Below are positions 1 to 64,000 of a stretch of 64,000 nucleotides of DNA, one piece after another (the first letter of the stretch is position 1; the number at the start of each line of letters is the position of its first letter). The DNA comes from Halorarum salinum (GTDB taxonomy: Archaea; Halobacteriota; Halobacteria; Halobacteriales; Haloferacaceae). The position numbers were made by a program, and so were the translations under genes. The stretch is from assembly GCF_013402875.1 (NCBI RefSeq), contig NZ_CP058579.1, positions 3,720,001 through 3,784,000 of the forward strand, written 5' to 3'. The notes below the pieces were generated by a model. It was given only the letters and a program-made list of their open reading frames with translations. It was not told the DNA's origin and did no database searches.

Positions 1-312
1 CAACATCGCGGTGGTGGTCGTTCCGTCGTTCACCCGGTCCTTCTGCTCGGTCGCGACGTCGACGATCAACCGGGCGACCGGATGGTCGATGTCCATTTTC
101 TCCAGGATCCGAGCCCCGTCGTTGGTGACGATCACCGTTCCCGACGCGCCCACGAGCATCTTGTCCATTCCTCTGGGACCCAGCGTCGTCCGGATTACCT
201 CGGCGAGCGCCTTCCCCGCCGCGATGTTCGTCCCCAGAGCGTCACGCCCTTCCGTTCGGTGACCGTCATCGCTCGAGATCCGATGAAACCATCCTTGCTC
301 GGTTCGGGACAT
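1..312 (-). CDS. Thermosome (group II chaperonin) subunit, N-terminal part
   Basis: This is the 5' end of a group II chaperonin gene that runs off the left edge; 104 codons are visible. The frame reads from the ATG at 312 and contains the family signatures LGPRGMDKMLV, VTNDGARIL and the nucleotide-binding NDGTTTAML at the cut end. Thermosomes are double-ring ATP-dependent folding machines of the archaeal cytoplasm. Haloarchaea carry two or three paralogues and this fragment does not tell which one it is. The sequence before the GRDALGTNIAAGK segment is short and less typical, so the exact start is less sure than the family. Confidence 0.88.
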   Translation of the reverse strand, partial: MSRTEQGWFHRISSDDGHRTEGRDALGTNIAAGKALAEVIRTTLGPRGMDKMLVGASGTVIVTNDGARILEKMDIDHPVARLIVDVATEQKDRVNDGTTTTAML

Positions 313-439
313 GGTTTGCCAACTATCATGTACCTTCGTTCGAATTCTACAAAAAGATACACCTCGCGTGGCACCGCGTCGTCGCACGCCGCGCGGACGG
401 AAACGAGAGGTTTTACGCCCACGGCCGGTAGTCGGGCGC

Positions 440-1090
440 ATGAGCGACACCGAGCCCGCCGAGCGCGTGCCGGCGGACTGTCCAGGCTGCGGCGACCGGA
501 CCCCCCACGAGGTGCTGAAACCGGGAGGCCACGCCACCGTGCGCTGTACGGAGTGTGGCCACACCCACAAGATCGAGGTCGAGCGGCCCGAGACCGCGGA
601 GGTCGACGTCGTCGTCTCCCAGGAGGACGAGTCGTACCCGACGACCCTGACCGCGAACCCCGAGGAGACCGTCGCGATCGCCGACGAGTTCGTCGTCGAG
701 ACCGAGGAGGCCATCCAGCAGGTCCGCGTCACCGCCGTCGAACTCGACGGCGAGCGACGGGTCGAGGAGGCACCGCTCGGCGAGGTGGGGACGGTGTGGA
801 CCCGCGTCGTCGACAACGTCGGCGTCAACGTCACCGTCCACCCGAACGGCGGCCGCCGCGAGGAGACGCGGAGCCTGAAGGTGTACGTCCCGGGCGACTT
901 CGAGTTCACCGTCGGCGAGGTCGAGCGCTTCGGCGACGACGAGTTCGAGATCGAGGGCGTGCAGGTGCGCGACGACTCGGAGGGCTACCGCCGGGAGAAG
1001 TTCGACCACGAGGGCGACGTGGTGTTCGCCAAGGACGTGAAGCGGGTGTACGCCCGCGACGAGACCTCGACGGCCTGGTCCGCCTGGTAG
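440..1090 (+). CDS. HVO_0476-type zinc finger protein
   Basis: This 216-residue soluble acidic protein has a zinc ribbon near its N-terminus: CPGC at residues 14-17 and CTEC at about 35-38, followed by HTHK. It resembles the haloarchaeal HVO_0476 family in the zinc ribbon, the VVSQ segment, the FVVETEEA segment and the WTRVVDNV block. The function of the family is not established; the ribbon suggests nucleic-acid or protein binding. I chose the ATG at 440 because the residues upstream in frame are basic and unlike haloarchaeal protein. The gene stands alone between the thermosome gene and thiDN. Confidence 0.8.
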   Translation: MSDTEPAERVPADCPGCGDRTPHEVLKPGGHATVRCTECGHTHKIEVERPETAEVDVVVSQEDESYPTTLTANPEETVAIADEFVVETEEAIQQVRVTAVELDGERRVEEAPLGEVGTVWTRVVDNVGVNVTVHPNGGRREETRSLKVYVPGDFEFTVGEVERFGDDEFEIEGVQVRDDSEGYRREKFDHEGDVVFAKDVKRVYARDETSTAWSAW

Positions 1091-1204
1091 CCGACCGTCC
1101 GGTCCGTCCGCTAGCGTGGTCGCCGTCGACGCCCGCACCGGCCGCCGGCGTTCGCCGGTTCCGGACGGGCGGGGGCCGTCACCGGTCCCCGACGGGCGGA
1201 CCCC

Positions 1205-2566
1205 TCACTCGTCCGGGAGGGCGCCGGCGAGCGCGAGCACCCGGTCGACGGCCGTCCCCGCGTCGGGCGCGAGGACCCGCGTGACGGCCTCCTTGCCGAC
1301 GTCGCCGCGGTCGTAGACGGCGGCCGGCGTCCCGTCGGCGCGCCCGACCGCCCGGCGCGCGAGCCACCCCATGGTGCTCCCCTCCACGTCCGGGTCGGGT
1401 TCCTCCGTCCGGTCGAGTTCGACCGCGGGGCCGTCGAGCGCGCCGAGCGCCCGCTCGACACGGTCGTCGAACCGGCAGTTGACGGCGAACCGGAGCGACG
1501 GGTCGAACTCCCGGGCCGAGAGCAGGAAGCGCGCGACGTGGCTCGACGCCCCGAACCTGACGCCGCGGTTGGGCTTGACCCCTGACAGGGTCCGGGTGAT
1601 CCGCCCCTCGACTGCGGCGGTCTCCCCGGGGTCCTCGGCGTAGGGCGTCGCCGCGACGACGTTCATCCCCACCTCGGGCACGAGCGGCGAGACGTCGGCC
1701 TCGACGAACCGCCGGACTACCTCCTCGACCGCCTCCCCCGTGGGCTGGCGGGCCGCCCGGTCGCGCAGCGCGACCAGGTGGTGGACCGACCCCGGCCCCT
1801 CCCCCACGTCGAGGTGGTAGCGGACGGCCCGTTCCAGGAACGAGACGCCCTCGGCGACGGCGTCGACGAGCGGGTCGCCGTGCGCGAGGCGGGTCGCGAT
1901 CGCGCTCGCGAGCGTACAGCCGGAGCCGTGGGTCGCGTCGGTGTCGACGCGGGGGTGCTCGAACGTCTCGACGCCCTCGGGCGCGACGAGCACGTCCCGG
2001 ACGCGGTCGCCGGGGACGTGTCCCCCCTTGACCAGCGCCGCGTCCACCCCGGTTTCGAGCAGCGCCTCCCCGGCCTCGACCGCGCTCGCGCGGTCCTCGA
2101 CGTCGACCCCCGTCAGCACCTCGGCCTCGTCGGCGTTGGGCGTCGCGAGCGTCGCGTGCGCGAGCAGCGTCTCGTACTCGTCCTCGGCGTCGGGGTCGAG
2201 CAGCCGGTCGCCGGTGGCCGCGACCATCACGGGATCGACGACCAGCGGCGCGTCGAGGTCGGCGGCGACGTCGGCGACCGACGCGACGATGGGCTCGGTC
2301 GCGAGCATCCCCGTCTTCACGGCGCGGACGTCGAAGTCGGACAACACGGCGTCGATCTGCGCCTCGATCTCCGCGACGGGGAGGACGTGCGAGGACTCGA
2401 CGCCGCGCGTGTTCTGGGCCGTGACGGCCGTGACGGCGCTCGTGCCGAACGCGCCGCCCGCCTCCATCGTCTTGAGGTCCGCCTGGATGCCGGCGCCGCC
2501 GCCGGAGTCGCTGCCGGCGATCGTGAGCGCGACCGGCCGCGCGTCGGGTGCTGGGTTCCGCGCCAT
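1205..2566 (-). CDS. thiDN: Bifunctional HMP(-P) kinase / thiamine-phosphate synthase ThiDN
   Basis: This 453-residue fusion makes thiamine monophosphate. Residues 12-265 form a ribokinase-fold ThiD kinase that phosphorylates HMP and [17 protein letters not shown] lies near 18-30 and the catalytic loop THGSGC at 212-217. Residues 278-453 are a ThiN-type TMP synthase, which replaces ThiE in archaea, with the block VRFGASSHV including R337 and H343. The start at 2566 (MARNP) is preferred over the ATG at 2575 because a TATA-like element lies about 27 bases upstream, as for a leaderless mRNA. It is divergent from the tenA pair, so the two halves of thiamine synthesis and salvage share one control region. 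Confidence 0.93.
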
Positions 2567-2600
2567 ATAACCCATTTGTACAAGCCCGTCATAACACTTT
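2564..2600. promoter_or_regulatory. Divergent thiDN/tenA promoter with candidate ThiR site
   Basis: Only 60 bases separate the two divergent starts (2566 minus, 2627 plus). A TATA-like stretch CATAACACTTTT at 2590-2601 lies about 29 bases before the tenA GTG and, on the other strand, about 27 bases before the thiDN ATG, so both promoters overlap. The 8-mer ATATAACC at 2565-2572 sits on the thiDN start and recurs in the thiR promoter region at 5054-5061. That makes it a candidate ThiR operator by inference only. Confidence 0.5.
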
Positions 2601-2626
2601 TCGGGTTCTCCGACGACTCCGCCCGT

Positions 2627-3292
2627 GTGACCTTCACGGACGACATCGGCGGGGAGGCCGACGAGGTCTGGACGGCCATCCTCGAGCATCCGATGGTGAG
2701 CCGACTCGGCGAGGGGACGCTCGACGAGGAGCCGTTCCGGTACTGGGTGCGCCAGGACTACGTGTACCTGAAAGAGTACGCCAGGCTGTTCGCGCTGGGC
2801 GCCGCGAACGCGCCCACGCTCGAGCACATGAGGACGTTCGCGGACCTCCTCGACTCGACGGTCGACGTCGAGATGGACCTCCACCGCTCGTACGCGGCCG
2901 AGTTCGGCATCGACGAGGCTGAGCTCGAGGCCACGACCCCCTCGCCCACGACGCGCGCGTACACCGACTTCCTGGTGCGCACCGCGGCGCTCGGGACGTT
3001 CGGCGACCTCGTGGCCGCGCTCCTGCCCTGCATGTGGGGGTTCAACGAGACCGGAAAGCGCCTCGCCGCGGCGGGCGCGCCGGACGACGAGCGGTACGCG
3101 GAGTGGATCGAGACGTACTCGGGCGAGGAGTTCACGGAGCTCACGGGGTGGTGCAAGGGGCTGATGGACGAGGTCGCCGCCGACGCGACCGGGAGCGACC
3201 GCGAGCGCTACCGCGAACTGTTCCTGACGTCGGCGCGCTACGAGTACCGGTTCTGGGACGCCGCGTGGCGGCAGGAGGGGTGGGAGCTGTGA
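2627..3292 (+). CDS. tenA: TenA family aminopyrimidine aminohydrolase, cysteine type
   Basis: TenA enzymes recover the HMP pyrimidine from degraded thiamine by hydrolysing 4-amino-5-aminomethyl-2-methylpyrimidine. The 221-residue product keeps the active-site pattern of Bacillus subtilis TenA almost position for position: D44, Y112, C135 (in LLPCMWGFNE), Y164 and E206 (in YEYRFWD); the usual Tyr139 is Phe. The GTG at 2627 is chosen because it lies about 29 bases after the TATA-like element and begins right where the family homology begins. It overlaps the next tenA by GTGA, so the two are surely cotranscribed and probably translationally coupled. Confidence 0.88.
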   Translation: MTFTDDIGGEADEVWTAILEHPMVSRLGEGTLDEEPFRYWVRQDYVYLKEYARLFALGAANAPTLEHMRTFADLLDSTVDVEMDLHRSYAAEFGIDEAELEATTPSPTTRAYTDFLVRTAALGTFGDLVAALLPCMWGFNETGKRLAAAGAPDDERYAEWIETYSGEEFTELTGWCKGLMDEVAADATGSDRERYRELFLTSARYEYRFWDAAWRQEGWEL

Positions 3293-3975
3293 CGGCCGAC
3301 ACGTTCGACCGATACGCCGCCGACCGGGCGGACGCACGCTTCACGGACTGGCTGCGGGAGCGCTCGGAACCCGACTGGACCGAGGCCGTCGAGCACGGGT
3401 TCGTGGCGGAACTCGCCGACGGCACGGTCGACGACGCGGTCTTCCGGCGCTACCTCGTGCAGGACTACGCCTTCGTCGGGGCGCTCGTCGGCGCGTTCGG
3501 CCACGCGGTCGGACAGGCGCCGACCATGGACGCGAAGGGTTCGTTGACGGAGTTCCTCGGGACGCTGACCGACGAGGAGAACGACTACTTCGAGCGGTCG
3601 TTCGACGCGCTGGGCGTGCCCGACGACGAGCGAGCGGATCCGGAGCGGGCCGACGTCACGGAGGCGTTCGAGGACCTGCTGGTCCGGGCCGCGCTCCAGG
3701 GCGACTACGAGGAGACACTCGCGGTGCTCGTGCCGGCCGAGTGGATCTACCTGTCGTGGGCCTCCGGAACAGGGGGGACGCCCGACGAGTTCTACCTGTC
3801 CGAGTGGATCGGGCTCCACCAGGACCCCGCGTTCGAGGCGTTCGTCGACTGGCTGCGGGGCGAACTCGACCGGTACGGTCCCGCGCTCGACGAGCGACGC
3901 CGGCGCCGCGTCGAGCGGCTGTTCCGGCGGACCGTCGCCCTGGAAGTTCAGTTCTTCGACGCGGCCTACGAGTGA
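3289..3975 (+). CDS. TenA family protein, glutamate type (no active-site Cys)
   Basis: This second TenA/THI-4 domain protein has 228 residues. D59 and the late Glu (E219, in ALEVQFFD) are kept, but the position of the catalytic cysteine reads PAEWIY, giving A150-E151. That is the hallmark of the TenA_E subgroup, in which a Glu replaces the Cys and which is known to take part in salvage of the thiamine pyrimidine moiety. The GTG start overlaps the stop of the upstream tenA by four bases. The pair probably performs successive or parallel steps on thiamine breakdown products. The exact substrate cannot be read from the sequence. Confidence 0.82.
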   Translation: MTADTFDRYAADRADARFTDWLRERSEPDWTEAVEHGFVAELADGTVDDAVFRRYLVQDYAFVGALVGAFGHAVGQAPTMDAKGSLTEFLGTLTDEENDYFERSFDALGVPDDERADPERADVTEAFEDLLVRAALQGDYEETLAVLVPAEWIYLSWASGTGGTPDEFYLSEWIGLHQDPAFEAFVDWLRGELDRYGPALDERRRRRVERLFRRTVALEVQFFDAAYE

Positions 3976-4069
3976 CCCCCCCCCTCGCCCCCGTGACGGG
4001 ATGTGCCGGGCATCCCCCTCGATGCCTCTCCGGGCCCACGAGCGAGGGTTCCACGCCGCGGGGGTTCGT

Positions 4070-4996
4070 CTACGCCGAGTCCTCGGCCGCCGCGACGAGG
4101 TTGGCGGCGAGTTCCGCGGCCTCGGCCGCCGTCTCGCCGAACACGTACGTGATCGGTTCGATGCCGAAGGCGCCGCGGTGGTAGACCACGGGCGGGACGC
4201 CGCGGTCGCGGAACAGCCCCCGCAGCCGCTCGCCGCGGTCGTCGTAGTCGGCGTCGAACTCGAGCGGGTCGACGCCCAGCCCCCGGGCGGCCGCGAGCAG
4301 GTCCTCGCGCGTGGCGACGTTCACCGCCCCCCGAACGGCCGGGTCGGCGTCGTTCGCGGCGAGGATCGCCGTCGCCACGTGCCGGGACGCCCCGAACTCC
4401 GGGTTCGCGGGCACCTCGACGCGCCCGTCGACGGCGTAGATCCGCCCCGGGACCGCCGCGACGCCGGTCGGGTCGGCCGCGTCCGGGAGCGCCGTCCCCG
4501 CGTTCGTCCCGACGTTCGGCACGTAGCCGGCCATCCCCGGCGCGGTCGCGAGGATCCGCGTCGCCTCCCGGACGCTGGCCAGCGCGTCGCGCTCCTCCTC
4601 GACCTCCGCGTCGACGCCGCGCACGCAGAGGTCACAGCCCAGACCGCGCAGCGCCGGCATCTCCGCCTCGTGGAGTTCGCAGATCGGCCCCCGGTCCTCG
4701 AACTCGCGGATCAGTTCGAGGAGTTCGGCCAGCGCGTCGTACCCGTCCATGCTACCGGACGCCAGCCCGTCGGCGATCCGGTCGGCCGTCGCGGCGGTCC
4801 GGGGGTTCTCGCGGAACCGCTCCTCGACGGTCGCCCGACCACTCACGTACTTGCTGACGGCCGCCTGGGTCACTCCGAGGTGGTCCGCGATCTCCTGCTG
4901 GGTGAGCCCCCGCTCCCTGAGTCGGGCGGCGAGCATCGCCCGCACCGTCGGGAGGAGGCGCTCGACGACGATCTCGCTCGGGAGGACCAGCGACAT
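4070..4996 (-). CDS. thiR: ThiR, HTH-ThiN transcriptional regulator of thiamine genes
   Basis: This 308-residue protein has an N-terminal helix-turn-helix (residues 29-52, with LTQQEIADHLGVTQAAVSKY) and a C-terminal ThiN-like domain (about 135-305). A CELH (C106) and CDLC (121-124) segment lies between them, perhaps a metal site. In ThiDN the ThiN block reads VRFGASSHV; here it reads PEFGASRHV, so the Arg before FGAS is Glu. That is consistent with a domain that senses thiamine phosphate rather than making it. ThiR is the known archaeal repressor of thiamine synthesis and transport genes. A TATA-like CTTATAG about 27 bases before the ATG at 4996 points to a leaderless mRNA. Confidence 0.88.
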   Translation of the reverse strand: MSLVLPSEIVVERLLPTVRAMLAARLRERGLTQQEIADHLGVTQAAVSKYVSGRATVEERFRENPRTAATADRIADGLASGSMDGYDALAELLELIREFEDRGPICELHEAEMPALRGLGCDLCVRGVDAEVEEERDALASVREATRILATAPGMAGYVPNVGTNAGTALPDAADPTGVAAVPGRIYAVDGRVEVPANPEFGASRHVATAILAANDADPAVRGAVNVATREDLLAAARGLGVDPLEFDADYDDRGERLRGLFRDRGVPPVVYHRGAFGIEPITYVFGETAAEAAELAANLVAAAEDSA

Positions 4997-5040
4997 GGCC
5001 CCGGGTTCGCCCGAGGGCGCTATAAGTCCCCTGACCGCGG

Positions 5041-5070
5041 GTATAACGCTGTGATATAACCTGGTTTTAT
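5041..5070. promoter_or_regulatory. thiR / symporter intergenic promoter with repeated ATAAC
   Basis: The 123-base gap between thiR and the symporter holds two ATAAC repeats at 5043-5047 and 5056-5060, 13 bases apart; the second lies inside ATATAACC (5054-5061), the same 8-mer found at the thiDN start. They are followed by TTTTAT at 5065-5070, which is a good TATA box for a transcript starting at about 5097. An operator role for the repeats is inference. Confidence 0.45.
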
Positions 5071-5096
5071 CACGGCCCGGGGGCAAGCCCGGGCCG

Positions 5097-5126
5097 ATGA
5101 GCACGCGGAGGGACGGCCGATGGTGA
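5097..5126 (+). CDS. Nine-codon leader mini-ORF overlapping the symporter start
   Basis: An ATG at 5097 opens the frame MSTRRDGRW and a stop at 5124-5126 closes it, overlapping the symporter ATG (5120) by seven bases. The TATA-like TTTTAT at 5065-5070 is placed so that a leaderless transcript would begin exactly at this ATG. The ribosome would then meet the mini-ORF first and could re-initiate at the overlapping start. The same arrangement occurs at 6804-6860. It may be a coupling leader rather than a working peptide; translation is not proven. Confidence 0.4.
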   Translation: MSTRRDGRW

Positions 5127-6661
5127 GCGGCGGGATCGCGCTCGGACTGACGGCGGCCACGCTCGCGGCCCTCACGGCGGCCGGGTTGTGGCACTCGCGG
5201 GGGCGGATCGGCTCGGTCGAGGACTTCATCGTCGCCCGCGACTCGGCGGGCCGGGGCCCGACGACGGCCACGCTCGTCGCGTCCGTGATGGGCGTCTGGA
5301 TCCTGCTCGCGCCCGCCGAGGCGGGCGCGGCGTTCGGCGGCGTCGCCGCGGTGGCGGGGTACGCCGTCGGCGAGGCGATCCCGATGCTGGCGTACGCGCG
5401 GCTCGGCCCGCGCATCCGGGAGTTGATCCCCGAAGGGCACTCGCTGACCGAGTACGCGCTCGCCCGGTACGGGCCGGCGATGTACGCGTTCGTCCTGCTG
5501 GTGAGTCTCTTCTACATGTTCGTCTTCCTCGCGGCGGAGCTGACGGGGATCACGAGCGCGCTCCAGTTGATCGCCGGCGTGCCGCGGTGGCAGACCGCCG
5601 CGCTCGTCGGCGGGTTCGTACTGATCTACACCGCCTACGGCGGACTGCGGGCGAGCATCTTCACCGACACCGTCCAGGCGGTGCTGATCGTCCCGCTGCT
5701 CGTCGCGAGCGCGGTCGGCGCGCTGGTCGCGCTCGGGGGGACCGGCGCCGTGGCCGAACGGGTGGTCGCGGCCGACCCGTCGCTGCTCGATCCCACGTTC
5801 CTCACCGGCCTCCGTTTCGGGTTCTGGGTCGCGATCGCCGTCCTCGGCGCGGAGCTGGTCAACCAGACGTGGTGGCAGCGGATCTACGCCGCCCGGAACG
5901 CGGAGACGCTCCGGGCGGGGTTCCGGACCGCCGCCGTCACCAACTTCCTGATCGTCCTGCTCGCGGGGCTGTTCGGCGTCGCCGCCCGCGGCTTCGTCGA
6001 CGTCGTCGTCGACCCCGCGAGCGACTCGTACAACGCCAGCATCGCCTTCTTCGTGCTGTTGAACGAGGCGTTCCCCGAGTGGCTCGTCCTCGTCGTGGTC
6101 GTGCTCGCGCTCCTGCTCGTGGTGAGCACCGCGGACACGCTGTTCAACGCGATGGCCAGCATCGTCACCGCGGACCTCCCGCGGCTGGTCGAGGGGACGA
6201 CCGACCGGACGCTCACGTTGGCAGCCCGGGCGCTCACCGTCGTCGTCGCGCTCGCGGCCGTCTACGTGAGCCTCCGCGCCCGGAGCGTGCTGCGGCTGTT
6301 CCTGCTCGCGGACCTGCTTGGAGTCGCCGTGATGGTACCCCTGCTCTCCGGGCTCTACTCCAGGCGGCCGACCGGGCCGGGGGTGCTCTGTGCGAGCCTC
6401 GTCGGGCTCGTCGTCGGCCTCGCGTACTTCCCGAGCCCGCTCGTCCGGTCGGCGCTCGCGGGCCTCCCCGTCGTCGGGCCGGCGCTTCCGGCCCCCGACT
6501 ACCTCCCGGCGTTCGTCGGCGCGGCGGCCGCCTCGACCCTGCTCACCGTCGTCGCCGCGCGGCTCTCGAGCGCGCGGTTCGACCTCGACCGCCTGTCGCG
6601 CGAGATCCGTCGGCTGGACGAACCCGCGACGGACGGCGGCGAGGACGTGACCGACCGGTGA
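5120..6661 (+). CDS. Sodium:solute symporter (SSS) family transporter
   Basis: This 513-residue membrane protein has about 13 hydrophobic segments and the sodium/solute symporter layout, including the early FIVARDSAGRGPTTATLVAS region and the GGLRASIFTDTVQ signature typical of the PutP/PanF group. It would import a small organic solute using the sodium gradient. The substrate is not evident. Its place back to back with thiR, with the candidate operator between them, suggests thiamine or a thiamine precursor. The ATG at 5120 is the first in-frame start and overlaps the end of an upstream mini-ORF. Confidence 0.85.
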   Translation: MVSGGIALGLTAATLAALTAAGLWHSRGRIGSVEDFIVARDSAGRGPTTATLVASVMGVWILLAPAEAGAAFGGVAAVAGYAVGEAIPMLAYARLGPRIRELIPEGHSLTEYALARYGPAMYAFVLLVSLFYMFVFLAAELTGITSALQLIAGVPRWQTAALVGGFVLIYTAYGGLRASIFTDTVQAVLIVPLLVASAVGALVALGGTGAVAERVVAADPSLLDPTFLTGLRFGFWVAIAVLGAELVNQTWWQRIYAARNAETLRAGFRTAAVTNFLIVLLAGLFGVAARGFVDVVVDPASDSYNASIAFFVLLNEAFPEWLVLVVVVLALLLVVSTADTLFNAMASIVTADLPRLVEGTTDRTLTLAARALTVVVALAAVYVSLRARSVLRLFLLADLLGVAVMVPLLSGLYSRRPTGPGVLCASLVGLVVGLAYFPSPLVRSALAGLPVVGPALPAPDYLPAFVGAAAASTLLTVVAARLSSARFDLDRLSREIRRLDEPATDGGEDVTDR

Positions 6662-6748
6662 CCGCCCCGTCCCGACGCGCGTCGTCGTGGCCGCCGATCC
6701 GCCCTCGCGGCCGCCGATCCGTGGCCGCGACCGTTCGGCGGGTGTAGT

Positions 6749-6779
6749 CGGTGGTACCACCGTGTGGGAAGGCTTTTAC
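6749..6779. promoter_or_regulatory. Promoter of the Nramp-like gene with a 14-bp palindrome
   Basis: CGGTGGTACCACCG at 6749-6762 is a perfect 14-base palindrome. It ends 11 bases before a TATA-like TTTTA at 6774-6778, whose expected start site, about 27 bases on, coincides with the mini-ORF ATG at 6804. The position directly upstream of the TATA box fits an operator or activator site. The protein that would bind is unknown. Confidence 0.45.
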
Positions 6780-6803
6780 TCGCCAGCCGCGACGACGGAG
6801 TCG

Positions 6804-6860
6804 ATGAGCGCACGACGGGGGATCGAGCGGGCGGGAGGCGGACTGTGGAGGGACGGATGA
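6804..6860 (+). CDS. Eighteen-codon leader mini-ORF overlapping the transporter start
   Basis: An ATG at 6804, about 27 bases after the TATA-like element, opens an 18-codon frame starting MSARRGIERAGGG and ending LWRDG. Its stop overlaps the transporter ATG as ATGA (6857-6860). Like the mini-ORF at 5097 it is rich in Arg and Gly, has a single Trp near the end, and begins with MS[TA]RR. Two transporters in the same block sharing this layout argues for a leader with a purpose, but expression is not shown. Confidence 0.4.
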   Translation: MSARRGIERAGGGLWRDG

Positions 6861-8221
6861 GCCCCGGGAGCCGGGGACACGACGTCACCGCCGTGACGGA
6901 GGGGAGCTGGCGGGCATACCTCGCGGACATGGGGCCGTCGTGGATCGCCGGGGCGATCGCGGCCGGGCCGGCGACCATGGCGAGCCTCGTCACGGCCGGG
7001 GCGACGTTCGGCTACGCCCTCCTGTGGATCGTCCTCCTGTCGGCCGTGCTCGGCGCGTCGGCCCAGTACCTCGCGATGCGGCTGGGGCTGCTCACCGAGG
7101 CGGGGATCGTGACGATCGTCGAGCGCCACCTCGGCGAGGGCTGGGCGTGGGTGCTCGTGATCGACGCCGTGCTCGCGGCGGGGCTCGCTCAACTGGTGAT
7201 CATGAAGAGCGTCGCCGACATCAGCGCGACCGTCACGGGGGTCGACGCCCGGATCTGGGGCGTCGGGTGGGCGGTGATCCTCGCGCTCGGGCTGGCCGGG
7301 CGCGGCTACCGGTTCGTCGAACTCCTCGCGAAGCTCCTCGTGACCGCCGTCGTCGTCGCCTTCCTCGCGTCGCTGTTCGTCGTGCCGATCGACCCGGCCG
7401 GCGCCGCGGCGGGGCTCGTCCCCCGGATCCCGGCGGGCGTCGACGGCGCGATCGTCGCGGCCGGGATCCTCGGCGGCGCGGTCCACATCACCCTGATCAC
7501 GATGCACTCCTACACGATGCGCGCCAGGGGCTGGACGGCGCGGGACTACGGGCTGGCGACGTTCGACGTCGGGGCGTCGATGCTCGTCGCGTTCGGCGTC
7601 TACAGCCTCGCCATCTTCCTCGTCGCCGCGGCGGCCCTGCACTCGCCCGACGTGACCGCGGGCGAACTCACGGCGGTGTCGGCGGCGCAGGCGCTCGGTC
7701 CGCTGGTCGGCTCGAGCGCCAGGTGGCTGTTCCTCCTCGGGCTCTGGGGCGCTGCAGTCTCCACGTTAGGGGGCAACACCGTCGTCCCGCCCTACCTGAT
7801 CGCCGACAAACTCGGGTGGGGCACCGACGTCTCCGACGGCCGGTACCGGGCGCTGCTCGCCGCGGTGGCGCTCCTCTCGGGGTTGGGCGCGTTCCTCGGC
7901 GGGGTGTTCTTCCCCCTGCTGGTGCTCGTGCTGGCGTTCGGCCTCGTCGGCACGCCGTTCGCCATCGCGGTGGTCCTCTACCTCCTCAACAGCGACGCGG
8001 TGCCCGAGCGGAACTCGACGCTCGCGAACCTCGGCGGGGTCGTCCTCCTCGCCGTCACGGCGATCCTCGCCGGCAACTTCGTGGGGTCGCAGGCGCTCCC
8101 GGAGCTGGGCGACCCGATCCCGACGTTCGTCGCCGCCTTCGCCGCCGCGCTCGGCGCGGCCACCCTCGTGCTGATCGGCACCTACGTCCGCGAATCGTTC
8201 AGGGGGGCCGCGGCGCGATGA
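6857..8221 (+). CDS. Nramp-like family transporter lacking the DPGN motif
   Basis: This 454-residue integral membrane protein has about 11 hydrophobic segments. It resembles the divergent Nramp-related transporters that begin with a segment such as GPSWIAGAIAAGPATMAS. Classical Nramp proteins bind Mn or Fe through DPGN in segment 1 and an MPH motif in segment 6. Here segment 1 reads AAGPAT and the segment 6 region reads GAVHITLITMHS, so the metal ligands are not preserved and a manganese role should not be assumed. The ATG at 6857 overlaps a mini-ORF stop. The 3' end overlaps the next gene (ATGA), forming an operon. The substrate is unknown; the thiamine neighbourhood is only a hint. Confidence 0.75.
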   Translation: MSPGSRGHDVTAVTEGSWRAYLADMGPSWIAGAIAAGPATMASLVTAGATFGYALLWIVLLSAVLGASAQYLAMRLGLLTEAGIVTIVERHLGEGWAWVLVIDAVLAAGLAQLVIMKSVADISATVTGVDARIWGVGWAVILALGLAGRGYRFVELLAKLLVTAVVVAFLASLFVVPIDPAGAAAGLVPRIPAGVDGAIVAAGILGGAVHITLITMHSYTMRARGWTARDYGLATFDVGASMLVAFGVYSLAIFLVAAAALHSPDVTAGELTAVSAAQALGPLVGSSARWLFLLGLWGAAVSTLGGNTVVPPYLIADKLGWGTDVSDGRYRALLAAVALLSGLGAFLGGVFFPLLVLVLAFGLVGTPFAIAVVLYLLNSDAVPERNSTLANLGGVVLLAVTAILAGNFVGSQALPELGDPIPTFVAAFAAALGAATLVLIGTYVRESFRGAAAR

Positions 8222-8784
8222 CCGACCCGCCGTTCCCCCTCTCGGGGACGACGCTCGTCACGGGGCCGTCGAACGTCGGCAAGACCCGGCTGACGGCCCG
8301 CGCGATCGAGGCCTGGGTGGATCGTCACGGGGTCGACGGCGTCGTCGTCCTCGATTTCGGTCCCGAACTCGAACACGAGGGGCGGGTGCTGGGCGGCCGG
8401 CTCTCGCGGTTCGGGGCGCTCCCGGACGGCGTCTGGCAGGGCGTCCTCGAGGCCCACGCGCCCCGCGCCGAGGGCGGGACCGTCGAGGAGTCCGTCCGGC
8501 TCGCGGAGGACAACGGGGTCCGCGCCCGACGGCTCCTCGAGGGAGCGCCGGCCGACCCGCGCGCGGTGTTCGTCAACGACGCCACCATCCCGTTCCAGCA
8601 CGAGCGGGGCGCGGTGCGGCTGCTTACGGACTACTGCGACCGCGCGGAGGCGGCGGTGTTGAACGCCTTCGAGAGCGACGAACTCGGTACCGACGATCCC
8701 GTCTCCGTCCGGGAGCGCGCGGCGCTCGCGGCGCTGCGCGAGCGGGCCGACCGGGTCGTTCGACTCGACGACGGGGACGGCTGA
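8218..8784 (+). CDS. Small P-loop NTPase of unknown function
   Basis: This 188-residue soluble protein has a Walker A motif GPSNVGKT at residues 16-23 inside a typical LVTG-P-loop strand-turn, followed by VVVLDFGPE and, later, AVFVNDATIPF as possible Walker B region. It is cotranscribed with the Nramp-like transporter (ATGA overlap). There are no membrane segments or ABC signature, so it is not an ABC subunit. It could be a kinase acting on the imported solute or a regulatory ATPase. I do not recognise a named family. Confidence 0.7.
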   Translation: MTDPPFPLSGTTLVTGPSNVGKTRLTARAIEAWVDRHGVDGVVVLDFGPELEHEGRVLGGRLSRFGALPDGVWQGVLEAHAPRAEGGTVEESVRLAEDNGVRARRLLEGAPADPRAVFVNDATIPFQHERGAVRLLTDYCDRAEAAVLNAFESDELGTDDPVSVRERAALAALRERADRVVRLDDGDG

Positions 8785-8850
8785 GCGAGCCGAGCGCGTT
8801 CCGCCCGGAGCGGCGAGAGGAGTTTTCCGGGTCGCGTACCTACACCGCAC

Positions 8851-9480
8851 ATGGACTTCGAGGCGGCACGCGAGCGGATGGTGGACCGACTCGTCTCCGC
8901 CGGCCGGGTCGAGCGGGAGGCGACCGCCGAGGCGATGCGGGCCGTCCCGCGCCACGAGTTCGTCCCGCCGGGGCGCCGGGACGCGGCCTACGAGGACCGC
9001 CCGCTGCCCATCGGCGAGGGCCAGACCGTGAGCGCCCCGCACATGGTCGGGGTGATGTGTGACCTCCTCGCGCCCGACGCCGACGACGAGGTGCTCGAGA
9101 TCGGTACCGGCTGTGGCTACCACGCCGCCGTGACCGCGGAACTCGTCGACCGGGGGACCCTCTACTCGGTCGAGTACCACGAGTCGCTCGCGGAGGAGGC
9201 CCGGGAGGCGCTGGCCGGACTCGGATACGGGAACGTCGAGATCAGAGCCGGCGACGGTCACGAGGGGTGGTCCGAGAACGCCCCCTACGACGGCGCGTAC
9301 CTCACCTGTGCCGCGCCGACCGTCCCGGACGCCGTCCTGGAGCAGGTCGGCGTCGGCGGGACCGTGGTCGCCCCCGTCGGCGACCGGCGGCAGGAACTGG
9401 TCACGCTCGACGTGACGCCCGACGGGGGCGACCGTGAGCGCCACGGCGGCGTCCGGTTCGTCCCGATGCGGGGCGAGTGA
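8851..9480 (+). CDS. pcm: Protein-L-isoaspartate O-methyltransferase
   Basis: This 209-residue protein repairs isoaspartyl residues of aged proteins using S-adenosylmethionine. The active-site segment QTVSAPHMV (residues 58-66) and the SAM-binding EIGTGCGYHAAV (83-94) are both present and the length is standard. The ATG at 8851 matches the family start (MDFEAARERMVDRL). The last codons form one arm of a perfect 19-base inverted repeat that continues past the stop. A longer, divergent paralogue lies at 33147. Confidence 0.93.
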   Translation: MDFEAARERMVDRLVSAGRVEREATAEAMRAVPRHEFVPPGRRDAAYEDRPLPIGEGQTVSAPHMVGVMCDLLAPDADDEVLEIGTGCGYHAAVTAELVDRGTLYSVEYHESLAEEAREALAGLGYGNVEIRAGDGHEGWSENAPYDGAYLTCAAPTVPDAVLEQVGVGGTVVAPVGDRRQELVTLDVTPDGGDRERHGGVRFVPMRGE

Positions 9481-9510
9481 GTGCGGTTTCCCGCCCCGCA
9501 TCGGGACGAA
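9457..9510. terminator. Perfect 19-bp inverted repeat at the pcm stop codon
   Basis: Bases 9457-9475 (TTCGTCCCGATGCGGGGCG) are repeated in exact reverse complement at 9492-9510, with a 16-base loop. The left arm encodes the last residues of pcm. A 19-pair GC-rich stem would be very stable in RNA and could end transcription or protect the 3' end. There is no strong T run after it, so intrinsic termination is only one reading. Confidence 0.6.
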
Positions 9511-9663
9511 CCTCGCTGTCAGGGCCCTTGCGGGGCATCCGTGGCACCCGCGATCGCGCGTTTCGGAGGGCACCCCCCGCCCGATCGGTTCGGTAGTACG
9601 GGTTCGACCGATTCCCGGTTCCGCGGTCCGCGAGACGTTCAGCGACGCCTCCTTGAACGACCG

Positions 9664-10040
9664 TGTTCGCATTAGCCGGGTCCATGCGTAGCCGAACCTC
9701 GCAATCGGTTCCGGCGATGGTCGCGTCGGGATGGCCGAAACGGTTCGAGACCTGGTTGGTTTGTATTTTTGAACTATATATGATATGAATCTCGCCGTTC
9801 CGTACTCCGCGGACCTCGTACCGGACCCGGCGCTCGTGTTGGCGAGCGTGCCGCACACATCCACGGTGCACAGTCGGCGAGAACGAGCGCACGTCGACGC
9901 GACAGTTCCGGAACTCGGCGAGGAAGGGCTCGTGGAATCCCCGTGTTCTCGCCGGAAGGGTCGGCAGGGAGCGAGCGGTTCGTGGTGGCCCCGACGGCGA
10001 CGGACGGCCGGAACCGGCCCTCGCCGAGTCGGATCACGGT
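9664..10040. repeat. Diverged ~375-bp repeat, copy 1
   Basis: This non-coding stretch aligns colinearly, in the same orientation, with 27734-28102. Shared blocks include the start (GCCGGGTCCA...), AAACGGTTC followed by ACCTGGTTGGTT or AACTGGTTGATT, GAACGAGCGC, and GGCGACGGACGGCCGG near the right end. Identity is partial with small gaps. Both copies lie in gene-poor DNA. The minus strand of both can be read as related peptides beginning IRL and containing RPSVA and TNR, so they could be decayed copies of one gene or element. No transposase or terminal inverted repeat is visible. The rest of 9511-10414 holds no gene I can support beyond the small frame at 10182. Confidence 0.6.
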
Positions 10041-10181
10041 CCCGTCCGACCGGGAATGTGATCCCGGCTAGCGTCGTCACCAGCCGTCGGTCGACTCTCC
10101 ACATCCAGTTCCAGCACGGTGGACCGACGGCGTTCGATACCGGATACGTCAAACGCCGGATCTGTATTGGAAGGAGGTAGT

Positions 10182-10262
10182 ATGACCGAGCGGACGCGGG
10201 TGTCAAGCGTCATCACGGTCCGGCTGTCGCCGCTTTCCGCCTCATCGTTCGATCCTACCTGA
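10182..10262 (+). CDS. Possible 26-residue small ORF with a strong ribosome binding site
   Basis: The sequence AAGGAGGTAGT directly precedes an ATG at 10182, a near-perfect Shine-Dalgarno at ideal spacing, which is rare among these mostly leaderless genes. The frame codes for MTERTRVSSVITVRLSPLS and a few more residues before the stop at 10262. No similarity is recognised and there is no conservation evidence. It may be a real small protein or chance. Confidence 0.25.
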   Translation: MTERTRVSSVITVRLSPLSASSFDPT

Positions 10263-10414
10263 ACTCCGCCTCGCCGTCGTGTAGTAGCCGGGACAGTCGG
10301 TGCCTTTGGGTTCAGAGGTGCCGTCAGCTCGATTCCAGCCAACCACGGGAAAACCGTCCGTACCGACGGTACGTCGGGCTATGACGAAGGGACCACGCGT
10401 CGTAACGGGAGTCC

Positions 10415-10969
10415 TCAGTCAGCCGTTGATAGGAGGTCGTCGAGCGTTCCGGTTTCGCCGAGTTCGACGAGTGCACGATCGAGGAGTTCTCGAACGACGA
10501 ACTCCTCGTAGTGCTGGGTCTCACAGTACTCACACGGTTTCATCTCCCGAGCTACCGCCTCGAGTTCGGTTCCGTGCTTCTCGGTAAGCGTCCCGATCAG
10601 AGCGGCCAGCTCCTCGGTGGTCGTCCTTCGTGCCGACGCAAGTCGGTCACCACTACTCGCCGGGAGCTCGTAGGAGAACATTCGCGTGTTCGATCCGTAG
10701 TACTTCCGCGTCCCGCCACCGGCCTCCTCGAGGCGAGCGATCTCGACCATATCAGCGTCCTTCAGGACGTTCACGTGGTGGCGTACCGTCGTCTCGGCCT
10801 TCTCCTCGCCGCGACGGCCCAGCTCGTCGTGGATTTCCTCGATCGTCATCTCCGTATCGGCGAGCATGTCGAGGATTTTCGCCCGCACGTCGTTCTCGAG
10901 TGCTTTCGCTTTCTCCGGGTCCGTCGTCACGACTTCCCTGATCGGCACGTCAGATTCGAGGAGCGCCAT
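10415..10969 (-). CDS. ArsR-like winged-helix regulator with C-terminal CxxC metal motif
   Basis: This 184-residue protein has a winged helix-turn-helix domain at about residues 25-80 (KILDMLADTEMTIEEIHDEL, then TTVRHHVNVLKDADMVE). Its C-terminal part holds C146-x2-C149-x3-H153 (CEYCETQHYEEF), which looks like a metal-sensing site. It is transcribed divergently from the P1B-type copper ATPase, so it is probably the metal-responsive controller of that gene and perhaps itself. It could repress and release on Cu(I), or activate. Which metal is sensed is inference from the neighbour. Confidence 0.78.
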   Translation of the reverse strand: MALLESDVPIREVVTTDPEKAKALENDVRAKILDMLADTEMTIEEIHDELGRRGEEKAETTVRHHVNVLKDADMVEIARLEEAGGGTRKYYGSNTRMFSYELPASSGDRLASARRTTTEELAALIGTLTEKHGTELEAVAREMKPCEYCETQHYEEFVVRELLDRALVELGETGTLDDLLSTAD

Positions 10970-11102
10970 GTTCTCGTGACGCCGTACGTGGACGAAGACG
11001 GAAAGAGTAACGCCACGTTCCTAACGGTGGTTTCATCGTTCTAATACCGCTATGATACTCGTCGTAATGGTTTTCAGCGTCGCACGGTAAGCCTCCGCCG
11101 CG

Positions 11103-13340
11103 ATGGGGACGCCACGAAAACGGTTCGACGTCGGCGGAATGTCCTGTTCGTTCTGCGCCGAGAGCATCGAGAAGGCGTACGGCCGGACCGGCGGCGTCGA
11201 GGACGTCGACGTGAGCCTCGCCCACGAGGAAGTGCTCGTCCGCTATGATGACGCGATCCTGAGCGAGGTCGAGCTCAAGGATACGCTCCGCGACCTCGGG
11301 TACACGATTCGCGACCCGGACAGGGAGAAGCGATTCGAGGAACGACAGGCCGAGCTCGCCGACGGGAAGCGACGACTCCTCCTCGCCGGCGGTGCGTCCA
11401 TCGTCACTGCCGGGCTGATGCTCTGGATGATCGTCGTCCTTGGGCGGTTCGAGTCGACGTCGCTCGCGATGGATCTCGTGACGCTCGGGCTCGCACTCGG
11501 CACGATGTTCGGCCCCGGTCGCTACATCCTCGATAAAGCGTACAACAGCCTCCGCCGGGGCATCTTCAACCAGCACGTCCTGCTCGAGGCGGGTGCGTTC
11601 GCGGGCCTGCTCGGCGGGTTTCTCGGCCTCTTCGTCTTCCCGAGCTTCCCGACCGTGCACTTCTTCGCCGTCTCCGTGTTCATCACCGCCTATCACGTCC
11701 TCTCGGAATACACCAGCCTGCTCGTCCGGACGCGAGCCTCCCAGGCCGTCCGGCGTCTGCTCGACCTGCGACCGGACACCGCTCGGCGCGTCACCGACGC
11801 TGGCGCCGAGGAGGTCCCGATCGACGAACTGAACGTCGGCGACCGTGTCCGGGTTACGCCCGGAGAGACCATCCCCGTCGACGGCACGGTCGTCGATGGG
11901 GAATCCACCGTCGACGAGTCGGTCGCGACCGGCGAACCCATCCCCGAAGAGAAACGGCCCGGCGACGACGTGATCGGTGGAAGCGTCAACGAGACCGGAA
12001 TCCTCCTCGTCGAAGTCACCGCGACCGGCGAGGACGCGTTCCTCACTCAGATCGCCCGCGAAATCGAGGAGGCCCGCGCGATGAAGCCGAGCATCATCCG
12101 GCTCGCCGACCGCGTCCTGAAGTACTTCGTTCCCGGCGTGTCGACGATCGCCGTCCTCTCGTTCCTGTTCTGGATTCTCGTCCCGACGGTCGTTCCCGGG
12201 ACGCTCCTCGGCACGGGCCCACAGGTACGGACCGGAGCCTTCGCCGCGCTCGCGGTTCTCGTCCTCGGGTATCCGTGCGCCCTCGGCATGGCAACGCCGC
12301 TGGCCCTGATTCGGGGTGGCGGGAAAGCCGCGAACCGAGGCGTCCTGATGCGGAGCGGCGATGCCTTCCAGATCTTCCCCGACGTCGACCACATCGTCCT
12401 CGACAAGACGGGCACCATCACGGCTGGGACGCCAGCGGTCGCCGAAGTCGTGGCGCTTGCAGCCACCGAGGAGGACGTGGTCGCGACGGCGGCAAGCGCG
12501 GAGGCGTTCAGCGAACATCCCCTCGCCGACGCCATCCTCGGGTACGCCGACGAACGCGGCGTTGAGTACGTCGATCCTGACTCGTTCGACTCGGTGACCG
12601 GCGAGGGCGTCCTGGCGACGGTTGAGGGGACGGAGGTGCTGGTTGGAAAGCCCGGCTGGCTGACGACCGAGGGTATCAACCTCTCGGCGGCCGGCGACGG
12701 GATCGAGCGCCTCCAGCAGCAGGGCCTGACCGTGTCCGGTATCGCTCGTGATGGAACCCTCGTCGGTCTCGTCGGCATCGGTGACGAGATCAAGGCCGAT
12801 GCTGCCGCGACGGTTCAACGGACGACCGACGCGGGGATTACCCCCGTGATGATCACCGGGGACAACGAGCGCACTGCCGAGGCAGTCGCGGCTGAGGTAG
12901 GTGTCGACCAGGTGATGGCCGGCGTCCTGCCGGACGAGAAACGTGACGAGATCGGCAGACTCCAGGAGGGAGGGCATCGTGTGGCGATGGTCGGCGACGG
13001 GATCAACGATGCGCCTGCCCTCACGCAAGCCGACATCGGGATCGCCATCGGTGCAGGTACCGACGTCGCCATCGAGAGCGCGGACATCGTCCTGATGGGC
13101 GACCGGCTCGGCGGCGTGATGGATGCCTACGGGATCGGGACCGAAAGCTACCGAAAGACGCGTCAGAACCTGCTGGCGGCGTTCACGTTCAACGGCGTCG
13201 GCGTCGCCGCCGCGACGACCGGCCTCGTGCATCCGGCGTTCGCGATGATCGCGATGGTGCTGTCGGTGACGGCCGTCCTCGCCAACAGCTTCGGTGGCCG
13301 GCTGCTCGCCGGCGGGACGTCACCGCCGACTTCACCGTAG
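11103..13340 (+). CDS. Heavy-metal P1B-type ATPase (copper-type) with YPC motif
   Basis: This 745-residue transporter has an N-terminal HMA domain (GMSCSFC at 12-18), membrane segments, an actuator domain with ATGEP (275-279), the phosphorylated Asp in DKTGT (D434), TGDN and the [10 protein letters not shown] hinge. The membrane metal motif is GYPCALG with Y390-P391-C392, where copper pumps have CPC. The seventh segment region has FN and the eighth [12 protein letters not shown], not the exact YN and MxxSS of CopA. It most likely exports Cu(I) using ATP, given the CopZ-like gene downstream, but a substrate change is possible. The divergent regulator upstream completes a metal-resistance set. 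Confidence 0.9.
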
Positions 13341-13383
13341 GCGGGGAGAGCTCAGCGGTCGGACGAGAGGAGACGCCGACCGG

Positions 13384-13587
13384 CTAGGCCGTTACGTCGT
13401 AGCCGGCGTCTCGAATCGCTACAGTGAGGTCGTCTACCGTGTCCTCGTCGACGACGACTTCCACAGCATCGCCCTCGCGGTCGGCTTCGACGCGAGTGAC
13501 TCCCTCGACGGTTTTGAGCGCGTTCTCGACGTTCCGCTCACAGCCGTTACAGGACATCCCGGTGACTGCGATCGTTCTTCGCTCCAC
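13384..13587 (-). CDS. CopZ-like heavy-metal-associated (HMA) chaperone
   Basis: This 67-residue single HMA domain has the metal-binding motif GMSCNGC at residues 10-16 (C13, C16) and the usual beta-alpha-beta pattern, ending DAGYDV. It would carry Cu(I) in the cytoplasm to the P1B ATPase encoded next to it in convergent orientation. The length is exactly one HMA domain with no signal peptide. The start at 13587 gives the standard N-terminus. Confidence 0.88.
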   Translation of the reverse strand: MERRTIAVTGMSCNGCERNVENALKTVEGVTRVEADREGDAVEVVVDEDTVDDLTVAIRDAGYDVTA

Positions 13588-13946
13588 GTCCGGATGCTAC
13601 ACGCTCCGATGACAAGACCATTACGGCAACGATGATATCGGTACAACGTCCTTAGGGAGGAATCAAGAGTTGCTGCGCGGAGGAAACGATGGCACGTAGC
13701 TGGACCGTATTTCTCGCCACCTAGTGGTGGAGGCGCTCCGAAACGTTCGGCGATGATTCCGTCAGATGACCACGGCAAATCGCCATTCGAGACCCAGCTT
13801 CGCGATGGTTCCTCCGTGTTCGGCCGTCCGACGCAACCTGTCGAGAGCTTGCGTGAGTTGGTGATTACCCTCCGTCGATTCGAACAGCCCGTCCGCATCG
13901 ACGGGTGGTCGATCTTCCGCCTCGCCCAGCACGACCCGCTTCCGCT
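13588..13946. other. Gap with no supported gene
   Basis: About 360 bases between the HMA chaperone and the membrane protein. A 65-residue plus-strand frame (13753-13950) exists but resembles no protein I know, and its base composition is less GC-rich than its neighbours. I see nothing firm here. Confidence 0.4.
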
Positions 13947-14543
13947 CTAGATCGACGTCGATGGCCTCCGCTCGGATGACCTGCGTTCGCCTGGGGCTCG
14001 TCCGCAGGGGACTCGTGATGTGCGTCGGTTCGAGGCTGCCGGCTGCAACTTCCGGGAAACGAGCGCGTGGCCCACAGCGACGGGGATGGCGTGGACGACA
14101 TGTCCCACGAGGCTCAGGACCGTGCCCGGGATCGCGACGTTCGGGAACGGCGGTGCGGCCGGGAAGCCGACGGCGGACAGCCAGATCGGCATCACGAGAA
14201 CGGCGAGGAGCGCGGTGGTCAAAACGCCGTAGCCGACGCCGAGGGCGAGACTCCCGCCGAGCCGCCGCGCCGGGTCACGGAACGGCTCGAACTGGACGAG
14301 CGCCACGTACGCGAACCCGAGGACGACCCCGTGGAAGAGGTGGAGCGCCCACCCCGCGGCGAGGGCCGGTCCCTCGATGCCGTACATCGGGGGAATCGCC
14401 ATCTCCGGGAGCGGTGGTGGCATCGCGAACTGCATCATCAATCCGAAGAAGACGCTCCCGACGAGGCCACCGACCGCCCCCGCCACCCATTCGCTCGAAG
14501 AAACCGTGCTGATCCCAGTTGCGGTCCTCGTTTCCGTAGCCAT
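13947..14543 (-). CDS. Predicted membrane protein with about four transmembrane segments
   Basis: This 198-residue protein has hydrophobic segments near residues 17-37, 58-80, 96-120 and 135-155, with short Pro-rich loops (PPPLPEMAIPPMYG, AAPPFPNVAIPG). The last 40 residues are basic and Ser/Arg-rich, unlike haloarchaeal proteins, which may mean a recent shift at the 3' end. Similar small membrane proteins occur in haloarchaea near copper genes, but no function is known to me. I chose the ATG at 14543 rather than 14570 because it begins a typical MATETRT N-terminus. Confidence 0.65.
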   Translation of the reverse strand: MATETRTATGISTVSSSEWVAGAVGGLVGSVFFGLMMQFAMPPPLPEMAIPPMYGIEGPALAAGWALHLFHGVVLGFAYVALVQFEPFRDPARRLGGSLALGVGYGVLTTALLAVLVMPIWLSAVGFPAAPPFPNVAIPGTVLSLVGHVVHAIPVAVGHALVSRKLQPAASNRRTSRVPCGRAPGERRSSERRPSTSI

Positions 14544-15146
14544 CGTCGTGTGAATGCCCCACACGACCATTTCGGCCCGGCGTCCATCGCTCTAATCTGA
14601 GCCGTCGGTAAGTGGGTTACCTCGCGGAAACCGTGGATAGCACGTCGTCCGCCCGGCGACGAACGGTCCGAATGTGCGCTCGAGTTCAACGGCGCCGGCC
14701 ACGAGGGTGAAGGGCTAGCCTGGCAAACCGGCTGATCGCGGCGGCCGATCGCAAACTTCCTGCGCCTCGGACGGGGTAGCGGGAGTTTTTCATCCCTCGT
14801 CAGAGGCCCCGTCCGAGGACTGTTTCCGGTCTCCAGACTGCTTTACATCTATACTTGCGTAACAGTAACTGGATTACCCAAGCTCACCGGGATCGGTTCG
14901 ATTTCTGTCACGGTGACGACGCGTCGCACGCAACGCGTCGAACGCGCCGCGACGCTCATCGAACAGCATCACAGCATCGGCCTTGCGTGTCGAATCGCCA
15001 ACAGCGCTCCCGATAGGCGTCTTGGAACGCTCGTCGATGAGTGAGGTCAGGACCGGTCGTCGAAGCGAACGATTTCCGGGCGCCCCCGAAGAGCCGCCGT
15101 GGAGCAGCCGAAGCGACCGGTTAGTTCGACATCGCGGCGACGCCCG
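14544..15146. other. Gap with no supported gene
   Basis: About 600 bases, less GC-rich than the surroundings around 14830-14880, with frames on both strands but none with recognisable protein character. Together with the deleted oxidoreductase next door it looks like decaying DNA. Confidence 0.4.
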
Positions 15147-15720
15147 TCAACGACGCGGACGTCCACGCTGCCGGTACTCGATCGGGACCGTCCCACCCGT
15201 TTCCGCCGCCTCGTACGTCGCCTCGATGGCCTCCAGGTCCGCCAACCCGTCGGGCTCGGGCGTCTCGTCCGAGAGGACGCAGTGTGCGAAGTAGTCGAAC
15301 TCCTCTGCGACCTCGTCGACCGGTGGACCGGTGTGCTCCGTGGACACGTCCCCGCACTCGACGAGGAGCACGGAGAACGTGCTTGCCCAGTCCGCCCGCG
15401 ATCGCCGCGTATTCCGGATGGAACGCCGGTGGCGTGGCGACGTACACGGCGTCGTACTCTCCCTCGGGCTCCCCTCTGTCGAACGAGTCGTACCCGAGGG
15501 CGTGCTCGACGCCGAACTCCGCGGCCGTGTCCTCGGCCCTCCCGGGCGACCCGCTCACTACCGTCGTCGGCTCGCAGAACGTCGCCCCCGCGATCGCCGG
15601 CAACGCTCGCTCCCGGGCGAACCCGCCCAGCCCCACGATCGCGAACCTGTTCGGTCCACCCCCGTCTAGCCGCTGCCAATCCCGCTCGGTGAACCGCTCG
15701 AAGTGCCCCTCGACTCGCAT
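15147..15720 (-). pseudogene. Gfo/Idh/MocA oxidoreductase with a large internal deletion
   Basis: The 5' half, from the ATG at 15720, encodes a Rossmann domain with GLGGFARERALPAIAG, a VVSGSPGRAEDTAAEFG strand and YVATPPAFHPEYA, ending in GKHVL. Full-length relatives continue with CEKPM and some 200 more residues. Here the frame breaks right after GKHVL, and the next recognisable part, in another frame, is the extreme C-terminus (EVAEEFDYFAHCVL, then YEAAETGGTVPIEY). The whole middle, with the catalytic Lys, is missing. The gene therefore cannot make an active dehydrogenase. Confidence 0.8.
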
Positions 15721-16181
15721 GGTGAACGCACCGACGAGGCGCGCCAAAGCGATTCGGCTCGAACGGCGGCGTCGTCCATGTCGAAGGGAGCACACGAGGC
15801 GAACCGGATCCCGATCGGAAACCTGCGGCTCGCGGACGTCGACGATACCCTCGCGAGGACCGGAGCGTGCGGTTTCCCACGAGTCGGGTGCTCGTCCGCG
15901 AATGACGGGTGCGAGGGATTCGAGCGTTGCCGAGGCGTGTTCGCTCTTCGCGTGCAGTTCCGACGAGGCGATCATCGAGAGCCCCCACGCTGTGACGTCG
16001 TGAGAGCGGACGGTTTCTGACCGGCACCGAAGCCAGCCCGACCGTGTTCGATGCCAGCGTGAGGCGCAGTCACCCGTGTACTGCCCTCGAAGGTCTCGAT
16101 GGTACGGCTACTCCGGGCGGACTTGCTCCGTCCGAAATCGGGCCTAGTTATATCGCCGCACGGCGAGTAGGCATACGCGGT
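15721..16181. other. Gap; promoter of the HAD gene at its right end
   Basis: No gene is supported in these 460 bases. The frames present are basic shadow translations. A TATA-like TTATAT at about 16147-16152 lies roughly 30 bases before the dehalogenase ATG at 16182. Confidence 0.45.
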
Positions 16182-16865
16182 ATGTCCTTCGATCCCGACG
16201 CGGTCGAAACGATAGCGTTCGACTCCTACGGGACGATCGTGGACGTCGATGGCGTCGAAGAACCCCTGTCGAACTACGTCGAGAACCCCGGAACGGTCGC
16301 CGAACTCTGGCGCGACCGCTCGCTGACCTACGCGATGGTGGCGAACGCCATCGAGGAGTACGACTCGTTCTACGAGATGAACCGCCACGCCCTCCGGTAC
16401 GCGCTCGAGGCAGTGGACGTCGACCTCGACGAGGACGACCGCGCGGAGATCCTCTCGACGTACCACGAACTGCCCGTCTTCGACGACGTACGCGACGGGA
16501 TGAGACGGCTGGACGAAGCCGGCTACGACTGCTACGTCGTCTCGAACGGCAACGAGGAGATGCTGGAGTCGATGGTCGAGCAGGCGGAACTGGGTGACCT
16601 CATCGCGGACACGATCAGCGCCGACGAAGTCGAGCGGTTCAAGCCGGAAGCCGACCTGTACCGCCATGCCCTCGACCGGATCGGCATCCCTGCCGAGCGG
16701 GTCGCCTACGTGGCAGCCGGCTGGTGGGACGTGCCGGGTGCGATCCACGTCGGCATGCAGGGGGTCTGGATCAACCGAGGGAACGCGCACTGGGGGCCGT
16801 ACGATACGGAGCCCGCGCTAACGATCGAGACGTTCCACGACCTCGCCGACGCGCTGGAATCGTAG
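16182..16865 (+). CDS. HAD hydrolase, haloacid dehalogenase type II
   Basis: This 227-residue cytoplasmic enzyme has the haloacid dehalogenase motifs: the nucleophile in FDSYGTI (D14), VVSNGN in motif II, the Lys in ERFKPEADLY in motif III, and AAGWWDVPGA in motif IV. This set is that of the (S)-2-haloacid dehalogenase subtype, which removes halogen from short 2-halo acids through an aspartyl ester. Many relatives have other substrates. The start at 16182 fits the TATA-like element and gives the family length. Confidence 0.85.
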   Translation: MSFDPDAVETIAFDSYGTIVDVDGVEEPLSNYVENPGTVAELWRDRSLTYAMVANAIEEYDSFYEMNRHALRYALEAVDVDLDEDDRAEILSTYHELPVFDDVRDGMRRLDEAGYDCYVVSNGNEEMLESMVEQAELGDLIADTISADEVERFKPEADLYRHALDRIGIPAERVAYVAAGWWDVPGAIHVGMQGVWINRGNAHWGPYDTEPALTIETFHDLADALES

Positions 16866-17145
16866 CTTTCACGGGGGACGTGCAGGGATCGGTGCTGCCG
16901 GTCCCGACTCTCGTTCGATCCGACCCTCCCGCGGGCCGTGTCCGCTCGAATCACCGGAGGCGCCGTACGCCTCGTCGTACGCCGGCTTATGATTCGCGGA
17001 ACCGGCTCGACGTTCGAACGAACGTGCCGCCCCACCGGACCGGGGCCACCGCCCGCATCGGAATCGCGTTGCCGTGCCGACCACACCGCGTGGGTGACGT
17101 GCCGGTTTCTCGCCGTTTTATTCACTTCCGGACCAAGCGCCACTC

Positions 17146-17574
17146 ATGCTCGAACTACGGCGATCGGCGTACGACGAGATCGTGTACCGGGGGTACGACG
17201 GCGGGGCCGAGGAGGTGTGCGGCGTTCTCGCGGGCACGTACGACGACGAGGCGAGCGTCGTGGACGCGGCGTATCCGGCCGAGAACGTCGCGGAGACGCC
17301 GGAGATTCGATACGCGATGGATCCCGAGGAGCAGTTCGCGATCACCGAGGCCGTCGAGGAAGCCGGACTGGAGGTCGTGGGGTTCTATCACACGCACCCG
17401 GCCGGGCCGACCGAACCGAGCGAAACGGACGCCCGGCGGGCGACCTGGCCGGGGTACTCGTACGCCATCTGCGCGTTCGACGGCTACCCGTTCCTGGGGT
17501 CGTGGCGGTGGCGCGGCGAGGACGACGGGTTCGAACGGGAGACGGTCGCGGTCTCCTCCGGCGGCAGGCGGTGA
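17146..17574 (+). CDS. JAMM/MPN+ metallopeptidase (desampylase or Mec-like)
   Basis: This 142-residue zinc peptidase has a complete JAMM site: Glu at 22/23 (GAEEVCG) and H82-x-H84-P...S92-x2-D95 in FYHTHPAGPTEPSETD. Two roles are known for such stand-alone enzymes. Haloferax HvJAMM1 removes ubiquitin-like SAMPs from proteins; Mycobacterium Mec cleaves the CysO-cysteine adduct to release cysteine. The convergent ubaA, the beta-grasp carrier and the cysteine-synthase-like gene next door make the second role likely here. The protein ends SSGGRR, curiously like the carrier's own tail. A TATA-like TTTTATTC about 27 bases upstream supports a leaderless start. Confidence 0.9.
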   Translation: MLELRRSAYDEIVYRGYDGGAEEVCGVLAGTYDDEASVVDAAYPAENVAETPEIRYAMDPEEQFAITEAVEEAGLEVVGFYHTHPAGPTEPSETDARRATWPGYSYAICAFDGYPFLGSWRWRGEDDGFERETVAVSSGGRR

Positions 17575-17593
17575 TTACCGACTCGAGCGTCCG

Positions 17594-18442
17594 TCAGTCG
17601 CCCCCGACGTTGGGCTCTTCCTCCCTCGGAATGGCACACGAGGCCGAGTACTCCACGTCGTGGACGGAGTCGATCGCCGGGTCCTCGCCGCAGACGGGAC
17701 AGTCGTCCTTCTTCGTAATCTCGACGGCGTCGAACTCCATCTCGAGCGCGTCGTAGAACACCATCCGACCGTCGAGGAGTTCCCCGACCCCGAGCACGGC
17801 CTTGACGGCCTCCGTCGCCTGGATGCACCCGACGGCCCCCGGCAGTACGCCGAGGACGCCGGCGGTCGCACAGTCGGGGACCATCCCGGCGGGCGGCGCC
17901 TCGGGGAACATGCACCGGTAACACGGCGAGTCGTCGGTCCCCGCGAACGTGGTGATCTGCCCCTCGAACCGGAAGATCGAGCCGTGGGAGAACGGGACCC
18001 CGGCGAGCGTGCAGGCGTCGTTGACCAGGTACCGCGTCCGGAAGTTGTCCGTCCCGTCGATCACGAAGTCGTACCCGTCGATGAGCTCCTCGACGTCGTC
18101 GGGTTCGACCCTGAGACCGTGGGGTTCGACCGTGACGTCCGGGTTGAGTGCGGCGACGAAGTCGGCGGCGCTGTCGACCTTCTTCCGGCCAACGTCGTCG
18201 GTGCCGTGGATCACCTGCCGCTGCAGGTTCGATCGCTCCACCTCGTCGTCGTCCGCGATCCCGAGCGTCCCGACCCCGGCGGCGGCGAGATACTGGATGA
18301 TGGGGGCGCCTAGCCCGCCCGCACCGAGCACGAGCATCTCCGAGTCGAGGAGGTCGCTCTGCCCCTCGGGACCGACGTCGTCCATGATGATGTGCCGGGA
18401 GTAGCGATCCAGTTGTTCCGAGTCGAGGTCGAGACCGCTCAT
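17594..18442 (-). CDS. ubaA: E1-like SAMP-activating enzyme UbaA (MoeB/ThiF family)
   Basis: This 282-residue protein adenylates the C-terminal Gly of small beta-grasp proteins and then forms a thioester or thiocarboxylate. Visible features are the nucleotide loop GAGGLGAP (40-47), RSNLQRQ (70-76), the TDNFRTRYLVND segment, the catalytic Cys in PDCATAGVLG (C191), and two zinc-binding CxxC pairs (C174/C177 and C248/C251). There is no C-terminal rhodanese domain; free-standing rhodanese and TusA genes lie close by. It reads towards the JAMM gene with a 19-base gap. In haloarchaea UbaA serves tRNA thiolation, molybdopterin synthesis and protein sampylation, so its role need not be limited to this cluster. 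Confidence 0.93.
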   Translation of the reverse strand: MSGLDLDSEQLDRYSRHIIMDDVGPEGQSDLLDSEMLVLGAGGLGAPIIQYLAAAGVGTLGIADDDEVERSNLQRQVIHGTDDVGRKKVDSAADFVAALNPDVTVEPHGLRVEPDDVEELIDGYDFVIDGTDNFRTRYLVNDACTLAGVPFSHGSIFRFEGQITTFAGTDDSPCYRCMFPEAPPAGMVPDCATAGVLGVLPGAVGCIQATEAVKAVLGVGELLDGRMVFYDALEMEFDAVEITKKDDCPVCGEDPAIDSVHDVEYSASCAIPREEEPNVGGD

Positions 18443-18617
18443 GGACGTGACGTTGGGAGTACCTCCCGATAAGCGCGTCGGAGCGGTGCGTCCCTGCCGC
18501 CGTTCCGAACGCCCACCGTCGCCGTTCCCGTCGGTCAGCTCACGCCGGTCCGCTCGGACTCCGCCTCCGCTTGCCGGTGGCGGTCGTCTTTTACCGAAAG
18601 TGGGTGTAGGACGAACC

Positions 18618-18878
18618 ATGGCGAAACTCAAAGTCCCGGCCGTACTGGGCGACGGTGGCTCCACGACCGTCGAGGTACCGGGGGAGACGCTGGCGGAGGT
18701 GTTACGGAATCACGCCGAGGAACACGGCGAGGGGCTCCGGAACAGCGTCGTCGAGGACGGCGAGATCAAGGAGTTCATCAACGTCTACGTGGACGGGGCC
18801 GAGGTTTCGGGTCTCGACACGGCGGTCGAGGACGACGCGCAGGTCCGGATCATCCCGGCCGCGAGCGGCGGACGGTAA
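18618..18878 (+). CDS. Beta-grasp sulfur carrier / ubiquitin-like protein (CysO/SAMP type) ending GGR
   Basis: This 86-residue protein has the ThiS/MoaD/CysO fold pattern and closely resembles Mycobacterium CysO in the central FINVYVDGAEV (53-63) and final VRIIPAASGG (77-85). Carriers of this kind receive sulfur as a C-terminal thiocarboxylate after activation by an E1 such as UbaA. Here one Arg follows the Gly-Gly (R86), so the active end must be exposed by a protease, as for ubiquitin precursors. The JAMM enzyme of the cluster is a candidate. A TATA-like CTTTTACC lies about 27 bases before the ATG. It is divergent from ubaA and convergent with the synthase. Confidence 0.88.
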   Translation: MAKLKVPAVLGDGGSTTVEVPGETLAEVLRNHAEEHGEGLRNSVVEDGEIKEFINVYVDGAEVSGLDTAVEDDAQVRIIPAASGGR

Positions 18879-18954
18879 GTCGCGAAGTGATCGAACCCCT
18901 TTCCGAGGTGCCGTCACGGCTTCCCCCAGCGCCGCGTCCCCAGGTTAGTTCCGA

Positions 18955-19971
18955 TCAGTTCAGATAGTCCTCCCACAGCGGGACGTCCGCGTACTTGTCG
19001 CCGCGGTCACACAGCATGACGACGACCGCGTCGTCGGCCGTGAGTTCACCGTCGTCGTCGAGCTGGTGGACCGCCTGGACGCCGGCCCCGCTCGACGTTC
19101 CGACCACGAACTGGTCGTCCACTCGGAGGTGCTCGCGAACCGTGTCCCCGTCGTGCTGACCGGGATCGACGACGTCGACCCGTCGGTCCGCGTACCGATC
19201 GCGGAGCTCGCGGGCACGCGCATAGGCGTCCCCGGTTCCGACGTACTCCGTCCGGTCGAGCACCGACTCGTCGTACGTCTCGGGGCGGTAGTGGTCGCCC
19301 GTCCCGAGATATTTGAGCCCGTCGATGGCGTGGAGCGGCTCTGCCGGTTCGAACCCGACGACCGTGACGTCGCCGCGTTCGTGGAGGCCCCTGCCGGTTC
19401 CGGTGACCGTTCCACCCGTCCCTGCGCCGGCCACGAAGTGGGTCACCTCGCCGTCCGTCTGGTCCCAGATTTCGGGGGCCGTCGTCCGTTCGTGGGTTCC
19501 GGGATTGTCCGGGTTCGCGTACTGGTTCGGCCGATAGTAGCGGTCCGGACGCGACGCGACCAGTTCCTCGCACCGCTCTATGACGGCGTCGTACCCGAGG
19601 TGGGCGTCGACGAAGTGGATCTCCGCCCCAGTCTCCCGGACGGCCTCGACCTTCCCCCCGCTCGCGTTGTCCGGCATCACGATCTCGACGTCGTACCCCC
19701 TCGCCGTCGCGAGCCTGGCGAGTTCGCTCCCCGTGTTCCCGCTCGTGGGTTCGATCAGCGTCCGGTCGGAGGTGAGTTCCCCGCGCCCCTCGGCGCCGTC
19801 AAGCATTCCCTTGGCGATGCGCGATTTCACCGAACCGCCGCCGTGATCGGCCCGATACAGGTTGAACCACTCCGCCTTCGCGTACACGGTCGCCGGAACG
19901 TCGACGTCGAGTTCGAGTAGCGGCGTCTCGCCGATGGTCTCCTCGTCGATGCCGACGGCGGACTCCGACAT
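18955..19971 (-). CDS. PLP-dependent cysteine synthase family protein (CysM-like)
   Basis: This 338-residue fold-type II PLP enzyme has the Schiff-base Lys in GGGSVKSRIA (K49), the substrate loop SGNTG (77-81), the phosphate-binding GAGTGGT (182-188) and the C-terminal GTSSGAG. It would make cysteine from an activated serine. In Mycobacterium CysM takes O-phosphoserine and sulfur from the CysO thiocarboxylate instead of sulfide. Lying beside a CysO-like carrier, this gene is best read in that way, although ordinary sulfide use by an O-acetylserine-type enzyme is not excluded. The ATG at 19971 starts MSESAVGIDEETIG, a normal N-terminus. Confidence 0.88.
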   Translation of the reverse strand: MSESAVGIDEETIGETPLLELDVDVPATVYAKAEWFNLYRADHGGGSVKSRIAKGMLDGAEGRGELTSDRTLIEPTSGNTGSELARLATARGYDVEIVMPDNASGGKVEAVRETGAEIHFVDAHLGYDAVIERCEELVASRPDRYYRPNQYANPDNPGTHERTTAPEIWDQTDGEVTHFVAGAGTGGTVTGTGRGLHERGDVTVVGFEPAEPLHAIDGLKYLGTGDHYRPETYDESVLDRTEYVGTGDAYARARELRDRYADRRVDVVDPGQHDGDTVREHLRVDDQFVVGTSSGAGVQAVHQLDDDGELTADDAVVVMLCDRGDKYADVPLWEDYLN

Positions 19972-20093
19972 GAGGCGCGCTTCGGGCCCGGGCACCAAGG
20001 CTCTGGCGTCTCCGGCGTCGCTCCCCTCCGAGATAGCGGTCGGCTCTGCACGCTCCGAAACGGGTATGCCGCCGAGGTCCTTACCCGGGGTGC

Positions 20094-20393
20094 ATGAGCC
20101 AGCCGAACTGGGAGGACGTCGTCGACCTTCCCGACGAACTCGACGACGAGACCGCCGACGACCTGCTCGGGGACGCCGAATCGGTACAGGACATGACCGG
20201 GGAAGTCTGCCCGTACCCCCAGGTCGAGGCCAAGAAGGCCATCCAGGGCCTCGGATCCGGTGAACTCCTCGTTCAGGAGACCGACCACGTCCCGAGCACC
20301 GAGAACGTCCCGAAGGCGGTCGGGGACCAGGCGGACGCACACGTCTGGAAGAGCGGCGACGGCCGGTACCGCATCTACCTCCGGAAGCGATGA
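20094..20393 (+). CDS. TusA-type sulfurtransferase with acidic N-terminal extension
   Basis: This 99-residue protein contains the TusA domain with the persulfide-carrying Cys in EVCPYPQVEAKKAI (C39). The first 30 residues are very acidic and not part of the usual 75-80-residue domain. TusA proteins relay sulfane sulfur between donors and acceptors in the cytoplasm. It overlaps the next rhodanese gene by ATGA, so the two are translated together and probably hand over sulfur to each other. Confidence 0.88.
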   Translation: MSQPNWEDVVDLPDELDDETADDLLGDAESVQDMTGEVCPYPQVEAKKAIQGLGSGELLVQETDHVPSTENVPKAVGDQADAHVWKSGDGRYRIYLRKR

Positions 20394-20719
20394 CGATGGT
20401 CGAGGAGATCACCACCGAGGACGTGAAAGCGAAGGTGGACGCGGGGGAGGACGTCCAGATCATCGACATCCGCGACCCCGACCAGTTCGCGGCGGGGCAC
20501 GTTCCCGGCGCCGTGAACGTACCCATGTCGGAGCTCCCGTCGCGCGTCGACGAGATCGAGTGGGGCGACGACGTCGTCGTCGCCTGCCCGATCGGCCAGT
20601 CGTCGGTGCAGGCGGCGCGGCTCATCGGGAGCTACGAAGGGGTCGAGGACGACGACGCCGTCCGAAGCATGGCCGGGGGCTACGACGCCTGGGAGTACGA
20701 ACTCGAATCCGACGAGTAA
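20390..20719 (+). CDS. Single-domain rhodanese sulfurtransferase
   Basis: This 109-residue rhodanese has the strand IIDIRDPDQFAAGHVPGA (24-41) and the active-site loop beginning at the Cys of ACPIGQSS (C66). It would form a persulfide and pass sulfur on, probably to the TusA encoded just before it or to UbaA, since E1 enzymes such as MoeZ carry a fused rhodanese that loads the carrier. Either ATG (20390 or 20396) is possible; the first gives the ATGA overlap with tusA. Confidence 0.88.
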   Translation: MTMVEEITTEDVKAKVDAGEDVQIIDIRDPDQFAAGHVPGAVNVPMSELPSRVDEIEWGDDVVVACPIGQSSVQAARLIGSYEGVEDDDAVRSMAGGYDAWEYELESDE

Positions 20720-21294
20720 CGTTCCCGGGACCGCCCCGTCCGTCGCGTCGGCCTGCCGTGAAGCCTCCTTCATCGAGATCGGTCAGGGGTTCCCCCCGAA
20801 CCGTCCTAGACGCGGCTGGGAGACGACATACGCGCACGGACGGATCGATGGCATCCTCGAGAATCCCCGTTGAGCATCCGAGAACCGCGGCGAGGCGCCA
20901 CTTCGCATTCCCCATCCAGGGAGTAACGAAGCAGTCCATCCGGTGGTCGATGAAGGCGACTATCGGTAAACATCGCTGATATCTGGAGCGTGCGTGCCAA
21001 GCGCGGATCCGTGACCGTCGAACTGGACACATCGGCGGGCAGTAAGGGCTACCGGAAGCACGATTACGACTGCGTTACCCGTGTGTTCTCCGGATACGTT
21101 CGAGCCGTTTCCGTCAGGGGAGCATCCTCCGTCGATTCCCCTACGAAAGCGTTTGGGAAACGGCGTCTTACACACCCCAACACCTGGCTCGGTTTACGCG
21201 ACGGAACGACGGACGTACGACGTGAGGTTCCTAATGACGGAGAAACCCAGCACGGGCGGCCAGTTCACGCGGCACTCGCTTCTCGCGGCTGGAG
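20720..21294. other. Gap with no supported gene
   Basis: About 575 bases between the rhodanese gene and the disrupted cupredoxin gene. Several frames are open but none resembles a protein, and the base composition is mixed. The promoter of the cupredoxin gene should lie near the right end, but I cannot place it. Confidence 0.4.
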
Positions 21295-22651
21295 ATGGCG
21301 CTCGGATCGATCGTGGGACGCGCTGAAACCTCCGGACGAGTCTCGGGGACGAACGGGTCCGTCGACGTCCGGAACGATGAAGCCGGACGCACCGTCGTCG
21401 CGAGACGGGAGCCGGGAAGGACGTTCTACCGGGTCTTGCCCGGCCCGCGACGGCTGAGTCCGCAGGTGTTCGGGACGCCCGAGAACCCCCGATTCGGGAG
21501 CGACCTGCTCGAAGCGCGGATCGAGCAGGCGAAGGGCTCCCCCGAACCGCTCGGGAACGCCGTTCCGAAACTGCTGGAGGACCTGCCGCCGCTCGTCGCC
21601 GCGCCGGAGGCGGCGCGCGAGGAGGTCGGCGGCGAGGACGAACTCGTCCACGAGGTGTTCACCGAACCGACGCTGTACAGCGACGAGGCGGAGGTGACCG
21701 ACGGCGAGTTCGAGATCAGCCATCGGGACCGCCGGCCGTACGACCTCCGTGGCCCGCCGGGTGAGACGCCGGATACGGTGGAACTCGACGCGCGGTTCAC
21801 GGACCCCGCGGGGAACGAGTACGAACTCGAGTTCGATCACGTCGTCCAGCCGCCCGTTCCGGGTCCGAAACCGGCGGCGGAGTCCTGATCGACGCCTGGC
21901 ACCACGGGCAAACCGGGACCGGCTCACCGCTGATGCCCGAGATCTACGCGTACGGCCCGTTCTGGGGGTCGGCGACGTGATCGTCAACGGCGAGGTGGCC
22001 ACCGAGGACGGCTTCCGCGTGATGCACTTCATGACGACCCAGACCATCCGAGACGAGCGGTACCGGCTGGCCATCGACGGGGAGTTGCCGCTCGCCCCGG
22101 AGAACACCATCGCCGGGCGAGTCCACCACACCCACGGGGTCGTGCTGCCGATCATGCCCACCGACGAGGGGCCGGCGTTCCAACCGGTGCCGACGGCGTT
22201 GGAGCTCCCGAACGGCGGGACGCAGTCGTTCATTCACGCGATGTGGGAACGGGAGGAGCTGGTCGAAGCGCCGTTCGCGGGCTGGTCGGCACCGACGGCG
22301 GAGGACGGAGGCGACGGAACCGAGGGGACGGGGACGGAGGGAAGCGCCGACTTCGGGCTCGGCGGCGACGCTCAAGCCTGGGAGGGGCAAGCGCCAGCCG
22401 ACATCGAGGGCGAGGGAAACCCGACGCTGACGTTGGAAGCCGGCACGGCGTACGCGCTCGTCTGGGAGAACCTCGACGGCATCCAGCACGGCTTCGCCAT
22501 CGAGGATCGGAACGGGGAGGACCTCCTCGCCACCGACTTGGTTGGGGAGCAGGGCGCCACCCAGACGGTCGAGTTCACCGCCTCCGAGGAGATGGCCGAG
22601 TACCACTGCCAGGTCCACCCGGACTCGATGCGAGGTGGGATCGAACTCTAG
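21295..22651 (+). pseudogene. Haloarchaeal cupredoxin-domain protein split over three frames
   Basis: A single protein is recognisable across three frames: 21295-21885 (to ...VPGPKPAAES), 21886-about 21968 (DAWHHGQTGTGSPLMPEIYA) and about 21969-22651 (VGDVIVNGEVATEDGFRVM onward). The last part ends in a plastocyanin-like domain with copper ligands in YHCQVHPDSM. Adding one C at the CC near 21885 and one G to the G5 run near 21966 restores a continuous frame of about 450 codons matching related haloarchaeal proteins. It would have been a secreted or membrane-bound copper protein; no signal peptide is visible at the present N-terminus, so the start is unsure too. Confidence 0.7.
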
Positions 22652-22738
22652 CGTCGACCCGCCGTCCCATCGGGAGCCGGGCGGTGACTCCGAGGAGGGT
22701 CCGTCGCCCGCGTCGACTCTCGTCCCCCCGAGCGGCGC

Positions 22739-23947
22739 TCAAATCGCACAGCCGACCTCGCGGTAGAGCCAGTGGGTCATCACGTACGTCCCGAGGACGA
22801 TCCCCGCGCCAGCGAGGATCGAGTGGACCGACAGGAGCGCCACGCCGCTGAACAGGTTCGCGATGTTGCAACCGGGTGCGAGCCGCGAGCCGACCCCCAT
22901 GAGGAAGCCGCCGACGACCGGGTTCGGGAGCCGTTCGAGCTTCGGCCACCGGAGTCGAAAGTCGCCCGAGGCTTTGGCCGCCAGGAAGGAGCCGACGACG
23001 ACCGAGAGGATCATGAGCATGTCCACCGTCACGGCGACGCCCTCCCCGCGGAACAGGACCGAGCCCCAGTACTCGATCCCCTCGACGTTCAGGCCACCCC
23101 GCGCGAGGATCCACCCCGCCCACTTCGCTTCGCTCCCGGTGATCGCCCAGGCGCCGTACACCCAGAACCAGACGCTCGCGACGAGCGCGAGGCCGACGCC
23201 GGCGGTCCGCGCGTCCCACGGGTCCCGCAGGCGGGCCTTGAGGTCGCGGTCGTCCGTCCGGAACCCCCGGAGGTAGCTCCGGAGGCCGCCGCCGATCGAT
23301 CGCAGTCCCACCCCCATCGCGGCGAGGCTCCGCCCGGTCGGCGTCACCTGCGCGCGTTCGTCGGCGAACACGCCGGTCCGGCCGTTCGGTTCGTCGGGCA
23401 ACCGCCGCCGTCCGAGGATCAAGGCGTACACCAGCACGGCCGCGGCGGCGATGCCGACGCCCGTGACCGCGGGTGGCCACGGGAGCTGGAGGTAGAGCGT
23501 CGACCCCTCGCCGAACCGGAGCGGCTCGAAGTAGACGGAGCGCAGCGTCGGGAACGAGAACGCGACGACGACGTAGCCGACCCCCATGAACAACAGCGTG
23601 ATCCAGAACTGGACGTATCCCTGTCCGGCGCGGTACAGCGTCCCCGACGCGCACCCGCCGGCCATCGTCATCCCGACTCCGAAGACGAACCCGCCGATCA
23701 ACGACGCGAGCCCCCACGGCGGGATCCAGAACCCGCGGAAGTACCCCAGCGTCGCCTGGAGACTCCAGAACGACGTCATCACGAGCACCCCCGCCAGCAC
23801 GCCCTTGAGGACGCGAGTGTCCTTGAACGCGATGAAGTCCCGGAACGCGCTCACGAAACAGAAGCGCGACTTCTGGAGGAGGACCCCGAACGCGAGGCCG
23901 ACGCCGATGGAGAGCACGACGTACGCTGTCGGCGAGATTGCCGGCAT
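22739..23947 (-). CDS. YeeE/YedE-type sulfur (thiosulfate) transporter
   Basis: This 402-residue membrane protein has about ten hydrophobic segments in two similar halves. It carries the conserved cysteines of the family: SRFCFVSAFRD (C30), AGGCASGTLYRAG (C99) and LAPGCNIANLFSG near residue 365. Family members such as TsuA pass thiosulfate through a cysteine relay. The location between TusA/rhodanese and a rhodanese-fold lipoprotein operon supports import of sulfur compounds for the adjacent trafficking genes. The long middle loop (about 185-240) is hydrophilic. Confidence 0.88.
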   Translation of the reverse strand: MPAISPTAYVVLSIGVGLAFGVLLQKSRFCFVSAFRDFIAFKDTRVLKGVLAGVLVMTSFWSLQATLGYFRGFWIPPWGLASLIGGFVFGVGMTMAGGCASGTLYRAGQGYVQFWITLLFMGVGYVVVAFSFPTLRSVYFEPLRFGEGSTLYLQLPWPPAVTGVGIAAAAVLVYALILGRRRLPDEPNGRTGVFADERAQVTPTGRSLAAMGVGLRSIGGGLRSYLRGFRTDDRDLKARLRDPWDARTAGVGLALVASVWFWVYGAWAITGSEAKWAGWILARGGLNVEGIEYWGSVLFRGEGVAVTVDMLMILSVVVGSFLAAKASGDFRLRWPKLERLPNPVVGGFLMGVGSRLAPGCNIANLFSGVALLSVHSILAGAGIVLGTYVMTHWLYREVGCAI

Positions 23948-24103
23948 ACGGGACGGTTAGGAACCGACACGCCTCGTGCTACCGGAACCGCACACGCTTG
24001 CCAGTTCCGAGATTTAGTGGCACGTATTGCCCCTTTCAGGAACAACTGGCAACGGGGAGGCACTCCGGTGTGCATAACTCCCTTGGAGCGTGACGTTCCG
24101 CAT

Positions 24104-25381
24104 ATGAGCGATCGTTCCGGGAACGACCCTCTACGTCCGAACCGGGGTGAGGGAACCGGGCCGAAGGACGTGTCACGTCGCCGCCTTCTCGCCGGTTCGG
24201 CCGCGGCGGGCGCCGCGGCCAGCGCCGGATGTTCGGGTCGGCTCCCGGGCGGTGGAGAGGGCGGGAGTTCGGAAACGGTGTTCGTGTTCAACACGGGCGA
24301 TCTGACCGTGAGCGTCATCGACGCGGCGGCCGACGAGCTCGTGACGACTCAGTACCTCGGTGCGACCGCGTCGTTCCCGTCGAACCAGTTCGCACCGTCG
24401 CTGACGGACTCCCCGGAGGACGTCCTGTGGCTCAACGTCGACGACGGCGTCCGGGCGATGAACGCGACCTCGCTCTCGGAGGACGTCGCCTTCGAAACCG
24501 GATCGGGTGCCAACTGGCAGGAGGTGACCCCCGACGGCGAACACCTCGTCGTGAGCGCCCGCGAACCGATCCACAAGCAGTTCAAACTCGACGCCAACCC
24601 GGCCTCCGACTCGTTCGGGGAGGCCGTCGCGGAGATCGACCGCAAGCCCGAAGGTGGCCGCGGCGACAACGAAGGGCCGGGACCGTGTGACGTGAGTGTC
24701 CTCCCGGACGGGAGCTACGCCTACGTCCCCGACATCTACGCGGACACCCTCTCTGTCATCGACGTCGACTCGTTCGAGATCGTGAACCAGGTGTCGGTGT
24801 CCCCGGCGGACAGGGCGGACGCCGTCCGCCCCTGGATGGACACGGTCGACTGGAACGGCGACCGACTGCTCGTGGAGAACAACGAGGGGGAGACCGGAAC
24901 GGAGAGCATCTGGGACGTCAGCGACCCGACGGCCCCCGAGGAGGTCGTTCGGCTGACCGGCGACGACGGCCTCGGGAAACTCCCGCTCACCAGCGAGATC
25001 GGCCCGGACTCGGAGGTCGGATACGTGTTCACGGCCGAGTCGAACGACGTCACCGTGATCGACCTCGCGGCGGGCGAGGTGACGGATCGCCTCGACCTCG
25101 GCGGCTCGGCGTTCGTCGGGACGTGGGGGCCGAACCGCGAGAAACTGTACGTGCCGGTCCAGACGAGCGACGAGGTCAAGGTCATCGACCACGCGGCCGG
25201 CGAGATCACCGGGACGATCGGCGTCGGATCGGAGCCGTACGGCGCGACGGCTGGAACCGTTCGGCCGGAGACCGACGCGGCGGCGAACCTCCTGGCGACG
25301 ATGTCGAAGCTCGGTCTCGAGTTCTCGGAGGGGGGGACGTCGTACTGCATCGGCGAGTGCGCGTGCGGCCATCGGCTGTAG
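24104..25381 (+). CDS. Tat-exported YncE-like beta-propeller lipoprotein with C-terminal CxxxCxC
   Basis: This 425-residue protein begins with a Tat signal (SRRRLLAG at 25-32) and lipobox ending at C43. The body has repeated blades of the YncE/40-residue propeller type (VFNTGDLTVSVIDAA, YVPDIYADTLSVIDVDS, VFTAESNDVTVIDLA, YVPVQTSDEVKVID). The extreme C-terminus is SYCIGECACGHRL with C415, C419 and C421, outside the propeller. This could bind metal or carry sulfur. It is the first gene of a three-gene operon with a rhodanese-fold lipoprotein and a second propeller. A TATA-like CATAAC about 28 bases upstream fits a leaderless start. Confidence 0.82.
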   Translation: MSDRSGNDPLRPNRGEGTGPKDVSRRRLLAGSAAAGAAASAGCSGRLPGGGEGGSSETVFVFNTGDLTVSVIDAAADELVTTQYLGATASFPSNQFAPSLTDSPEDVLWLNVDDGVRAMNATSLSEDVAFETGSGANWQEVTPDGEHLVVSAREPIHKQFKLDANPASDSFGEAVAEIDRKPEGGRGDNEGPGPCDVSVLPDGSYAYVPDIYADTLSVIDVDSFEIVNQVSVSPADRADAVRPWMDTVDWNGDRLLVENNEGETGTESIWDVSDPTAPEEVVRLTGDDGLGKLPLTSEIGPDSEVGYVFTAESNDVTVIDLAAGEVTDRLDLGGSAFVGTWGPNREKLYVPVQTSDEVKVIDHAAGEITGTIGVGSEPYGATAGTVRPETDAAANLLATMSKLGLEFSEGGTSYCIGECACGHRL

Positions 25382-26470
25382 ATGACCGAAACGAACGGCG
25401 AGCGAGCGACCGGAAACGACGGCGAGCGGACGGGTAGGGACGGTAGCGACCCCGGAACGGTCACGCGTCGTTCCGTACTGGCCGCCACTGCGGGGGCGGG
25501 CCTCGCGAGCACGGCCGGCTGTGCGGGCGTGACCACGCCCGCCGACGTGTCCAACGCCGCCTCGATCGCCGGCAACGTCGGCTACTTTGTGGGGCCACAG
25601 GAGGTGGCCGACACGGACGGAGTGTTCCTCGACGCGCGATCACGGCAGCAGTACCGGAACGAACACGTGTACGGCGCCAGGTTGGCGCCGGTCGAGGCCC
25701 TCACGGCGCGTCGGGAGACTGACGCCGGGTTCGTTCCGGACCCCGACTCGCTGGCGGCCGCGCTCGGTGAAACGGGGGTTGCCCCGACCGACGACGTCGT
25801 GGTGTACGGGAGCAGCGTCGGGTCCCGCGTCACTCGCGTCGTCTTCGCGCTCGAGTATCTCGGCCACAGGGGCGACGTGTTCGTCCTCAACGGCGGGTAC
25901 GACTCCTGGAACGGGAGGGTCGGGAGCGGGATTCGTGAGCCGCGGACGCGTTCCTACGAGCCGGACCCGCGGTCGGATCTCGTCGCGACCCGCGACTGGC
26001 TCGCCGACCGGGTCGGGTCGTTCAACGCGGACGGCCCCGGATTGGTCGACGTCAGACCGCCCGAGGCGTACCTCGCGGCGCGCGGGTCCGACGTGCTCGT
26101 CCGGTCCAACGAACGGCAGGGCCACCTCCCCGGCGCGATCGACGTCCACTGGACGGGGAACGTCGACGGCAGTCGGCTCGCCGACCCCGGAACGCTCGCC
26201 GGACTGTATTTCAACTCCGCGGAGCTCGACACCGGAGGACCGATCGTCGTCTACGGCCAGGGGAACGTCGACCCCACGAACACGTGGGTAACGCTTCGAG
26301 CGCTCGGCGCGGAGGGTGTTCGGCTGTACGACGGCGGATTCGCCGAGTGGGCTAACGTGCCCGCGGAGCTCCGCGGTCGGTGCCCGGTCGAGACGAAGAC
26401 GACTGCCGTCGTCGAGACGAGCGGGGGCCTCGGCGGGAACGACGACGGTGGCTTCTCGTGTACCGGCTGA
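25382..26470 (+). CDS. Rhodanese-fold Tat lipoprotein without catalytic cysteines
   Basis: This 362-residue protein starts one base after the previous stop. It has a twin-Arg signal (TRRSVLAATAG) and a lipobox Cys at 47, then two rhodanese domains in tandem. At both active-site loops the cysteine is absent: the first reads VVVYGSSVGSRVT and the second IVVYGQGNVDPTN. The structural strands (VFLDARSRQQYRNEHVYGA, LVDVRPPEAYL, GHLPGAIDVHW) are kept. It is therefore a non-catalytic binding protein, or it uses the odd Cys near the C-terminus (GGFSCTG). It would sit outside the membrane beside the propeller lipoprotein, possibly serving sulfur capture for YeeE. Confidence 0.82.
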   Translation: MTETNGERATGNDGERTGRDGSDPGTVTRRSVLAATAGAGLASTAGCAGVTTPADVSNAASIAGNVGYFVGPQEVADTDGVFLDARSRQQYRNEHVYGARLAPVEALTARRETDAGFVPDPDSLAAALGETGVAPTDDVVVYGSSVGSRVTRVVFALEYLGHRGDVFVLNGGYDSWNGRVGSGIREPRTRSYEPDPRSDLVATRDWLADRVGSFNADGPGLVDVRPPEAYLAARGSDVLVRSNERQGHLPGAIDVHWTGNVDGSRLADPGTLAGLYFNSAELDTGGPIVVYGQGNVDPTNTWVTLRALGAEGVRLYDGGFAEWANVPAELRGRCPVETKTTAVVETSGGLGGNDDGGFSCTG

Positions 26471-26495
26471 TGGATCCCGACGGTCACGCGTCCGG

Positions 26496-27443
26496 ATGAC
26501 GCTCCTCGCGGTCCCCTGTTCCGGCGCCGACACGGTCGCGATACTGGACGCCGACCACGGCGAGTTCCTCGGCGACGTCGAGGTCGGGAGCCACCCGGTC
26601 CACCTCGCGACCGTCGGGAACTGCGTCTTCGTCGCGACGATGGGCGAACGGTCGGTCGACGTCATCGCCGACGGCGACGTGACCCGGATCGAGACCGGCG
26701 TCCTCGGCCCGTCCCACTTTGCGGCCGTCGGGGAGACCGTCTTCGCGCCCTGTACGGGTGGGGATGTGGTCGCCGTGCTGGATGCGACCGATCGGACGCC
26801 GTGCGGCAGGATCGCCGTCGGCGGGGAACCGCACGACGTCGTCGTCCACGACGGCGCGGTGTTCGTCGGGAGTCGCGCCGACGGGACCGTCAGCGTCGTC
26901 GATCCGGACTCGATGGCGGTGCTCGCGACCCACGAGTTCGGGGACGAGGCACGAATCCAGGGGCTGGCCAGCACAGCCGACCGGGCGTACGCGGTCGACC
27001 AGCGCGGCGAGCGCGTCGTCGCGCTGGATCGTGACGGTCCGGAAGCGGTCGCATCGGTCGGTGCGAACCCGTACGAGGTCGTCGTCCACGGGGGGAGGGT
27101 GTACGTTCCGGGACGCGACGACGGGACGGTGACCGAGCTCACCGCGGACCTCGGGAGTCGAACCCGACGCCGACTCGGCGGCCGACCGGTCGACGTCGTC
27201 GCGCACGACGATGAACGGTGGGTGCTCGACCGGGAGCGGCCGGTACTCGGGGAGCTGTCGACCGGGGACGACGTTTCCCTTCCCGCACCGTCGTTCGCCG
27301 CCGCGGGCGATCCGGACGCGTTCGGCCGGGTGTATCTGACCCACTACGACGACGACGCGGTCAGCGCTGTCGACCTCGACGAGCGAGCCGTCGTCTGGAC
27401 GACGGACCTCCCGGCCGGCCCGTTCGAGCCGCTCGTCGTGTAA
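26496..27443 (+). CDS. Beta-propeller protein without signal peptide
   Basis: This 315-residue protein consists of about seven YncE-like blades (GADTVAILDADHGEFLGDV, GGDVVAVLDATDRTPCG, ADGTVSVVDPDSMAV and so on). There is no signal sequence, so it is probably cytoplasmic or its true start lies elsewhere. It is the third gene of the operon, 25 bases after the rhodanese-fold lipoprotein. The first in-frame ATG (26496) starts directly in the first blade, MTLLAVPCSGADTV. Function unknown. Confidence 0.78.
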   Translation: MTLLAVPCSGADTVAILDADHGEFLGDVEVGSHPVHLATVGNCVFVATMGERSVDVIADGDVTRIETGVLGPSHFAAVGETVFAPCTGGDVVAVLDATDRTPCGRIAVGGEPHDVVVHDGAVFVGSRADGTVSVVDPDSMAVLATHEFGDEARIQGLASTADRAYAVDQRGERVVALDRDGPEAVASVGANPYEVVVHGGRVYVPGRDDGTVTELTADLGSRTRRRLGGRPVDVVAHDDERWVLDRERPVLGELSTGDDVSLPAPSFAAAGDPDAFGRVYLTHYDDDAVSAVDLDERAVVWTTDLPAGPFEPLVV

Positions 27444-27733
27444 CCGCTATCGAACTGCGGGAGTCCAATTCCAGGAACGGTTCGTCACGGAACCCCCCGT
27501 TCGCGGTGACCAGGACGACGCCTGGCTGGTCGACGACGTACTTCCGTCCCCTCTCCGGGAGCAACGGCGAAATCAGTCGGCGCAAACGGACCCTCCACGA
27601 TCGGTTTCGACCCGATACCGTGCCCCGTTGGGCCGGCGGTACGGCCGCTGGCGCGTGATTCGTCCGTAGGCATCCCTCCCGTGTCATGTGGTACCGCGGC
27701 CCCCTTAGGCCTCGGGTCCGGTGGGAGGGTCGT

Positions 27734-28102
27734 GTCCGGGTTGGCCGGGTCCACGCGAAGGCGAACCTCGCGATCGGGGTTCGGCGTTGGTCGCCTCGGC
27801 GTGGCAAAAACGGTTCCGGAACTGGTTGATTCATCTTCTTCCTTCATACGTTATGCTTCCGTCGCTGCGTCGGTTCCCGAGGTTCCTGGTGGACTCGACG
27901 GCCGTACCGATGACGGTGCCGCCTGCACCCACGGCGTACCGTCGACGGGAACGAGCGCGCCGTGAACGCGACGGTACTCGGGGATCAGCGGAGGAACCGC
28001 CCTCGTTTTCGTGGGAGCGAACGGGAGGTTGAGCGGGCGGTTCGTCGCGGACGCGGCGGCGACGGACGGCCGGGAGCGGTCGTCGTCGAGGCGGATTCCG
28101 GT
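27734..28102. repeat. Diverged ~370-bp repeat, copy 2
   Basis: This is the partner of 9664-10040, in the same orientation, within a 1.1-kb gene-poor stretch (27444-28556). The alignment runs from GGCCGGGTCCA at the left to GCGGCGACGGACGGCCGG and GGCGGATTCCGGT at the right. Both copies contain an AT-rich step in the middle (27830-27855 here). Outside the repeat the stretch 28103-28520 includes an AT-rich island (TATTTATTATATAG at 28210-28223) and no gene I can support. Confidence 0.6.
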
Positions 28103-28556
28103 CTCGTCGATGCGACGTGATCCGGTCGACGCCGTCCGCCGGCCGTCGGCGTTCTGCATCCGGTTCCGTACGGTGGATCGTCGGTGACCGATAGCGACAC
28201 CTATAGAATATATTTATTATATAGTGATTTGATGTATATGGCCGGAGGCTGATCCGGCACGGAAGTGCCCGGCCGGTACCGACGGACGAAACCGGTCGAC
28301 GGCTCGAGCCGACCGACGAACGGCCGGCGTTCATCCGTTCGACCCGTCGATGGTGGCACCGGCACCAACCACCCGAAGCACGACCCGCTCGGATCGGACG
28401 GCGGCCGGATCGAAGCGCACGAACCCGAGCCGGACGCGGCGGTCGTCCGCCCGACCGAACTCCCCACCGGTATCGGCGGATCGACGGCCGGTCCGACGCG
28501 ACGGGCGTGGGTGTCGGACGGGTGGACTTTTCACCGCCGTTCGCCACCGTCGACCC

Positions 28557-29477
28557 ATGCCGATGCGAGAGCGGACCGGCCTCGACGCGGCCGCGCTGCT
28601 GGTCCTCCGAGCGGCGAACGAGACGGGCGTGCTCGACGCGCTCGTGGAGCGCGCCGGGACCCCGGCGGAGGTCGCGGCGGAGACGGACGTGACGGAGGCG
28701 GCGGCCGAGCGAACCGTCGGAATCCTCGCCGACCTCGGGTTCCTGAAGCGGGTCGGCGGGGAGTACGAACCGACCAACCGGGCGCTCGGGCTGCTCGCGA
28801 AACGGGACGTCCGTTCGGTCGGCGCCGTGCCCCACGCGCTGGACGTCGCGGACGCGCTGGTCGCGCTCCCCGGGACGATGGAGACGGGCGTTCCCCCGGA
28901 GGCGCCCGAGGACGCGACGGCGAACCGGCTCGGCGCGCACGCGGCCACCGACGAGTCGGTCGTCAGGGCCTGCGTCACCGCGGCGGTCCGCGCGGCGCCG
29001 GACGCGGAGCGCGTCCTCGACCTGTGTGGCGGGTCGGGGACGTACGCCGCCGAGTTCGCCGACCGGGGTCGCGACGTGACGCTCGTCGACTCCCCGGCGG
29101 TCGTGGAGGCGGTCGCGCCGCTGCACGATCGCCCCGACGTCCGCCTCCACGACGGCCCGCCGACGACGCTCGAGGGGTCGTTCGACCTGGCGTTCGGGGC
29201 CCGCGTCGCGGGCGGGATGGACCCGACCGAGATCGGCTCGCTCCTCGAGGCCGCCCGCGACGCGCTCGCACCCGGCGGGACGCTGTGTCTCGCGGACGTG
29301 CTCGCCGACGGGAGCGACGCGGCCGTGACCGCCGATGCCGTCGGGCTGGCGACCGGTCACGGCGGGGCCTACGACGCCGAGCGGTATCGCGAGTGGTTCG
29401 AGGAGGCCGGGTTCGTCGACGTGCGGATCGAACCGGTCCCGGGAACCGACCGACGCGCGGTGAGCGCCGTCGCGTAG
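28557..29477 (+). CDS. SAM-dependent methyltransferase with N-terminal winged helix
   Basis: This 306-residue protein has an N-terminal helical/winged part resembling the dimerisation domain of O-methyltransferases (ALLVLRAANETGVLDALVE) and a class I methyltransferase domain with motif I RVLDLCGGSGTYAAEFA and a later APGGTLCLADVL. The substrate is unknown. A TATA-like CTTTTC about 28 bases upstream of the ATG at 28557 suggests a leaderless transcript. It lies just before a MEDS-type regulator, which in other organisms is associated with one-carbon and halomethane metabolism, but no link is proven. Confidence 0.82.
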   Translation: MPMRERTGLDAAALLVLRAANETGVLDALVERAGTPAEVAAETDVTEAAAERTVGILADLGFLKRVGGEYEPTNRALGLLAKRDVRSVGAVPHALDVADALVALPGTMETGVPPEAPEDATANRLGAHAATDESVVRACVTAAVRAAPDAERVLDLCGGSGTYAAEFADRGRDVTLVDSPAVVEAVAPLHDRPDVRLHDGPPTTLEGSFDLAFGARVAGGMDPTEIGSLLEAARDALAPGGTLCLADVLADGSDAAVTADAVGLATGHGGAYDAERYREWFEEAGFVDVRIEPVPGTDRRAVSAVA

Positions 29478-29667
29478 GCGCGCGACCCGCGTCGACGACC
29501 GTGTGTCGGCGACGGTCCCGCCGTCGTCGATTCGGAAGGCGTGCCGCGACCGGGGAGGCGGTGCGGAGGTTTATTTCGCGATCACGCTGGCGGAGGGGTT
29601 CGCCAGGTTATTACCCCTCAGCGCCCTCGTTCCGCCCGCTTTGGCTCACGAGGAACGCACGGGAGGG

Positions 29668-32100
29668 GTGGATCCAGCCCCGTCGGAGTTCACCCCGTCG
29701 CGCGGGACCGACGCCCCCTCGAACTCCGGCGGAGGCGATCGCGACGCCACGGAGGACGCGCTCCACCACCACACCGCCCTGCTCTACGGGAACCAGCGAC
29801 AGCAGTTCGACGCGGTCGTCCCGATCGTCCGGGACGGACTCGAACGGGGCGAACGCTGTCTGTACATCTGTGACGACAACGACGAGGAGGCGGTCACGGC
29901 GGCGATGCGGGCGGCCGGCATCGACGTCGAGGCCGCCGTCGAGGCGGGCGACCTCTCGGTCCACTCGGCGGAGGACCCGTTCCTCTCGGACGGCGAGTTC
30001 GAGCCGGCCGACACCGTCGAGTTCGCCACCGACGCGATCCGCGAGGCGACCGAAGTGAACGGCTACGACGCGGTCCGGATCGTCGGGGAGATGACGTGGG
30101 TGCTCGACGGCGAGCACAGCCTCGACCACATGGTCGAGTACGAACACGAACTCAACGACGTCTTCGGGTCGCGTCCGGTCACCGGGGTCTGTCAGTACAA
30201 CGTCAGCAGGTTCGACCCGGAGCTGCTGAACCAGATCATCCGCGCGCACCCGACCCTCGTCTACGACGGGACGGTCGGACGCGACTTCTACTACGTCCCG
30301 GAGAACGCCGTCGGCGGCGAAAGCGGGTCCGCGAGCGACGACGGGCCGGGGGGGACGCTGCTCGAGCGGGTCAGCGCCTTCGAGACGCTCGAACGGCGCG
30401 AGCGGGCGCTGAGCGCGCTCAACGATGCCACGGAGGAGCTGATGGGTCGGGAGCTAGGGAACCTCCCCGAACGCGCCGCCGACGTCGTCCGGCAGGTGCT
30501 CGACGTCCCGTTCGCGTCCGTCTGGCGCTACGACGGGGCGACCGGCGACCTGGAACTGGACGCGACGAGTGCCGACCCGGAACTCGGCACCGCGGGCGGG
30601 GACGGCCGGACGGTCACCCCGCTCGCCGAACGGTACCGGGACCGCGCGTGGAACGCCTTCGTCACCGGGGAGACCGAGGTGCACGCCGACCCGTCGACGG
30701 CGTCCGATCGGGCGGCCCCGAACCCCCGCCTCCGGAGCGGGGTGATCGTTCCGCTCGGCAGGCACGGCGTCTTCTGTGCCGAGACGACGCGACCCGACGG
30801 GGTCGACGACCCGCTGGTCGACCTCGCGAACACCGTCGGGACGACGCTCACGGCCGCCCTGGACCGCGCGGACCGCGAGGAGACGCTCGCGGAACAGAAC
30901 GAACAGCTGGAGCGGTTGAACCGAATCAACCGGGTCATCCGCGGAATCGGCGAGGCGCTCGTGGACGCCGACACGCGAGCGGAGATCGAACGACTCGTCT
31001 GCGAGCGGCTGGCGGCGTCGGACCCCTACGAGTTCGTCTGGATCGGCGACCTGAACCGTGAGGACGACGCGATCACGCCACGCGCCACCGCGGGGGATCG
31101 CGACGGCTACCTCGACGACGTCGGGGTCACCTCGGGCGAGGGACCGACCGGGCGGGGCCCGATACGTGCCGCCGTGGAGGACAGGAGCGTCCAGGTCGTC
31201 CAGGACGTGCTGATCGAGCCCGCGTTCGAGCCCTGGCGGGAGTCCACCCTCGAACACGACCTCCGGTCCTGCATCAGCGTCCCGCTGGCCTACGAGGAGT
31301 CGTGCTACGGGTCGCTGACGCTGTACGCGGCCTCGCCGAACGTCTTCGACGACCTGGAGCGATCGGTGCTGGGGGAACTCGGGGAGACGATCGCCCACGC
31401 CATCGAGGCCGTCGAAACGAGACGGGCGCTCCTGTCCGACGCCGTCACCGAACTCACGATCGCCGTCGACGGGACCGACGACGTGCTGGCCGACCTCGCG
31501 CGTGTGATCGACGCCGAACTCGCCGTCGACGGCTTCGTGGGGGACCCGGCCGAACCGGCACGCGTGTTCTTCACGATCCCCGGCGTCGATCCCGACGGGG
31601 TTCTCGACCGGAGCGAGTCGCTCCCGGGACTGTCCGACGTCCGCGTCGAGGGGGAGACCGACGCCGGACACGCGTTCTCCGCGACAGTGAGCGGGCCGAC
31701 GCTCGCCTCGCGCGTCGTCGACAACCACGCGGCGATCCGCTCGCTCGGCGTGACCGCCGACGGCGCCACCGCCGTCGTCGATCTCCCCGTGACCAGCAGC
31801 GTCCGTAGCTTCCTCGAAGCGCTCCGGGCGAGCTATCCGACCGTCGAACTCGTGGCGCGTCGGAACCGCGACCGCTCGATGCGGACGCGTCGCGACGTGC
31901 GCGAGGCCGTCGCGGACCGCCTCACCGACCGCCAGCGCGAGGTCCTGGAGACGGCGTACTTGAGCGGGTTCTTCGAGTCGCCGCGCGCACGAACCGGACG
32001 GGAACTCTCCCGGACGCTCGACGTCTCACAGTCGACGTTCTCCCACCACCTCCGCGAGGCCGAGCGCAAGGTGTTCGAACTGGTGCTCGACTACTGCTGA
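29668..32100 (+). CDS. MEDS-GAF-GAF-HTH10 sensory transcription regulator
   Basis: The protein has about 810 residues. The first part is a MEDS sensor domain (ALLYGNQRQQFDAVVPIVRD, then CLYICDDN and RIVGEMTW). Two GAF domains follow, around nucleotides 30400-30890 and 30930-31420, joined by a coiled segment (EETLAEQNEQLERLNRIN). The end is a Bat-type HTH10 domain (LTDRQREVLETAYLSGFFE, LDVSQSTFSHHLREAE). Such proteins are haloarchaeal regulators that sense small molecules or redox state. The start is uncertain: 29503 (GTG) precedes the TATA-like elements at 29571 and 29607, so TTG 29641 or GTG 29668 is more likely. I give the latter. Confidence 0.85.
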   Translation: MDPAPSEFTPSRGTDAPSNSGGGDRDATEDALHHHTALLYGNQRQQFDAVVPIVRDGLERGERCLYICDDNDEEAVTAAMRAAGIDVEAAVEAGDLSVHSAEDPFLSDGEFEPADTVEFATDAIREATEVNGYDAVRIVGEMTWVLDGEHSLDHMVEYEHELNDVFGSRPVTGVCQYNVSRFDPELLNQIIRAHPTLVYDGTVGRDFYYVPENAVGGESGSASDDGPGGTLLERVSAFETLERRERALSALNDATEELMGRELGNLPERAADVVRQVLDVPFASVWRYDGATGDLELDATSADPELGTAGGDGRTVTPLAERYRDRAWNAFVTGETEVHADPSTASDRAAPNPRLRSGVIVPLGRHGVFCAETTRPDGVDDPLVDLANTVGTTLTAALDRADREETLAEQNEQLERLNRINRVIRGIGEALVDADTRAEIERLVCERLAASDPYEFVWIGDLNREDDAITPRATAGDRDGYLDDVGVTSGEGPTGRGPIRAAVEDRSVQVVQDVLIEPAFEPWRESTLEHDLRSCISVPLAYEESCYGSLTLYAASPNVFDDLERSVLGELGETIAHAIEAVETRRALLSDAVTELTIAVDGTDDVLADLARVIDAELAVDGFVGDPAEPARVFFTIPGVDPDGVLDRSESLPGLSDVRVEGETDAGHAFSATVSGPTLASRVVDNHAAIRSLGVTADGATAVVDLPVTSSVRSFLEALRASYPTVELVARRNRDRSMRTRRDVREAVADRLTDRQREVLETAYLSGFFESPRARTGRELSRTLDVSQSTFSHHLREAERKVFELVLDYC

Positions 32101-32571
32101 CCGCGCGTACCGGTCGCCACTCGAACACGTCTGCCGACGTCCCCGCTTCGCCCGTGTCCGGAGGGGGCGTCGTGGACTCACCCGTCGCGTGGGCTCTGTA
32201 TCGTCGCGGGGACTCTAGATGTTTCGCCCTCGTCGCGCTGCGGGCGAACGTCTTCGAAATCACGCTTTCACGTTTGCGTCGTTCACCCCCTCGTATGACG
32301 TTCGATCCAGCGAGACGTGACGTGCACGGTCGCCAGGGGGTGTTCCCCGCGCATCGGAAGAACCGAGTGCAGTCGAGCCTCGCCGGTGGACCGGTCCGTG
32401 TATCTACCGATCAGGACTCCGACATATACTCCGTCCTGGCCGGCGCGAGCCCCGGGCCAGGGACCACGGTCCCGGCACCCGGCGTGACACGTGGGGGGCC
32501 CCGGCGTCACGTCGGGAAGCCGGTTCGCTCGAGCGGGAGGACGGCGGACGTGCCCGAGGGAGCGCTCACCC
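32101..32571. other. Gap with no supported gene
   Basis: About 470 bases after the HTH10 regulator. Frames are open on the plus strand but have no protein-like pattern. I see no RNA gene or repeat here. Confidence 0.4.
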
Positions 32572-32907
32572 ATGGCTGATTCCGCCGTCCGCGCTGACTC
32601 GTCGTTCGACGACCTCTTGACCCTCCTGGCGAGCGGGTACCGCCGTCGACTGCTCGTTTCGCTGCAGGAGCAGGACCCGCAGGACGACCCGCGCGTTCCG
32701 GCGGACGTCCCCGTCGGGGGTGAGGAGCGGGACGCCCTGATGATCCGCGCGTCCCACTCGCACCTGCCGAAACTCGAGGAGGCCGGCGTCATCGAGTGGG
32801 ATCGGACGTCCGACCACGTCGGGCGGGGACCGAACTTCGGGGACGTCGAGCCGATTCTGGACGTCCTGCGTGATCACGCCGACGACCTCCCCGAGGACTG
32901 TCTCTAG
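32572..32907 (+). CDS. Haloarchaeal winged-helix DNA-binding protein (DUF7344-like)
   Basis: This 111-residue protein has the pattern of small haloarchaeal winged-helix regulators: FDDLLTLLASGYRRRLLVSLQEQDP near the N-terminus, ALMIRASHSHLPKLEEAGVIEWD as the recognition part, then a short helix (EPILDVLRDHADDLPEDCL). It could regulate neighbouring genes; no target is obvious. The ATG at 32572 begins a normal N-terminus. Confidence 0.75.
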   Translation: MADSAVRADSSFDDLLTLLASGYRRRLLVSLQEQDPQDDPRVPADVPVGGEERDALMIRASHSHLPKLEEAGVIEWDRTSDHVGRGPNFGDVEPILDVLRDHADDLPEDCL

Positions 32908-33146
32908 AATGCCCGGTAAACCGGGATGCTATCGGCCCCTGCAAGGAACGGGTCGACCCGGCGTGGCCGATCCGATCGGGCCGGCCGTTCCGATCGATCC
33001 AGGTCGACTCCGCGTTTCCACGGGGAATCAGCGGGCGAGAGCGCGCGAGCGCCCACGACGGACGCGCACCGGGGCAACGACCACACGCCTCCGTCCGCCG
33101 GGCCCACAAGCGCACCGTTGATTACCGCGCGGCACTGTGCTCGTGC

Positions 33147-33920
33147 ATGGACAGTCCGGACCCGGAACTGCTCCGGGAGGACATGCTCGACGGCCTGGAG
33201 TACGTGCTCGAGGACCCGCCGAGCGACGCCGTCAGGGAGGCGATCGGCGCGGTCCCGCGCGAGGAGTTCGTCGCGGAGGCGCCCTACGCCAACCGGACGG
33301 GCGAGCAGGGCGGCACCGTCGTGCTCGCCCCCGGGACGGTCGCGCGACTGCACGACGCGCTCGACGCGCGGCCGGACGACGACGTGCTCGTCGTCGGCGC
33401 GGGCGTCGGCTACACGGCGGCCGTCCTCGCCGAGATCGTCGGGGCGAACCACGTCCACGCCATCGACATCGCGCGGGCGATGGTGTACGAGGCGCGGGCG
33501 AACCTCTCGGCGGCGGGGTACGACGCCGTACTCGTCGACCGCGGCGACGGCGCGCGTGGGCTCCCGGCGTACGCCCCGTTCGACCGGGTGCTCGTGGAGG
33601 CCGCCGCCGTCGAACCGCCGCGCGCGCTCGTCGACCAGTTAGTCCCCGACGGGCGACTGGTCATGCCGCTCGGTCGCGGCCCGAAGCAGACGCTCGCCGC
33701 GGTCGAACCCGACGACTCCGGTGGGTACGAGGTCGTCGACGAGCGCGGGCGAGTGACCCTCCGGCCGCTGCTCGTCGAGGGCGAGCAGGCGGACGCGCCG
33801 GTCCGGAACCGGACCGCCCGCGAGGACGCCGAGTTCGCCCAGCAGGGCTACTTCGCGCGGACCGGCTGGGAACACGAGTGGATCGACTGGGACGACCGGC
33901 TGGAAGGGACCGACCGGTGA
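33147..33920 (+). CDS. Protein-L-isoaspartate methyltransferase-like paralogue
   Basis: This 257-residue protein is related to Pcm: PREEFVAEAPYANR (38-51) and the SAM loop VVGAGVGYTAAV (82-93) match. The catalytic block QTVSAPHM of the true enzyme is replaced by QGGTVVLAPGTVARL (54-68), and about 60 residues are added at the C-terminus. Haloarchaea commonly carry such a second gene. Whether it repairs isoaspartate is doubtful from the missing motif; it may methylate something else. Confidence 0.82.
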   Translation: MDSPDPELLREDMLDGLEYVLEDPPSDAVREAIGAVPREEFVAEAPYANRTGEQGGTVVLAPGTVARLHDALDARPDDDVLVVGAGVGYTAAVLAEIVGANHVHAIDIARAMVYEARANLSAAGYDAVLVDRGDGARGLPAYAPFDRVLVEAAAVEPPRALVDQLVPDGRLVMPLGRGPKQTLAAVEPDDSGGYEVVDERGRVTLRPLLVEGEQADAPVRNRTAREDAEFAQQGYFARTGWEHEWIDWDDRLEGTDR

Positions 33921-34127
33921 GCAGGACCGACCGGTGAACGGAATCGATTCACGAGCGGAGTCGACCGGCGAGCCGCGGACCCGGTAGATGGCCGGGCCGA
34001 CCCGTGACCGAACCGGTTGCCCCCCATCTGGGGGACCAGCAAACACCAGGTACGCACGCGTCACAGCCCAGCGGCGGGTACGCCCGGGGATGACATTAAG
34101 TAACGAGGTCGCAAACCATCACCCGAT

Positions 34128-35444
34128 ATGGTAGACTCGTCAACCGATTCCCCCGACACCTCCCGGCGGGCGCTCCTGAAGTACTCGGCCGCGGTCGGCG
34201 CGGCCGCCCTCGCCGGCTGTTCGACGACCGACGACGGCGGCGACGGGACCGGAACCGACGCCGGCGGCGACCCGGGCGACGGGACCGGAACGACCACCGA
34301 TTCGGGCGACGGCGGCGGCGGCGACGGCGGGCCGTACCGGATCGGCATGATCGACTCGCTCACCGGGTCGCTGTCGGCGTTCGGCGAGCGCAACCAGCGC
34401 GGCAAGGACCTCGCGCTCTCGCGCGTCAACGACGTCGGAATCGACGGCCGCGAACTCGAGATCCTCGTGGAGGACTCCGAGAGCGAGAGCCAGCCCGGCG
34501 TCTCGGCCGCCCAGAGCCTCGTCAACCAGGAGGGCGTCCCGTTCCTCATCGGAGCGGTCGGCTCGGGGGTCTCGCTGGCCATCTACGAGAGCGTCGTCCA
34601 GGACACCGACGTCGTCCAGTTGAGCCAGAACTCCACGGGGCTCGAACTGACGGACCACCCGGACCTCCTCCGGATGTCCCCGTCCGGGATGGCCCAGTCG
34701 ATCGCGCTGTCGGACATCATCGCCGAGGACGGCCACGACAGCGTGGCGGTCACCTACGTCAACAACAACTACGGGCAGAGCCTCACCGACGCGTTCGTCG
34801 AGGAGTGGGACGGCGAGGTGGCCTACGAGCAGTCCCACGACCAGGAGCAGCAGTCCTACTCCAACGTCGTCGCCGGGATGAACGACTCGGGCGCGGACGC
34901 CTGGCTGTTCGTCACCTACCAGCAGGAGTTCTCGACGATGGTCCAGGAGATCTACTCGAACGGGTACGAGGCGCAGTTCTACGGCGCCGACTCGGTCCAG
35001 GCGGACTCGGTGCTCGAGAACACGCCCGAGGGGAGCATGGACGGGATGAAGCTCGTCGTCCCCTCAGCGCCCGTCGACCAGGAGAACTACCAGGAGTTCG
35101 CCTCGGCGTTCCAGGACGAGTACGACCGCGAGCCCACGTCGTGGGCGGCGTTCGCCTACGACTGCGTCGTCACCGCGGCGCTGTCGATCCAGGCGGCCGA
35201 CGAGTTCACCGGGTCGGCGCTCGGCGAGGTCGTCAGGGACGTCACCCGGCCCGAGGGCGAGCAGGTCACGTCGTTCGAGGCGGCCAGCGGGATCCTCGCG
35301 GACGGCGGGTCGGCCACCGACGTCGACTACCAGGGGGTCAGCGGCCCGATCGACTTCGACGAGAACGGTGATCCGGTGGGGTACCTGCAGATCCTGACGG
35401 TCCAGGGCCACAGCTACGAGGGAACCGGCTTCGTCTCCTCGTAG
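34128..35444 (+). CDS. livJ: Branched-chain amino-acid-type ABC substrate-binding lipoprotein
   Basis: This 438-residue protein has a Tat signal (SRRALLKYSAAVG), a lipobox (LAGC, C31), a Gly/Asp/Thr linker to about residue 65, and then a periplasmic-binding fold of the LivJ type (GMIDSLTGSLSAFGERNQRG, LVNQEGVPFLIGAVGSG). It would be anchored outside the membrane and deliver its ligand to the LivHM permease encoded next. Ligands of the family include branched-chain amino acids, urea and other amides; the sequence does not decide. Confidence 0.9.
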   Translation: MVDSSTDSPDTSRRALLKYSAAVGAAALAGCSTTDDGGDGTGTDAGGDPGDGTGTTTDSGDGGGGDGGPYRIGMIDSLTGSLSAFGERNQRGKDLALSRVNDVGIDGRELEILVEDSESESQPGVSAAQSLVNQEGVPFLIGAVGSGVSLAIYESVVQDTDVVQLSQNSTGLELTDHPDLLRMSPSGMAQSIALSDIIAEDGHDSVAVTYVNNNYGQSLTDAFVEEWDGEVAYEQSHDQEQQSYSNVVAGMNDSGADAWLFVTYQQEFSTMVQEIYSNGYEAQFYGADSVQADSVLENTPEGSMDGMKLVVPSAPVDQENYQEFASAFQDEYDREPTSWAAFAYDCVVTAALSIQAADEFTGSALGEVVRDVTRPEGEQVTSFEAASGILADGGSATDVDYQGVSGPIDFDENGDPVGYLQILTVQGHSYEGTGFVSS

Positions 35445-35449
35445 CCCCG

Positions 35450-36394
35450 ATGTCGCTCCTCGAGTACCTGGCGAACGGGCTCGTCTTTAGCAGCATCATC
35501 GTCCTCGGCAGCATCGGCCTGTCGCTGGTGTACAGCATCGCCGACTTCGCCAACTTCGCGCACGGCGACACGATGACGGTCGGCGCGTACGCGTCGTTCG
35601 CCGCCTTCGGCGCCGTGGGGGCGCTCGCCCCGGGGGTTCTGGGGCTGCCCGCCGGCTTCTTCCTCGCGGCACTGGTCGGGGTCGCGACCGCGGCGCTCGT
35701 CGCGGTGGTCACCGAGCGGTTCGTCTACCGGCCGCTCGACACGGACTCGATCGGCCTGCTGATCACGTCGATCGGCGTGGCGTTCGTCTACCGGGCGCTC
35801 GTCCGCATCCGCTACGGGGCGGACTTCCGTCGGTACGACGTCGAGCCCCTCCGTCCGATCGAGTGGCTCGTCCCGTACGGAGTCCGGGTGACCGAACACG
35901 ACGTCGCCATCGTGGTCTCCGCGGCCCTCCTCGTCGGCGGCCTGCACGTCCTGCTCCAGTACACCGACCTCGGGCGGAAGATGCGCGCGATGGCGGACAA
36001 CCCCGACCTCGCGCGGGTCAGCGGGATCCGCACCCGGCGGATCACGCTCGTCACCTGGGTCGTCGGGGCCGGCCTCGCCGGCGCGGGCGGCGCCTTCCTC
36101 GGCCTGTACAACCAGCTCTCGCCGCGTATGGGGTTCAACGTGCTGCTGGTCATCTTCGCGGCGGTGATCCTCGGCGGCATCGGCTCGGTCTACGGCGCGA
36201 TGCTCGGGGGATTCCTCATCGGGATGGTCAACCAGTTCATGCCCGCGCTGTCGGACCTCGGGGCGCTGCTCCCGCTGGTTCCCGACGGCGTCGCCGTCCC
36301 GATCGGCATCGAGTACGCCAACGCCGTCGCGTTCCTCATCATGGTGGCCGTGCTGCTCGTCCGACCGCGCGGGATCGCGGGGGAGGCGACCTGA
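35450..36394 (+). CDS. livH: Branched-chain-type ABC transporter permease LivH
   Basis: This 314-residue membrane protein has about eight hydrophobic segments and the LivH features LSLVYSIADFANFAHGD near the N-terminus and GRKMRAMADNPDLARVSGI, the coupling loop. It begins six bases after livJ and ends two bases before livM, so the operon is tight. With LivM it forms the membrane channel of the importer. Confidence 0.92.
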   Translation: MSLLEYLANGLVFSSIIVLGSIGLSLVYSIADFANFAHGDTMTVGAYASFAAFGAVGALAPGVLGLPAGFFLAALVGVATAALVAVVTERFVYRPLDTDSIGLLITSIGVAFVYRALVRIRYGADFRRYDVEPLRPIEWLVPYGVRVTEHDVAIVVSAALLVGGLHVLLQYTDLGRKMRAMADNPDLARVSGIRTRRITLVTWVVGAGLAGAGGAFLGLYNQLSPRMGFNVLLVIFAAVILGGIGSVYGAMLGGFLIGMVNQFMPALSDLGALLPLVPDGVAVPIGIEYANAVAFLIMVAVLLVRPRGIAGEAT

Positions 36395-36395
36395 C

Positions 36396-37556
36396 GTGGC
36401 CGCGATCGCCGACCCCCGCGGGTACTGGGGGACGCTGACCCGGCCCGAACGGGTGGTCGCCGCCGCGCTGGGCGTCGTAGCCGTCGCGTCGCTCGCCGGC
36501 GTGGTCGTCGGCGCGCTCGCTCCCGCCTACTTCCTGTACCTCGTCGGGCTGGGGGGGATGTACGCGCTGTTGTCGTTCGGCCTGAACGCCCAGTGGGGGT
36601 TCACCGGCCTGATCAACTTCAGCGTCGCCGCCTTCTTCGGGATCGGCGCGTACGGCGCCGCGCTCGCGACGGGCGACTCCTCGCCGCTGGCCGGCGGTCT
36701 GAACCCGATCGTCGGGCTCCTGATCGGGGTCGTCCTCGCGGCCGCCCTCGCGGTGGCGATCGGGATCCCGACGCTCAGGCTCCGGGCCGACTACCTCGCC
36801 ATCGCCTCGCTCGGCCTCGCGGAGGTCCTCCGCCTCGTGTTCCTCAACGAGCGTCAGTGGACGAACGGGAGCGCCGGCGTCCGGGGGATCCCCCGGTTCT
36901 TCGAGGGGTGGCCGGTCGTCGAGACGCTGCCGACGGCGCTCCCGGGGATCCGCATGGAGCTCGTCCCCGGGTCGCCGGTGTTCTTCGAGACGCCGTTCTA
37001 CCGGGCGCTGCTCAACGTCGTCCTCGTGTTCGCGTTCGTCGCCGGGAGCTTCGCGGTGTTGCGCCGCGTCCACCGCTCGCCCTGGGGGCGGGTGCTCCGG
37101 ACCATCCGGTCGGACGAGGACCTCGCGGAGGCGCTCGGCAAGGACACGTACGCGTACAAGATGCAGGCGTTCGTCCTCGGCAGCGTCGTCATGGCGCTCG
37201 CCGGCGTGTTCTACGCCCACCTCAACCTCTACGTCGAGCCCGGCGCCCTCGACCCCATCACGACGTTCTACGTCTGGGTCGCGGTGATGCTCGGCGGGAG
37301 CGGCTCGAACCGCGGTGCGCTCCTCGGCGGGTTCGTCATCGTGGCGATCCGCGAGGGGACGCGGTTCGTCAACGACTTCGCGTGGGTACCGATCGACGGC
37401 GGCCCGCTCCGACTCCTGCTCATCGGCCTCCTGATCGTGCTCGTGATGCGGTTCCGACCGGAGGGGATCCTGCCGCCACAGCGCGAACTCATCTGGCCGG
37501 GCGCCGTCGACGATCGGCCGGCACGGCGCGACGGCGGGGGTGGGAACGATGCCTGA
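36396..37556 (+). CDS. livM: Branched-chain-type ABC transporter permease LivM
   Basis: This 386-residue permease has a GTG start two bases after livH. Family signatures are NAQWGFTGLINFSVAAFFGIGAY-like text near residues 65-87 and the coupling segment TIRSDEDLAEALGKDTYAYK. About ten hydrophobic segments are present. The last codons overlap the start of livG. The short N-terminal tail before the first segment is normal for the family. Confidence 0.92.
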   Translation: MAAIADPRGYWGTLTRPERVVAAALGVVAVASLAGVVVGALAPAYFLYLVGLGGMYALLSFGLNAQWGFTGLINFSVAAFFGIGAYGAALATGDSSPLAGGLNPIVGLLIGVVLAAALAVAIGIPTLRLRADYLAIASLGLAEVLRLVFLNERQWTNGSAGVRGIPRFFEGWPVVETLPTALPGIRMELVPGSPVFFETPFYRALLNVVLVFAFVAGSFAVLRRVHRSPWGRVLRTIRSDEDLAEALGKDTYAYKMQAFVLGSVVMALAGVFYAHLNLYVEPGALDPITTFYVWVAVMLGGSGSNRGALLGGFVIVAIREGTRFVNDFAWVPIDGGPLRLLLIGLLIVLVMRFRPEGILPPQRELIWPGAVDDRPARRDGGGGNDA

Positions 37557-38382
37557 GCCGAGCGGCGCCCCGCGTGACCGATCCGACCCCGCGCGGCCCG
37601 ACGGGGGAACGCCGGGTCGCGACGACGTCCTGCGGGTGGAGAACCTCCGCAAGACGTTCGGCGGACTCGTCGCGGCCGACGACGCCACGTTCGGGGTCGA
37701 ACGGGGGACGATCACCGGCCTCATCGGCCCGAACGGCGCCGGCAAGTCGACGGTGTTCGACCTCGTCTCCGGCTTCCACGAACCGGACGCGGGCCGCGTC
37801 GCCGTCGACGGGACGGACGTGACCGGGATGGCCCCCCACGCGATCGCCGAGCGCGGGCTGATACGGACGTTCCAGACGCCCCGAAAGCTCGAGGGGATGA
37901 CCGTCCGCGAGGCGATGCTCGTCGGGCCGCAGGGCCAGCCCGGCGAGTCCTTCGTGAAGCTGTTCACCTCGCCCGGCGAGGTCGGGGCCCGGGAATCGCG
38001 GAACCTCGAACGCGCACGGAAGATCCTGGAGGAGTTCGGGATCGGCCACCTGGCGACCCAGCCCGCGACGGACCTGTCGGGCGGCCAGATGAAGCTCGTC
38101 GAACTCGCGCGGGCGATGCTCGCCGAGCCCGAGATCCTGCTGCTCGACGAACCGGTCGCCGGCGTGAACCCGACGCTCACGAAGGACCTGGCCGCCCAGA
38201 TCCGGCGGCTCCACGGGGCCGGGACCACCTTCCTGATCATCGAGCACGACATGGACTTCATCATGGATTTGGCGGACCCCATCGTCGTGTTAAACCAGGG
38301 TCGAGTCCTCACGGAGGGGAGCCCCGACGCGGTCCGCGCGGACGACCGCGTCGTCGACGCGTACCTCGGGGGTGGCGCGTGA
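37549..38382 (+). CDS. livG: Branched-chain-type ABC transporter ATPase LivG
   Basis: This 277-residue ABC ATPase has Walker A GPNGAGKS, the signature LSGGQMKLVELARAM, Walker B ILLLDEP and the LivG-specific insertion GLIRTFQTPRKLEGM. An extra hydrophilic N-terminus of about 25 residues precedes the domain. It overlaps livM at its start and livF at its end (GTGA), so all five genes form one transcript. Confidence 0.93.
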   Translation: MPEPSGAPRDRSDPARPDGGTPGRDDVLRVENLRKTFGGLVAADDATFGVERGTITGLIGPNGAGKSTVFDLVSGFHEPDAGRVAVDGTDVTGMAPHAIAERGLIRTFQTPRKLEGMTVREAMLVGPQGQPGESFVKLFTSPGEVGARESRNLERARKILEEFGIGHLATQPATDLSGGQMKLVELARAMLAEPEILLLDEPVAGVNPTLTKDLAAQIRRLHGAGTTFLIIEHDMDFIMDLADPIVVLNQGRVLTEGSPDAVRADDRVVDAYLGGGA

Positions 38383-39092
38383 GCGACGACGCCGCGCTGG
38401 AACTGGTCGACGTCGACGGCGGCTACGGCGAGACGCAGGTGCTCGACGGCTGCTCGCTCCGCCTCGAGGACGGCGAGATCGTCTGTCTCATCGGACCGAA
38501 CGGCGCCGGCAAGTCCACCGTCCTCAAGACCGCGTTCGGGATGCTCGACCCCTGGTCCGGGCAGGTCCGCTATCGCGGCCGCGAGATCGGCGGGGCGGCC
38601 CCGGAGGACGTCGTTCGGATGGGGATCGGCTACGTCCCCCAGACCGAGAACGTGTTCGGCTCGCTCACCGTCGAGGAGAACCTCCGCATGGGCGGGGTCG
38701 CCCGCTCGGGGGGGCTCGGGGAGGTGATGGAGGGGCTGTACGACCGGTTCGAGGTCCTCGACGAGAAGCGGGACGCGAAGGCCCGGACGCTCTCCGGGGG
38801 CCAGCGGCAGGTGCTCGCGTTCGCGCGCGCGCTGGTGATGGAGCCCGACGTCCTCCTGATCGACGAGCCCTCCGCCGGCCTCGCGCCCAACACCGCCGAC
38901 GAGGTGTTCGCGGACGTCCGGGCGGTCAACGAGATGGACACGGCCATCCTCATGGTCGAGCAGAACGCGCGGAAGGGGCTCTCCGTCTCCGACCGCGGCT
39001 ACGTCCTCGACCAGGGGACGGTCCGGTTCGCCGACGACGCCGGGGCGCTCCTGGACGACGACGAGGTGGGGAGACTGTACCTCGGCGGGTAA
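38379..39092 (+). CDS. livF: Branched-chain-type ABC transporter ATPase LivF
   Basis: This 237-residue ABC ATPase has Walker A GPNGAGKS, the signature LSGGQRQVLAFARAL, Walker B VLLIDEPSAGLAP and GYVPQTENVFGSLTVEENL, typical of LivF. The GTG start overlaps the livG stop. It pairs with LivG to energise the permease. It is the last gene of the operon, convergent with the small gene at 39107. Confidence 0.93.
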   Translation: MSDDAALELVDVDGGYGETQVLDGCSLRLEDGEIVCLIGPNGAGKSTVLKTAFGMLDPWSGQVRYRGREIGGAAPEDVVRMGIGYVPQTENVFGSLTVEENLRMGGVARSGGLGEVMEGLYDRFEVLDEKRDAKARTLSGGQRQVLAFARALVMEPDVLLIDEPSAGLAPNTADEVFADVRAVNEMDTAILMVEQNARKGLSVSDRGYVLDQGTVRFADDAGALLDDDEVGRLYLGG

Positions 39093-39106
39093 CTTCGGGC
39101 ACGAAC

Positions 39107-39559
39107 TCACTCGGCGACGACCAGCACCTTCGTGTTCCCCCGATGGTCGGCGTGTGACCCGCCGGCGGGCGGCTTGACGTCGATCTCCAGCGTCCCCTCC
39201 GCCTGGTTCGGGCCGAGCGACGGCGACACCGTCACGGTGGCTCGCCCGTCGGCGTCCGTTCGCGCCGTCGCGACGCCGTCGAGGTCCGCGGTGCCTCCCG
39301 AGACCACGACCGTCGCGTCCGAGACCGTGCGGCCGTCCGCGTCGACGACGGTCACGGCCAGTTCCCGTTCGCCCGGCGTCGTCACTTCGGGCTCCGGTCG
39401 GGCGTCGAGTTCGGTGATCGCGAGCCCCTCGATCCCGGAGACCATGTTCAGCATGACGCTCAGGCTGGCGACGCCCACGACGAGCGCGATGACGAGCCTG
39501 ACCGGCAACCCCTCGATCGCACGTTCGTCCCGATACAGTTCCGTGAGCCTGTCGAGCAT
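39107..39559 (-). CDS. Haloarchaeal single-pass membrane protein with Ig-like C-terminus (DUF7382-like)
   Basis: This 150-residue protein has a short cytoplasmic start (MLDRLTELYRDERAIEG), one membrane segment at about 20-42 (VRLVIALVVGVASLSVMLN), then a predicted beta-sandwich (ELAVTVVDADGRTVSDATVVV, GRATVTVSPSLG) resembling carboxypeptidase-regulatory/Big folds. The N-terminal segment is reminiscent of archaeal pilin-like proteins. Function unknown. It is divergent from the broken HerA-like gene. Confidence 0.72.
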   Translation of the reverse strand: MLDRLTELYRDERAIEGLPVRLVIALVVGVASLSVMLNMVSGIEGLAITELDARPEPEVTTPGERELAVTVVDADGRTVSDATVVVSGGTADLDGVATARTDADGRATVTVSPSLGPNQAEGTLEIDVKPPAGGSHADHRGNTKVLVVAE

Positions 39560-39634
39560 ACCCCGGCCTGGTCCCGTCTCCCTACTTGAACTCTCGCGTG
39601 AGGGTTCTTGAACGATGACGGGACCACCGCCCCC

Positions 39635-40757
39635 GTGCACGTCATCGGCCGAACGGGAACGGAGGGGACCGGTGGAGAGGCGCCGTCCGGGGGCGGGGGA
39701 CCGACCGGCGAACTGGGGCGGTACCTGGCCCGGGACGGGAGCGAGGGCGGGCGCGTCCGGATCGACCTCGATCGCCCGCACGCGGGGGTGGTGGTCGGGA
39801 AGCGAGGGACCGGGAAATCGTACACCCTCGGCGTGCTCGTCGAGGAGGTCGCCGACACCCGCGGGCTCGCTCCGGTGGTCGTGGACCCCATGGGCGCGTT
39901 CGCCGGGGTGGTCGAGGGCGGCGGGACGGTCCACCGCCGCCCCCGGGTTCGGGCCGACACGCTCCCGCCGTCGACGTGGCCGGGGCTGTTCGGCCTCGAC
40001 GCCGACGGGGCCGTCGGCGGACTCGTGTGGCGGGCGTTCGTCGACGCCGACACACTGGCGGGTGCACGGGCCAGAGTCCGCGGGGCGGACGCCGACCGCG
40101 CGACGCGACGGGCGGCGGGGAACCACCTCGCGCTGGCGGACTCGTGGGGCGTGTTCAGCCCCGACGGCCTCACCGCCCGCCACCTCGCCGAGGGGGAGCC
40201 GACGGTCCTCGACTGTGCCGCGCTCCCGGCCCCGGCGATGAACGCCGTCTGTCTCGCGGTCGCCTCGGGGCTGGTACGACGCGCGCGTCCGGGGCGAACT
40301 CGACCGGCTGCCGTGGCTGTTCGTGGACGAGGCCCACGCCTGCTTCGACGGGGTCGCGGCGCCGGCGCTCCGGACGGTGCTCACTCGCGGCCGCGCGCCG
40401 GGCGTCTCCCTCGTCTGTGCGACCCAGCGTCCGGGGTCGCTCCCCCCGGTCGCGCTCTCGCAGTCGGACCTCCTCGTCGCCCATCGACTCACGACGCGGT
40501 CGGACGTCGAGGCGCTCGTCGACTCCCATCCGGCGTTGCTCGCGGGCGACCTGGCCGACCGCCTGCCGACGGGGGTCGGCGAGGCACTGGTCGTCGACGA
40601 CGCGACGGAGTCGACACACGCCGTCCGGATTCGCGAACGGGAGACCCGACACGACGGGGGCTCACCCCGCGTCTCGTCGGTCGCGGGCGTCGGGCCGGCG
40701 ACGGGGGGTTCGACCGGGGCCGGCTCCGGCGACCGGCGCGACGTGGACGACGCGTGA
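39635..40757 (+). pseudogene. HerA-like DUF87 ATPase interrupted by a +1 frameshift
   Basis: The first frame gives a P-loop (VVGKRGTGKSYTLG) and continues to LAVASGLV at about 40275. The second frame, shifted by one base, continues YDARVRGELDRLPWLFVDEAHA (Walker B WLFVDEA), a CATQRPGSLPP segment and the C-terminus to 40757. Removing one G from CTGGTAC at about 40272-40275 restores ASGLYDARVRGELDRL and a full protein of about 370 residues. Relatives couple ATP hydrolysis to DNA movement. The start is unclear (GTG 39635 or TTG 39608). Either a true mutation or a base-calling error. Confidence 0.75.
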
Positions 40758-40932
40758 GCGGAAACGGGAGCGGCGTACGGACGCACGATACCCCGGACCC
40801 GCTCGGCTTCGCCCCGGTGCGGACGCGTTACCGTCCGCCCGACTCCGTCAGATCACCGGACCGAGGCGTCGCCGTTCGCCACGCGAGAATCGGCGGGGTA
40901 CGCTTATCCCGACGCGCGAACCGACTCCGCCG

Positions 40933-41199
40933 ATGAACGACGACGTGAGCGGATGGCCGAGCGCGCTGCTCGGCGAGGTGTACGCGGAACTGACCGGACG
41001 AACCGTCGCCGTGGACGAGACGGAGGCGACGGGCGTCGTCCCCACCATCACCCGCGTCGACGACCGGGGGCGGTACGTCCTCGTGACGGTCCGGGTCCCG
41101 CGGTCGACCTCGCGCGTCGAGACGGACTCGCTGACGGTGGACCGCGAGGCGTTGCTCGCGGAGGCGCGCGACCGGGAACGCATCCGCCTCGAGGAGTAG
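40933..41199 (+). CDS. Small acidic haloarchaeal protein of unknown function
   Basis: This 88-residue soluble protein starts MNDDVSGWPSALLGEVYAEL and has an alternating beta pattern (GRYVLVTVRVPR, DSLTVDREALLAEARDRE). A TATA-like CTTATC at about 40906 lies 27 bases before the ATG, as expected for a leaderless gene, which supports it being real. I recognise no domain. It is separated from the broken HerA-like gene by about 175 bases. Confidence 0.65.
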   Translation: MNDDVSGWPSALLGEVYAELTGRTVAVDETEATGVVPTITRVDDRGRYVLVTVRVPRSTSRVETDSLTVDREALLAEARDRERIRLEE

Positions 41200-41219
41200 G
41201 AGGGCCCGCTCCGGTCGGC

Positions 41220-41450
41220 TCAGCCGTCGGGGCGGACGGTCCACGGACCGCTCACGAGCAGGTAGCCGACGACGCCGGCGAACACGACGACGTAGTAGAG
41301 CCACGTCGGGAGGCCGAACACGCGGAACCCGAACGAGACCACGAGGACCCAGGCGACCACGACGGCGAGGTCTCGCAGGAGAACCCCCAGGCCGGTGCCC
41401 TCGAGGGTTGTCGCGAGCCGATCGCGGAGCGGCGAATCGGACTGGAACAC
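41220..41450 (-). CDS. Small membrane protein with two transmembrane segments
   Basis: This 76-residue protein begins at a GTG (MFQSDSPLRDRLATTLEGTG) about 28 bases after a TATA-like GATTTATC. It contains two hydrophobic stretches, about residues 24-45 (LLRDLAVVVAWVLVVSFGF) and 50-66. The end, GPWTVRPDG, is hydrophilic. No family is recognised. It lies 38 bases upstream of the end of the protease-like gene on the same strand. Confidence 0.55.
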   Translation of the reverse strand: MFQSDSPLRDRLATTLEGTGLGVLLRDLAVVVAWVLVVSFGFRVFGLPTWLYYVVVFAGVVGYLLVSGPWTVRPDG

Positions 41451-41488
41451 GCGTCCGAGTACGACCCGTTCGACGATAAATCCCGGCC

Positions 41489-42661
41489 TCAAAAGTGGAG
41501 GTCGTAGGCGTCGAGGAGGTGGTGGGCGGCGGTCCCCCACACGAAGTCGGCCTCGGACCACCACGAGCGGGCGTTGTTGATGCTCGCCACCAGGAGGCCA
41601 TCGTCCGGGTTCTCCGGGTCCGCGTGGAAGGCCGCCGACCCGCTGTCGCCGTCGACGATGCCGTGCTCGTCGCCCCACTTGAGCTGGCCGGGCTTGCAGA
41701 CCTCACCCGTGTAGCAGGTCAGGCCGTCGATGCCCTGGATCTCCCCCGAGGTCGTGTCCGAGAGCGCACCGACCTTGGTGAGCGGCTTCCCACGCGCCAT
41801 CAGGTCGGCCAGACCGATCTTCGTGAACTGGCCGAGGACCCGCGAGGGCGACGCCCGTTCGATCGCCGACGCCGGGCGGTACTCCTCGACCGGACTGACC
41901 CGGACGACGTCCGCGGTGGGGTACCCCCGGTCGACCGTCCCGACCCGGCGTTCCTCCCCGTCGTGGCGGACCGAGAGCGGGTCGCCCCGGTGTTCGGTCT
42001 CCTTGGTCCCGGACGCGCCGAACACGTGGTTCGACGTGGCGAAGTACCGCGATCCGTCCCCGTCGTAGAGGGCCGGCGTCAGCGTCCCGAACGAGTCCTC
42101 GCTGAGACAGACGACGCCGCCGGGGACGTCGCCGTCGTCCAGTTCCGACACCTGATACGCGTCCGAGAGGTCCGTTTCACCCCCGGGTTTCGGGGGGATG
42201 GGGTCGACGACGTTCAGGTCGAGGCGGACGTCGCCGGTCAGGTCCTCGAGCGTCTCCAGGACGCTCTCGTCGGTCGAGTCGACCGAGATCGTCGCCGCCG
42301 AATCCGCGAACGTCCCGGGGACGACGAACGACCCGACGAGCGGCGCGAGGCCCGCCGCGAGCACCCTCTCCTGTACCTCGAACGCGAGCTGGAGGCTCTC
42401 GTACCACTCGATCGGCACCTCCTTGGTCCGCGGTTCGAGCGCGTCGGCGTCCGGCTCCGGCCTGGCCAGCGCGTACGTGATGGTCTCGGTCTCCCCGGAC
42501 GAGACGTACTCGGCGCCGAACCCCAAGACGAGGGCCGCGCTCGTCCCGAGGGCCGTCCCCGCCCTGAGCAGTTCTCGTCGCCGCGCGTGGGTCACTTCGT
42601 CGTCGGTACCTTCTGAGTCGCCGGCGTCAGGGCGCTCTTCGGTCGTCACTCGGTTAATCAT
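41489..42661 (-). CDS. Tat-exported trypsin-like (S1 fold) serine protease candidate
   Basis: This 390-residue protein has a Tat-type N-terminus (RRRELLRAGTALGTSAALVLGF). A helical region leads to a domain with the order and spacing of a chymotrypsin-like triad: H212 in FATSNHVFGA, D251 in YPTADVVRV and S340 in DGDSGSAAFH. LTCYTGEVCKPG supplies a likely disulfide. It would act outside the cell or at the membrane. Whether it degrades proteins or only processes specific targets cannot be said. The long N-terminal part between the signal and the domain (about 60-165) is not recognised. Confidence 0.72.
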   Translation of the reverse strand: MINRVTTEERPDAGDSEGTDDEVTHARRRELLRAGTALGTSAALVLGFGAEYVSSGETETITYALARPEPDADALEPRTKEVPIEWYESLQLAFEVQERVLAAGLAPLVGSFVVPGTFADSAATISVDSTDESVLETLEDLTGDVRLDLNVVDPIPPKPGGETDLSDAYQVSELDDGDVPGGVVCLSEDSFGTLTPALYDGDGSRYFATSNHVFGASGTKETEHRGDPLSVRHDGEERRVGTVDRGYPTADVVRVSPVEEYRPASAIERASPSRVLGQFTKIGLADLMARGKPLTKVGALSDTTSGEIQGIDGLTCYTGEVCKPGQLKWGDEHGIVDGDSGSAAFHADPENPDDGLLVASINNARSWWSEADFVWGTAAHHLLDAYDLHF

Positions 42662-42849
42662 TGGACGCCGGGGTTAATTTGCTTATCCCGACGTTCGCAG
42701 GGCGAGCGGCCGGGAATCGAACCTGTTCGAGCGGAAACCGGTTCGGGGGCCGACGGGTCGTCCGGCGCCGGCCCGGGCGAACCCCGGCACTGGTCGTTCG
42801 CGTCGCCGACCGATCGACTCGTCGCTCGCCGGTCGATCGTAACAGAAAG

Positions 42850-42922
42850 CGCCCGGAGCGGGATTTGAACCCGCGTCACGACCGTGACAGGGTCGTATGA
42901 TGGGCCACTACACCATCCGGGC
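42850..42922 (-). tRNA. tRNA-Asp (anticodon GUC)
   Basis: The minus strand folds as a complete 73-base tRNA: acceptor GCCCGGA pairs with TCCGGGC, the T arm contains GGGTTCAAATCCC, and the anticodon arm CGACC-CTGTCAC-GGTCG has GTC in the loop. The discriminator base is G, right for Asp. CCA is not encoded and there is no intron. A TATA-like TTAATTAC at 42952-42959 lies about 33 bases upstream on the same strand. Confidence 0.96.
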
Positions 42923-43100
42923 TTGCTGCAATCCTGAGTATCGGAGGTACGTAATTAAGGCTTGTTATCCATCGTCGCCGTGTCCCCCGATACCGTGCGT
43001 CGCAACCTTCAAGGACGACGCCCCCGTTGGCCGATCCGTGTACCTGCGGTCCGACTAGCGTTGCGTCCCGAGCGAACTTGACAAGCGTTAAATGTCTGAG

Positions 43101-43112
43101 CCGTATATACCG
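43101..43112 (+). promoter_or_regulatory. TATA element of the RNA polymerase operon
   Basis: CCGTATATACCG with TATATA at 43104-43109 is the best TATA box in the window. Transcription would start at about 43133, giving a leader of roughly 48 bases before rpoH, in contrast to the many leaderless genes around it. Confidence 0.6.
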
Positions 43113-43180
43113 CCGTAGTATCTCGTGACAACTTCTCCCCAGCGGCACAGGCCGACGCCCAACGCGAGCACCACCGAGAC

Positions 43181-43411
43181 ATGGTAAACGTAAGTGAACA
43201 CGACCTGGTTCCGGACCACAGCGTCCTCGACGACCCCGAGCGCGTCGAGGAGGTCCTCGAGGAGTACAACGTCAAGAAAACCGACCTGCCCAAGATCACG
43301 CGGACGGACCCGGCGCTGCCCGACGAGGCCGAGATCGGGGACGTCGTCCGCATCGAACGGGACTCCCGCACCACCGATCACGCCGTCATTTACCGGCTGG
43401 TGGTAGAGTGA
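43181..43411 (+). CDS. rpoH: DNA-directed RNA polymerase subunit H (Rpo5)
   Basis: This 76-residue protein is the archaeal homologue of the C-terminal part of eukaryotic Rpb5. It has the conserved text [35 protein letters not shown] and ends VIYRLVVE. It binds at the jaw of RNA polymerase. It is the first gene of the operon and overlaps rpoB2 by GTGA. Confidence 0.97.
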
Positions 43412-44973
43412 ACCGAGCGACCAGACGGGAGGTCTCCCGGGAGTACTTCTCCCAGGAGCGGCTGGCGGCCCACCACTTCCGGTCGTTCAACAACTTCCTC
43501 TCGCGTGGCATGCAGCGCGTCGTCGACGAGAAGGAGACCATCGACACGGACATCGGCGACAAGGAGGGCCAGGAGCCGGTGTTCGTCGAACTCGGCGACG
43601 TGCGCATCACGACTCCGCGCGTCCGCGAGGCCGACGGCTCCGAGGAGCTGCTCTACCCGCAGGAGGCGCGGCTCCGCAACATCACCTACTCCGCGCCGGT
43701 GTTCATGGAGATGAAGATCATCCGCGGGGGCGAGGAGGAGCCCGAGACGGTCGTCGACCAGACCGAGACGAAGGTCGGCCGGATGCCGATCATGGTCGGC
43801 TCCGAGCGGTGTAACATCTCGGGCTTCTCCGACGAGGAGCTCGTCGAGATCGGCGAGGACCCCGTCGACCCCGGCGGCTACTTCATCGTCAACGGCTCCG
43901 AGCGCGTGCTGATGACCTCGGAGGACCTCGCGCCCAACAAGATCCTCGCCGAGTACGACTCGAAGTACGGCGACGAGATCCAGGTGGCGAAGACGTTCTC
44001 CCAGCGTCGCGGCTACCGCGCGCTCGTGCTGTGCGAGCGCAACCGGGAGGGGATCCTCGAGGTGTCGTTCCCCTCCGTGTCGGGGTCGGTGAACTTCGTC
44101 ACGCTCGTCCGGGCGCTCGGGCTCGAGTCCGACGAGGAGATCGTCCACCGCGTCTCCGACGACCCGGAGATCGTGAAGTACATGCTGGAGAACCTGGAGG
44201 AGGCCGAGGTCCAGACCGAGGAGGGGGCGATCGAGACCCTCGGCGAGCGCGTCGCCTCGGGCCAGGGGAAGAACTACCAGCTCAAGCGGGCGAACTACGT
44301 CATCGACCGCTACCTCCTCCCGCACCTCCACGAGGAGGGCATCGAGGACGAGGAGACCCGCAGCAACAAGGCGTTCTACCTCTGTCGCATGGCCGAGGCC
44401 TGCTTCGAACTCGCGCTCGGCCGCCGCGAGTCCGACGACAAGGACCACTACGCCAACAAGCGCCTCAAGGTCTCGGGCGACCTGATGACGGACCTGTTCC
44501 GGACGGCGCTCAACAAGCTGTCGCGGGACGTGAAGTACCAGCTCGAGCGCGCGAACATGCGGAACCGGCAGCTCACCGTCAACACGGTGGTCCGCTCCGA
44601 CGTGCTCACCGAACGGCTCGAACACCCGATCGCCACGGGGAACTGGGTCGGCGGCCGCTCGGGCGTCTCCCAGCTCGTCGACCGGACGGACTACATGGGC
44701 GTGTTGTCGCACCTGCGAAGGCTCCGCTCGCCGCTCAGCCGGTCCCAGCCCCACTTCGAGGCGCGCGACCTGCACGCGACCCAGTGGGGTCGCATCTGCC
44801 CGTCGGAGACCCCCGAGGGTCCCAACTGCGGGCTCGTGAAGAACTTCGCGCAGGCGATGGAGCTGTCACAGAACGTCGAGGACGAACAGGGACTGAAACG
44901 AGAACTCGCGTCCATGGGCGTCGAGGGGATGCCCGGAATCGAGGGCGTCGACCGCGCGTCCGCGGACGACTGA
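43408..44973 (+). CDS. rpoB2: RNA polymerase subunit B'' (N-terminal half of Rpo2)
   Basis: This 521-residue protein is the N-terminal half of the beta-like subunit, which is split in haloarchaea and some methanogens. Recognisable are [37 protein letters not shown] (in part) and the ending [19 protein letters not shown]. The GTG start overlaps rpoH. The B' gene follows after five bases. Confidence 0.97.
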
Positions 44974-44978
44974 TACAC

Positions 44979-46805
44979 ATGGCTCAGGCACGAGAAGCGA
45001 AAGTCTACGTCAACGGGAGCCTGGTCGGGACCCACCCCGACCCGAACGAGCTCGCAGCACAGATCCGGGAGGCCCGACGCCGGGGCGACGTCTCCGACAT
45101 GGTGAACGTGTCGGTTCGCGAACGCACCGGCGAGGTCATCGTGAACGCCGACGCCGGGCGCGCCCGGCGGCCGCTCATCGTCGTCGAGGACGGCGAACCG
45201 CTGCTCGACGACGAGCACGTCGAGGCGATGAACGACGGGGAGATCGAGTTCGAGGACCTCGTCGAGTACGGCCTCGTCGAGTTCATCGACGCCGAGGAGG
45301 AGGAGAACATCCTCGTCGCGGTCGACGAGGGCGACATCACCGAGAACACGACCCACCTCGAGATCGACCCGCAGCTCATCTTCGGCATCGGCGCGGGCAT
45401 GATCCCGTACCCCGAACACAACGCCAGCCCGCGCATCACGATGGGCGCCGGGATGATGAAGCAGTCGCTCGGGCTGCCGTCGGCCAACTACCGCATCCGG
45501 CCCGACACCCGGCAGCACCTGATGCACTACCCGCAGCTGTCGATGGTGAAGACCCAGACGACCGAGCAGATCGGCTTCGACGAGCGCCCCGCGGCGCAGA
45601 ACTTCGTCGTCGCCGTCATGTCCTACGAGGGGTTCAACATCGAGGACGCCCTCGTCATGAACAAGGGCTCGGTCGAGCGCGCGATGGCCCGTTCGCACTT
45701 CTTCCGGACCTACGAGGGCGAGGAGCGGCGCTACCCCGGCGGCCAGGAGGACCGGTTCGAGATCCCCTCCCAGGACGTGCGCGGCGCCCGCGGCGAGGAC
45801 GCATACACGCACCTCGACGAGGACGGCCTCGTCAACCCGGAGACGACGGTCGACGAGAACTCGGTCCTGCTCGGGAAGACGAGCCCCCCGCGGTTCCTCG
45901 AGGAGCCGGACGACATGGGCGGGCTCTCCCCGCAGAAGCGCCGCGAGACGTCCGTCACGATGCGCTCGGGCGAGGACGGCGTCGTCGACACGGTGACGCT
46001 GATGGAGGGCGAGGACGGCTCGAAGCTCTCGAAGGTCTCGGTCCGGGACGAGCGCATCCCCGAACTCGGGGACAAGTTCGCGTCCCGGCACGGCCAGAAG
46101 GGCGTCGTGGGCCACCTCGCGCCCCAGGAGGACATGCCGTTCACCGAGGACGGCGTCGTCCCCGACCTGGTGCTCAACCCGCACGCGCTCCCGTCGCGCA
46201 TGACGGTCGGCCACGTGCTGGAGATGCTCGGCGGCAAGGTCGGCGCGCTGGAGGGCCGGCGCGTCGACGGCACCGCATTCCAGGGCGAGGACGAGGAGTC
46301 GCTCCGCGACTCGCTGGAGGAGCACGGCTACAAGTCCTCCGGGAAGGAGGTCATGTACTCGGGCGTCACCGGCGAGAAGATCGAGGCGGAGATCTTCGTC
46401 GGCACCATCTTCTACCACAAGCTGTACCACATGGTGTCGAACAAGCTGCACGCCCGCTCGCGCGGGCCGGTGCAGGTGCTCACCCGCCAGCCGACCGAGG
46501 GGCGCGCCCGCGAGGGCGGCCTCCGCGTCGGCGAGATGGAGCGTGAGGTGCTCATCGGGCACGGCGCCGCGATGGCGCTGAAGGAGCGCCTGCTCGACGC
46601 CTCCGACCGGGAGGAGGTGTACATCTCCGAGGAGACGGGGATGGTCGCGGTCGAGGACCGCGAGCAGCGCCGCATCTACGACCCCATCACGGGCGACGAG
46701 GACAACATCCACGAGATCGAGGTCAGCTACGCCTTCAAACTCCTGCTGGACGAGATGAAGGCGCTCGGCATCCGACCGACGCTGGAACTGGAGGACGCAG
46801 TATAA
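44979..46805 (+). CDS. rpoB1: RNA polymerase subunit B' (C-terminal half of Rpo2)
   Basis: This 608-residue protein completes the beta-like subunit. It has [31 protein letters not shown] at the catalytic hybrid-binding region, and [23 protein letters not shown] near the end. The zinc-ribbon cysteines found near the C-terminus in many archaea are not evident here (the region reads [20 protein letters not shown]), which is usual for haloarchaea to the best of my knowledge. Confidence 0.97.
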
Positions 46806-46807
46806 CA

Positions 46808-49744
46808 ATGGCTGGTCAGACACCCAAGGAGATCGGGGCCATCAAGTTCGGCCTGATGGACCCGGAGACGTACCGCGACATGTCCGCCACGAAGGTGATC
46901 ACGGCGGACACGTACGACGACGACGGCTACCCCATCGACATGGGGCTCATGGACCCGCGGCTGGGCGTCATCGACCCCGGCCTCGAGTGCCGCACGTGCG
47001 GCCAGCACTCCGGGTCGTGTAACGGCCACTTCGGCCACATCGAACTCGCCGCGCCCGTCATCCACGTCGGCTTCACGAAGCTCATCCGGCGGCTGCTCCG
47101 GTCGACGTGCCGGGAGTGCGGCCGCCTCGCGCTCACCGACGACGAGAAGGAGGAGTACAGGGAGAACCTCCAGCGGACGAAGGACCTGGGCGGCGACCCG
47201 ACGGACGTGCTGAAGGCCGCGGTGCGGCAGGCCCGCAAGGCGTCGACGTGCCCGTACTGTAGCGCCCCGCAGGCCGACATCAAACACGAGAAGCCGACCA
47301 CCTACTACGAGGTCCAGGACGTGCTCTCGGGCGAGTACTCCGAACTCATCGCCCGGGCGATGCAGCCGGACGAGGACGACGAGGAGGACGAGGGGATGGC
47401 CCCGCCCGAACTCGCCGAGGAGACGGGCATCGACCTCTCGCGGATCAACGACATCCTCTCGGGCGAGTTCCGCCCGCGCACGGAGGACCGGAAGGCGCTG
47501 GAGAAGGCGCTCGACGTCGACCTCACCGTCGAGGACATGAACAAGCTGATGCCCTCGGACATCCGCGACTGGTTCGAGGACATCCCGGACGGGGACCTGG
47601 AGGCGCTCGGCATCGACCCCGTCGGGTCGCGGCCCGAGTGGATGATCCTCACGGTGCTCCCGGTCCCGCCGGTGACCGCCCGGCCGTCCATCACGCTCGA
47701 CAACGGACAGCGCTCCGAGGACGACCTCACCCACAAGCTGGTCGACATCATCCGCATCAACCAGCGGTTCATGGAGAACCGCGAGGCCGGCGCGCCACAG
47801 CTCATCATCGAGGACCTGTGGGAGCTGCTCCAGTACCACGTCACGACGTTCGTGGACAACGAGATCTCCGGCACCCCGCCCGCACGCCACCGCTCGGGCC
47901 GCCCGCTGAAGACGCTCTCCCAGCGCCTGAAGGGCAAGGAGGGGCGCTTCCGCGGCTCGCTGTCGGGCAAGCGCGTGAACTTCTCCGCCCGGACCGTCAT
48001 CAGCCCGGACCCGACGCTCTCGCTCAACGAGGTCGGCGTCCCGGAGCGCGTCGCCAGCGAGATGACGCAGGTGATGAACGTCTCCGAGCGGAACGTCGAC
48101 CGCGCGCGGCGCTACGTCGCCAACGGCCCCGAGGGCCACCCCGGGGCGAACTACGTGAAGCGACCCGACGGTCGCCGCCTGAAGGTGACCGAGAAGAACT
48201 GCGAGGAGCTCGCCGAGAAGGTCGAGGCCGGCTGGGAGGTGAACCGCCACCTCGTCGACGGCGACATCGTCGTGTTCAACCGGCAGCCGTCGCTCCACCG
48301 GATGTCGATCATGGCCCACGAGGTGGTCGTGATGCCGTACAAGACGTTCCGGCTCAACACCGTCGTCTGTCCGCCGTACAACGCCGACTTCGACGGCGAC
48401 GAGATGAACATGCACGCGCTCCAGAACGAGGAGGCCCGCGCGGAGGCCCGCGTGCTCATGCGCGTGCAAGAGCAGATCCTCTCGCCGCGCTTCGGCGAGA
48501 ACATCATCGGGGCGATCCAGGACCACATCTCCGGGACGTACCTCCTCACCCACGAGAACCCCGAGTTCACCGAGACGCAGGCGCTCGACCTGCTTCGGGC
48601 CACCTCGGTCGACGAGCTGCCCGACGCGGACGGCGAGAACGACGCCGGGGAACCGATCTGGACCGGCCGAACGGTGTTCTCGGAGCTGCTGCCCGACGAC
48701 CTGAACCTCGAGTTCACGTCCTCGGCGGGCGACACCGTCCGAATCGAGGACGGCCAGCTCGTCGAGGGGACCATCGACGAGGACGCCGTCGGCGCGTTCG
48801 GCGGCGAGGTCGTCGACACGCTCACGAAGATGTACTCCGAGACCCGCGCTCGCGTGTTCATCAACGAGGTCGCCTCGCTCGCGATGCGGGCGATCATGCA
48901 CTTCGGCTTCTCGCTCGGGATCGACGACGAGTCCATCCCGCCGCAGGCGAACGAGCAGGTGGACGAGGCGATCGACAGCGCCTACGAGCGCGTCCAGGAG
49001 CTCATCTCGACGTACGAGACCGGCGACCTCGAGTCGCTGCCGGGCCGCACCGTCGACGAGACGCTGGAGATGAAGATCATGCAGACGCTCGGGAAGGCGC
49101 GCGACTCCGCCGGCGAGATCGCGGAGGACCACTTCGCGGACGACAACCCGGCGGTCATCATGGCCCGCTCGGGCGCCCGCGGGTCGATGCTGAACCTCAC
49201 CCAGATGGCCGGCTGCGTCGGCCAGCAGGCGGTGCGGGGCGAGCGCATCAACCGCGGCTACGAGGACCGCACGCTCGCCCACTACGAGGAGCACGACCTC
49301 TCGGCGGACGCCCACGGCTTCGTGGAGAACTCCTACCGCGGCGGGCTCACCCCGCGGGAGTTCTTCTTCCACGCGATGGGCGGCCGCGAGGGGCTGGTCG
49401 ACACGGCGGTCCGGACCTCCAAGTCCGGCTACCTCCAGCGCCGTCTCATCAACGCGCTCTCGGAACTGGAGGCGCAGTACGACGGCACCGTCCGGGACAC
49501 CTCGGACAACATCGTCCAGTTCGAGTTCGGCGAGGACGGCACCTCGCCGGTGAAGGTGTCCTCCTCCGAGGAGAACGCCATCGACGTCGAGCGGATCGCC
49601 GACCGGGTCGTCGACGCCGAGTTCGACACGGCAGAGCAGAAGGCGCGGTTCCTCGGCCGCGAGGAGCCGCCGACGAACCTCTCGGAGTACGCCGGGCCGG
49701 GCCTCGACAAGGCCGGCGGCGTGGGGGTGGAGTCGGATGACTGA
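46808..49744 (+). CDS. rpoA1: RNA polymerase subunit A' (N-terminal part of Rpo1)
   Basis: This 978-residue protein is the main catalytic subunit. Zinc-binding [17 protein letters not shown] lies near residues 59-75, a CREC/CPYC pair follows, and the active-site loop [10 protein letters not shown] holds the three Mg-binding aspartates (D527, D529, D531). It ends where archaeal A' usually ends, and the A'' gene begins by an eight-base overlap. Confidence 0.97.
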
Positions 49745-50975
49745 GAGCGTCGGCCGGTTCGTTGACGCCCACGACTACGTCACCGAGGACGCCGCGCTGG
49801 TCGTCGAGGACACCGAACTCCCCCGGCGGCTGAAGGACCGCGTGTACGACACCATCGACGCCCGCGAGGGCGTCACGACCGAGCAGGCCGACGAGATCGC
49901 CCAGGCGGTCGAGTCGCGCTACCTCGACACGCGGGTCGACCCGCTCGACCCCGTGGGGACGGTCTCCGCACAGTCCATCGGCGAGCCGGGGACCCAGATG
50001 ACGATGAACACGTTCCACTACGCGGGCGTCGCGGAGATGGACGTGACCCAGGGGCTCCCCCGGCTCATCGAGCTGGTGGACGCCCGGAAGACGCCGGACA
50101 CGCCGATCATGATCGTCCGGCTCGACGAGGAGCACGCGACCGACCGCGAGAAGGCCCACGAGGTCGTCTGGCAGATCGAGTCGACGAAGATCCTCGCGCT
50201 CGGGGACGTCTCCACGAACGTCGCGGACATGCTCGTCTCCGTCGACCTCAACGAGGAGACGCTGCTCGAGCGGTGGCCCACCTACGACGACGCGACCGAG
50301 GTCGCCGGCGAGGTGGCCGACACCATCGAGGACGCGCTGGGCGTCCAGACCCGCCAGGCCGGCACGGACATCGAGTTCGGCCCGGACGAGCCGAGCTACC
50401 GCCGGCTGCTCCAGCTCGTCGAGGAGCTGCGCGACATCGTGTTCAAGGGGATCGAGGAGGTCACCCGCGTCGTCATCCGCAAGGAGGAGTCCGACGACGG
50501 CGACGAGGAGTTCGTCCTCTACACCGAGGGGTCGGCGTTCGCCGACGCCCTCGAGATCGAGGGCGTGGACGCCTCCCGGACGACGTGTAACAACATCCAC
50601 GAGATCTACCGGACGCTCGGCGTCGAGGCCGCCCGCGAGTCCATCATCAACGAGACGATGGAGACGCTCGAGGAGCAGGGGCTCGACGACGTGAACGTCC
50701 GGCACCTGATGCTCGTCGCGGACATCATGACCACCCGCGGCACCGTCGAGTCCATCGGCCGGCACGGCATCTCCGGCTCGAAGGAGTCCGTGCTGGCGCG
50801 CGCGGCGTTCGAGGTCACTGTGAACCACCTGCTCGACGCGGCCATCATGGGCGAGGAGGACGACCTCGACGGCGTCATCGAGAACGTCATCGTCGGCAAG
50901 CCGGTCTCGATCGGCACCGGCGACGTGAACCTGCGGATGGGCTCGACGTCCACCACCCGCTCGGCCGACGACTGA
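49737..50975 (+). CDS. rpoA2: RNA polymerase subunit A'' (C-terminal part of Rpo1)
   Basis: This 412-residue protein completes the largest subunit. It contains the trigger-loop region [21 protein letters not shown] and the C-terminal block [21 protein letters not shown]. No intein is present. It is followed without a gap by nusA. Confidence 0.97.
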
Positions 50976-51401
50976 ATGCGCGTCGAGCTCTCGGACGAGG
51001 CCCGCCGGTACATCGGGACGTTCGACGAGCTGACCGGCGTCGGCCCCCTCGACTGCCTCCTGCAGGACGGGGGCGACCGCGTCGTCTTCCTCCTGCCGGC
51101 GGGCGAGATGGCGGAGGCCATCGGCCCGGACGGGCGGACCGTCCGCCGGGTCGAGGAGCGGCTCGACGCCGACGTGGACCTCGTCGAGGACGCCGACACC
51201 CCGGAGGCGTTCGTCGCGAACGCGCTCGCCCCGGCGGCGGTCCGCGGCGTCACGGTCTCGACCCAGAACGACACCGTCGCGTACGTCGAGGTTCCCGAAC
51301 GCGACCGCGGGGTCGCCATCGGATCGAAGGGTCGAACCATCGAGACGGCCCGCACGCTGGCGAAGCGGCACTTCGACGTCGACGACGTACAGCTGGCCTA
51401 A
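50976..51401 (+). CDS. nusA: NusA-like transcription factor with two KH domains
   Basis: This 141-residue protein carries two KH RNA-binding motifs (AEAIGPDGRTVRRVEERL and VAIGSKGRTIETARTLA) and lacks the N-terminal and S1 domains of bacterial NusA, as in all archaea. It starts right after rpoA2 and is the end of the polymerase operon proper; in many archaea rpsL follows directly, but here three other genes intervene. Confidence 0.93.
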   Translation: MRVELSDEARRYIGTFDELTGVGPLDCLLQDGGDRVVFLLPAGEMAEAIGPDGRTVRRVEERLDADVDLVEDADTPEAFVANALAPAAVRGVTVSTQNDTVAYVEVPERDRGVAIGSKGRTIETARTLAKRHFDVDDVQLA

Positions 51402-51461
51402 TCCGTCGCGATCCGGGTAGGCGGCGACTGTTTTTCACGCTACGTGCCGTCTCCCGTAGCG

Positions 51462-52376
51462 ATGGGACCGACCGTCGAGGCGGCCGCCCGACTCCTCCGG
51501 ACCCTCCCGACGGGGCAGGCGACCGACCCGGTTCCCGAACCGGTCGACGACGCCGCGGTCGCGCTCGCCGAGGCGCTCGCCTCCGCCGGCTGGTTCGTCG
51601 TCGTCGCGGCGATCGTCTACGCGGTCGGTCGGTTCCTCGTCGTCCCGGTGGCCGTGCGGGCCGTGCGGGCGCGGAACCGGAACAACCCCACGGTGGTCGA
51701 CGCGGCCGAGACGTACCTCGACGGCCTGCTGCTCGTCGTGGCCGCGCTCGTCGGCGTCGTCGCCGCGGGCTACGGCGGCGTGCTCTCGGACTCGGCGGTC
51801 GTCGTCGCCGCCGCGACGCTCGTGCTCGGCATCGCGGGCCAGGAGCTCATCGGCTCGCTCGTGAGCGGCCTCTTTCTCGTCTCCGACCCGGAGTTCAACG
51901 TCGGCGACTGGGTGGAGTGGCCCGACGGCGAGGGCCGCATCGAGCGGGTCGGCTTCCGGGTGACCCGCGTCCGGACGGCGGCGAACGAGGTGGTGACCGT
52001 TCCGAACACGGCGCTGACGACCGACGCCCTCACGCGGCCGTACGGGCACGACCGGGTGCGGGTCACCGAGGAGGTGACGGTGGCGTTCGGGGACGTGGAC
52101 GCGACGCGGCGGGCGCTCGCCGAGGTGGCCGAGCGAGCCGCGGGGGTGCTCGACTCGCCGGCCCCCCGGACGACCGTCTCGGCCGTCGGCGACGACGGCG
52201 CGACCGTCGCGGTCGACTTCTGGATCGGGGAGCCGACGTTCACGTCGGTCGCTGACGCCCGGTCGACGGTCCGCGTGCGGGCGATCCGACGGCTCGAAGC
52301 CGGGGGCGTCAGACTCGGCCCGCCGGCCGGCCGCGAACTCGAGGGCCGACTGACCGTCGACCGCGGGGACGGCTGA
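51462..52376 (+). CDS. Small-conductance mechanosensitive channel (MscS family)
   Basis: This 304-residue membrane protein has three hydrophobic segments and the MscS core: the pore-lining helix region VLGIAGQELIGSLVSGLFL, then the beta domain NVGDWVEWPDGEGRIERVGFRVTRV (in part), with VPNTALTTD. It releases solutes on sudden dilution, useful to a salt-loving cell. A TATA-like TGTTTTT about 28 bases upstream indicates its own promoter, so it is an insertion between nusA and rpsL rather than an operon member. Confidence 0.88.
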   Translation: MGPTVEAAARLLRTLPTGQATDPVPEPVDDAAVALAEALASAGWFVVVAAIVYAVGRFLVVPVAVRAVRARNRNNPTVVDAAETYLDGLLLVVAALVGVVAAGYGGVLSDSAVVVAAATLVLGIAGQELIGSLVSGLFLVSDPEFNVGDWVEWPDGEGRIERVGFRVTRVRTAANEVVTVPNTALTTDALTRPYGHDRVRVTEEVTVAFGDVDATRRALAEVAERAAGVLDSPAPRTTVSAVGDDGATVAVDFWIGEPTFTSVADARSTVRVRAIRRLEAGGVRLGPPAGRELEGRLTVDRGDG

Positions 52377-52507
52377 CCGTCGATCACGGGGGCGGGACCG
52401 TCAGCCGCATGACGGCCGACCGAAGGGACGGCCGCGTTCGGGTTCCCACTTCAACGTTCCCACGGCCACTTATCGGTCGGCGGGACGTACCCCGGAACGG
52501 ACCGCCA

Positions 52508-52771
52508 ATGACCGCTACCCTCAGCGAGTACGGCATCGAGACGGAGGATCGCGACGAGCTGGTGACCGAACTGCGCGACGTCCACGGCGAACAGGTGGGC
52601 GAGAGCGGGAAGTCGCTCGTGTTCGCGCTCGAGGACGGCCACGTGCTCGACGAGTGGGCGAGCGAGCTGAACGTCGACCGCGAGGAACTCGTCGCGCGAA
52701 TGCGCGAGCTGGCCGACGAGGCGACCGACTACAACTGGGGCACGTACGAGCCGTTCGTCGTCAGGAAGTGA
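52508..52771 (+). CDS. Small conserved-looking haloarchaeal protein
   Basis: This 87-residue acidic soluble protein starts MTATLSEYGIETEDRDELVTEL and is mostly helical (VLDEWASELNVDREELVARMRELADEATD), ending YNWGTYEPFVVRK. It may be a small helix-turn-helix-like or ribosome-associated protein, but I cannot assign a family. The ATG at 52508 was chosen over an upstream GTG at 52409 because the extra residues are basic and non-typical. Confidence 0.65.
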   Translation: MTATLSEYGIETEDRDELVTELRDVHGEQVGESGKSLVFALEDGHVLDEWASELNVDREELVARMRELADEATDYNWGTYEPFVVRK

Positions 52772-52784
52772 CGCCCGGCGTGGG

Positions 52785-53996
52785 TCAGGCCTCTCCGAGC
52801 GCGTACACGTCTCCCGCCTGCGTGGCGACGAAGACGACCCCGTCGACGGCCGCGACCGGGGCGGAGACGCCGGCCAGGACGACGTCGGTGTAGTTCCGCT
52901 CCCGCGTCCCGAACGACCACAGTTCGTCGCCGTCGGCCAGTCCGAACGCGTGGACCGCGCGTCTGGCGGCGACGTAGCAGGCGTCCCCGGCGACGAACGG
53001 CGCCGTGGGCTCGGCGGCGACGGGCGCTCGCCAGCGCTCCGAGCGGTCCGCCCGCTCCAGCGCGACGAGCGCGCCTTCCACGGGCGCAATGACGGCGTCG
53101 TCCGCGACCGCGGGCGACCCCGCGACCGGGCCGCCTGCGTCGGTCGTCCACGACGGCTCGCCCGAGGCCGCGTCGAACGCCGAGAGCGTCCCGGACTCGT
53201 CGCCGACGAGGACGTCCGACCCGGCGACGGTCGGGGCGGCGGTCGCCCGTCCGTCCAGGTCCGTCCGCCGGCGCTCCTCCCCGGTTTCGGCGTCGTACGC
53301 GACCAGGGCGTTCGTCTCGCCGCCGGCGGCGTGGACGGTCCCGTCGCGGACCGCCGGCGTGGAGGCGTACTCGCCGAGGTCGGCCCGCCAGCGCTCGGCC
53401 CCGTCGTGGTCGACCGCCACGACGGTCTCGTTCTCGTACCCGCCCCCGAGGAAGACGCCGCCGTCGGTGACGGTCGGCGACGAGGTGACGTCCAGTTCCG
53501 TGGCGGCCCGCCACAGGACCTCGCCGGAGTCGGCGTCCACCGCCGCGAGCCCCCGGTCGACGCCCTCCCCGCCGTTCCAGACCGTGGCGTACACGGTCCC
53601 GTCGTGGACCGCGGGCGTCGACTCCCCGTCGTGGCCGACGCGCGTCCGCCAGTTCGGGTCGCCGTCCTCCCGGTCGAGCGAGACGAGGGTTCCGGCGAAG
53701 AGGACGAAGACGGCGTCCCCGGTCACGACCGGCTGTCCGGCGTCGTACTTCGCGGGCGTGCGTCGCCAGTACGGTTCGACGTCCGCCGTCGGGCCGGACG
53801 GGTCGACCGCGCCGCCGTTGCGGGCGTCGGCCTGGAACTGGCCGACCGTCGATCGGCCGTCTGCAGGGCGGTTCTCGACGGGCGTGCCGGTCGGGGTCGG
53901 GGACGCTCCGAACCCGACACAGCCGCTCGCGGCGGCCGCGGTCGGGAGGGCCGCCGCGGACCCGAGGGTTCGGAGGTACCGTCTGCGGGAGACCAT
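52785..53996 (-). CDS. Tat-exported PQQ-type beta-propeller lipoprotein
   Basis: This 403-residue protein has a Tat signal (VSRRRYLRTLGSAAALP), a lipobox (ASGC, C26) and then seven to eight PQQ-like propeller repeats with the recurring pattern VVTGDAVFVLFAGTLVSLDREDG / GEVLWR / TPAVRDGTV. It lies outside the membrane. Relatives act as assembly or binding scaffolds, and there is no evidence of PQQ binding. It is convergent with the small gene at 52508. Confidence 0.85.
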   Translation of the reverse strand: MVSRRRYLRTLGSAAALPTAAAASGCVGFGASPTPTGTPVENRPADGRSTVGQFQADARNGGAVDPSGPTADVEPYWRRTPAKYDAGQPVVTGDAVFVLFAGTLVSLDREDGDPNWRTRVGHDGESTPAVHDGTVYATVWNGGEGVDRGLAAVDADSGEVLWRAATELDVTSSPTVTDGGVFLGGGYENETVVAVDHDGAERWRADLGEYASTPAVRDGTVHAAGGETNALVAYDAETGEERRRTDLDGRATAAPTVAGSDVLVGDESGTLSAFDAASGEPSWTTDAGGPVAGSPAVADDAVIAPVEGALVALERADRSERWRAPVAAEPTAPFVAGDACYVAARRAVHAFGLADGDELWSFGTRERNYTDVVLAGVSAPVAAVDGVVFVATQAGDVYALGEA

Positions 53997-54106
53997 ACCC
54001 GGAGGTTCCGGCCGTCCGGTAAGTGCCTTCTCCTCGTTCGTCGGGGATCTCCGCCGGGTCCATCACCGCGCGGCGGCGTGTGTGGCTGCGAGCCCCGACG
54101 TGGCGG

Positions 54107-54205
54107 CTACTCGCGCCGGCCGGGCCGTTCGTCCACGACGATCCCGATCGCGACCGAAAGAGCTCCCACGGCGGCGAGCGCGGCCGAGAGGTGGCGTTGG
54201 TTCAC
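54107..54205 (-). CDS. Possible 32-residue single-pass membrane peptide
   Basis: In the 430-base gap between the propeller gene and rpsL, a GTG at 54205 opens MNQRHLSAALAAVGALSVA followed by IGIVVDERPGRRE and a stop. It looks like a small membrane protein (one hydrophobic stretch, charged tail). Such proteins are common but badly annotated in haloarchaea. The frame is short and no promoter was found, so it is tentative. I see nothing else in 53997-54425. Confidence 0.3.
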   Translation of the reverse strand: MNQRHLSAALAAVGALSVAIGIVVDERPGRRE

Positions 54206-54425
54206 GGGTCGTCCCGGGCGAGGGAACGGGGAAATCGCTTCCGGAACCGCGCCGGAACGACGCCTTCAACGCGCCGCATTCGAGCGGAGCGTCCGTCTCC
54301 GCCCGTAACGTCGGGGTCGAAACGGCCTCAGATCGGTCGAGAGGTACCGCTACTCCGTTCTCGTGGCGTCTCGCCGGTCGCGAAAGGGAACCCTTACGTA
54401 GCTCGGTCCGGAACCCACGGGCACG

Positions 54426-54854
54426 ATGGCGAACGGCAAATACGCCGCGCGGAAGCTCAAGAAGGACCGCCAGAAGCGACGGTGGTCCGACTCGGAGTAC
54501 GCGCGACGCGAGCGCGGTCTCGGCGAGAAGTCCGACCCCCTCGAGGGCGCCCCGCAGGGGCGGGGCATCGTCCTCGAGAAGGTGGGGATCGAAGCGAAAC
54601 AGCCCAACTCGGCGATCCGGAAGTGCGTCCGGGTCCAGCTCATCAAGAACGGGAAGCAGGTCACCGCGTTCTGTCCCGGCGACGGCGCCATCTCGTTCAT
54701 CGACGAGCACGACGAGGTCACCATCGCCGGCATCGGCGGCGCGAAGGGCCGCGCGATGGGCGACCTCTCGGGCGTGAACTACAAGGTGGAGAAGGTGAAC
54801 GGCGTCGCGATGCTCGAACTCGTGCGCGGGAACGCCGAGAAGCCGGTGCGCTGA
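54426..54854 (+). CDS. rpsL: Ribosomal protein uS12
   Basis: This 142-residue protein has the archaeal S12 pattern: [20 protein letters not shown] at the start, [15 protein letters not shown] in the decoding-site loop and [19 protein letters not shown] near the end. It belongs to the small subunit near the A site. It is three bases from rpsG and forms the usual pair. Confidence 0.97.
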
Positions 54855-54856
54855 CC

Positions 54857-55471
54857 ATGTCGGAGGAGGAAACCCCCGAACCCGAGGCGCCCGCCGACAG
54901 CGAGGGCGCCGCCGACAACGCACAGCTGTTCGGCGTCTGGGACGTCTCCGAGATCGAGTACAGCGACCCCTCGACGCGGCCGTACATCAACGTCACCCCC
55001 ATCGCGCACACGATGGGCCGGCACGCGTCCAAGCAGTTCCGCAAGTCCGAGATCTCGATCGTCGAGCGGCTCATCAACCGCCTGATGCAGAGCGAGGACA
55101 ACACGGGCAAGAAGCAGCAGGCGACCCGCATCGTCCGGGACGCCTTCGACATCGTCCACGACCGCACCGACGAGAACCCGGTTCAGACCCTCGTGGAGGC
55201 CGTCGAGAACGCCGCCCCGCGTGAGGAGACGGTCCGCCTGAAGTACGGCGGCATCTCCGTGCCGAAGGCCGTCGACGTCGCGCCCCAGCGCCGCGTCGAC
55301 CAGGCGCTGAAGTTCATCGGCGACGGCGTCGAGTCGACGACGTACAAGTCGACGACCACCGCCGCCGAGGCGCTCGCCGACCTGCTGGTCGGCGCCGCCC
55401 GCTACGACGTGCAGTCGTACCCCATCTCGCAGAAGGAGGAGCGGGAGCGGGTCGCGGCCGCCGCTCGCTGA
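54857..55471 (+). CDS. rpsG: Ribosomal protein uS7
   Basis: This 204-residue protein has an acidic haloarchaeal N-terminal extension (about 25 residues) and then the S7 body: INVTPIAHTMGRHASKQFRK, SIVERLINRLMQSEDNTGKK, APREETVRLKYGGI. It organises the head of the small subunit. In many archaea the elongation factor EF-2 gene follows; here it does not. Confidence 0.97.
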   Translation: MSEEETPEPEAPADSEGAADNAQLFGVWDVSEIEYSDPSTRPYINVTPIAHTMGRHASKQFRKSEISIVERLINRLMQSEDNTGKKQQATRIVRDAFDIVHDRTDENPVQTLVEAVENAAPREETVRLKYGGISVPKAVDVAPQRRVDQALKFIGDGVESTTYKSTTTAAEALADLLVGAARYDVQSYPISQKEERERVAAAAR

Positions 55472-55866
55472 GTTCGGTCTCTCCCTTTCGGCTCCGTTGG
55501 GACCGCCCCCGGATTCCCGGATCGGTCGCCCGCTACCGCGGGAAACCGGAGGGGGCGACCCGCTGGAACCATCGTCGAACGGTGTGTTCGACGCCCCCGC
55601 TTGTGGACATCGACGAGCTACCTCTCGCCCCACCGCTGAACGGCTAACATGCAGGCGAAAACTGCGGCGTTCACCGCTCTCTGGGCCCCAACTTCCGGAA
55701 TCGGGGACCGTCCGATGGAGGTGGTTCCGAAGAACCGGCGACAACAGCGGAGACTTTTAGATCGGGCTCCGAAACGGGCATGTGACCGTAACCACTCGTC
55801 TTAGTTCGCAGTTGTAATGGTGGTACATCCGTCGTGTGACTCACAGCCGATCTCGATCGGAGCCGA
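55472..55866. other. Gap with no supported gene
   Basis: About 395 bases between rpsG and the formate/nitrite transporter gene. No frame, RNA gene or repeat is convincing. The transporter promoter should lie at about 55800-55850, where the sequence is AT-richer (CTTAGTTCGCAGTTG). Confidence 0.4.
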
Positions 55867-56813
55867 ATGAGTGGCGAGGACAGCACGGATTCAGAGGAGG
55901 TCAGCGTATCGCCGGATCAGGCCGCGTCCGGCGCGCCTGCGTCCGGCAGGGCGGTCCCGAATCGCTTCACGGCCAACGAGATCTTCGAGCGGGTTCTCGC
56001 GAGCGCCGCCGAGGAGATCGTAGCCGGTAAACAGCGCCTCTTCTTCAGCGGGATGACCGCCGGATTCGCGATCGTGCTCACGTTTCTCGGACACGCGGTC
56101 GGCGCGGGGATCTTCCCCGACGACAGGTTCCTGAGCGCGATCCTCTATCCGATCGGATTCGTCTACATCATCATGGGCCACTACCAGTTGTACACCGAGA
56201 ACACGCCGCCGCCGGTCGCGCTCGTGCTGGCCCGGCGCGCGAGTTACCCGCTGTTGTTGCGCGTCTGGATCGTCGTGTTGATCGGGAACGTCGTGGGTGC
56301 GGGGCTCGGCGCGTTCCTCCTCGCGTACAGCCACGTTCTCTCGCCGGAAGCGATGCAGGCCGGCGTCGAATTCACCACCGCCGGACTCGATCACGGGTGG
56401 TGGACGGTGTTCACCAAAGCCCTCTTTGCCGGTTGGCTGGTCGCCGGCGTCGTGGGCTCGACCACGCGGCGCAGGATACGGTTTCTCGGCTGGCCCTGAT
56501 ATACGTCATGTTTCATATGATCGCTGCGGCCGGACTCTACCACGTCATTACGGCCGCGGGAGAGGTGTTCTTCTTCCCGTTCGTCACCGACTCGGGGCCG
56601 TCCGCCGTTCTCTACGGGTACTGGCTACCGGTGTTTCTCGGAAACACCATCGGCGGCGTGTTCCTGTTCGCGCTGACGAACTACGCCCAGACCGAGCAGC
56701 CACGCTTCCACGACGTTCGGGTGCTAACCGTACACGAACTGCTCTTCAGTTGGCGCGGTGGGCCGGAAATGCTGCCCTCCTCCACGGAGGAACCTGACTC
56801 CGGGACCGACTGA
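55867..56813 (+). pseudogene. Formate/nitrite transporter family protein with a frameshift
   Basis: The first frame runs from the ATG at 55867 to ...FAGWLVAGVVGS and then leaves the family sequence, stopping at 56499. The second frame picks up at DHAAQDTVSRLALIYVMFHM and runs to 56813. Adding one G to the GGG of GTCGTGGGCTCG at about 56455-56458 joins them as GVVGLDHAAQDTVSR in a single protein of about 315 residues with six membrane segments. FNT channels pass formate, nitrite or similar small anions. Either the gene is inactive or the base is a sequence error. Confidence 0.78.
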
Positions 56814-57147
56814 CTGCCTCCGTTTTCGAACCGAGTCGGCGACGGTGGGAAACGACTCGCGGGAGAGCGGGTTCGATCCCTCTCGTGCTCCTCGAACGGC
56901 GTCGTTCGGCGGATCCACGTAGCGCTGTTCACGCCAACTCGGACGTTCGGGACGGGTGGTACCGGTAACGGGACGATCGCGAAAGCCCCTGCCGCTACGC
57001 TCCGGAGGCGCGTTCGTCGTCGGGGTCGCGGGACGGGCGGGGATTTCGAGGTGAATCCGTCGTCGGCCGCGGTCGATCCGACTCGAACCCCCGGGGATCG
57101 GCGGGAAACCCACAAGACACTTCCCGGCCTCCCGCGAGCACCCGAGC
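56814..57147. other. Gap with no supported gene
   Basis: About 330 bases between the transporter gene and the lipoprotein gene. I see no gene, RNA or repeat here. Confidence 0.4.
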
Positions 57148-58044
57148 GTGAACCCCCGCGTTCCCCTCCTCCTCGTGGCGCTCGCCCTCCTCGTCGGCCT
57201 GGCCGGCTGCTCGGCGGCCGGCTCGATCGACATGACGCCGGCGAGCGACGCGGAACTCGCCGACCACGCCAGCAGGTCGCTCCCGACCAGCGACGACCCG
57301 CGGGCGGCGGTGCGGCGCGACCTCGTCCGCGGCGCCGTCCGGAACGGCTCCGCGACTGCGAACGACACCAGGCCGCCCGTCGACCCGGACGGCCTCCCGT
57401 TCGCCGTCGACGGCGCGTACCACGACCTCTCCGTCGAGGAGACCGGGAACCACACCGAGACGCGGGTGAGCCTCGAGGTCGACTACAACGGGACGACCGA
57501 CGGCGAGGCGGTCGCCCACGACGACCTCCCGCCGGCCGACCGGGCGCTGGTCGACGCGGTGCTCCCGCCGCGGGACGGCTACCGGACCGAGGAGTACGAC
57601 CTCGGGACGGGGACCCTGTACACCGACGAGGAGGCGGCCGAGTCCGTGCTGCTCGGCGGCGGGTACGACGCCGTCGAGTACGACGGCGAGCGCTACCCGA
57701 TCCGCGTCGAGGACGGCGGGCCCCGGACCGTCACGCGTTACCGATACACCGCGACCGAAGTAGCCCCCAGCGCCGAGGCGTACGGCGGGGACCTGCGCGA
57801 GACGAAGGCGTTCACGCTCTCGGGGCTCCCGGACGCCGAGGCGGAGATCGTCGGGGAGGCCGTCGACGGGAGCTACTACGCGGAGTCGGACGACGACGAG
57901 GCGTTCGCCTCGCTGCTCGACCGCTTCCGGAGCCACGAGGCCGTGGAGTCCGACGAGTACGCCGGGTCGTGGATCGTCCGCTACGAGGGGGAGATCTACT
58001 GGGCACGGCTCCACTACGAGGAGTTCCCGATGGAGCGGAGGTAG
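57148..58044 (+). CDS. Secreted lipoprotein of unknown function
   Basis: This 298-residue protein has a Sec-type lipoprotein signal (PLLLVALALLVGLAGC). The mature part is acidic, with several NxT/NxS sites (NGSA, NDT, NHTE, NGTT) that could be glycosylated, and a repeated beta character. No domain is recognised. The start is a GTG at 57148. It is followed by a VOC gene five bases downstream, so the two may share a transcript. Confidence 0.75.
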   Translation: MNPRVPLLLVALALLVGLAGCSAAGSIDMTPASDAELADHASRSLPTSDDPRAAVRRDLVRGAVRNGSATANDTRPPVDPDGLPFAVDGAYHDLSVEETGNHTETRVSLEVDYNGTTDGEAVAHDDLPPADRALVDAVLPPRDGYRTEEYDLGTGTLYTDEEAAESVLLGGGYDAVEYDGERYPIRVEDGGPRTVTRYRYTATEVAPSAEAYGGDLRETKAFTLSGLPDAEAEIVGEAVDGSYYAESDDDEAFASLLDRFRSHEAVESDEYAGSWIVRYEGEIYWARLHYEEFPMERR

Positions 58045-58049
58045 GTCCC

Positions 58050-58463
58050 GTGGGATACGACCACGCCGACCCCGACCGCGCCGGCGGGGTGCACCACGTC
58101 GAACTGTACGCGTCCGACCTCGACGCGTCGGTCGACTTCTGGGGCTGGCTGCTCGGCGAACTCGGCTACGGGGTGAAGAACGACTGGGACGGCGGGCGCT
58201 CGTGGATACACGGCCCGACGTACGTCGTGCTCGTGGAGGCGAGCGACCCCGAGCACCCGTTCGACCGCGGCGCCGCCGGCCTCAACCACCTCGCGTTCCA
58301 CGCCGCCTCGCGCGAGCAGGTGGACGACCTCGCGGCGGGCGTCCGCGAGCGCGAGGACGCGAGCGTGCTGTACGAGGACCGCCACCCTTACGCGGGCGGC
58401 TACTACGCGCTGTACTGCGAGGACCCCGAGGGGATCAAGGTCGAGGTCGTCGGCCCCGAGTGA
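58050..58463 (+). CDS. VOC/glyoxalase-fold family protein
   Basis: This 137-residue protein shows the vicinal oxygen chelate fold: GGVHHVELYASDLDASVDFW at the start, LNHLAFHAASREQVDDL in the middle and YYALYCEDPEGIKVEVV at the end, supplying possible metal ligands H, H and E. It could be a lyase, dioxygenase or thiol transferase; the subfamily is not clear. Start GTG at 58050, right after the lipoprotein gene. Confidence 0.82.
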   Translation: MGYDHADPDRAGGVHHVELYASDLDASVDFWGWLLGELGYGVKNDWDGGRSWIHGPTYVVLVEASDPEHPFDRGAAGLNHLAFHAASREQVDDLAAGVREREDASVLYEDRHPYAGGYYALYCEDPEGIKVEVVGPE

Positions 58464-58529
58464 CCCCGCCCGCGAGGCGGAGCACGGTCCGGGGCCGCGT
58501 ACGGCCCGGCCCGCTTCCGTCCGCCGACG

Positions 58530-59453
58530 TCACGACAGGTCCGGTAGCCCTGCCTCGATCTCGCCGCGCCGCCCCTCGAGCCACTCGGGGAGGACCAGCC
58601 GCTCGCCGAGTTCGTCGAGGTCCTCGTCGACCGTGTACCCCGGACCCTTCGTCGCGAACTCGAACAGCACGCCCCCGGCCGTCCGCGCGTACACCGATCT
58701 GAACCACTTCCGATCGATGATCTCGGTCGGCCGGAGCCCGTGGTCGAGCAGGACGTCGCGCCAGGCCGACTGCTCGTCCTCGGTCACCTGGAACGCGACG
58801 TGATGGACGGTCCCGGCGCCGGGAAGCCCCCGCGGGGCCTGCGGGTCCTCGAGGACGTCGACGACGTACCCGAGGTCGCCCCCGGCCTCGTACCGTCGGC
58901 GGCCGTGCTCTGCCCCGGTCTCCCGGTACCCCATCTCCTCCAGGAGCTCCGCGGTGGCGCCGGCGCTCGTGAGCGAGAGGGTCACGCCGAAGAACCCCCG
59001 GATGGCGCGGTCCGCCGGGACGGGCCCGTCGGGCGGGTCCCCGTCGGGGGCGTCCGCGCGGGCCACGAGCTCCAGCGGGAGCCCGTCCGGGTCCTCGAAC
59101 GGGAGGACCTCGTCGCCGAACCCGTCGCGCGGGTCGCCGACGTCGACCCCGGCCTCGGCGAGCCGATCGGCCCAGTAGTCCGTCGAGCCCGCCGGAACCA
59201 GGAACTGCGTGGTGCTGACCTGGCCCGTCCCCACGCGGCCGGCGCGAGCACCGGGGTACGGGAAGAACGTCATGCTGGTCCCGGGCGACCCCCCGCGGTC
59301 GCCGTAGAACAGGTGGTACACCGACACGTCGTCCTGGTTCACGCTCCGCTTGACCAGGCGAAGCCCGAGCACGTCGGCGTAGAACTCCAGGTTCCGTCGG
59401 GGATCGCTCCCGATCGCCGTCACGTGGTGGATACCGGGGATGGGCCCTGGCAT
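58530..59453 (-). CDS. Two-domain ring-cleaving dioxygenase of the VOC superfamily (MhqO/LinE type)
   Basis: This 307-residue protein has two VOC halves: PGIHHVTAIGSDPRRNLEFYA and FEDPDGLPLELVA in the first, TVHHVAFQVTEDEQSAWRD and GGVLFEFAT in the second. It resembles the hydroquinone-type ring-cleavage dioxygenases (MhqO, LinE), which use Fe(II) and two His plus one Glu. The ATG at 59453 begins MPGPIPGIHHV, the family start. It is convergent with the small VOC gene. The substrate is not known from context. Confidence 0.85.
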   Translation of the reverse strand: MPGPIPGIHHVTAIGSDPRRNLEFYADVLGLRLVKRSVNQDDVSVYHLFYGDRGGSPGTSMTFFPYPGARAGRVGTGQVSTTQFLVPAGSTDYWADRLAEAGVDVGDPRDGFGDEVLPFEDPDGLPLELVARADAPDGDPPDGPVPADRAIRGFFGVTLSLTSAGATAELLEEMGYRETGAEHGRRRYEAGGDLGYVVDVLEDPQAPRGLPGAGTVHHVAFQVTEDEQSAWRDVLLDHGLRPTEIIDRKWFRSVYARTAGGVLFEFATKGPGYTVDEDLDELGERLVLPEWLEGRRGEIEAGLPDLS

Positions 59454-59535
59454 GGGATCACGTACGCGGCCATCGGTCAATAACGCTGGGTCGAGTCCAC
59501 GGCGGGAGTGACCGCGGACGCCGGGTCGCGTCCGT

Positions 59536-60171
59536 CTACTGGCCGTAGCTCTCGAACTGCTCGATCGCCGTGTCGAGTTCGGACTCCGGGAGCTCCGTCG
59601 GCTCCCCCACCGAGCGCGCCCGCAGGTACAGCTCCGCGAGGCTCTCGACGTGGTGGGTGTGCTCGACCGCGCTCCCGACGTCGTCGGCGACGACGACGAG
59701 CCCGTGGTTCTCGATGAAGCACGCCGTCGCGTCGGCGCCCTCCAGCGCGGCGACGACGTTGGCCGCCAGCTCCTCGGTGCCGTACGGCGCGTACTCGGCG
59801 ACCGGGACGCGCTTGCCGACCGCGACGATCATGTAGTGGATCGGCGGAAGCGGCTCGTGGAGGACGGCCATCGTCGTCGCCATCGGCGAGTGGGTGTGGA
59901 CGATGGCGCCCGGCTCCGCGGCGTGCCCGCGGTAGATGTGCCGGTGCATCGGCACCTCGCTGGACGGCTTCATCGCCCCGGCGACCCGCTCGCCGTCGAG
60001 GTCGACCACGGGGACGTCGCCGGCGTCGAACGCGTCGTAGGCGACGCCGGTTGGCGTGACGGCGAACCGGTCGCCGCGCCTGACGCTGAGGTTCCCCGTC
60101 CGGCCGGGCGTCAGCCCGGCAAGGTCGGGCGCGTGCTCCACCACGGCGTTCCGTTCGGCCTCGAGTGTCAC
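59536..60171 (-). CDS. Class II aldolase/adducin family protein (FucA-like)
   Basis: This 211-residue protein has the zinc-dependent aldolase pattern: GNLSVR (26-31), KPSSEVPMH (68-76), the metal ligands in [11 protein letters not shown] (H92, H94) and a later ENHG. Such enzymes cleave sugar 1-phosphates such as L-fuculose 1-phosphate or 5-deoxyribulose 1-phosphate. The GTG start overlaps the stop of the HAD gene by GTGA, so the two are coupled. The pair could form part of a sugar or 5'-deoxyadenosine salvage path. Confidence 0.85.
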
Positions 60172-60872
60172 AGTACCACTTCCGTCAGCGCCGTGAAATC
60201 GGTGATGGTGTGGTCCGGCCGCCGCCAGTCCGGCAGGTCGCCCGCCTCCTCCGGGCCGTTGAACAGGACCGTCTCCAGGCCGACCGCGTTCGCCCCCTCG
60301 ACGTCCGACTCGGGCGAGTTTCCGACCATCAGCGCTTCGCTCGGCCGACAGTCGAGCCGCGCGAGCGGGAGCGTGAACATCACCGAGGCGGGCTTCTCCC
60401 GGCCGGTCTCCTCCGAGGTCAACAGCAGGTCGACGTGCTCCTCGATGCCGAGCCGGTGGAGCTTCTTCAACTGGATGCGGGTGGTGAGGTTCGTGACGAC
60501 GGCCACGGCCACCCCCGCCCCCCGGATCGCCGCGAGGGCGTCGACAACGCCCTCGAACAGCGACATCCCGTCGACGTAGGCGTCCCAGTACGCCTCGCCC
60601 AGCCGCAGGGCGTCCTCCGAGCGGTGGGTACCCGCGTGAAGGTGGATGGCGCGCTTGAAGTAGAGGAACCGCTCGTGGGCGGAGGCCGTCCCGGCGAGTT
60701 CGCGTTTCACCTCGCGGCGCCCCTCCCGGTAGAGCGCGTCGAACCCGTCGCGGTCGAGGTCGTAGCCGAGGTCGCGGAACGTCTCGAACGCCGCCCGCTT
60801 GCCGGCCTCGTTGCAGGGCGGGTACGGGTACAGCGTGTCGTCGAGGTCGAACAGCACAGCCTCGAAAGTCAT
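60168..60872 (-). CDS. HAD superfamily hydrolase (HAD-IA)
   Basis: This 234-residue protein has the nucleophile motif [10 protein letters not shown] (near residues 8-17), VVTNLTT as motif [10 protein letters not shown] as motif III and [13 protein letters not shown] as motif IV. It is a phosphatase-type HAD enzyme with a small helical cap. It overlaps the aldolase gene and is the first gene of that pair. The substrate is likely a small phosphate ester, perhaps linked to the aldolase product. Confidence 0.87.
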
Positions 60873-60958
60873 ACCGCCGCGTCCGCGGCGGAGAGGTAAA
60901 AAGCCCCCTCGGACGGCGCGGTCACGGGGCCGGTCACCCCGTCGCGACCGCCGTCGGC

Positions 60959-61480
60959 TCAGGCCGAGTCCCGAGCGAACGTGGCGCTCCCGAAGGCGAC
61001 CGCCGCGCCGCCGACGAGGAGCGCGACCCCGGTACCCGTCACGAGCAACAGCGGGACGAAGTCGCCCGCCGCGTACCGGAGGAACACGCCCGCCGCGAGC
61101 GCGAGCGCCAGGGCGCCGAGGGTCGCGAACGCGCCCGCGACGCCCGGCCGCCAGCCGTCCGGCGCGCCGTGGGCCCTCGTCCACGAGGCCGCCAGCGCCG
61201 AGAGGAGCGCGAGGACGCCGAGGAACGTCGCGAACGCCGCGTCGTAGGCCGCGGAACTCGTGAACGGCGGCAGGACCGCCTCCAGCGCGTCGAACGCGAC
61301 GATCGTGAGGTAGCCCGGGATCGCGAACGGCGGGAGGGGGACGGCGTACAGCAGGCCGTACAGGCCGGCGATGACGGCGCCGGCCGCGACGCCGTCGCGG
61401 AGGAGGGTTCGGGGCGCGAACGGCTCCCGAACGCTCGCCGATGCGGGGGTCGACGGAGTGGCCGCGGTCGTCGGGACCAT
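60959..61480 (-). CDS. Predicted membrane protein with four transmembrane segments
   Basis: This 173-residue protein has a Thr/Ala/Pro-rich start and four hydrophobic segments (about 30-50, 84-104, 117-137, 140-165). It contains no motif I recognise. I chose the ATG at 61480 because it gives the shortest hydrophilic N-terminus; an upstream in-frame GTG (61507) is also open. It is the last gene before the possibly acquired segment. Confidence 0.65.
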   Translation of the reverse strand: MVPTTAATPSTPASASVREPFAPRTLLRDGVAAGAVIAGLYGLLYAVPLPPFAIPGYLTIVAFDALEAVLPPFTSSAAYDAAFATFLGVLALLSALAASWTRAHGAPDGWRPGVAGAFATLGALALALAAGVFLRYAAGDFVPLLLVTGTGVALLVGGAAVAFGSATFARDSA

Positions 61481-61570
61481 ACCCCCGGGTTGTGGCGGCT
61501 GCACCAAATAGCTGCAGGTCGGTTACATCGGTCGGCTGACTCGCCCGGAAAGCGGATTCACTGGGCCTGT

Positions 61571-61598
61571 TGAAACCCTCAAGCGATGATAGGTTTCA
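61571..61598. repeat. Inverted repeat resembling an insertion-sequence end
   Basis: TGAAACC at 61571-61577 is mirrored by GGTTTCA at 61592-61598 inside the stretch GGGCCTGTTGAAACCCTC...GGTTTCAGTGACCGTGCTGAC. From memory this style of sequence resembles ends of haloarchaeal IS elements. No transposase lies beside it, so it would be a solo end. I cannot confirm it without a database. Confidence 0.3.
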
Positions 61599-61673
61599 GT
61601 GACCGTGCTGACTACAGGGCGCGTATCGGTCACGGAGCGCACTCGGATTCAGCGTTACGTACAGAGGAGATAC

Positions 61674-61937
61674 CTACCGTTGAGTGGCGTCCGCGTCGTA
61701 CAGGGGAGAGCGGTCCCGCCGGGCGCGACGGGGTGAGGGGAGGACGTCGGTGTCGGTGAGCGCGGCGGCGGCCTCGACGGTGTTGACGAGGCGCATCGTG
61801 CGCGCCATCGGGCCGACGCAGTACGGTGAGGGCGAGAGTACGCTCGCCTTCTCCCTCGCGGAGTCGGAGTCGGAGTCCACGTCGCCCGTGAGGCGGTCGA
61901 GTACCGCCTGCACGTCCGCGTCCGGTTCGTCGGCCAT
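61674..61937 (-). CDS. Small hypothetical protein
   Basis: This 87-residue frame begins MADEPDADVQAVLDRLTGDV, which is acidic as expected for haloarchaea, but turns basic at the end (SPRRARRDRSPLYDAD). The gene is divergent from the lipoprotein at 62040. No TATA-like element is evident before its ATG and no domain is recognised, so it may be a real accessory gene or a chance frame. Confidence 0.4.
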   Translation of the reverse strand: MADEPDADVQAVLDRLTGDVDSDSDSAREKASVLSPSPYCVGPMARTMRLVNTVEAAAALTDTDVLPSPRRARRDRSPLYDADATQR

Positions 61938-62039
61938 CGTCGAAGGTCGCACACGGCGACAGAGAATCGGCGGACGAAGTGGCGAAGGCGGTCGATAGAT
62001 CATACTGTTTTTACCACTCTCTGTTATTGTTTTTATCCA

Positions 62040-63191
62040 ATGAGGTCCCCGACACGACGCGCGGCGCTCGCCGTCTGCGTCGCCCTCCTTCTCGTCACCG
62101 CCGGCTGTAATGGCGGGACGACCCCAACCAGCACCGCTCCGACGACCACTGGCACGCCCACGACGACTGGCACGTGGTCGCCGAATGCCACCGTGGAGCA
62201 GTATCCACCGGGCGTCGCGGCGAACGGCACACTCACGAACGCATCGAGACTCGTCAACGCGCACTTCAACGCGACCGCGAACAAATCGTTGGAGCTCACT
62301 TATAAGGGAGTGTACTCGGATCAGCGCTTCGTCAACCGCTACGCACACGGCACGAACCAGACGCCGTACTACAGCACGCTCAACAGGACGCACACCTCCG
62401 ACAGCGACCACAGCATCCGAAGGGCGGGAGAGTCGTACCAGACGGGCTCACATGGCTACATCAAGGATGACGGTGGCACTAAGACGGATTACACCGTCAC
62501 ACAGGACCCCAGCAGCGGCGGCTCCAGTTGGCTGGACCTCGCACCATACACCGCACAGCGGACTATGTGGGGCCATCTCTCCACCGGGAACTACACTGTC
62601 AACGGCACCGTCGAACGAGATGGGCAGACGTTTGTCCAACTCACCGCCAACGGGTCCACACCACCGGACAAGCTTCCATCGTACGAGGGGACGGCGCTCG
62701 TCACGCCCGACGGCGTCGTCTACAACATCGATGCGTCCTTTGGTCCACCCGACAATGAATACGATGAGTCGATTTCACTCGACACCGACGTGAAATGGTC
62801 GGGGGCGCCGCCATGGGTTGCTGACCTCCCACAGCTCTCGCTGTCGGTGGTTCAGGACGGGCGCGCGCTCGAAATTCGGAACACTGGTGGGGCGGCCCTT
62901 CCGGCGAACGTATCGTTTGATGTCTACGTGAGAAATACGACTACTGAAACGGTGGAGGACTCAGACCGCTCTACGGCTGACGCGAACGGGACCGTCATCA
63001 CGGATGCGCGACTCGAACCCGGTGACGCCGTCTACGTGACCGCTGAGATCGACGGGAACTCCTCATCGTTCACACTCCACGACGAACCAACTCGGGGGGA
63101 CTACACCTTCGGGTTCGCCGGCCTCCGCGGTACGCACGAGCACATTAGCTACCGGTTGGTAACGGGCGTTAAGACCTCCCAGTACGAGTGA
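62040..63191 (+). CDS. Secreted haloarchaeal lipoprotein (DUF7537-like)
   Basis: This 383-residue protein has a Sec lipoprotein signal (ALAVCVALLLVTAGC), a Thr/Pro/Gly linker (TSTAPTTTGTPTTTG), many NxT/NxS sites and a beta-rich body. The last part (LSLSVVQDGRALEIRNTGGAAL) resembles a CARDB/Ig-like domain. Codon use is less GC-biased than that of its neighbours to the left, suggesting that it belongs to an acquired segment. A TATA-like GTTTTTACC about 30 bases upstream fits a leaderless start. Confidence 0.75.
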   Translation: MRSPTRRAALAVCVALLLVTAGCNGGTTPTSTAPTTTGTPTTTGTWSPNATVEQYPPGVAANGTLTNASRLVNAHFNATANKSLELTYKGVYSDQRFVNRYAHGTNQTPYYSTLNRTHTSDSDHSIRRAGESYQTGSHGYIKDDGGTKTDYTVTQDPSSGGSSWLDLAPYTAQRTMWGHLSTGNYTVNGTVERDGQTFVQLTANGSTPPDKLPSYEGTALVTPDGVVYNIDASFGPPDNEYDESISLDTDVKWSGAPPWVADLPQLSLSVVQDGRALEIRNTGGAALPANVSFDVYVRNTTTETVEDSDRSTADANGTVITDARLEPGDAVYVTAEIDGNSSSFTLHDEPTRGDYTFGFAGLRGTHEHISYRLVTGVKTSQYE

Positions 63192-63311
63192 GAGACTACA
63201 GACCGCGCCGACCTGCTCGCCCACTCGCTCGCTCCGGAGAATCGGACAATCCCCTGAGCGATTGACCCTCTGTATGCAGCAGGAGGTTCCTGAGGGACGT
63301 TTGCGAGGTTT

Positions 63312-64000
63312 CTACCGGTGGTGGACTCGACGCAATGCGTCAGCAGTTGCTGTCCCCGAGATACGGATGTACTTCTGTGCAGTCGCCAGATCACTCCACC
63401 CCATCAGGGCCTGTAACGGCACCGGGGCGACGCCTTTGTACGCATGGTAGCTGGCGGCGGTTGCTCGCAGACAGTGTGGATAGACGCGTCCCGGGAGATC
63501 AGCCTCGCTGGCCGCAGCCTGTACTCGTCTATTGATCGTTGACCGTGAACGGGGAAATGCATCGTATCTGGAAGCAAAGCGTTCGAAACACAGCTCCAGC
63601 CGGAGCGAGAGATCGAACGGAATGAGTCGAGCCGAGGCGACGGTCTTCGGGTGCCACCGAGACGCGATGGCATCCGCGACGGACAGATCATCGTTATGGG
63701 TGGCTTCCTGTCGGGCCTGTCGTCGGCAGTACCCACACCGGCACGACTCGTGCTGTGGGATGCGAATCGTTCGGCGGTTCCAGTTCACCCATGCGGTCTG
63801 AAAATGTGCGATCTCGCCCGCTCGCAACCCCAGTCGGCCTGCGGGGAGACAGATGAATCGCGCCTCGAAATCGTACGGTTCCGGGAGTGCCGAGCACGCT
63901 TCAAGTAGGAGTTCGAACTGCCGGTCTGTGAGGACGTCCTCGTGAGTGTGCCTGGTGGTCAGGGCTCTCCGGTGTCGGTCCGCCCATTCAGTCGCAGGTT
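63312..64000 (-). CDS. Tyrosine recombinase/integrase, C-terminal part (cut by window edge)
   Basis: The frame is open from the right edge (64000) to a stop at 63312, so at least 229 residues are present and the 5' end lies outside. Catalytic features of the XerC/D/phage-integrase fold are visible: the first Arg in GLRAGEIAHF, then HCLRATAAS (His-x-x-Arg), LMGWSD and the nucleophile Tyr in AQKYIRIS. A Cys/His cluster (CRCGYCRRQ) interrupts the middle. Its promoter and any att site lie beyond the edge. It suggests that this end of the window is part of, or next to, an integrated element. Confidence 0.85.
   Translation of the reverse strand, partial: PATEWADRHRRALTTRHTHEDVLTDRQFELLLEACSALPEPYDFEARFICLPAGRLGLRAGEIAHFQTAWVNWNRRTIRIPQHESCRCGYCRRQARQEATHNDDLSVADAIASRWHPKTVASARLIPFDLSLRLELCFERFASRYDAFPRSRSTINRRVQAAASEADLPGRVYPHCLRATAASYHAYKGVAPVPLQALMGWSDLATAQKYIRISGTATADALRRVHHR

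Follow-up and report, generated by a model that had tools for sequence, protein, structure and literature searches.

Leaderless small ORFs that are coupled to the gene downstream and whose peptides are unconserved have been described in mycobacteria (Shell et al. 2015, PMC4633059), and the idea that such ORFs serve in ribosome delivery has been stated in a review (PMC12548453). Overlapping gene pairs of the haloarchaeon Haloferax volcanii depend strictly on termination-reinitiation, need short overlaps and lose their coupling within ~20 nt (Huber et al. 2019, 2023; PMC6728339, PMC10666635), while for an E. coli gene pair the final 15 nt of the preceding gene are enough (PMC10666635). Shine-Dalgarno motifs in 5′ leaders are unused for de novo initiation in H. 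volcanii (PMC3986360). No archaeal leaderless coupled small ORF was described in the literature that we searched.

Here we compare these systems with two mini-ORFs that precede transporter genes in Halorarum salinum. The window analysed, a stretch of 64,000 nucleotides, is haloarchaeal (GC content ~0.70), and a thiamine cluster (a thiD-thiN-like gene, two tenA genes, a ThiR-type regulator, a symporter and an NRAMP gene) surrounds the mini-ORFs (Table 1). The encoded proteins are ordinary members of known families. The gene for the ThiR-type regulator is divergent from the symporter gene; it also looks leaderless, with a TATA-like ctataag at 5020-5026, 30 nt ahead of its own ATG (window 4994-5027, minus strand). 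The preliminary description had placed mini-ORFs at 5097-5126 and 6804-6860 with stops that overlap the transporter starts, and these positions and both overlaps (7 nt, reading ATGGTGA, and ATGA) were confirmed in the sequence.

Table 1. Features around the two mini-ORFs, with positions counted within the window.
Feature	Position	Strand	Basis or remark
tenA genes (two)	2597-3292 and 3289-3975		thiamine cluster
ThiR-type regulator, helix-turn-helix + ThiN domain	4070-4996	-	Pfam ThiN E=1.6e-47, HTH_3 E=1.5e-8
Palindrome GTGATATAACCTGGTTTTATCAC, candidate ThiR operator	5051-5073	.	sequence; overlaps TATA box
TATA-like box TTTTAT, symporter promoter	5065-5070	+	32 nt ahead of ATG 5097
Mini-ORF 1, putative leaderless, MSTRRDGRW, 9 codons	ATG 5097 to TGA 5126	+	sequence; layout conserved in orthologues
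Shine-Dalgarno motif GGAGG inside mini-ORF 1	5107-5111	+	8 nt ahead of symporter ATG
Sodium:solute symporter, ThiV-like	5120-6661	+	Pfam SSF E=5.3e-25
Palindrome GGTGGTACCACC upstream of NRAMP TATA box	6750-6761	.	sequence
TATA-like box CTTTTA, NRAMP promoter	6773-6778	+	31 nt ahead of ATG 6804
Mini-ORF 2, putative leaderless, MSARRGIERAGGGLWRDG, 18 codons	ATG 6804 to TGA 6860	+	sequence; ATGA overlap with NRAMP ATG 6857
Shine-Dalgarno motif GGAGGG inside mini-ORF 2	6847-6852	+	sequence
NRAMP-family transporter	6857-8221	+	Pfam Nramp E=1.3e-67
ORF without Pfam match	8218-8784
PCMT-family methyltransferase	8851-9480

Symporter orthologues were drawn from relatives, from the order and from named genomes, giving 146 distinct haloarchaeal start regions in four arrangements, to which loci were assigned by script with a few manual corrections, the related genomes not being independent of one another. 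Class (a), with 80 of the 146 loci, has tenA as the immediate upstream neighbour, with a stop between -3 and +8 nt relative to the symporter start; 36 of these 80 junctions are the 7-nt overlap ATGGTGA, and the tenA tail varies in length among the loci, yet still ends at the symporter start. In class (b) (10/146), tenA ends earlier and a bridging mini-ORF of 13-32 codons, which begins at the tenA stop (4-nt overlap in 8/10), reaches the symporter start; bridging mini-ORFs occur where tenA2 is missing, and the members include Haloferax larsenii, Haloferax elongans, Halopenitus malekzadehii and Halopenitus persicus. Class (c), to which the window locus and Halonotius roseus belong, comprises 45/146 loci from 19 genera. 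These have their own promoter and an ORF of 7-46 codons, whose start codon lies ~30 nt past the TATA box and whose stop falls -3 to +7 nt from the symporter start, overlapping it by 7 nt in 28/45 and by 4 nt in 9/45. The symporter itself is leaderless and without an upstream ORF in class (d) (~7 loci). Of the 11 of 146 loci outside classes (a) to (c), those that are not leaderless starts are L027, with a direct TGA-GTG junction, L094, where the upstream tenA appears frameshifted, and two ambiguous loci (L044, L081). Stop and start at the symporter junctions lie a few nt apart, as in termination-reinitiation pairs, and what is conserved across the 19 genera of class (c) is the promoter, the start position, the frame and the stop-start junction, and not the peptide.

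When the 45 class (c) leaders were aligned on the mini-ORF start, which had been picked partly by TATA support where several starts were possible, A+T reached 0.89-0.96 at -29 to -27; the same 45 leaders aligned on the symporter start gave no A+T peak. A leaderless start at the mini-ORF ATG, judged by promoter spacing, is therefore credible. A motif, TAYNACMAAGTWTTAT, which is the consensus of the palindrome at the symporter promoter, was found at the matching position in ~40 orthologue promoters and overlaps the TATA box in most own-promoter orthologues, and it is likely the operator of ThiR. In addition, a perfect GC-rich inverted repeat, GGCCCGGGGGCAAGCCCGGGCC, lies at 5074-5095 between the TATA box and the predicted symporter start site; no such repeat was seen among the symporter orthologue promoters compared.

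We then asked how often this layout would arise in dinucleotide shuffles. A start at the right place together with a stop at the junction had a mean probability of 0.10 per leader (0.04 if only ATG was allowed), compared to 45/45 observed, and the product of one mean probability per genus over the 19 genera was ~1e-23, a value that is overstated because the genera share ancestry. Start-to-start distances ranged from 17 to 141 nt, with one frame common to 39/45 class (c) leaders, and in all genera with between-species variation in distance (9/9) every length difference was a multiple of three. Overlaps of 4 and 1 nt dominate in general, and 7 nt is longer; the 7-nt form (ATGGTGA) is explained partly by the conserved Met-Val-Ser/Thr start of the symporter. 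A stop available at +5 to +7 through codons 2-3 was used in 72/79 symporter loci, and loci lacking such a stop made the junction otherwise, mostly with 0, 1 or 4 nt. The mean length of the Shine-Dalgarno match was 4.96 nt in class (c) and 5.4 nt in class (a), compared to 2.14 nt in the leaderless class (d) and 2.98 nt in shuffles, indicating that the motif accompanies coupling and that leaderless symporters lack it.

A census of 1.66 Mb of the window's own genome used 961 genes, which a simple script had called without recovering either tenA gene of the window. It returned 11 coupled mini-ORFs of the TATA-plus-ATG kind, where permuted triplets predicted 4.0, and 9 against 4.0 with the window excluded (P = 0.02). 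The excess is small, which suggests that the layout is rare, and a general feature of the genome was rejected. Candidates with a 4-nt overlap lie in L299 (~2600), minus-strand L231 (~16400), L240 (~15800) and L258 (~19000); the genes behind the candidates include MutL-like and response-regulator-like proteins, and a few such cases are expected by chance.

The second mini-ORF behaved differently under comparison. The preliminary description had proposed a search for the layout before orthologues, and the search recovered a conserved layout with an unconserved peptide for the symporter (45 leaders, 19 genera) and not for NRAMP. Nearly all of 30 NRAMP orthologue loci place the NRAMP start itself ~31 nt past the TATA box, which is the position of ATG 6804, and the mini-ORF 2 layout was not conserved among these loci; the window genome has 53 nt more than the orthologues between ATG 6804 and the NRAMP start. 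Once an ATG stands at the start site, roughly one ORF in four would end at the junction by chance (0.25, from the symporter leaders), so mini-ORF 2 alone is not significant and is compatible with chance. The translational coupling first proposed for both transporters is well supported for the symporter, whose layout is kept in 19 genera and whose relatives rely instead on tenA, on a bridging mini-ORF or on a transporter that is itself leaderless. The two transporters do not form a matched pair, and we rejected the idea of one conserved design because NRAMP orthologues are leaderless at the equivalent ATG. Sites like GGTNNTANCACC were found at the matching position in NRAMP orthologues. The NRAMP-family gene (6857-8221) often adjoins the thiamine symporter in haloarchaea, and its promoter carries a ThiR-like palindrome.

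Two NRAMP loci of one other genus (L210, L218) have a leaderless mini-ORF, MNDDEFxGCV, behind a TATA box and ahead of NRAMP; in the sister loci L209 and L215 a longer upstream ORF has a tail of matching sequence, and in all four loci the peptide tail DEFxGCV runs right up to the NRAMP start. The comparison of these loci suggests that an upstream ORF can be reduced to a remnant that forms such a mini-ORF. A similar GCV end at the NRAMP start was seen in L056.

For the symporter, we consider it quite probable that the mini-ORF is a leaderless entry ORF that would load ribosomes and hand them to the symporter by termination-reinitiation. Only a ribosome fresh from terminating at the symporter start codon would reach that codon efficiently. 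Such a ribosome would come from tenA in most haloarchaea; in the window genome, whose symporter has a ThiR-type promoter of its own, it would come from the 9-codon mini-ORF, with its ATG as the mRNA 5′ end. A ribosome would load at the 5′-terminal AUG by leaderless initiation and translate the nine codons; it would then stop at the UGA within AUGGUGA, where the GGAGG Shine-Dalgarno motif, eight bases ahead of the symporter AUG, would hold it, and it would reinitiate at that AUG. The mini-ORF peptide would have no function of its own. We infer all three elements of this route, that is, a transcript start at 5097, translation of the mini-ORF and reinitiation as the main route. The NRAMP gene and mini-ORF 2 probably work by the same route, as a lineage-specific arrangement.

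An alternative, which we regard as unlikely, is that the 5′-terminal AUG mainly binds ribosomes or protects the mRNA, thereby raising the local ribosome concentration, and that full translation of the mini-ORF is unneeded, as reported for E. coli ptrB. Mutation of the ptrB 5′ AUG lowered downstream expression to below 8% and a start-stop version restored 40% (Beck et al. 2016, PMC4965119). Such binding would need neither an open frame nor an end exactly on the transporter start, yet both are conserved. Very unlikely, in our assessment, is that mini-ORF 1 is a non-functional relic and that ribosomes initiate de novo on the symporter, guided by the Shine-Dalgarno motif of a short 5′ leader. The good motif 8 nt ahead of the symporter start and the two NRAMP orthologues with apparent remnants would fit a relic, but 19 genera have kept the frame, the 5′ position and the stop junction despite sequence drift, bridging mini-ORFs are present at loci that lack tenA2, and de novo use of Shine-Dalgarno motifs was not found in H. 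volcanii 5′ leaders (PMC3986360).

The preliminary description had also pointed to Arg-rich peptides with a late Trp, similar between the two mini-ORFs, and to a possible peptide-sensing leader. Both mini-ORFs read through the Shine-Dalgarno stretch GGAGGGACGG of the downstream gene in the same frame, and the likeness WRDG/RRDG is therefore its translation, while the final Trp of mini-ORF 1 comes from the overlapped ATGG; the similarity is thus an artefact, and we rejected it as a sign of a common sensor. The Arg share of the mini-ORF peptides was 0.205, slightly above the 0.176 and 0.165 of the other two frames. The Arg and Trp content can be traced to GC-rich codons, to the Shine-Dalgarno motif and to the start codon in the overlap, and Arg-rich control codons were rejected since Arg is near the frame background. 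Among the 45 class (c) mini-ORFs we found no conserved peptide or control codons of the kind expected for attenuation, and sequence and length (7-46 codons) vary freely, which does not support peptide sensing. A regulatory leader peptide, through which the nascent mini-peptide, or pausing at Arg/Trp codons, would detect a metabolite and control the transporter, is extremely unlikely: although a short ORF at the 5′ end of a vitamin-regulated transporter resembles attenuation leaders in position and Arg is frequent (0.205 of residues), neither peptides nor lengths are conserved in the 45 leaders, the Arg frequency is close to that of the other frames, the Trp derives from the overlapped start codon, and the candidate DNA operator over the TATA box with the adjacent ThiR gene could regulate without a peptide.

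As to what the symporter does, its bacterial homologues (40-43% identity; Kiritimatiellae, Chloroflexi and a cyanobacterial bin) all have a TPP riboswitch immediately upstream, and a tenA neighbour is the rule in haloarchaea. A TPP riboswitch was noted ahead of six bacterial homologues (L079, L080, L082, L083, L084, L085). The riboswitches of the bacterial homologues support a thiamine-related substrate, and together with the tenA neighbours they mark the symporter as ThiV-like. ThiV has been described as a putative pyrimidine-precursor/thiamine symporter (PMC10881298). The window protein shares the marks of the ThiV type, belonging to the SSF family and being linked to thiamine genes and control through its tenA and ThiR neighbours and the bacterial TPP riboswitch.

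If the proposed termination-reinitiation route is true, it would account for the translation of a haloarchaeal gene that has a 20-80 nt leader and a Shine-Dalgarno motif, even though H. volcanii was found not to use such motifs de novo in leaders, and some haloarchaeal mini-ORFs seen in ribosome profiling may lack a functional peptide. The natural series of tenA, bridging mini-ORF, leaderless mini-ORF and leaderless gene, which includes Haloferax species, suits tests of termination-reinitiation. It is possible, as a tentative extension, that some haloarchaeal start codons are locked to reinitiation, and that a gene leaving its operon retains or acquires a leaderless mini-ORF, which serves as an adaptor for ribosome loading and lets a Shine-Dalgarno-preceded start work in an otherwise leaderless-starting cell; in that case the mini-ORF might serve archaea generally as an initiation device independent of sequence.

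Several known systems resemble this arrangement in part. ThiV, next to tenA and a TPP riboswitch (PMC10881298), shares the sodium:solute symporter, the tenA neighbour and thiamine control; the archaeal copies differ in having a candidate ThiR operator, and their thiamine-related substrate is putative. Small ORFs upstream of haloarchaeal genes are known from H. volcanii (Babski et al. 2016, PMC4983044), but that study covered only leaders of 150-250 nt, and neither 5′-terminal ORFs on short leaders nor coupling. E. coli mRNAs with a 5′-terminal AUG and a Shine-Dalgarno leader (PMC4965119) likewise open a short ORF before a Shine-Dalgarno-led gene; effects there vary by gene, ptrB is not fully dependent on uORF translation, and no claim of a conserved stop-start junction was found in the parts consulted. 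The H. volcanii overlapping pairs (PMC6728339, PMC10666635) come from the same kind of organism and share the short overlap and the intragenic Shine-Dalgarno motif before the second start, but their upstream partners are operon genes, whereas here the partner is a disposable mini-ORF at a predicted mRNA 5′ end. The mycobacterial RTGA small ORFs (PMC4633059) have in common with our case a start at the mRNA 5′ end (here predicted), a short ORF ending on the downstream start, a linkage conserved without the peptide and a proposed role in ribosome delivery. Stop and start overlap in both mini-ORFs of the window, the strict 4-nt RTGA form being confined to mini-ORF 2 and 9/45 symporter leaders. The mycobacterial case concerns bacteria, with the 4-nt RTGA on many genes and evidence from start-site mapping, whereas the haloarchaeal case concerns one transporter family in 19 genera, with mostly 7-nt junctions, tenA and bridging mini-ORFs as alternatives and a start predicted from promoter spacing. 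Together, these comparisons present the symporter mini-ORF as a probable archaeal version of known leaderless coupling, with comparative support that is unusually strong for one gene family.

What the first reader, a model, noticed from the sequence alone, without database searches (positions are those of the whole stretch)
18848..18878. Carrier ends in Gly-Gly-Arg, so it must be processed before use
Sulfur carriers and SAMPs normally end in Gly-Gly. Here the frame continues one codon (CGG, Arg) before TAA. Ubiquitin-like precursors need a protease to expose Gly-Gly. The JAMM enzyme coded 1.3 kb away is a natural candidate, and its own last residues are SSGGRR, which is curious.
Basis: partly seen in the sequence, partly recalled or inferred. 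Interest (0 to 1): 0.6.

Follow-up and report, generated by a model that had tools for sequence, protein, structure and literature searches.

The report
Capped sulfur carrier awaiting JAMM cleavage
A salt-loving archaeon makes a small sulfur-carrying protein with its working end covered by one extra amino acid, and comparison of many related genomes points to a nearby metal protease as the enzyme that uncovers it, probably to feed sulfur into cysteine synthesis.

Summary
The carrier gene is window 18618-18878 (+), 86 aa, and ends Gly-Gly-Arg-stop. It is not a base error. In 22 distinct Halorubrum-type genes the Arg codon is conserved as coding sequence while the bases after the stop are scrambled.
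The carrier looks most like mycobacterial CysO by profile and predicted fold. It sits in a conserved cluster: JAMM protease, its own second UbaA-type E1, cysteine-synthase-like PLP enzyme, TusA, rhodanese.
JAMM uncapping is well supported though not demonstrated. Caps also occur on the SAMP1 and SAMP3 relatives of these archaea, only where the genome has this JAMM type: SAMP1 59 of 210 genomes with it, 0 of 60 without; SAMP3 35 of 62 versus 0 of 18. Genomes without it still have another JAMM.
The JAMM's own SSGGRR end is chance: 0 of 39 relatives share it.
Capped carriers opened by JAMM proteases are already known elsewhere. This is a haloarchaeal variant. The PLP enzyme is not a close relative of M. 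tuberculosis CysM, so cysteine as product is inferred.

The parts
17146..17574 (+). JAMM/MPN+ metalloprotease, desampylase (HvJAMM1) type; HTHPAGPTEPSETD fits the zinc motif HxHx7SxxD (motif recalled)
   Evidence: Pfam Prok-JAB 3.8e-19; NCBIfam NF041370 desampylase 144.5 bits, cut-off 130; nearest solved chains 2kcq, 2kks, then entries named JAMM1, 5lda and 5ld9
17594..18442 (-). UbaA/MoeB-type E1 adenylating enzyme, cluster-specific second copy, no rhodanese domain
   Evidence: NF047750 469.9 bits, cut-off 450; ThiF only; 82-85% identical copies beside the carrier plus a 60-67% copy elsewhere
18618..18878 (+). CysO/MoaD-like sulfur carrier, 86 aa, synthesised capped
   Evidence: Pfam ThiS 4.4e-7; profile nearest CysO chains 4n6e_B and 3dwg_C; predicted beta-grasp fold, TM 0.88 and 0.85 to CysO
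18867..18872 (+). Gly-Gly, the end to be exposed
   Evidence: translation; invariant in 20 aligned relatives
18873..18875 (+). Arg codon CGG, one-residue cap after Gly-Gly
   Evidence: codon conservation
18955..19971 (-). fold-type II PLP enzyme, cysteine synthase/CBS-like
   Evidence: PALP 7.1e-52; cysKM subfamily 1.2e-74 but below all equivalog cut-offs; co-occurs with carrier, 21 of 22 genomes
20094..20393 (+). TusA-like sulfurtransferase (CPYP motif)
   Evidence: TusA 5.6e-12; present in 24 of 37 loci
20390..20719 (+). single-domain rhodanese, overlaps the TusA gene
   Evidence: Rhodanese 4.5e-18; present in 27 of 37 loci
22739..23947 (-). YeeE/YedE (TsuA)-like sulfur transporter
   Evidence: Sulf_transp 7.3e-55; present in 19 of 37 loci
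25382..26470 (+). two-domain rhodanese
   Evidence: Rhodanese 2.3e-28, 2 stretches; present in 16 of 37 loci

Best explanation
The gene encodes a capped, CysO-like sulfur carrier. It is translated as ...GGR and cannot be adenylated until the Arg is cut off. The JAMM1/desampylase-type protease of the cluster, which in most carrier genomes is the only one of its type, cleaves after Gly-Gly. The exposed glycine is adenylated by the cluster's own UbaA-type E1, receives sulfur from the TusA/rhodanese relay to form a thiocarboxylate, and donates it to the neighbouring PLP enzyme, most likely making cysteine. Shown from sequence: the capped end, its conservation, the fold, the cluster, the second E1, the co-occurrences. 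Inferred: that JAMM removes this cap, that the Gly carries sulfur, and that the product is cysteine. JAMM may also release cysteine from a carrier-cysteine adduct, as Mec+ does in M. tuberculosis; this is untested.
For: Cap present in 34 of 37 named relatives and variable in sequence and length, as expected of a removed tail. JAMM in 33, E1 in 32, PLP enzyme in 28, rhodanese in 27, TusA in 24 of the 37 loci. In Halorutilus-type loci JAMM and carrier are adjacent, same strand, 29-42 bp apart, 4 of 4. All 24 carrier genomes of 292 have JAMM1, background 215 of 292. Caps on SAMP1: 59 of 210 JAMM1+ genomes, 0 of 60 JAMM1-; caps on SAMP3: 35 of 62 against 0 of 18. Nine carrier genomes have a second UbaA-type E1; 4 genomes without the carrier have one. 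PLP orthologue (71% identical or more) in 22 of 292 genomes, 21 with the carrier, p=8e-28 not corrected for kinship. Carrier closest to CysO by profile (4e-13, 2e-8) and by fold. Precedents: capped carriers PtmS2/PtmS3 and QbsD (PMC6006322), HvJAMM1 cutting a SAMP1-MoaE linear fusion in vivo (PMC4443979), CsJAMM cutting SAMP precursors (PMC6043591).
Against: No biochemical data. Three carriers end in bare Gly-Gly yet keep the JAMM nearby (L036, L039, L071), so JAMM has other work. G042 has PLP enzyme and JAMM but no carrier, so that enzyme can do without it. The PLP profile is nearest to CBS Rv1077, CysK and E. coli CysM; M. tuberculosis CysM is not among the best 60. The cap-JAMM association weakens when kinship is controlled: genus permutation within families p=0.03. 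14 of the 18 JAMM1- SAMP3 genes are from one genus. Three more distant carrier genomes (G021, G218, G286) have a single E1 and their PLP enzyme elsewhere at 55-58% identity.
Confidence: 0.7

Rival explanations
1. The carrier is a fourth SAMP: after uncapping it is conjugated to protein lysines, and the metabolic neighbours are incidental.
For: The E1 and JAMM pass the SAMP-activating E1 and desampylase cut-offs, and H. volcanii SAMP1 is both a modifier and part of molybdopterin synthase (PMC4443979, passages).
Against: Carrier scores 46 bits against the SAMP1 cut-off of 60; nearest sequence and fold matches are CysO, not SAMPs; strong linkage to a PLP enzyme, TusA and rhodanese.
Confidence: 0.15
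2. Same uncapping, but the thiocarboxylate feeds molybdopterin, tRNA thiolation or another product; the PLP enzyme makes cystathionine or uses free sulfide.
For: PLP profile's best solved match is a cystathionine beta-synthase; the enzyme exists without a carrier in G042.
Against: None of the nine products scanned between 16.5 and 26.5 kb is a molybdopterin or tRNA-thiolation enzyme (not every reading frame there was scanned); carrier and PLP enzyme co-occur in 21 of 22 genomes.
Confidence: 0.2
3. The cap is functionally irrelevant drift, or is trimmed by a general carboxypeptidase; JAMM plays no part.
For: Cap sequence varies between genera; bare Gly-Gly forms exist beside JAMM.
Against: Arg codon conserved within the Halorubrum type; caps on SAMP1 and SAMP3 absent from all genomes lacking JAMM1 although those genomes have another JAMM.
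Confidence: 0.1
4. The CGG is a sequencing error or the stop codon is misread.
For: One extra codon only.
Against: Same end in 24 of 37 named loci, with Arg codons CGG and CGA and with TAA and TAG stops.
Confidence: 0.01

Closest known systems
Capped sulfur-carrier proteins with a JAMM protease (QbsE/QbsD; PtmS2, PtmS3/PtmS1)
   Same: Small sulfur carrier with one or two residues after Gly-Gly (C in PtmS3, MV in PtmS2), JAMM protease gene clustered with PtmS2 (PMC6006322, passages read; the name QbsE is recalled).
   Different: Those serve thioacid natural products in bacteria; this one is haloarchaeal, linked to its own UbaA-type E1 and a PLP cysteine-synthase-like enzyme, and its cap is mostly Arg.
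CysO-CysM-Mec+ cysteine pathway of M. tuberculosis
   Same: Carrier nearest CysO by sequence and fold; cluster of carrier, E1, JAMM and cysteine-synthase-like enzyme; pathway described in PMC3227635 (passages read).
   Different: CysO chains in the PDB end in bare Gly-Gly (alignments); the PLP enzyme is not a close relative of CysM; the E1 has no fused rhodanese domain.
Bacterial operons of ThiS/MoaD, E1-rhodanese, JAB and cysteine synthase (rows 4c and 4d of Iyer et al. 2006, PMC1779556)
   Same: Carrier, JAB and cysteine synthase in one neighbourhood, with the E1 in row 4c (passages and table rows read).
   Different: Bacterial rows only; separate rhodanese and TusA here; capped ends were not among the passages I saw.
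H. volcanii SAMP-UbaA-HvJAMM1 system
   Same: E1 and JAMM are of these families; HvJAMM1 cleaves after the C-terminal Gly of SAMP1 in a linear fusion in vivo (PMC4443979, passages read).
   Different: Carrier fails the SAMP1 model cut-off and has a second, separate E1.
Caldiarchaeum SAMP precursors with CsJAMM, and ubiquitin precursor with CsRpn11
   Same: Archaeal JAMM removes residues after Gly-Gly from a ubiquitin-like precursor (PMC6043591, passages read).
   Different: Another archaeal lineage; no cysteine-synthase cluster mentioned in the passages read.

Membership tests
Capped sulfur-carrier protein | ThiS/MoaD beta-grasp fold | tested here: met
   Pfam ThiS above cut-off; model pLDDT 89, top fold matches CysO
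[quoted passage not shown]
   34 of 37 named relatives
Capped sulfur-carrier protein | Cognate JAMM protease gene | tested here: met
   JAMM in 33 of 37 loci, 27 within 2.5 kb; 24 of 24 carrier genomes have it
Capped sulfur-carrier protein | Cap is removed and the carrier is then thiocarboxylated | not testable with these tools
   needs protein chemistry
CysO-CysM-Mec+ pathway | Carrier is CysO-like | tested here: met
CysO-CysM-Mec+ pathway | PLP enzyme is a CysM orthologue | tested here: not met
   M. tuberculosis CysM not among the best 60 solved matches of the profile; below the cysM equivalog cut-off
CysO-CysM-Mec+ pathway | O-phosphoserine as substrate | not testable with these tools
   needs an assay
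CysO-CysM-Mec+ pathway | JAMM releases cysteine from the adduct | not testable with these tools
   needs an assay
SAMP1 | Passes the curated SAMP1 model | tested here: not met
   46 bits, cut-off 60
HvJAMM1 desampylase | Passes the curated desampylase model, zinc motif intact | tested here: met
   144.5 bits, cut-off 130; motif read
UbaA SAMP-activating E1 | Passes the curated model | tested here: met
   469.9 bits, cut-off 450; but the genome holds another copy, 65% identical to it

The most novel reading that the evidence does not exclude
In haloarchaea one JAMM1 protease is the general uncapping enzyme of ubiquitin-like proteins (SAMP1, SAMP3 and this CysO-like carrier), so capped ends can exist only where JAMM1 exists. 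In this cluster the cap is kept by selection as a latch, and the same protease both opens the carrier and releases its cysteine, giving archaea a thiocarboxylate route to cysteine.
Probability: 0.3. Interest if true: 0.65.

Novelty: new variant of a known kind. Interest (0 to 1): 0.5.

Why it matters
If right, desampylase in haloarchaea is also a processing protease, as eukaryotic deubiquitinases are for ubiquitin precursors. That makes a specific prediction testable in Haloferax or Halorubrum: without JAMM1, capped SAMP1, SAMP3 and this carrier stay inactive. It also offers a candidate protein-thiocarboxylate route to cysteine in archaea, with its own E1. My literature searches did not show the link between capped ends and JAMM1 across haloarchaea; most subscription papers are not in that library.

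Tried and rejected
Sequencing error: rejected, the capped end is conserved. Meaning in the JAMM's own SSGGRR: rejected, 0 of 39 homologues have GG in their last residues. Cap as a mark unique to this carrier: rejected, SAMP1 and SAMP3 homologues are also capped. 'No JAMM at all' in the JAMM1- genomes: rejected, 77 of 77 have another Prok-JAB match, so the association is with the JAMM1 type only. PLP enzyme as CysM: not supported. A hidden carrier beside the PLP enzyme in G042, G241 and G191: none found by tblastn at E 0.01.

Counting notes. Searches used a start one base off; the frame was wrong, and one search's hit (L001) was left out. 'JAMM1-' means no match to the window JAMM at 1e-6. SAMP1 counts leave out 22 of 292 genomes without a pattern match, 17 of them JAMM1-. 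The stop pattern TRR also accepts TGG. SAMP3 was searched in all 77 JAMM1- and the 77 lowest-numbered of 215 JAMM1+ genomes; 18 and 62 matched; 10 of the 35 capped ones are long in-frame fusions. The 37 named loci and the numbered genomes partly come from the same species; L057 and L060 hold identical carriers, and L040 and L045 come from one bin. One search uses 23 of the 37 (22 distinct). Several named contigs are short, so absence of a neighbour there means little.

Full report
What is there. The carrier gene runs from ATG 18618 to TAA 18878 (+) and encodes 86 residues ending AASGGR. Around it lie a JAMM protease (17146-17574, +), a UbaA-type E1 (17594-18442, -), a cysteine-synthase-like PLP enzyme (18955-19971, -), TusA (20094-20393, +), a rhodanese overlapping it (20390-20719, +), a YeeE/YedE-type transporter (22739-23947, -) and a double rhodanese (25382-26470, +). 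The nearest named relatives are haloarchaea: Halorubrum, Halobellus, Haloquadratum, Halobiforma, Halorutilus.

The cap is real and maintained. One scan of species genomes gave 37 loci. Their ends after Gly-Gly are Arg 24, nothing 3, Gln 2, Gln-Ala 2, and one each of RR, QF, AR, TGQ, TRA and G. Among the numbered genomes I also saw CSP and SR. Within 22 distinct Halorubrum-type genes the cap codon is C in 22 of 22 at position 1 and G in 21 of 22 at position 2, its third base varies, and the 18 bases after the stop are only 27-55% conserved. So the tail is selected within that group, while across genera its sequence and length change. That fits a tail that is cut off.

What the carrier is. It passes Pfam ThiS, but falls under the SAMP1 model cut-off (46 against 60 bits). 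A profile of 20 relatives finds, best first, the CysO chains 4n6e_B (4e-13) and 3dwg_C (2e-8), then 2m19 (H. volcanii HVO_2177; SAMP3 by recall) and, lower, SAMP1. An AlphaFold2 model (pLDDT 89; last three residues disordered) matches CysO at TM 0.88, 0.85 and 0.83, and SAMP1 and HVO_2177 at 0.68-0.70.

The cluster. In the 37 loci a JAMM occurs in 33, the E1 in 32, the PLP enzyme in 28, rhodanese in 27, TusA in 24 and the transporter in 19, some contigs being too short to tell. In four Halorutilus-type loci the JAMM gene is directly upstream of the carrier, same strand, 29-42 bp away. Of 292 genomes of the class, 24 have the carrier, in 9 genera, often in some species of a genus and not others. 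All 24 have the JAMM; 215 of 292 do. An orthologue of the PLP enzyme at 71% or more is in 22 genomes (one split by a TGA, its two parts 81% and 71%), 21 of them with the carrier. Nine carrier genomes tested have two UbaA-type E1s, one 82-100% identical beside the carrier and one 60-67% elsewhere; four genomes without the carrier have one; three more distant carrier genomes (G021, G218, G286) have one.

Caps and JAMM1. In 16 genomes other ThiS-type proteins also carry residues after Gly-Gly. This allowed a test. A SAMP1 end pattern with and without a stop directly after Gly-Gly shows a cap in 59 of 210 JAMM1+ genomes and 0 of 60 JAMM1- genomes, p=6e-8. By genus it is 16 of 53 against 0 of 20, p=0.004. 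Permuting genera within families gives p=0.03, so shared ancestry explains part. SAMP3 repeats it: 35 of 62 against 0 of 18, p=5e-6, though 14 of the 18 are one genus. The 77 JAMM1- genomes all have a different Prok-JAB protein, so another JAMM does not suffice. The names SAMP1 and SAMP3 for the two searched end patterns rest on sequence likeness as I recall it. This is association, not proof.

Mechanism. Published work supports the steps. HvJAMM1 is needed in vivo to open a SAMP1-MoaE linear fusion (PMC4443979). CsJAMM cuts Caldiarchaeum SAMP precursors (PMC6043591). Capped bacterial carriers with one or two residues after Gly-Gly typically need a protease, as exemplified by QbsD, and the JAMM protease PtmS1 is clustered with the capped PtmS2 (PMC6006322). 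CysO thiocarboxylate, CysM and Mec+ make cysteine in mycobacteria (PMC3227635). Bacterial operons with carrier, E1-rhodanese, JAB and cysteine synthase were described in 2006 (PMC1779556), and links of archaeal E1 genes to cysteine synthase were noted in 2010 (PMC2948915). For all these I read passages found by term, not whole papers. From this I infer: JAMM removes Arg, the second E1 adenylates Gly, TusA and rhodanese supply sulfur, the PLP enzyme takes it up.

Against. M. tuberculosis CysM is not among the 60 best solved matches of the PLP profile; Rv1077 CBS, CysK and E. coli CysM are. One genome has PLP enzyme and JAMM without carrier. Bare Gly-Gly carriers keep a JAMM nearby. The product and the sulfur donor are not shown.

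Verdict. The JAMM's SSGGRR end is chance. The system is a haloarchaeal variant of known capped sulfur carriers. The part I did not find in print is the class-wide link between capped ends and the JAMM1 type.

Noticed in passing
G000:C1:1337705 onward (L092), outside the window; also G008, G009, G015, G017, G038, G061, G063, G088, G098: SAMP3-type proteins fused after VAGG to a domain of about 80-90 residues that itself ends KAMRAGG where the end was read. No Pfam match for the added domain. It may be the Halobacteria-only TBP-like Gly-Gly protein of PMC2948915; not tested.
   Followed up: partly
77 JAMM1- haloarchaeal genomes: Only 18 of 77 have a SAMP3-type match, against 62 of 77 JAMM1+ genomes: SAMP3 and JAMM1 may be lost together.
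   Followed up: no
L131-L138 and L140 except L139: ThiS-type matches ending FMFCC, FMFCL, FLFCV or FVFCV instead of Gly-Gly; a halobacterial CC-ended family is mentioned in PMC2948915.
   Followed up: no
G047:C1:1303927-1305423: The canonical UbaA gene lies directly beside a second JAMM1 gene, while the carrier cluster on C2 has its own E1 and JAMM.
   Followed up: no
G038:C1:2525544-2526547 and L053:10787-11203: The PLP enzyme gene beside the carrier is interrupted in frame in these two, possibly decay or sequencing error.
   Followed up: no
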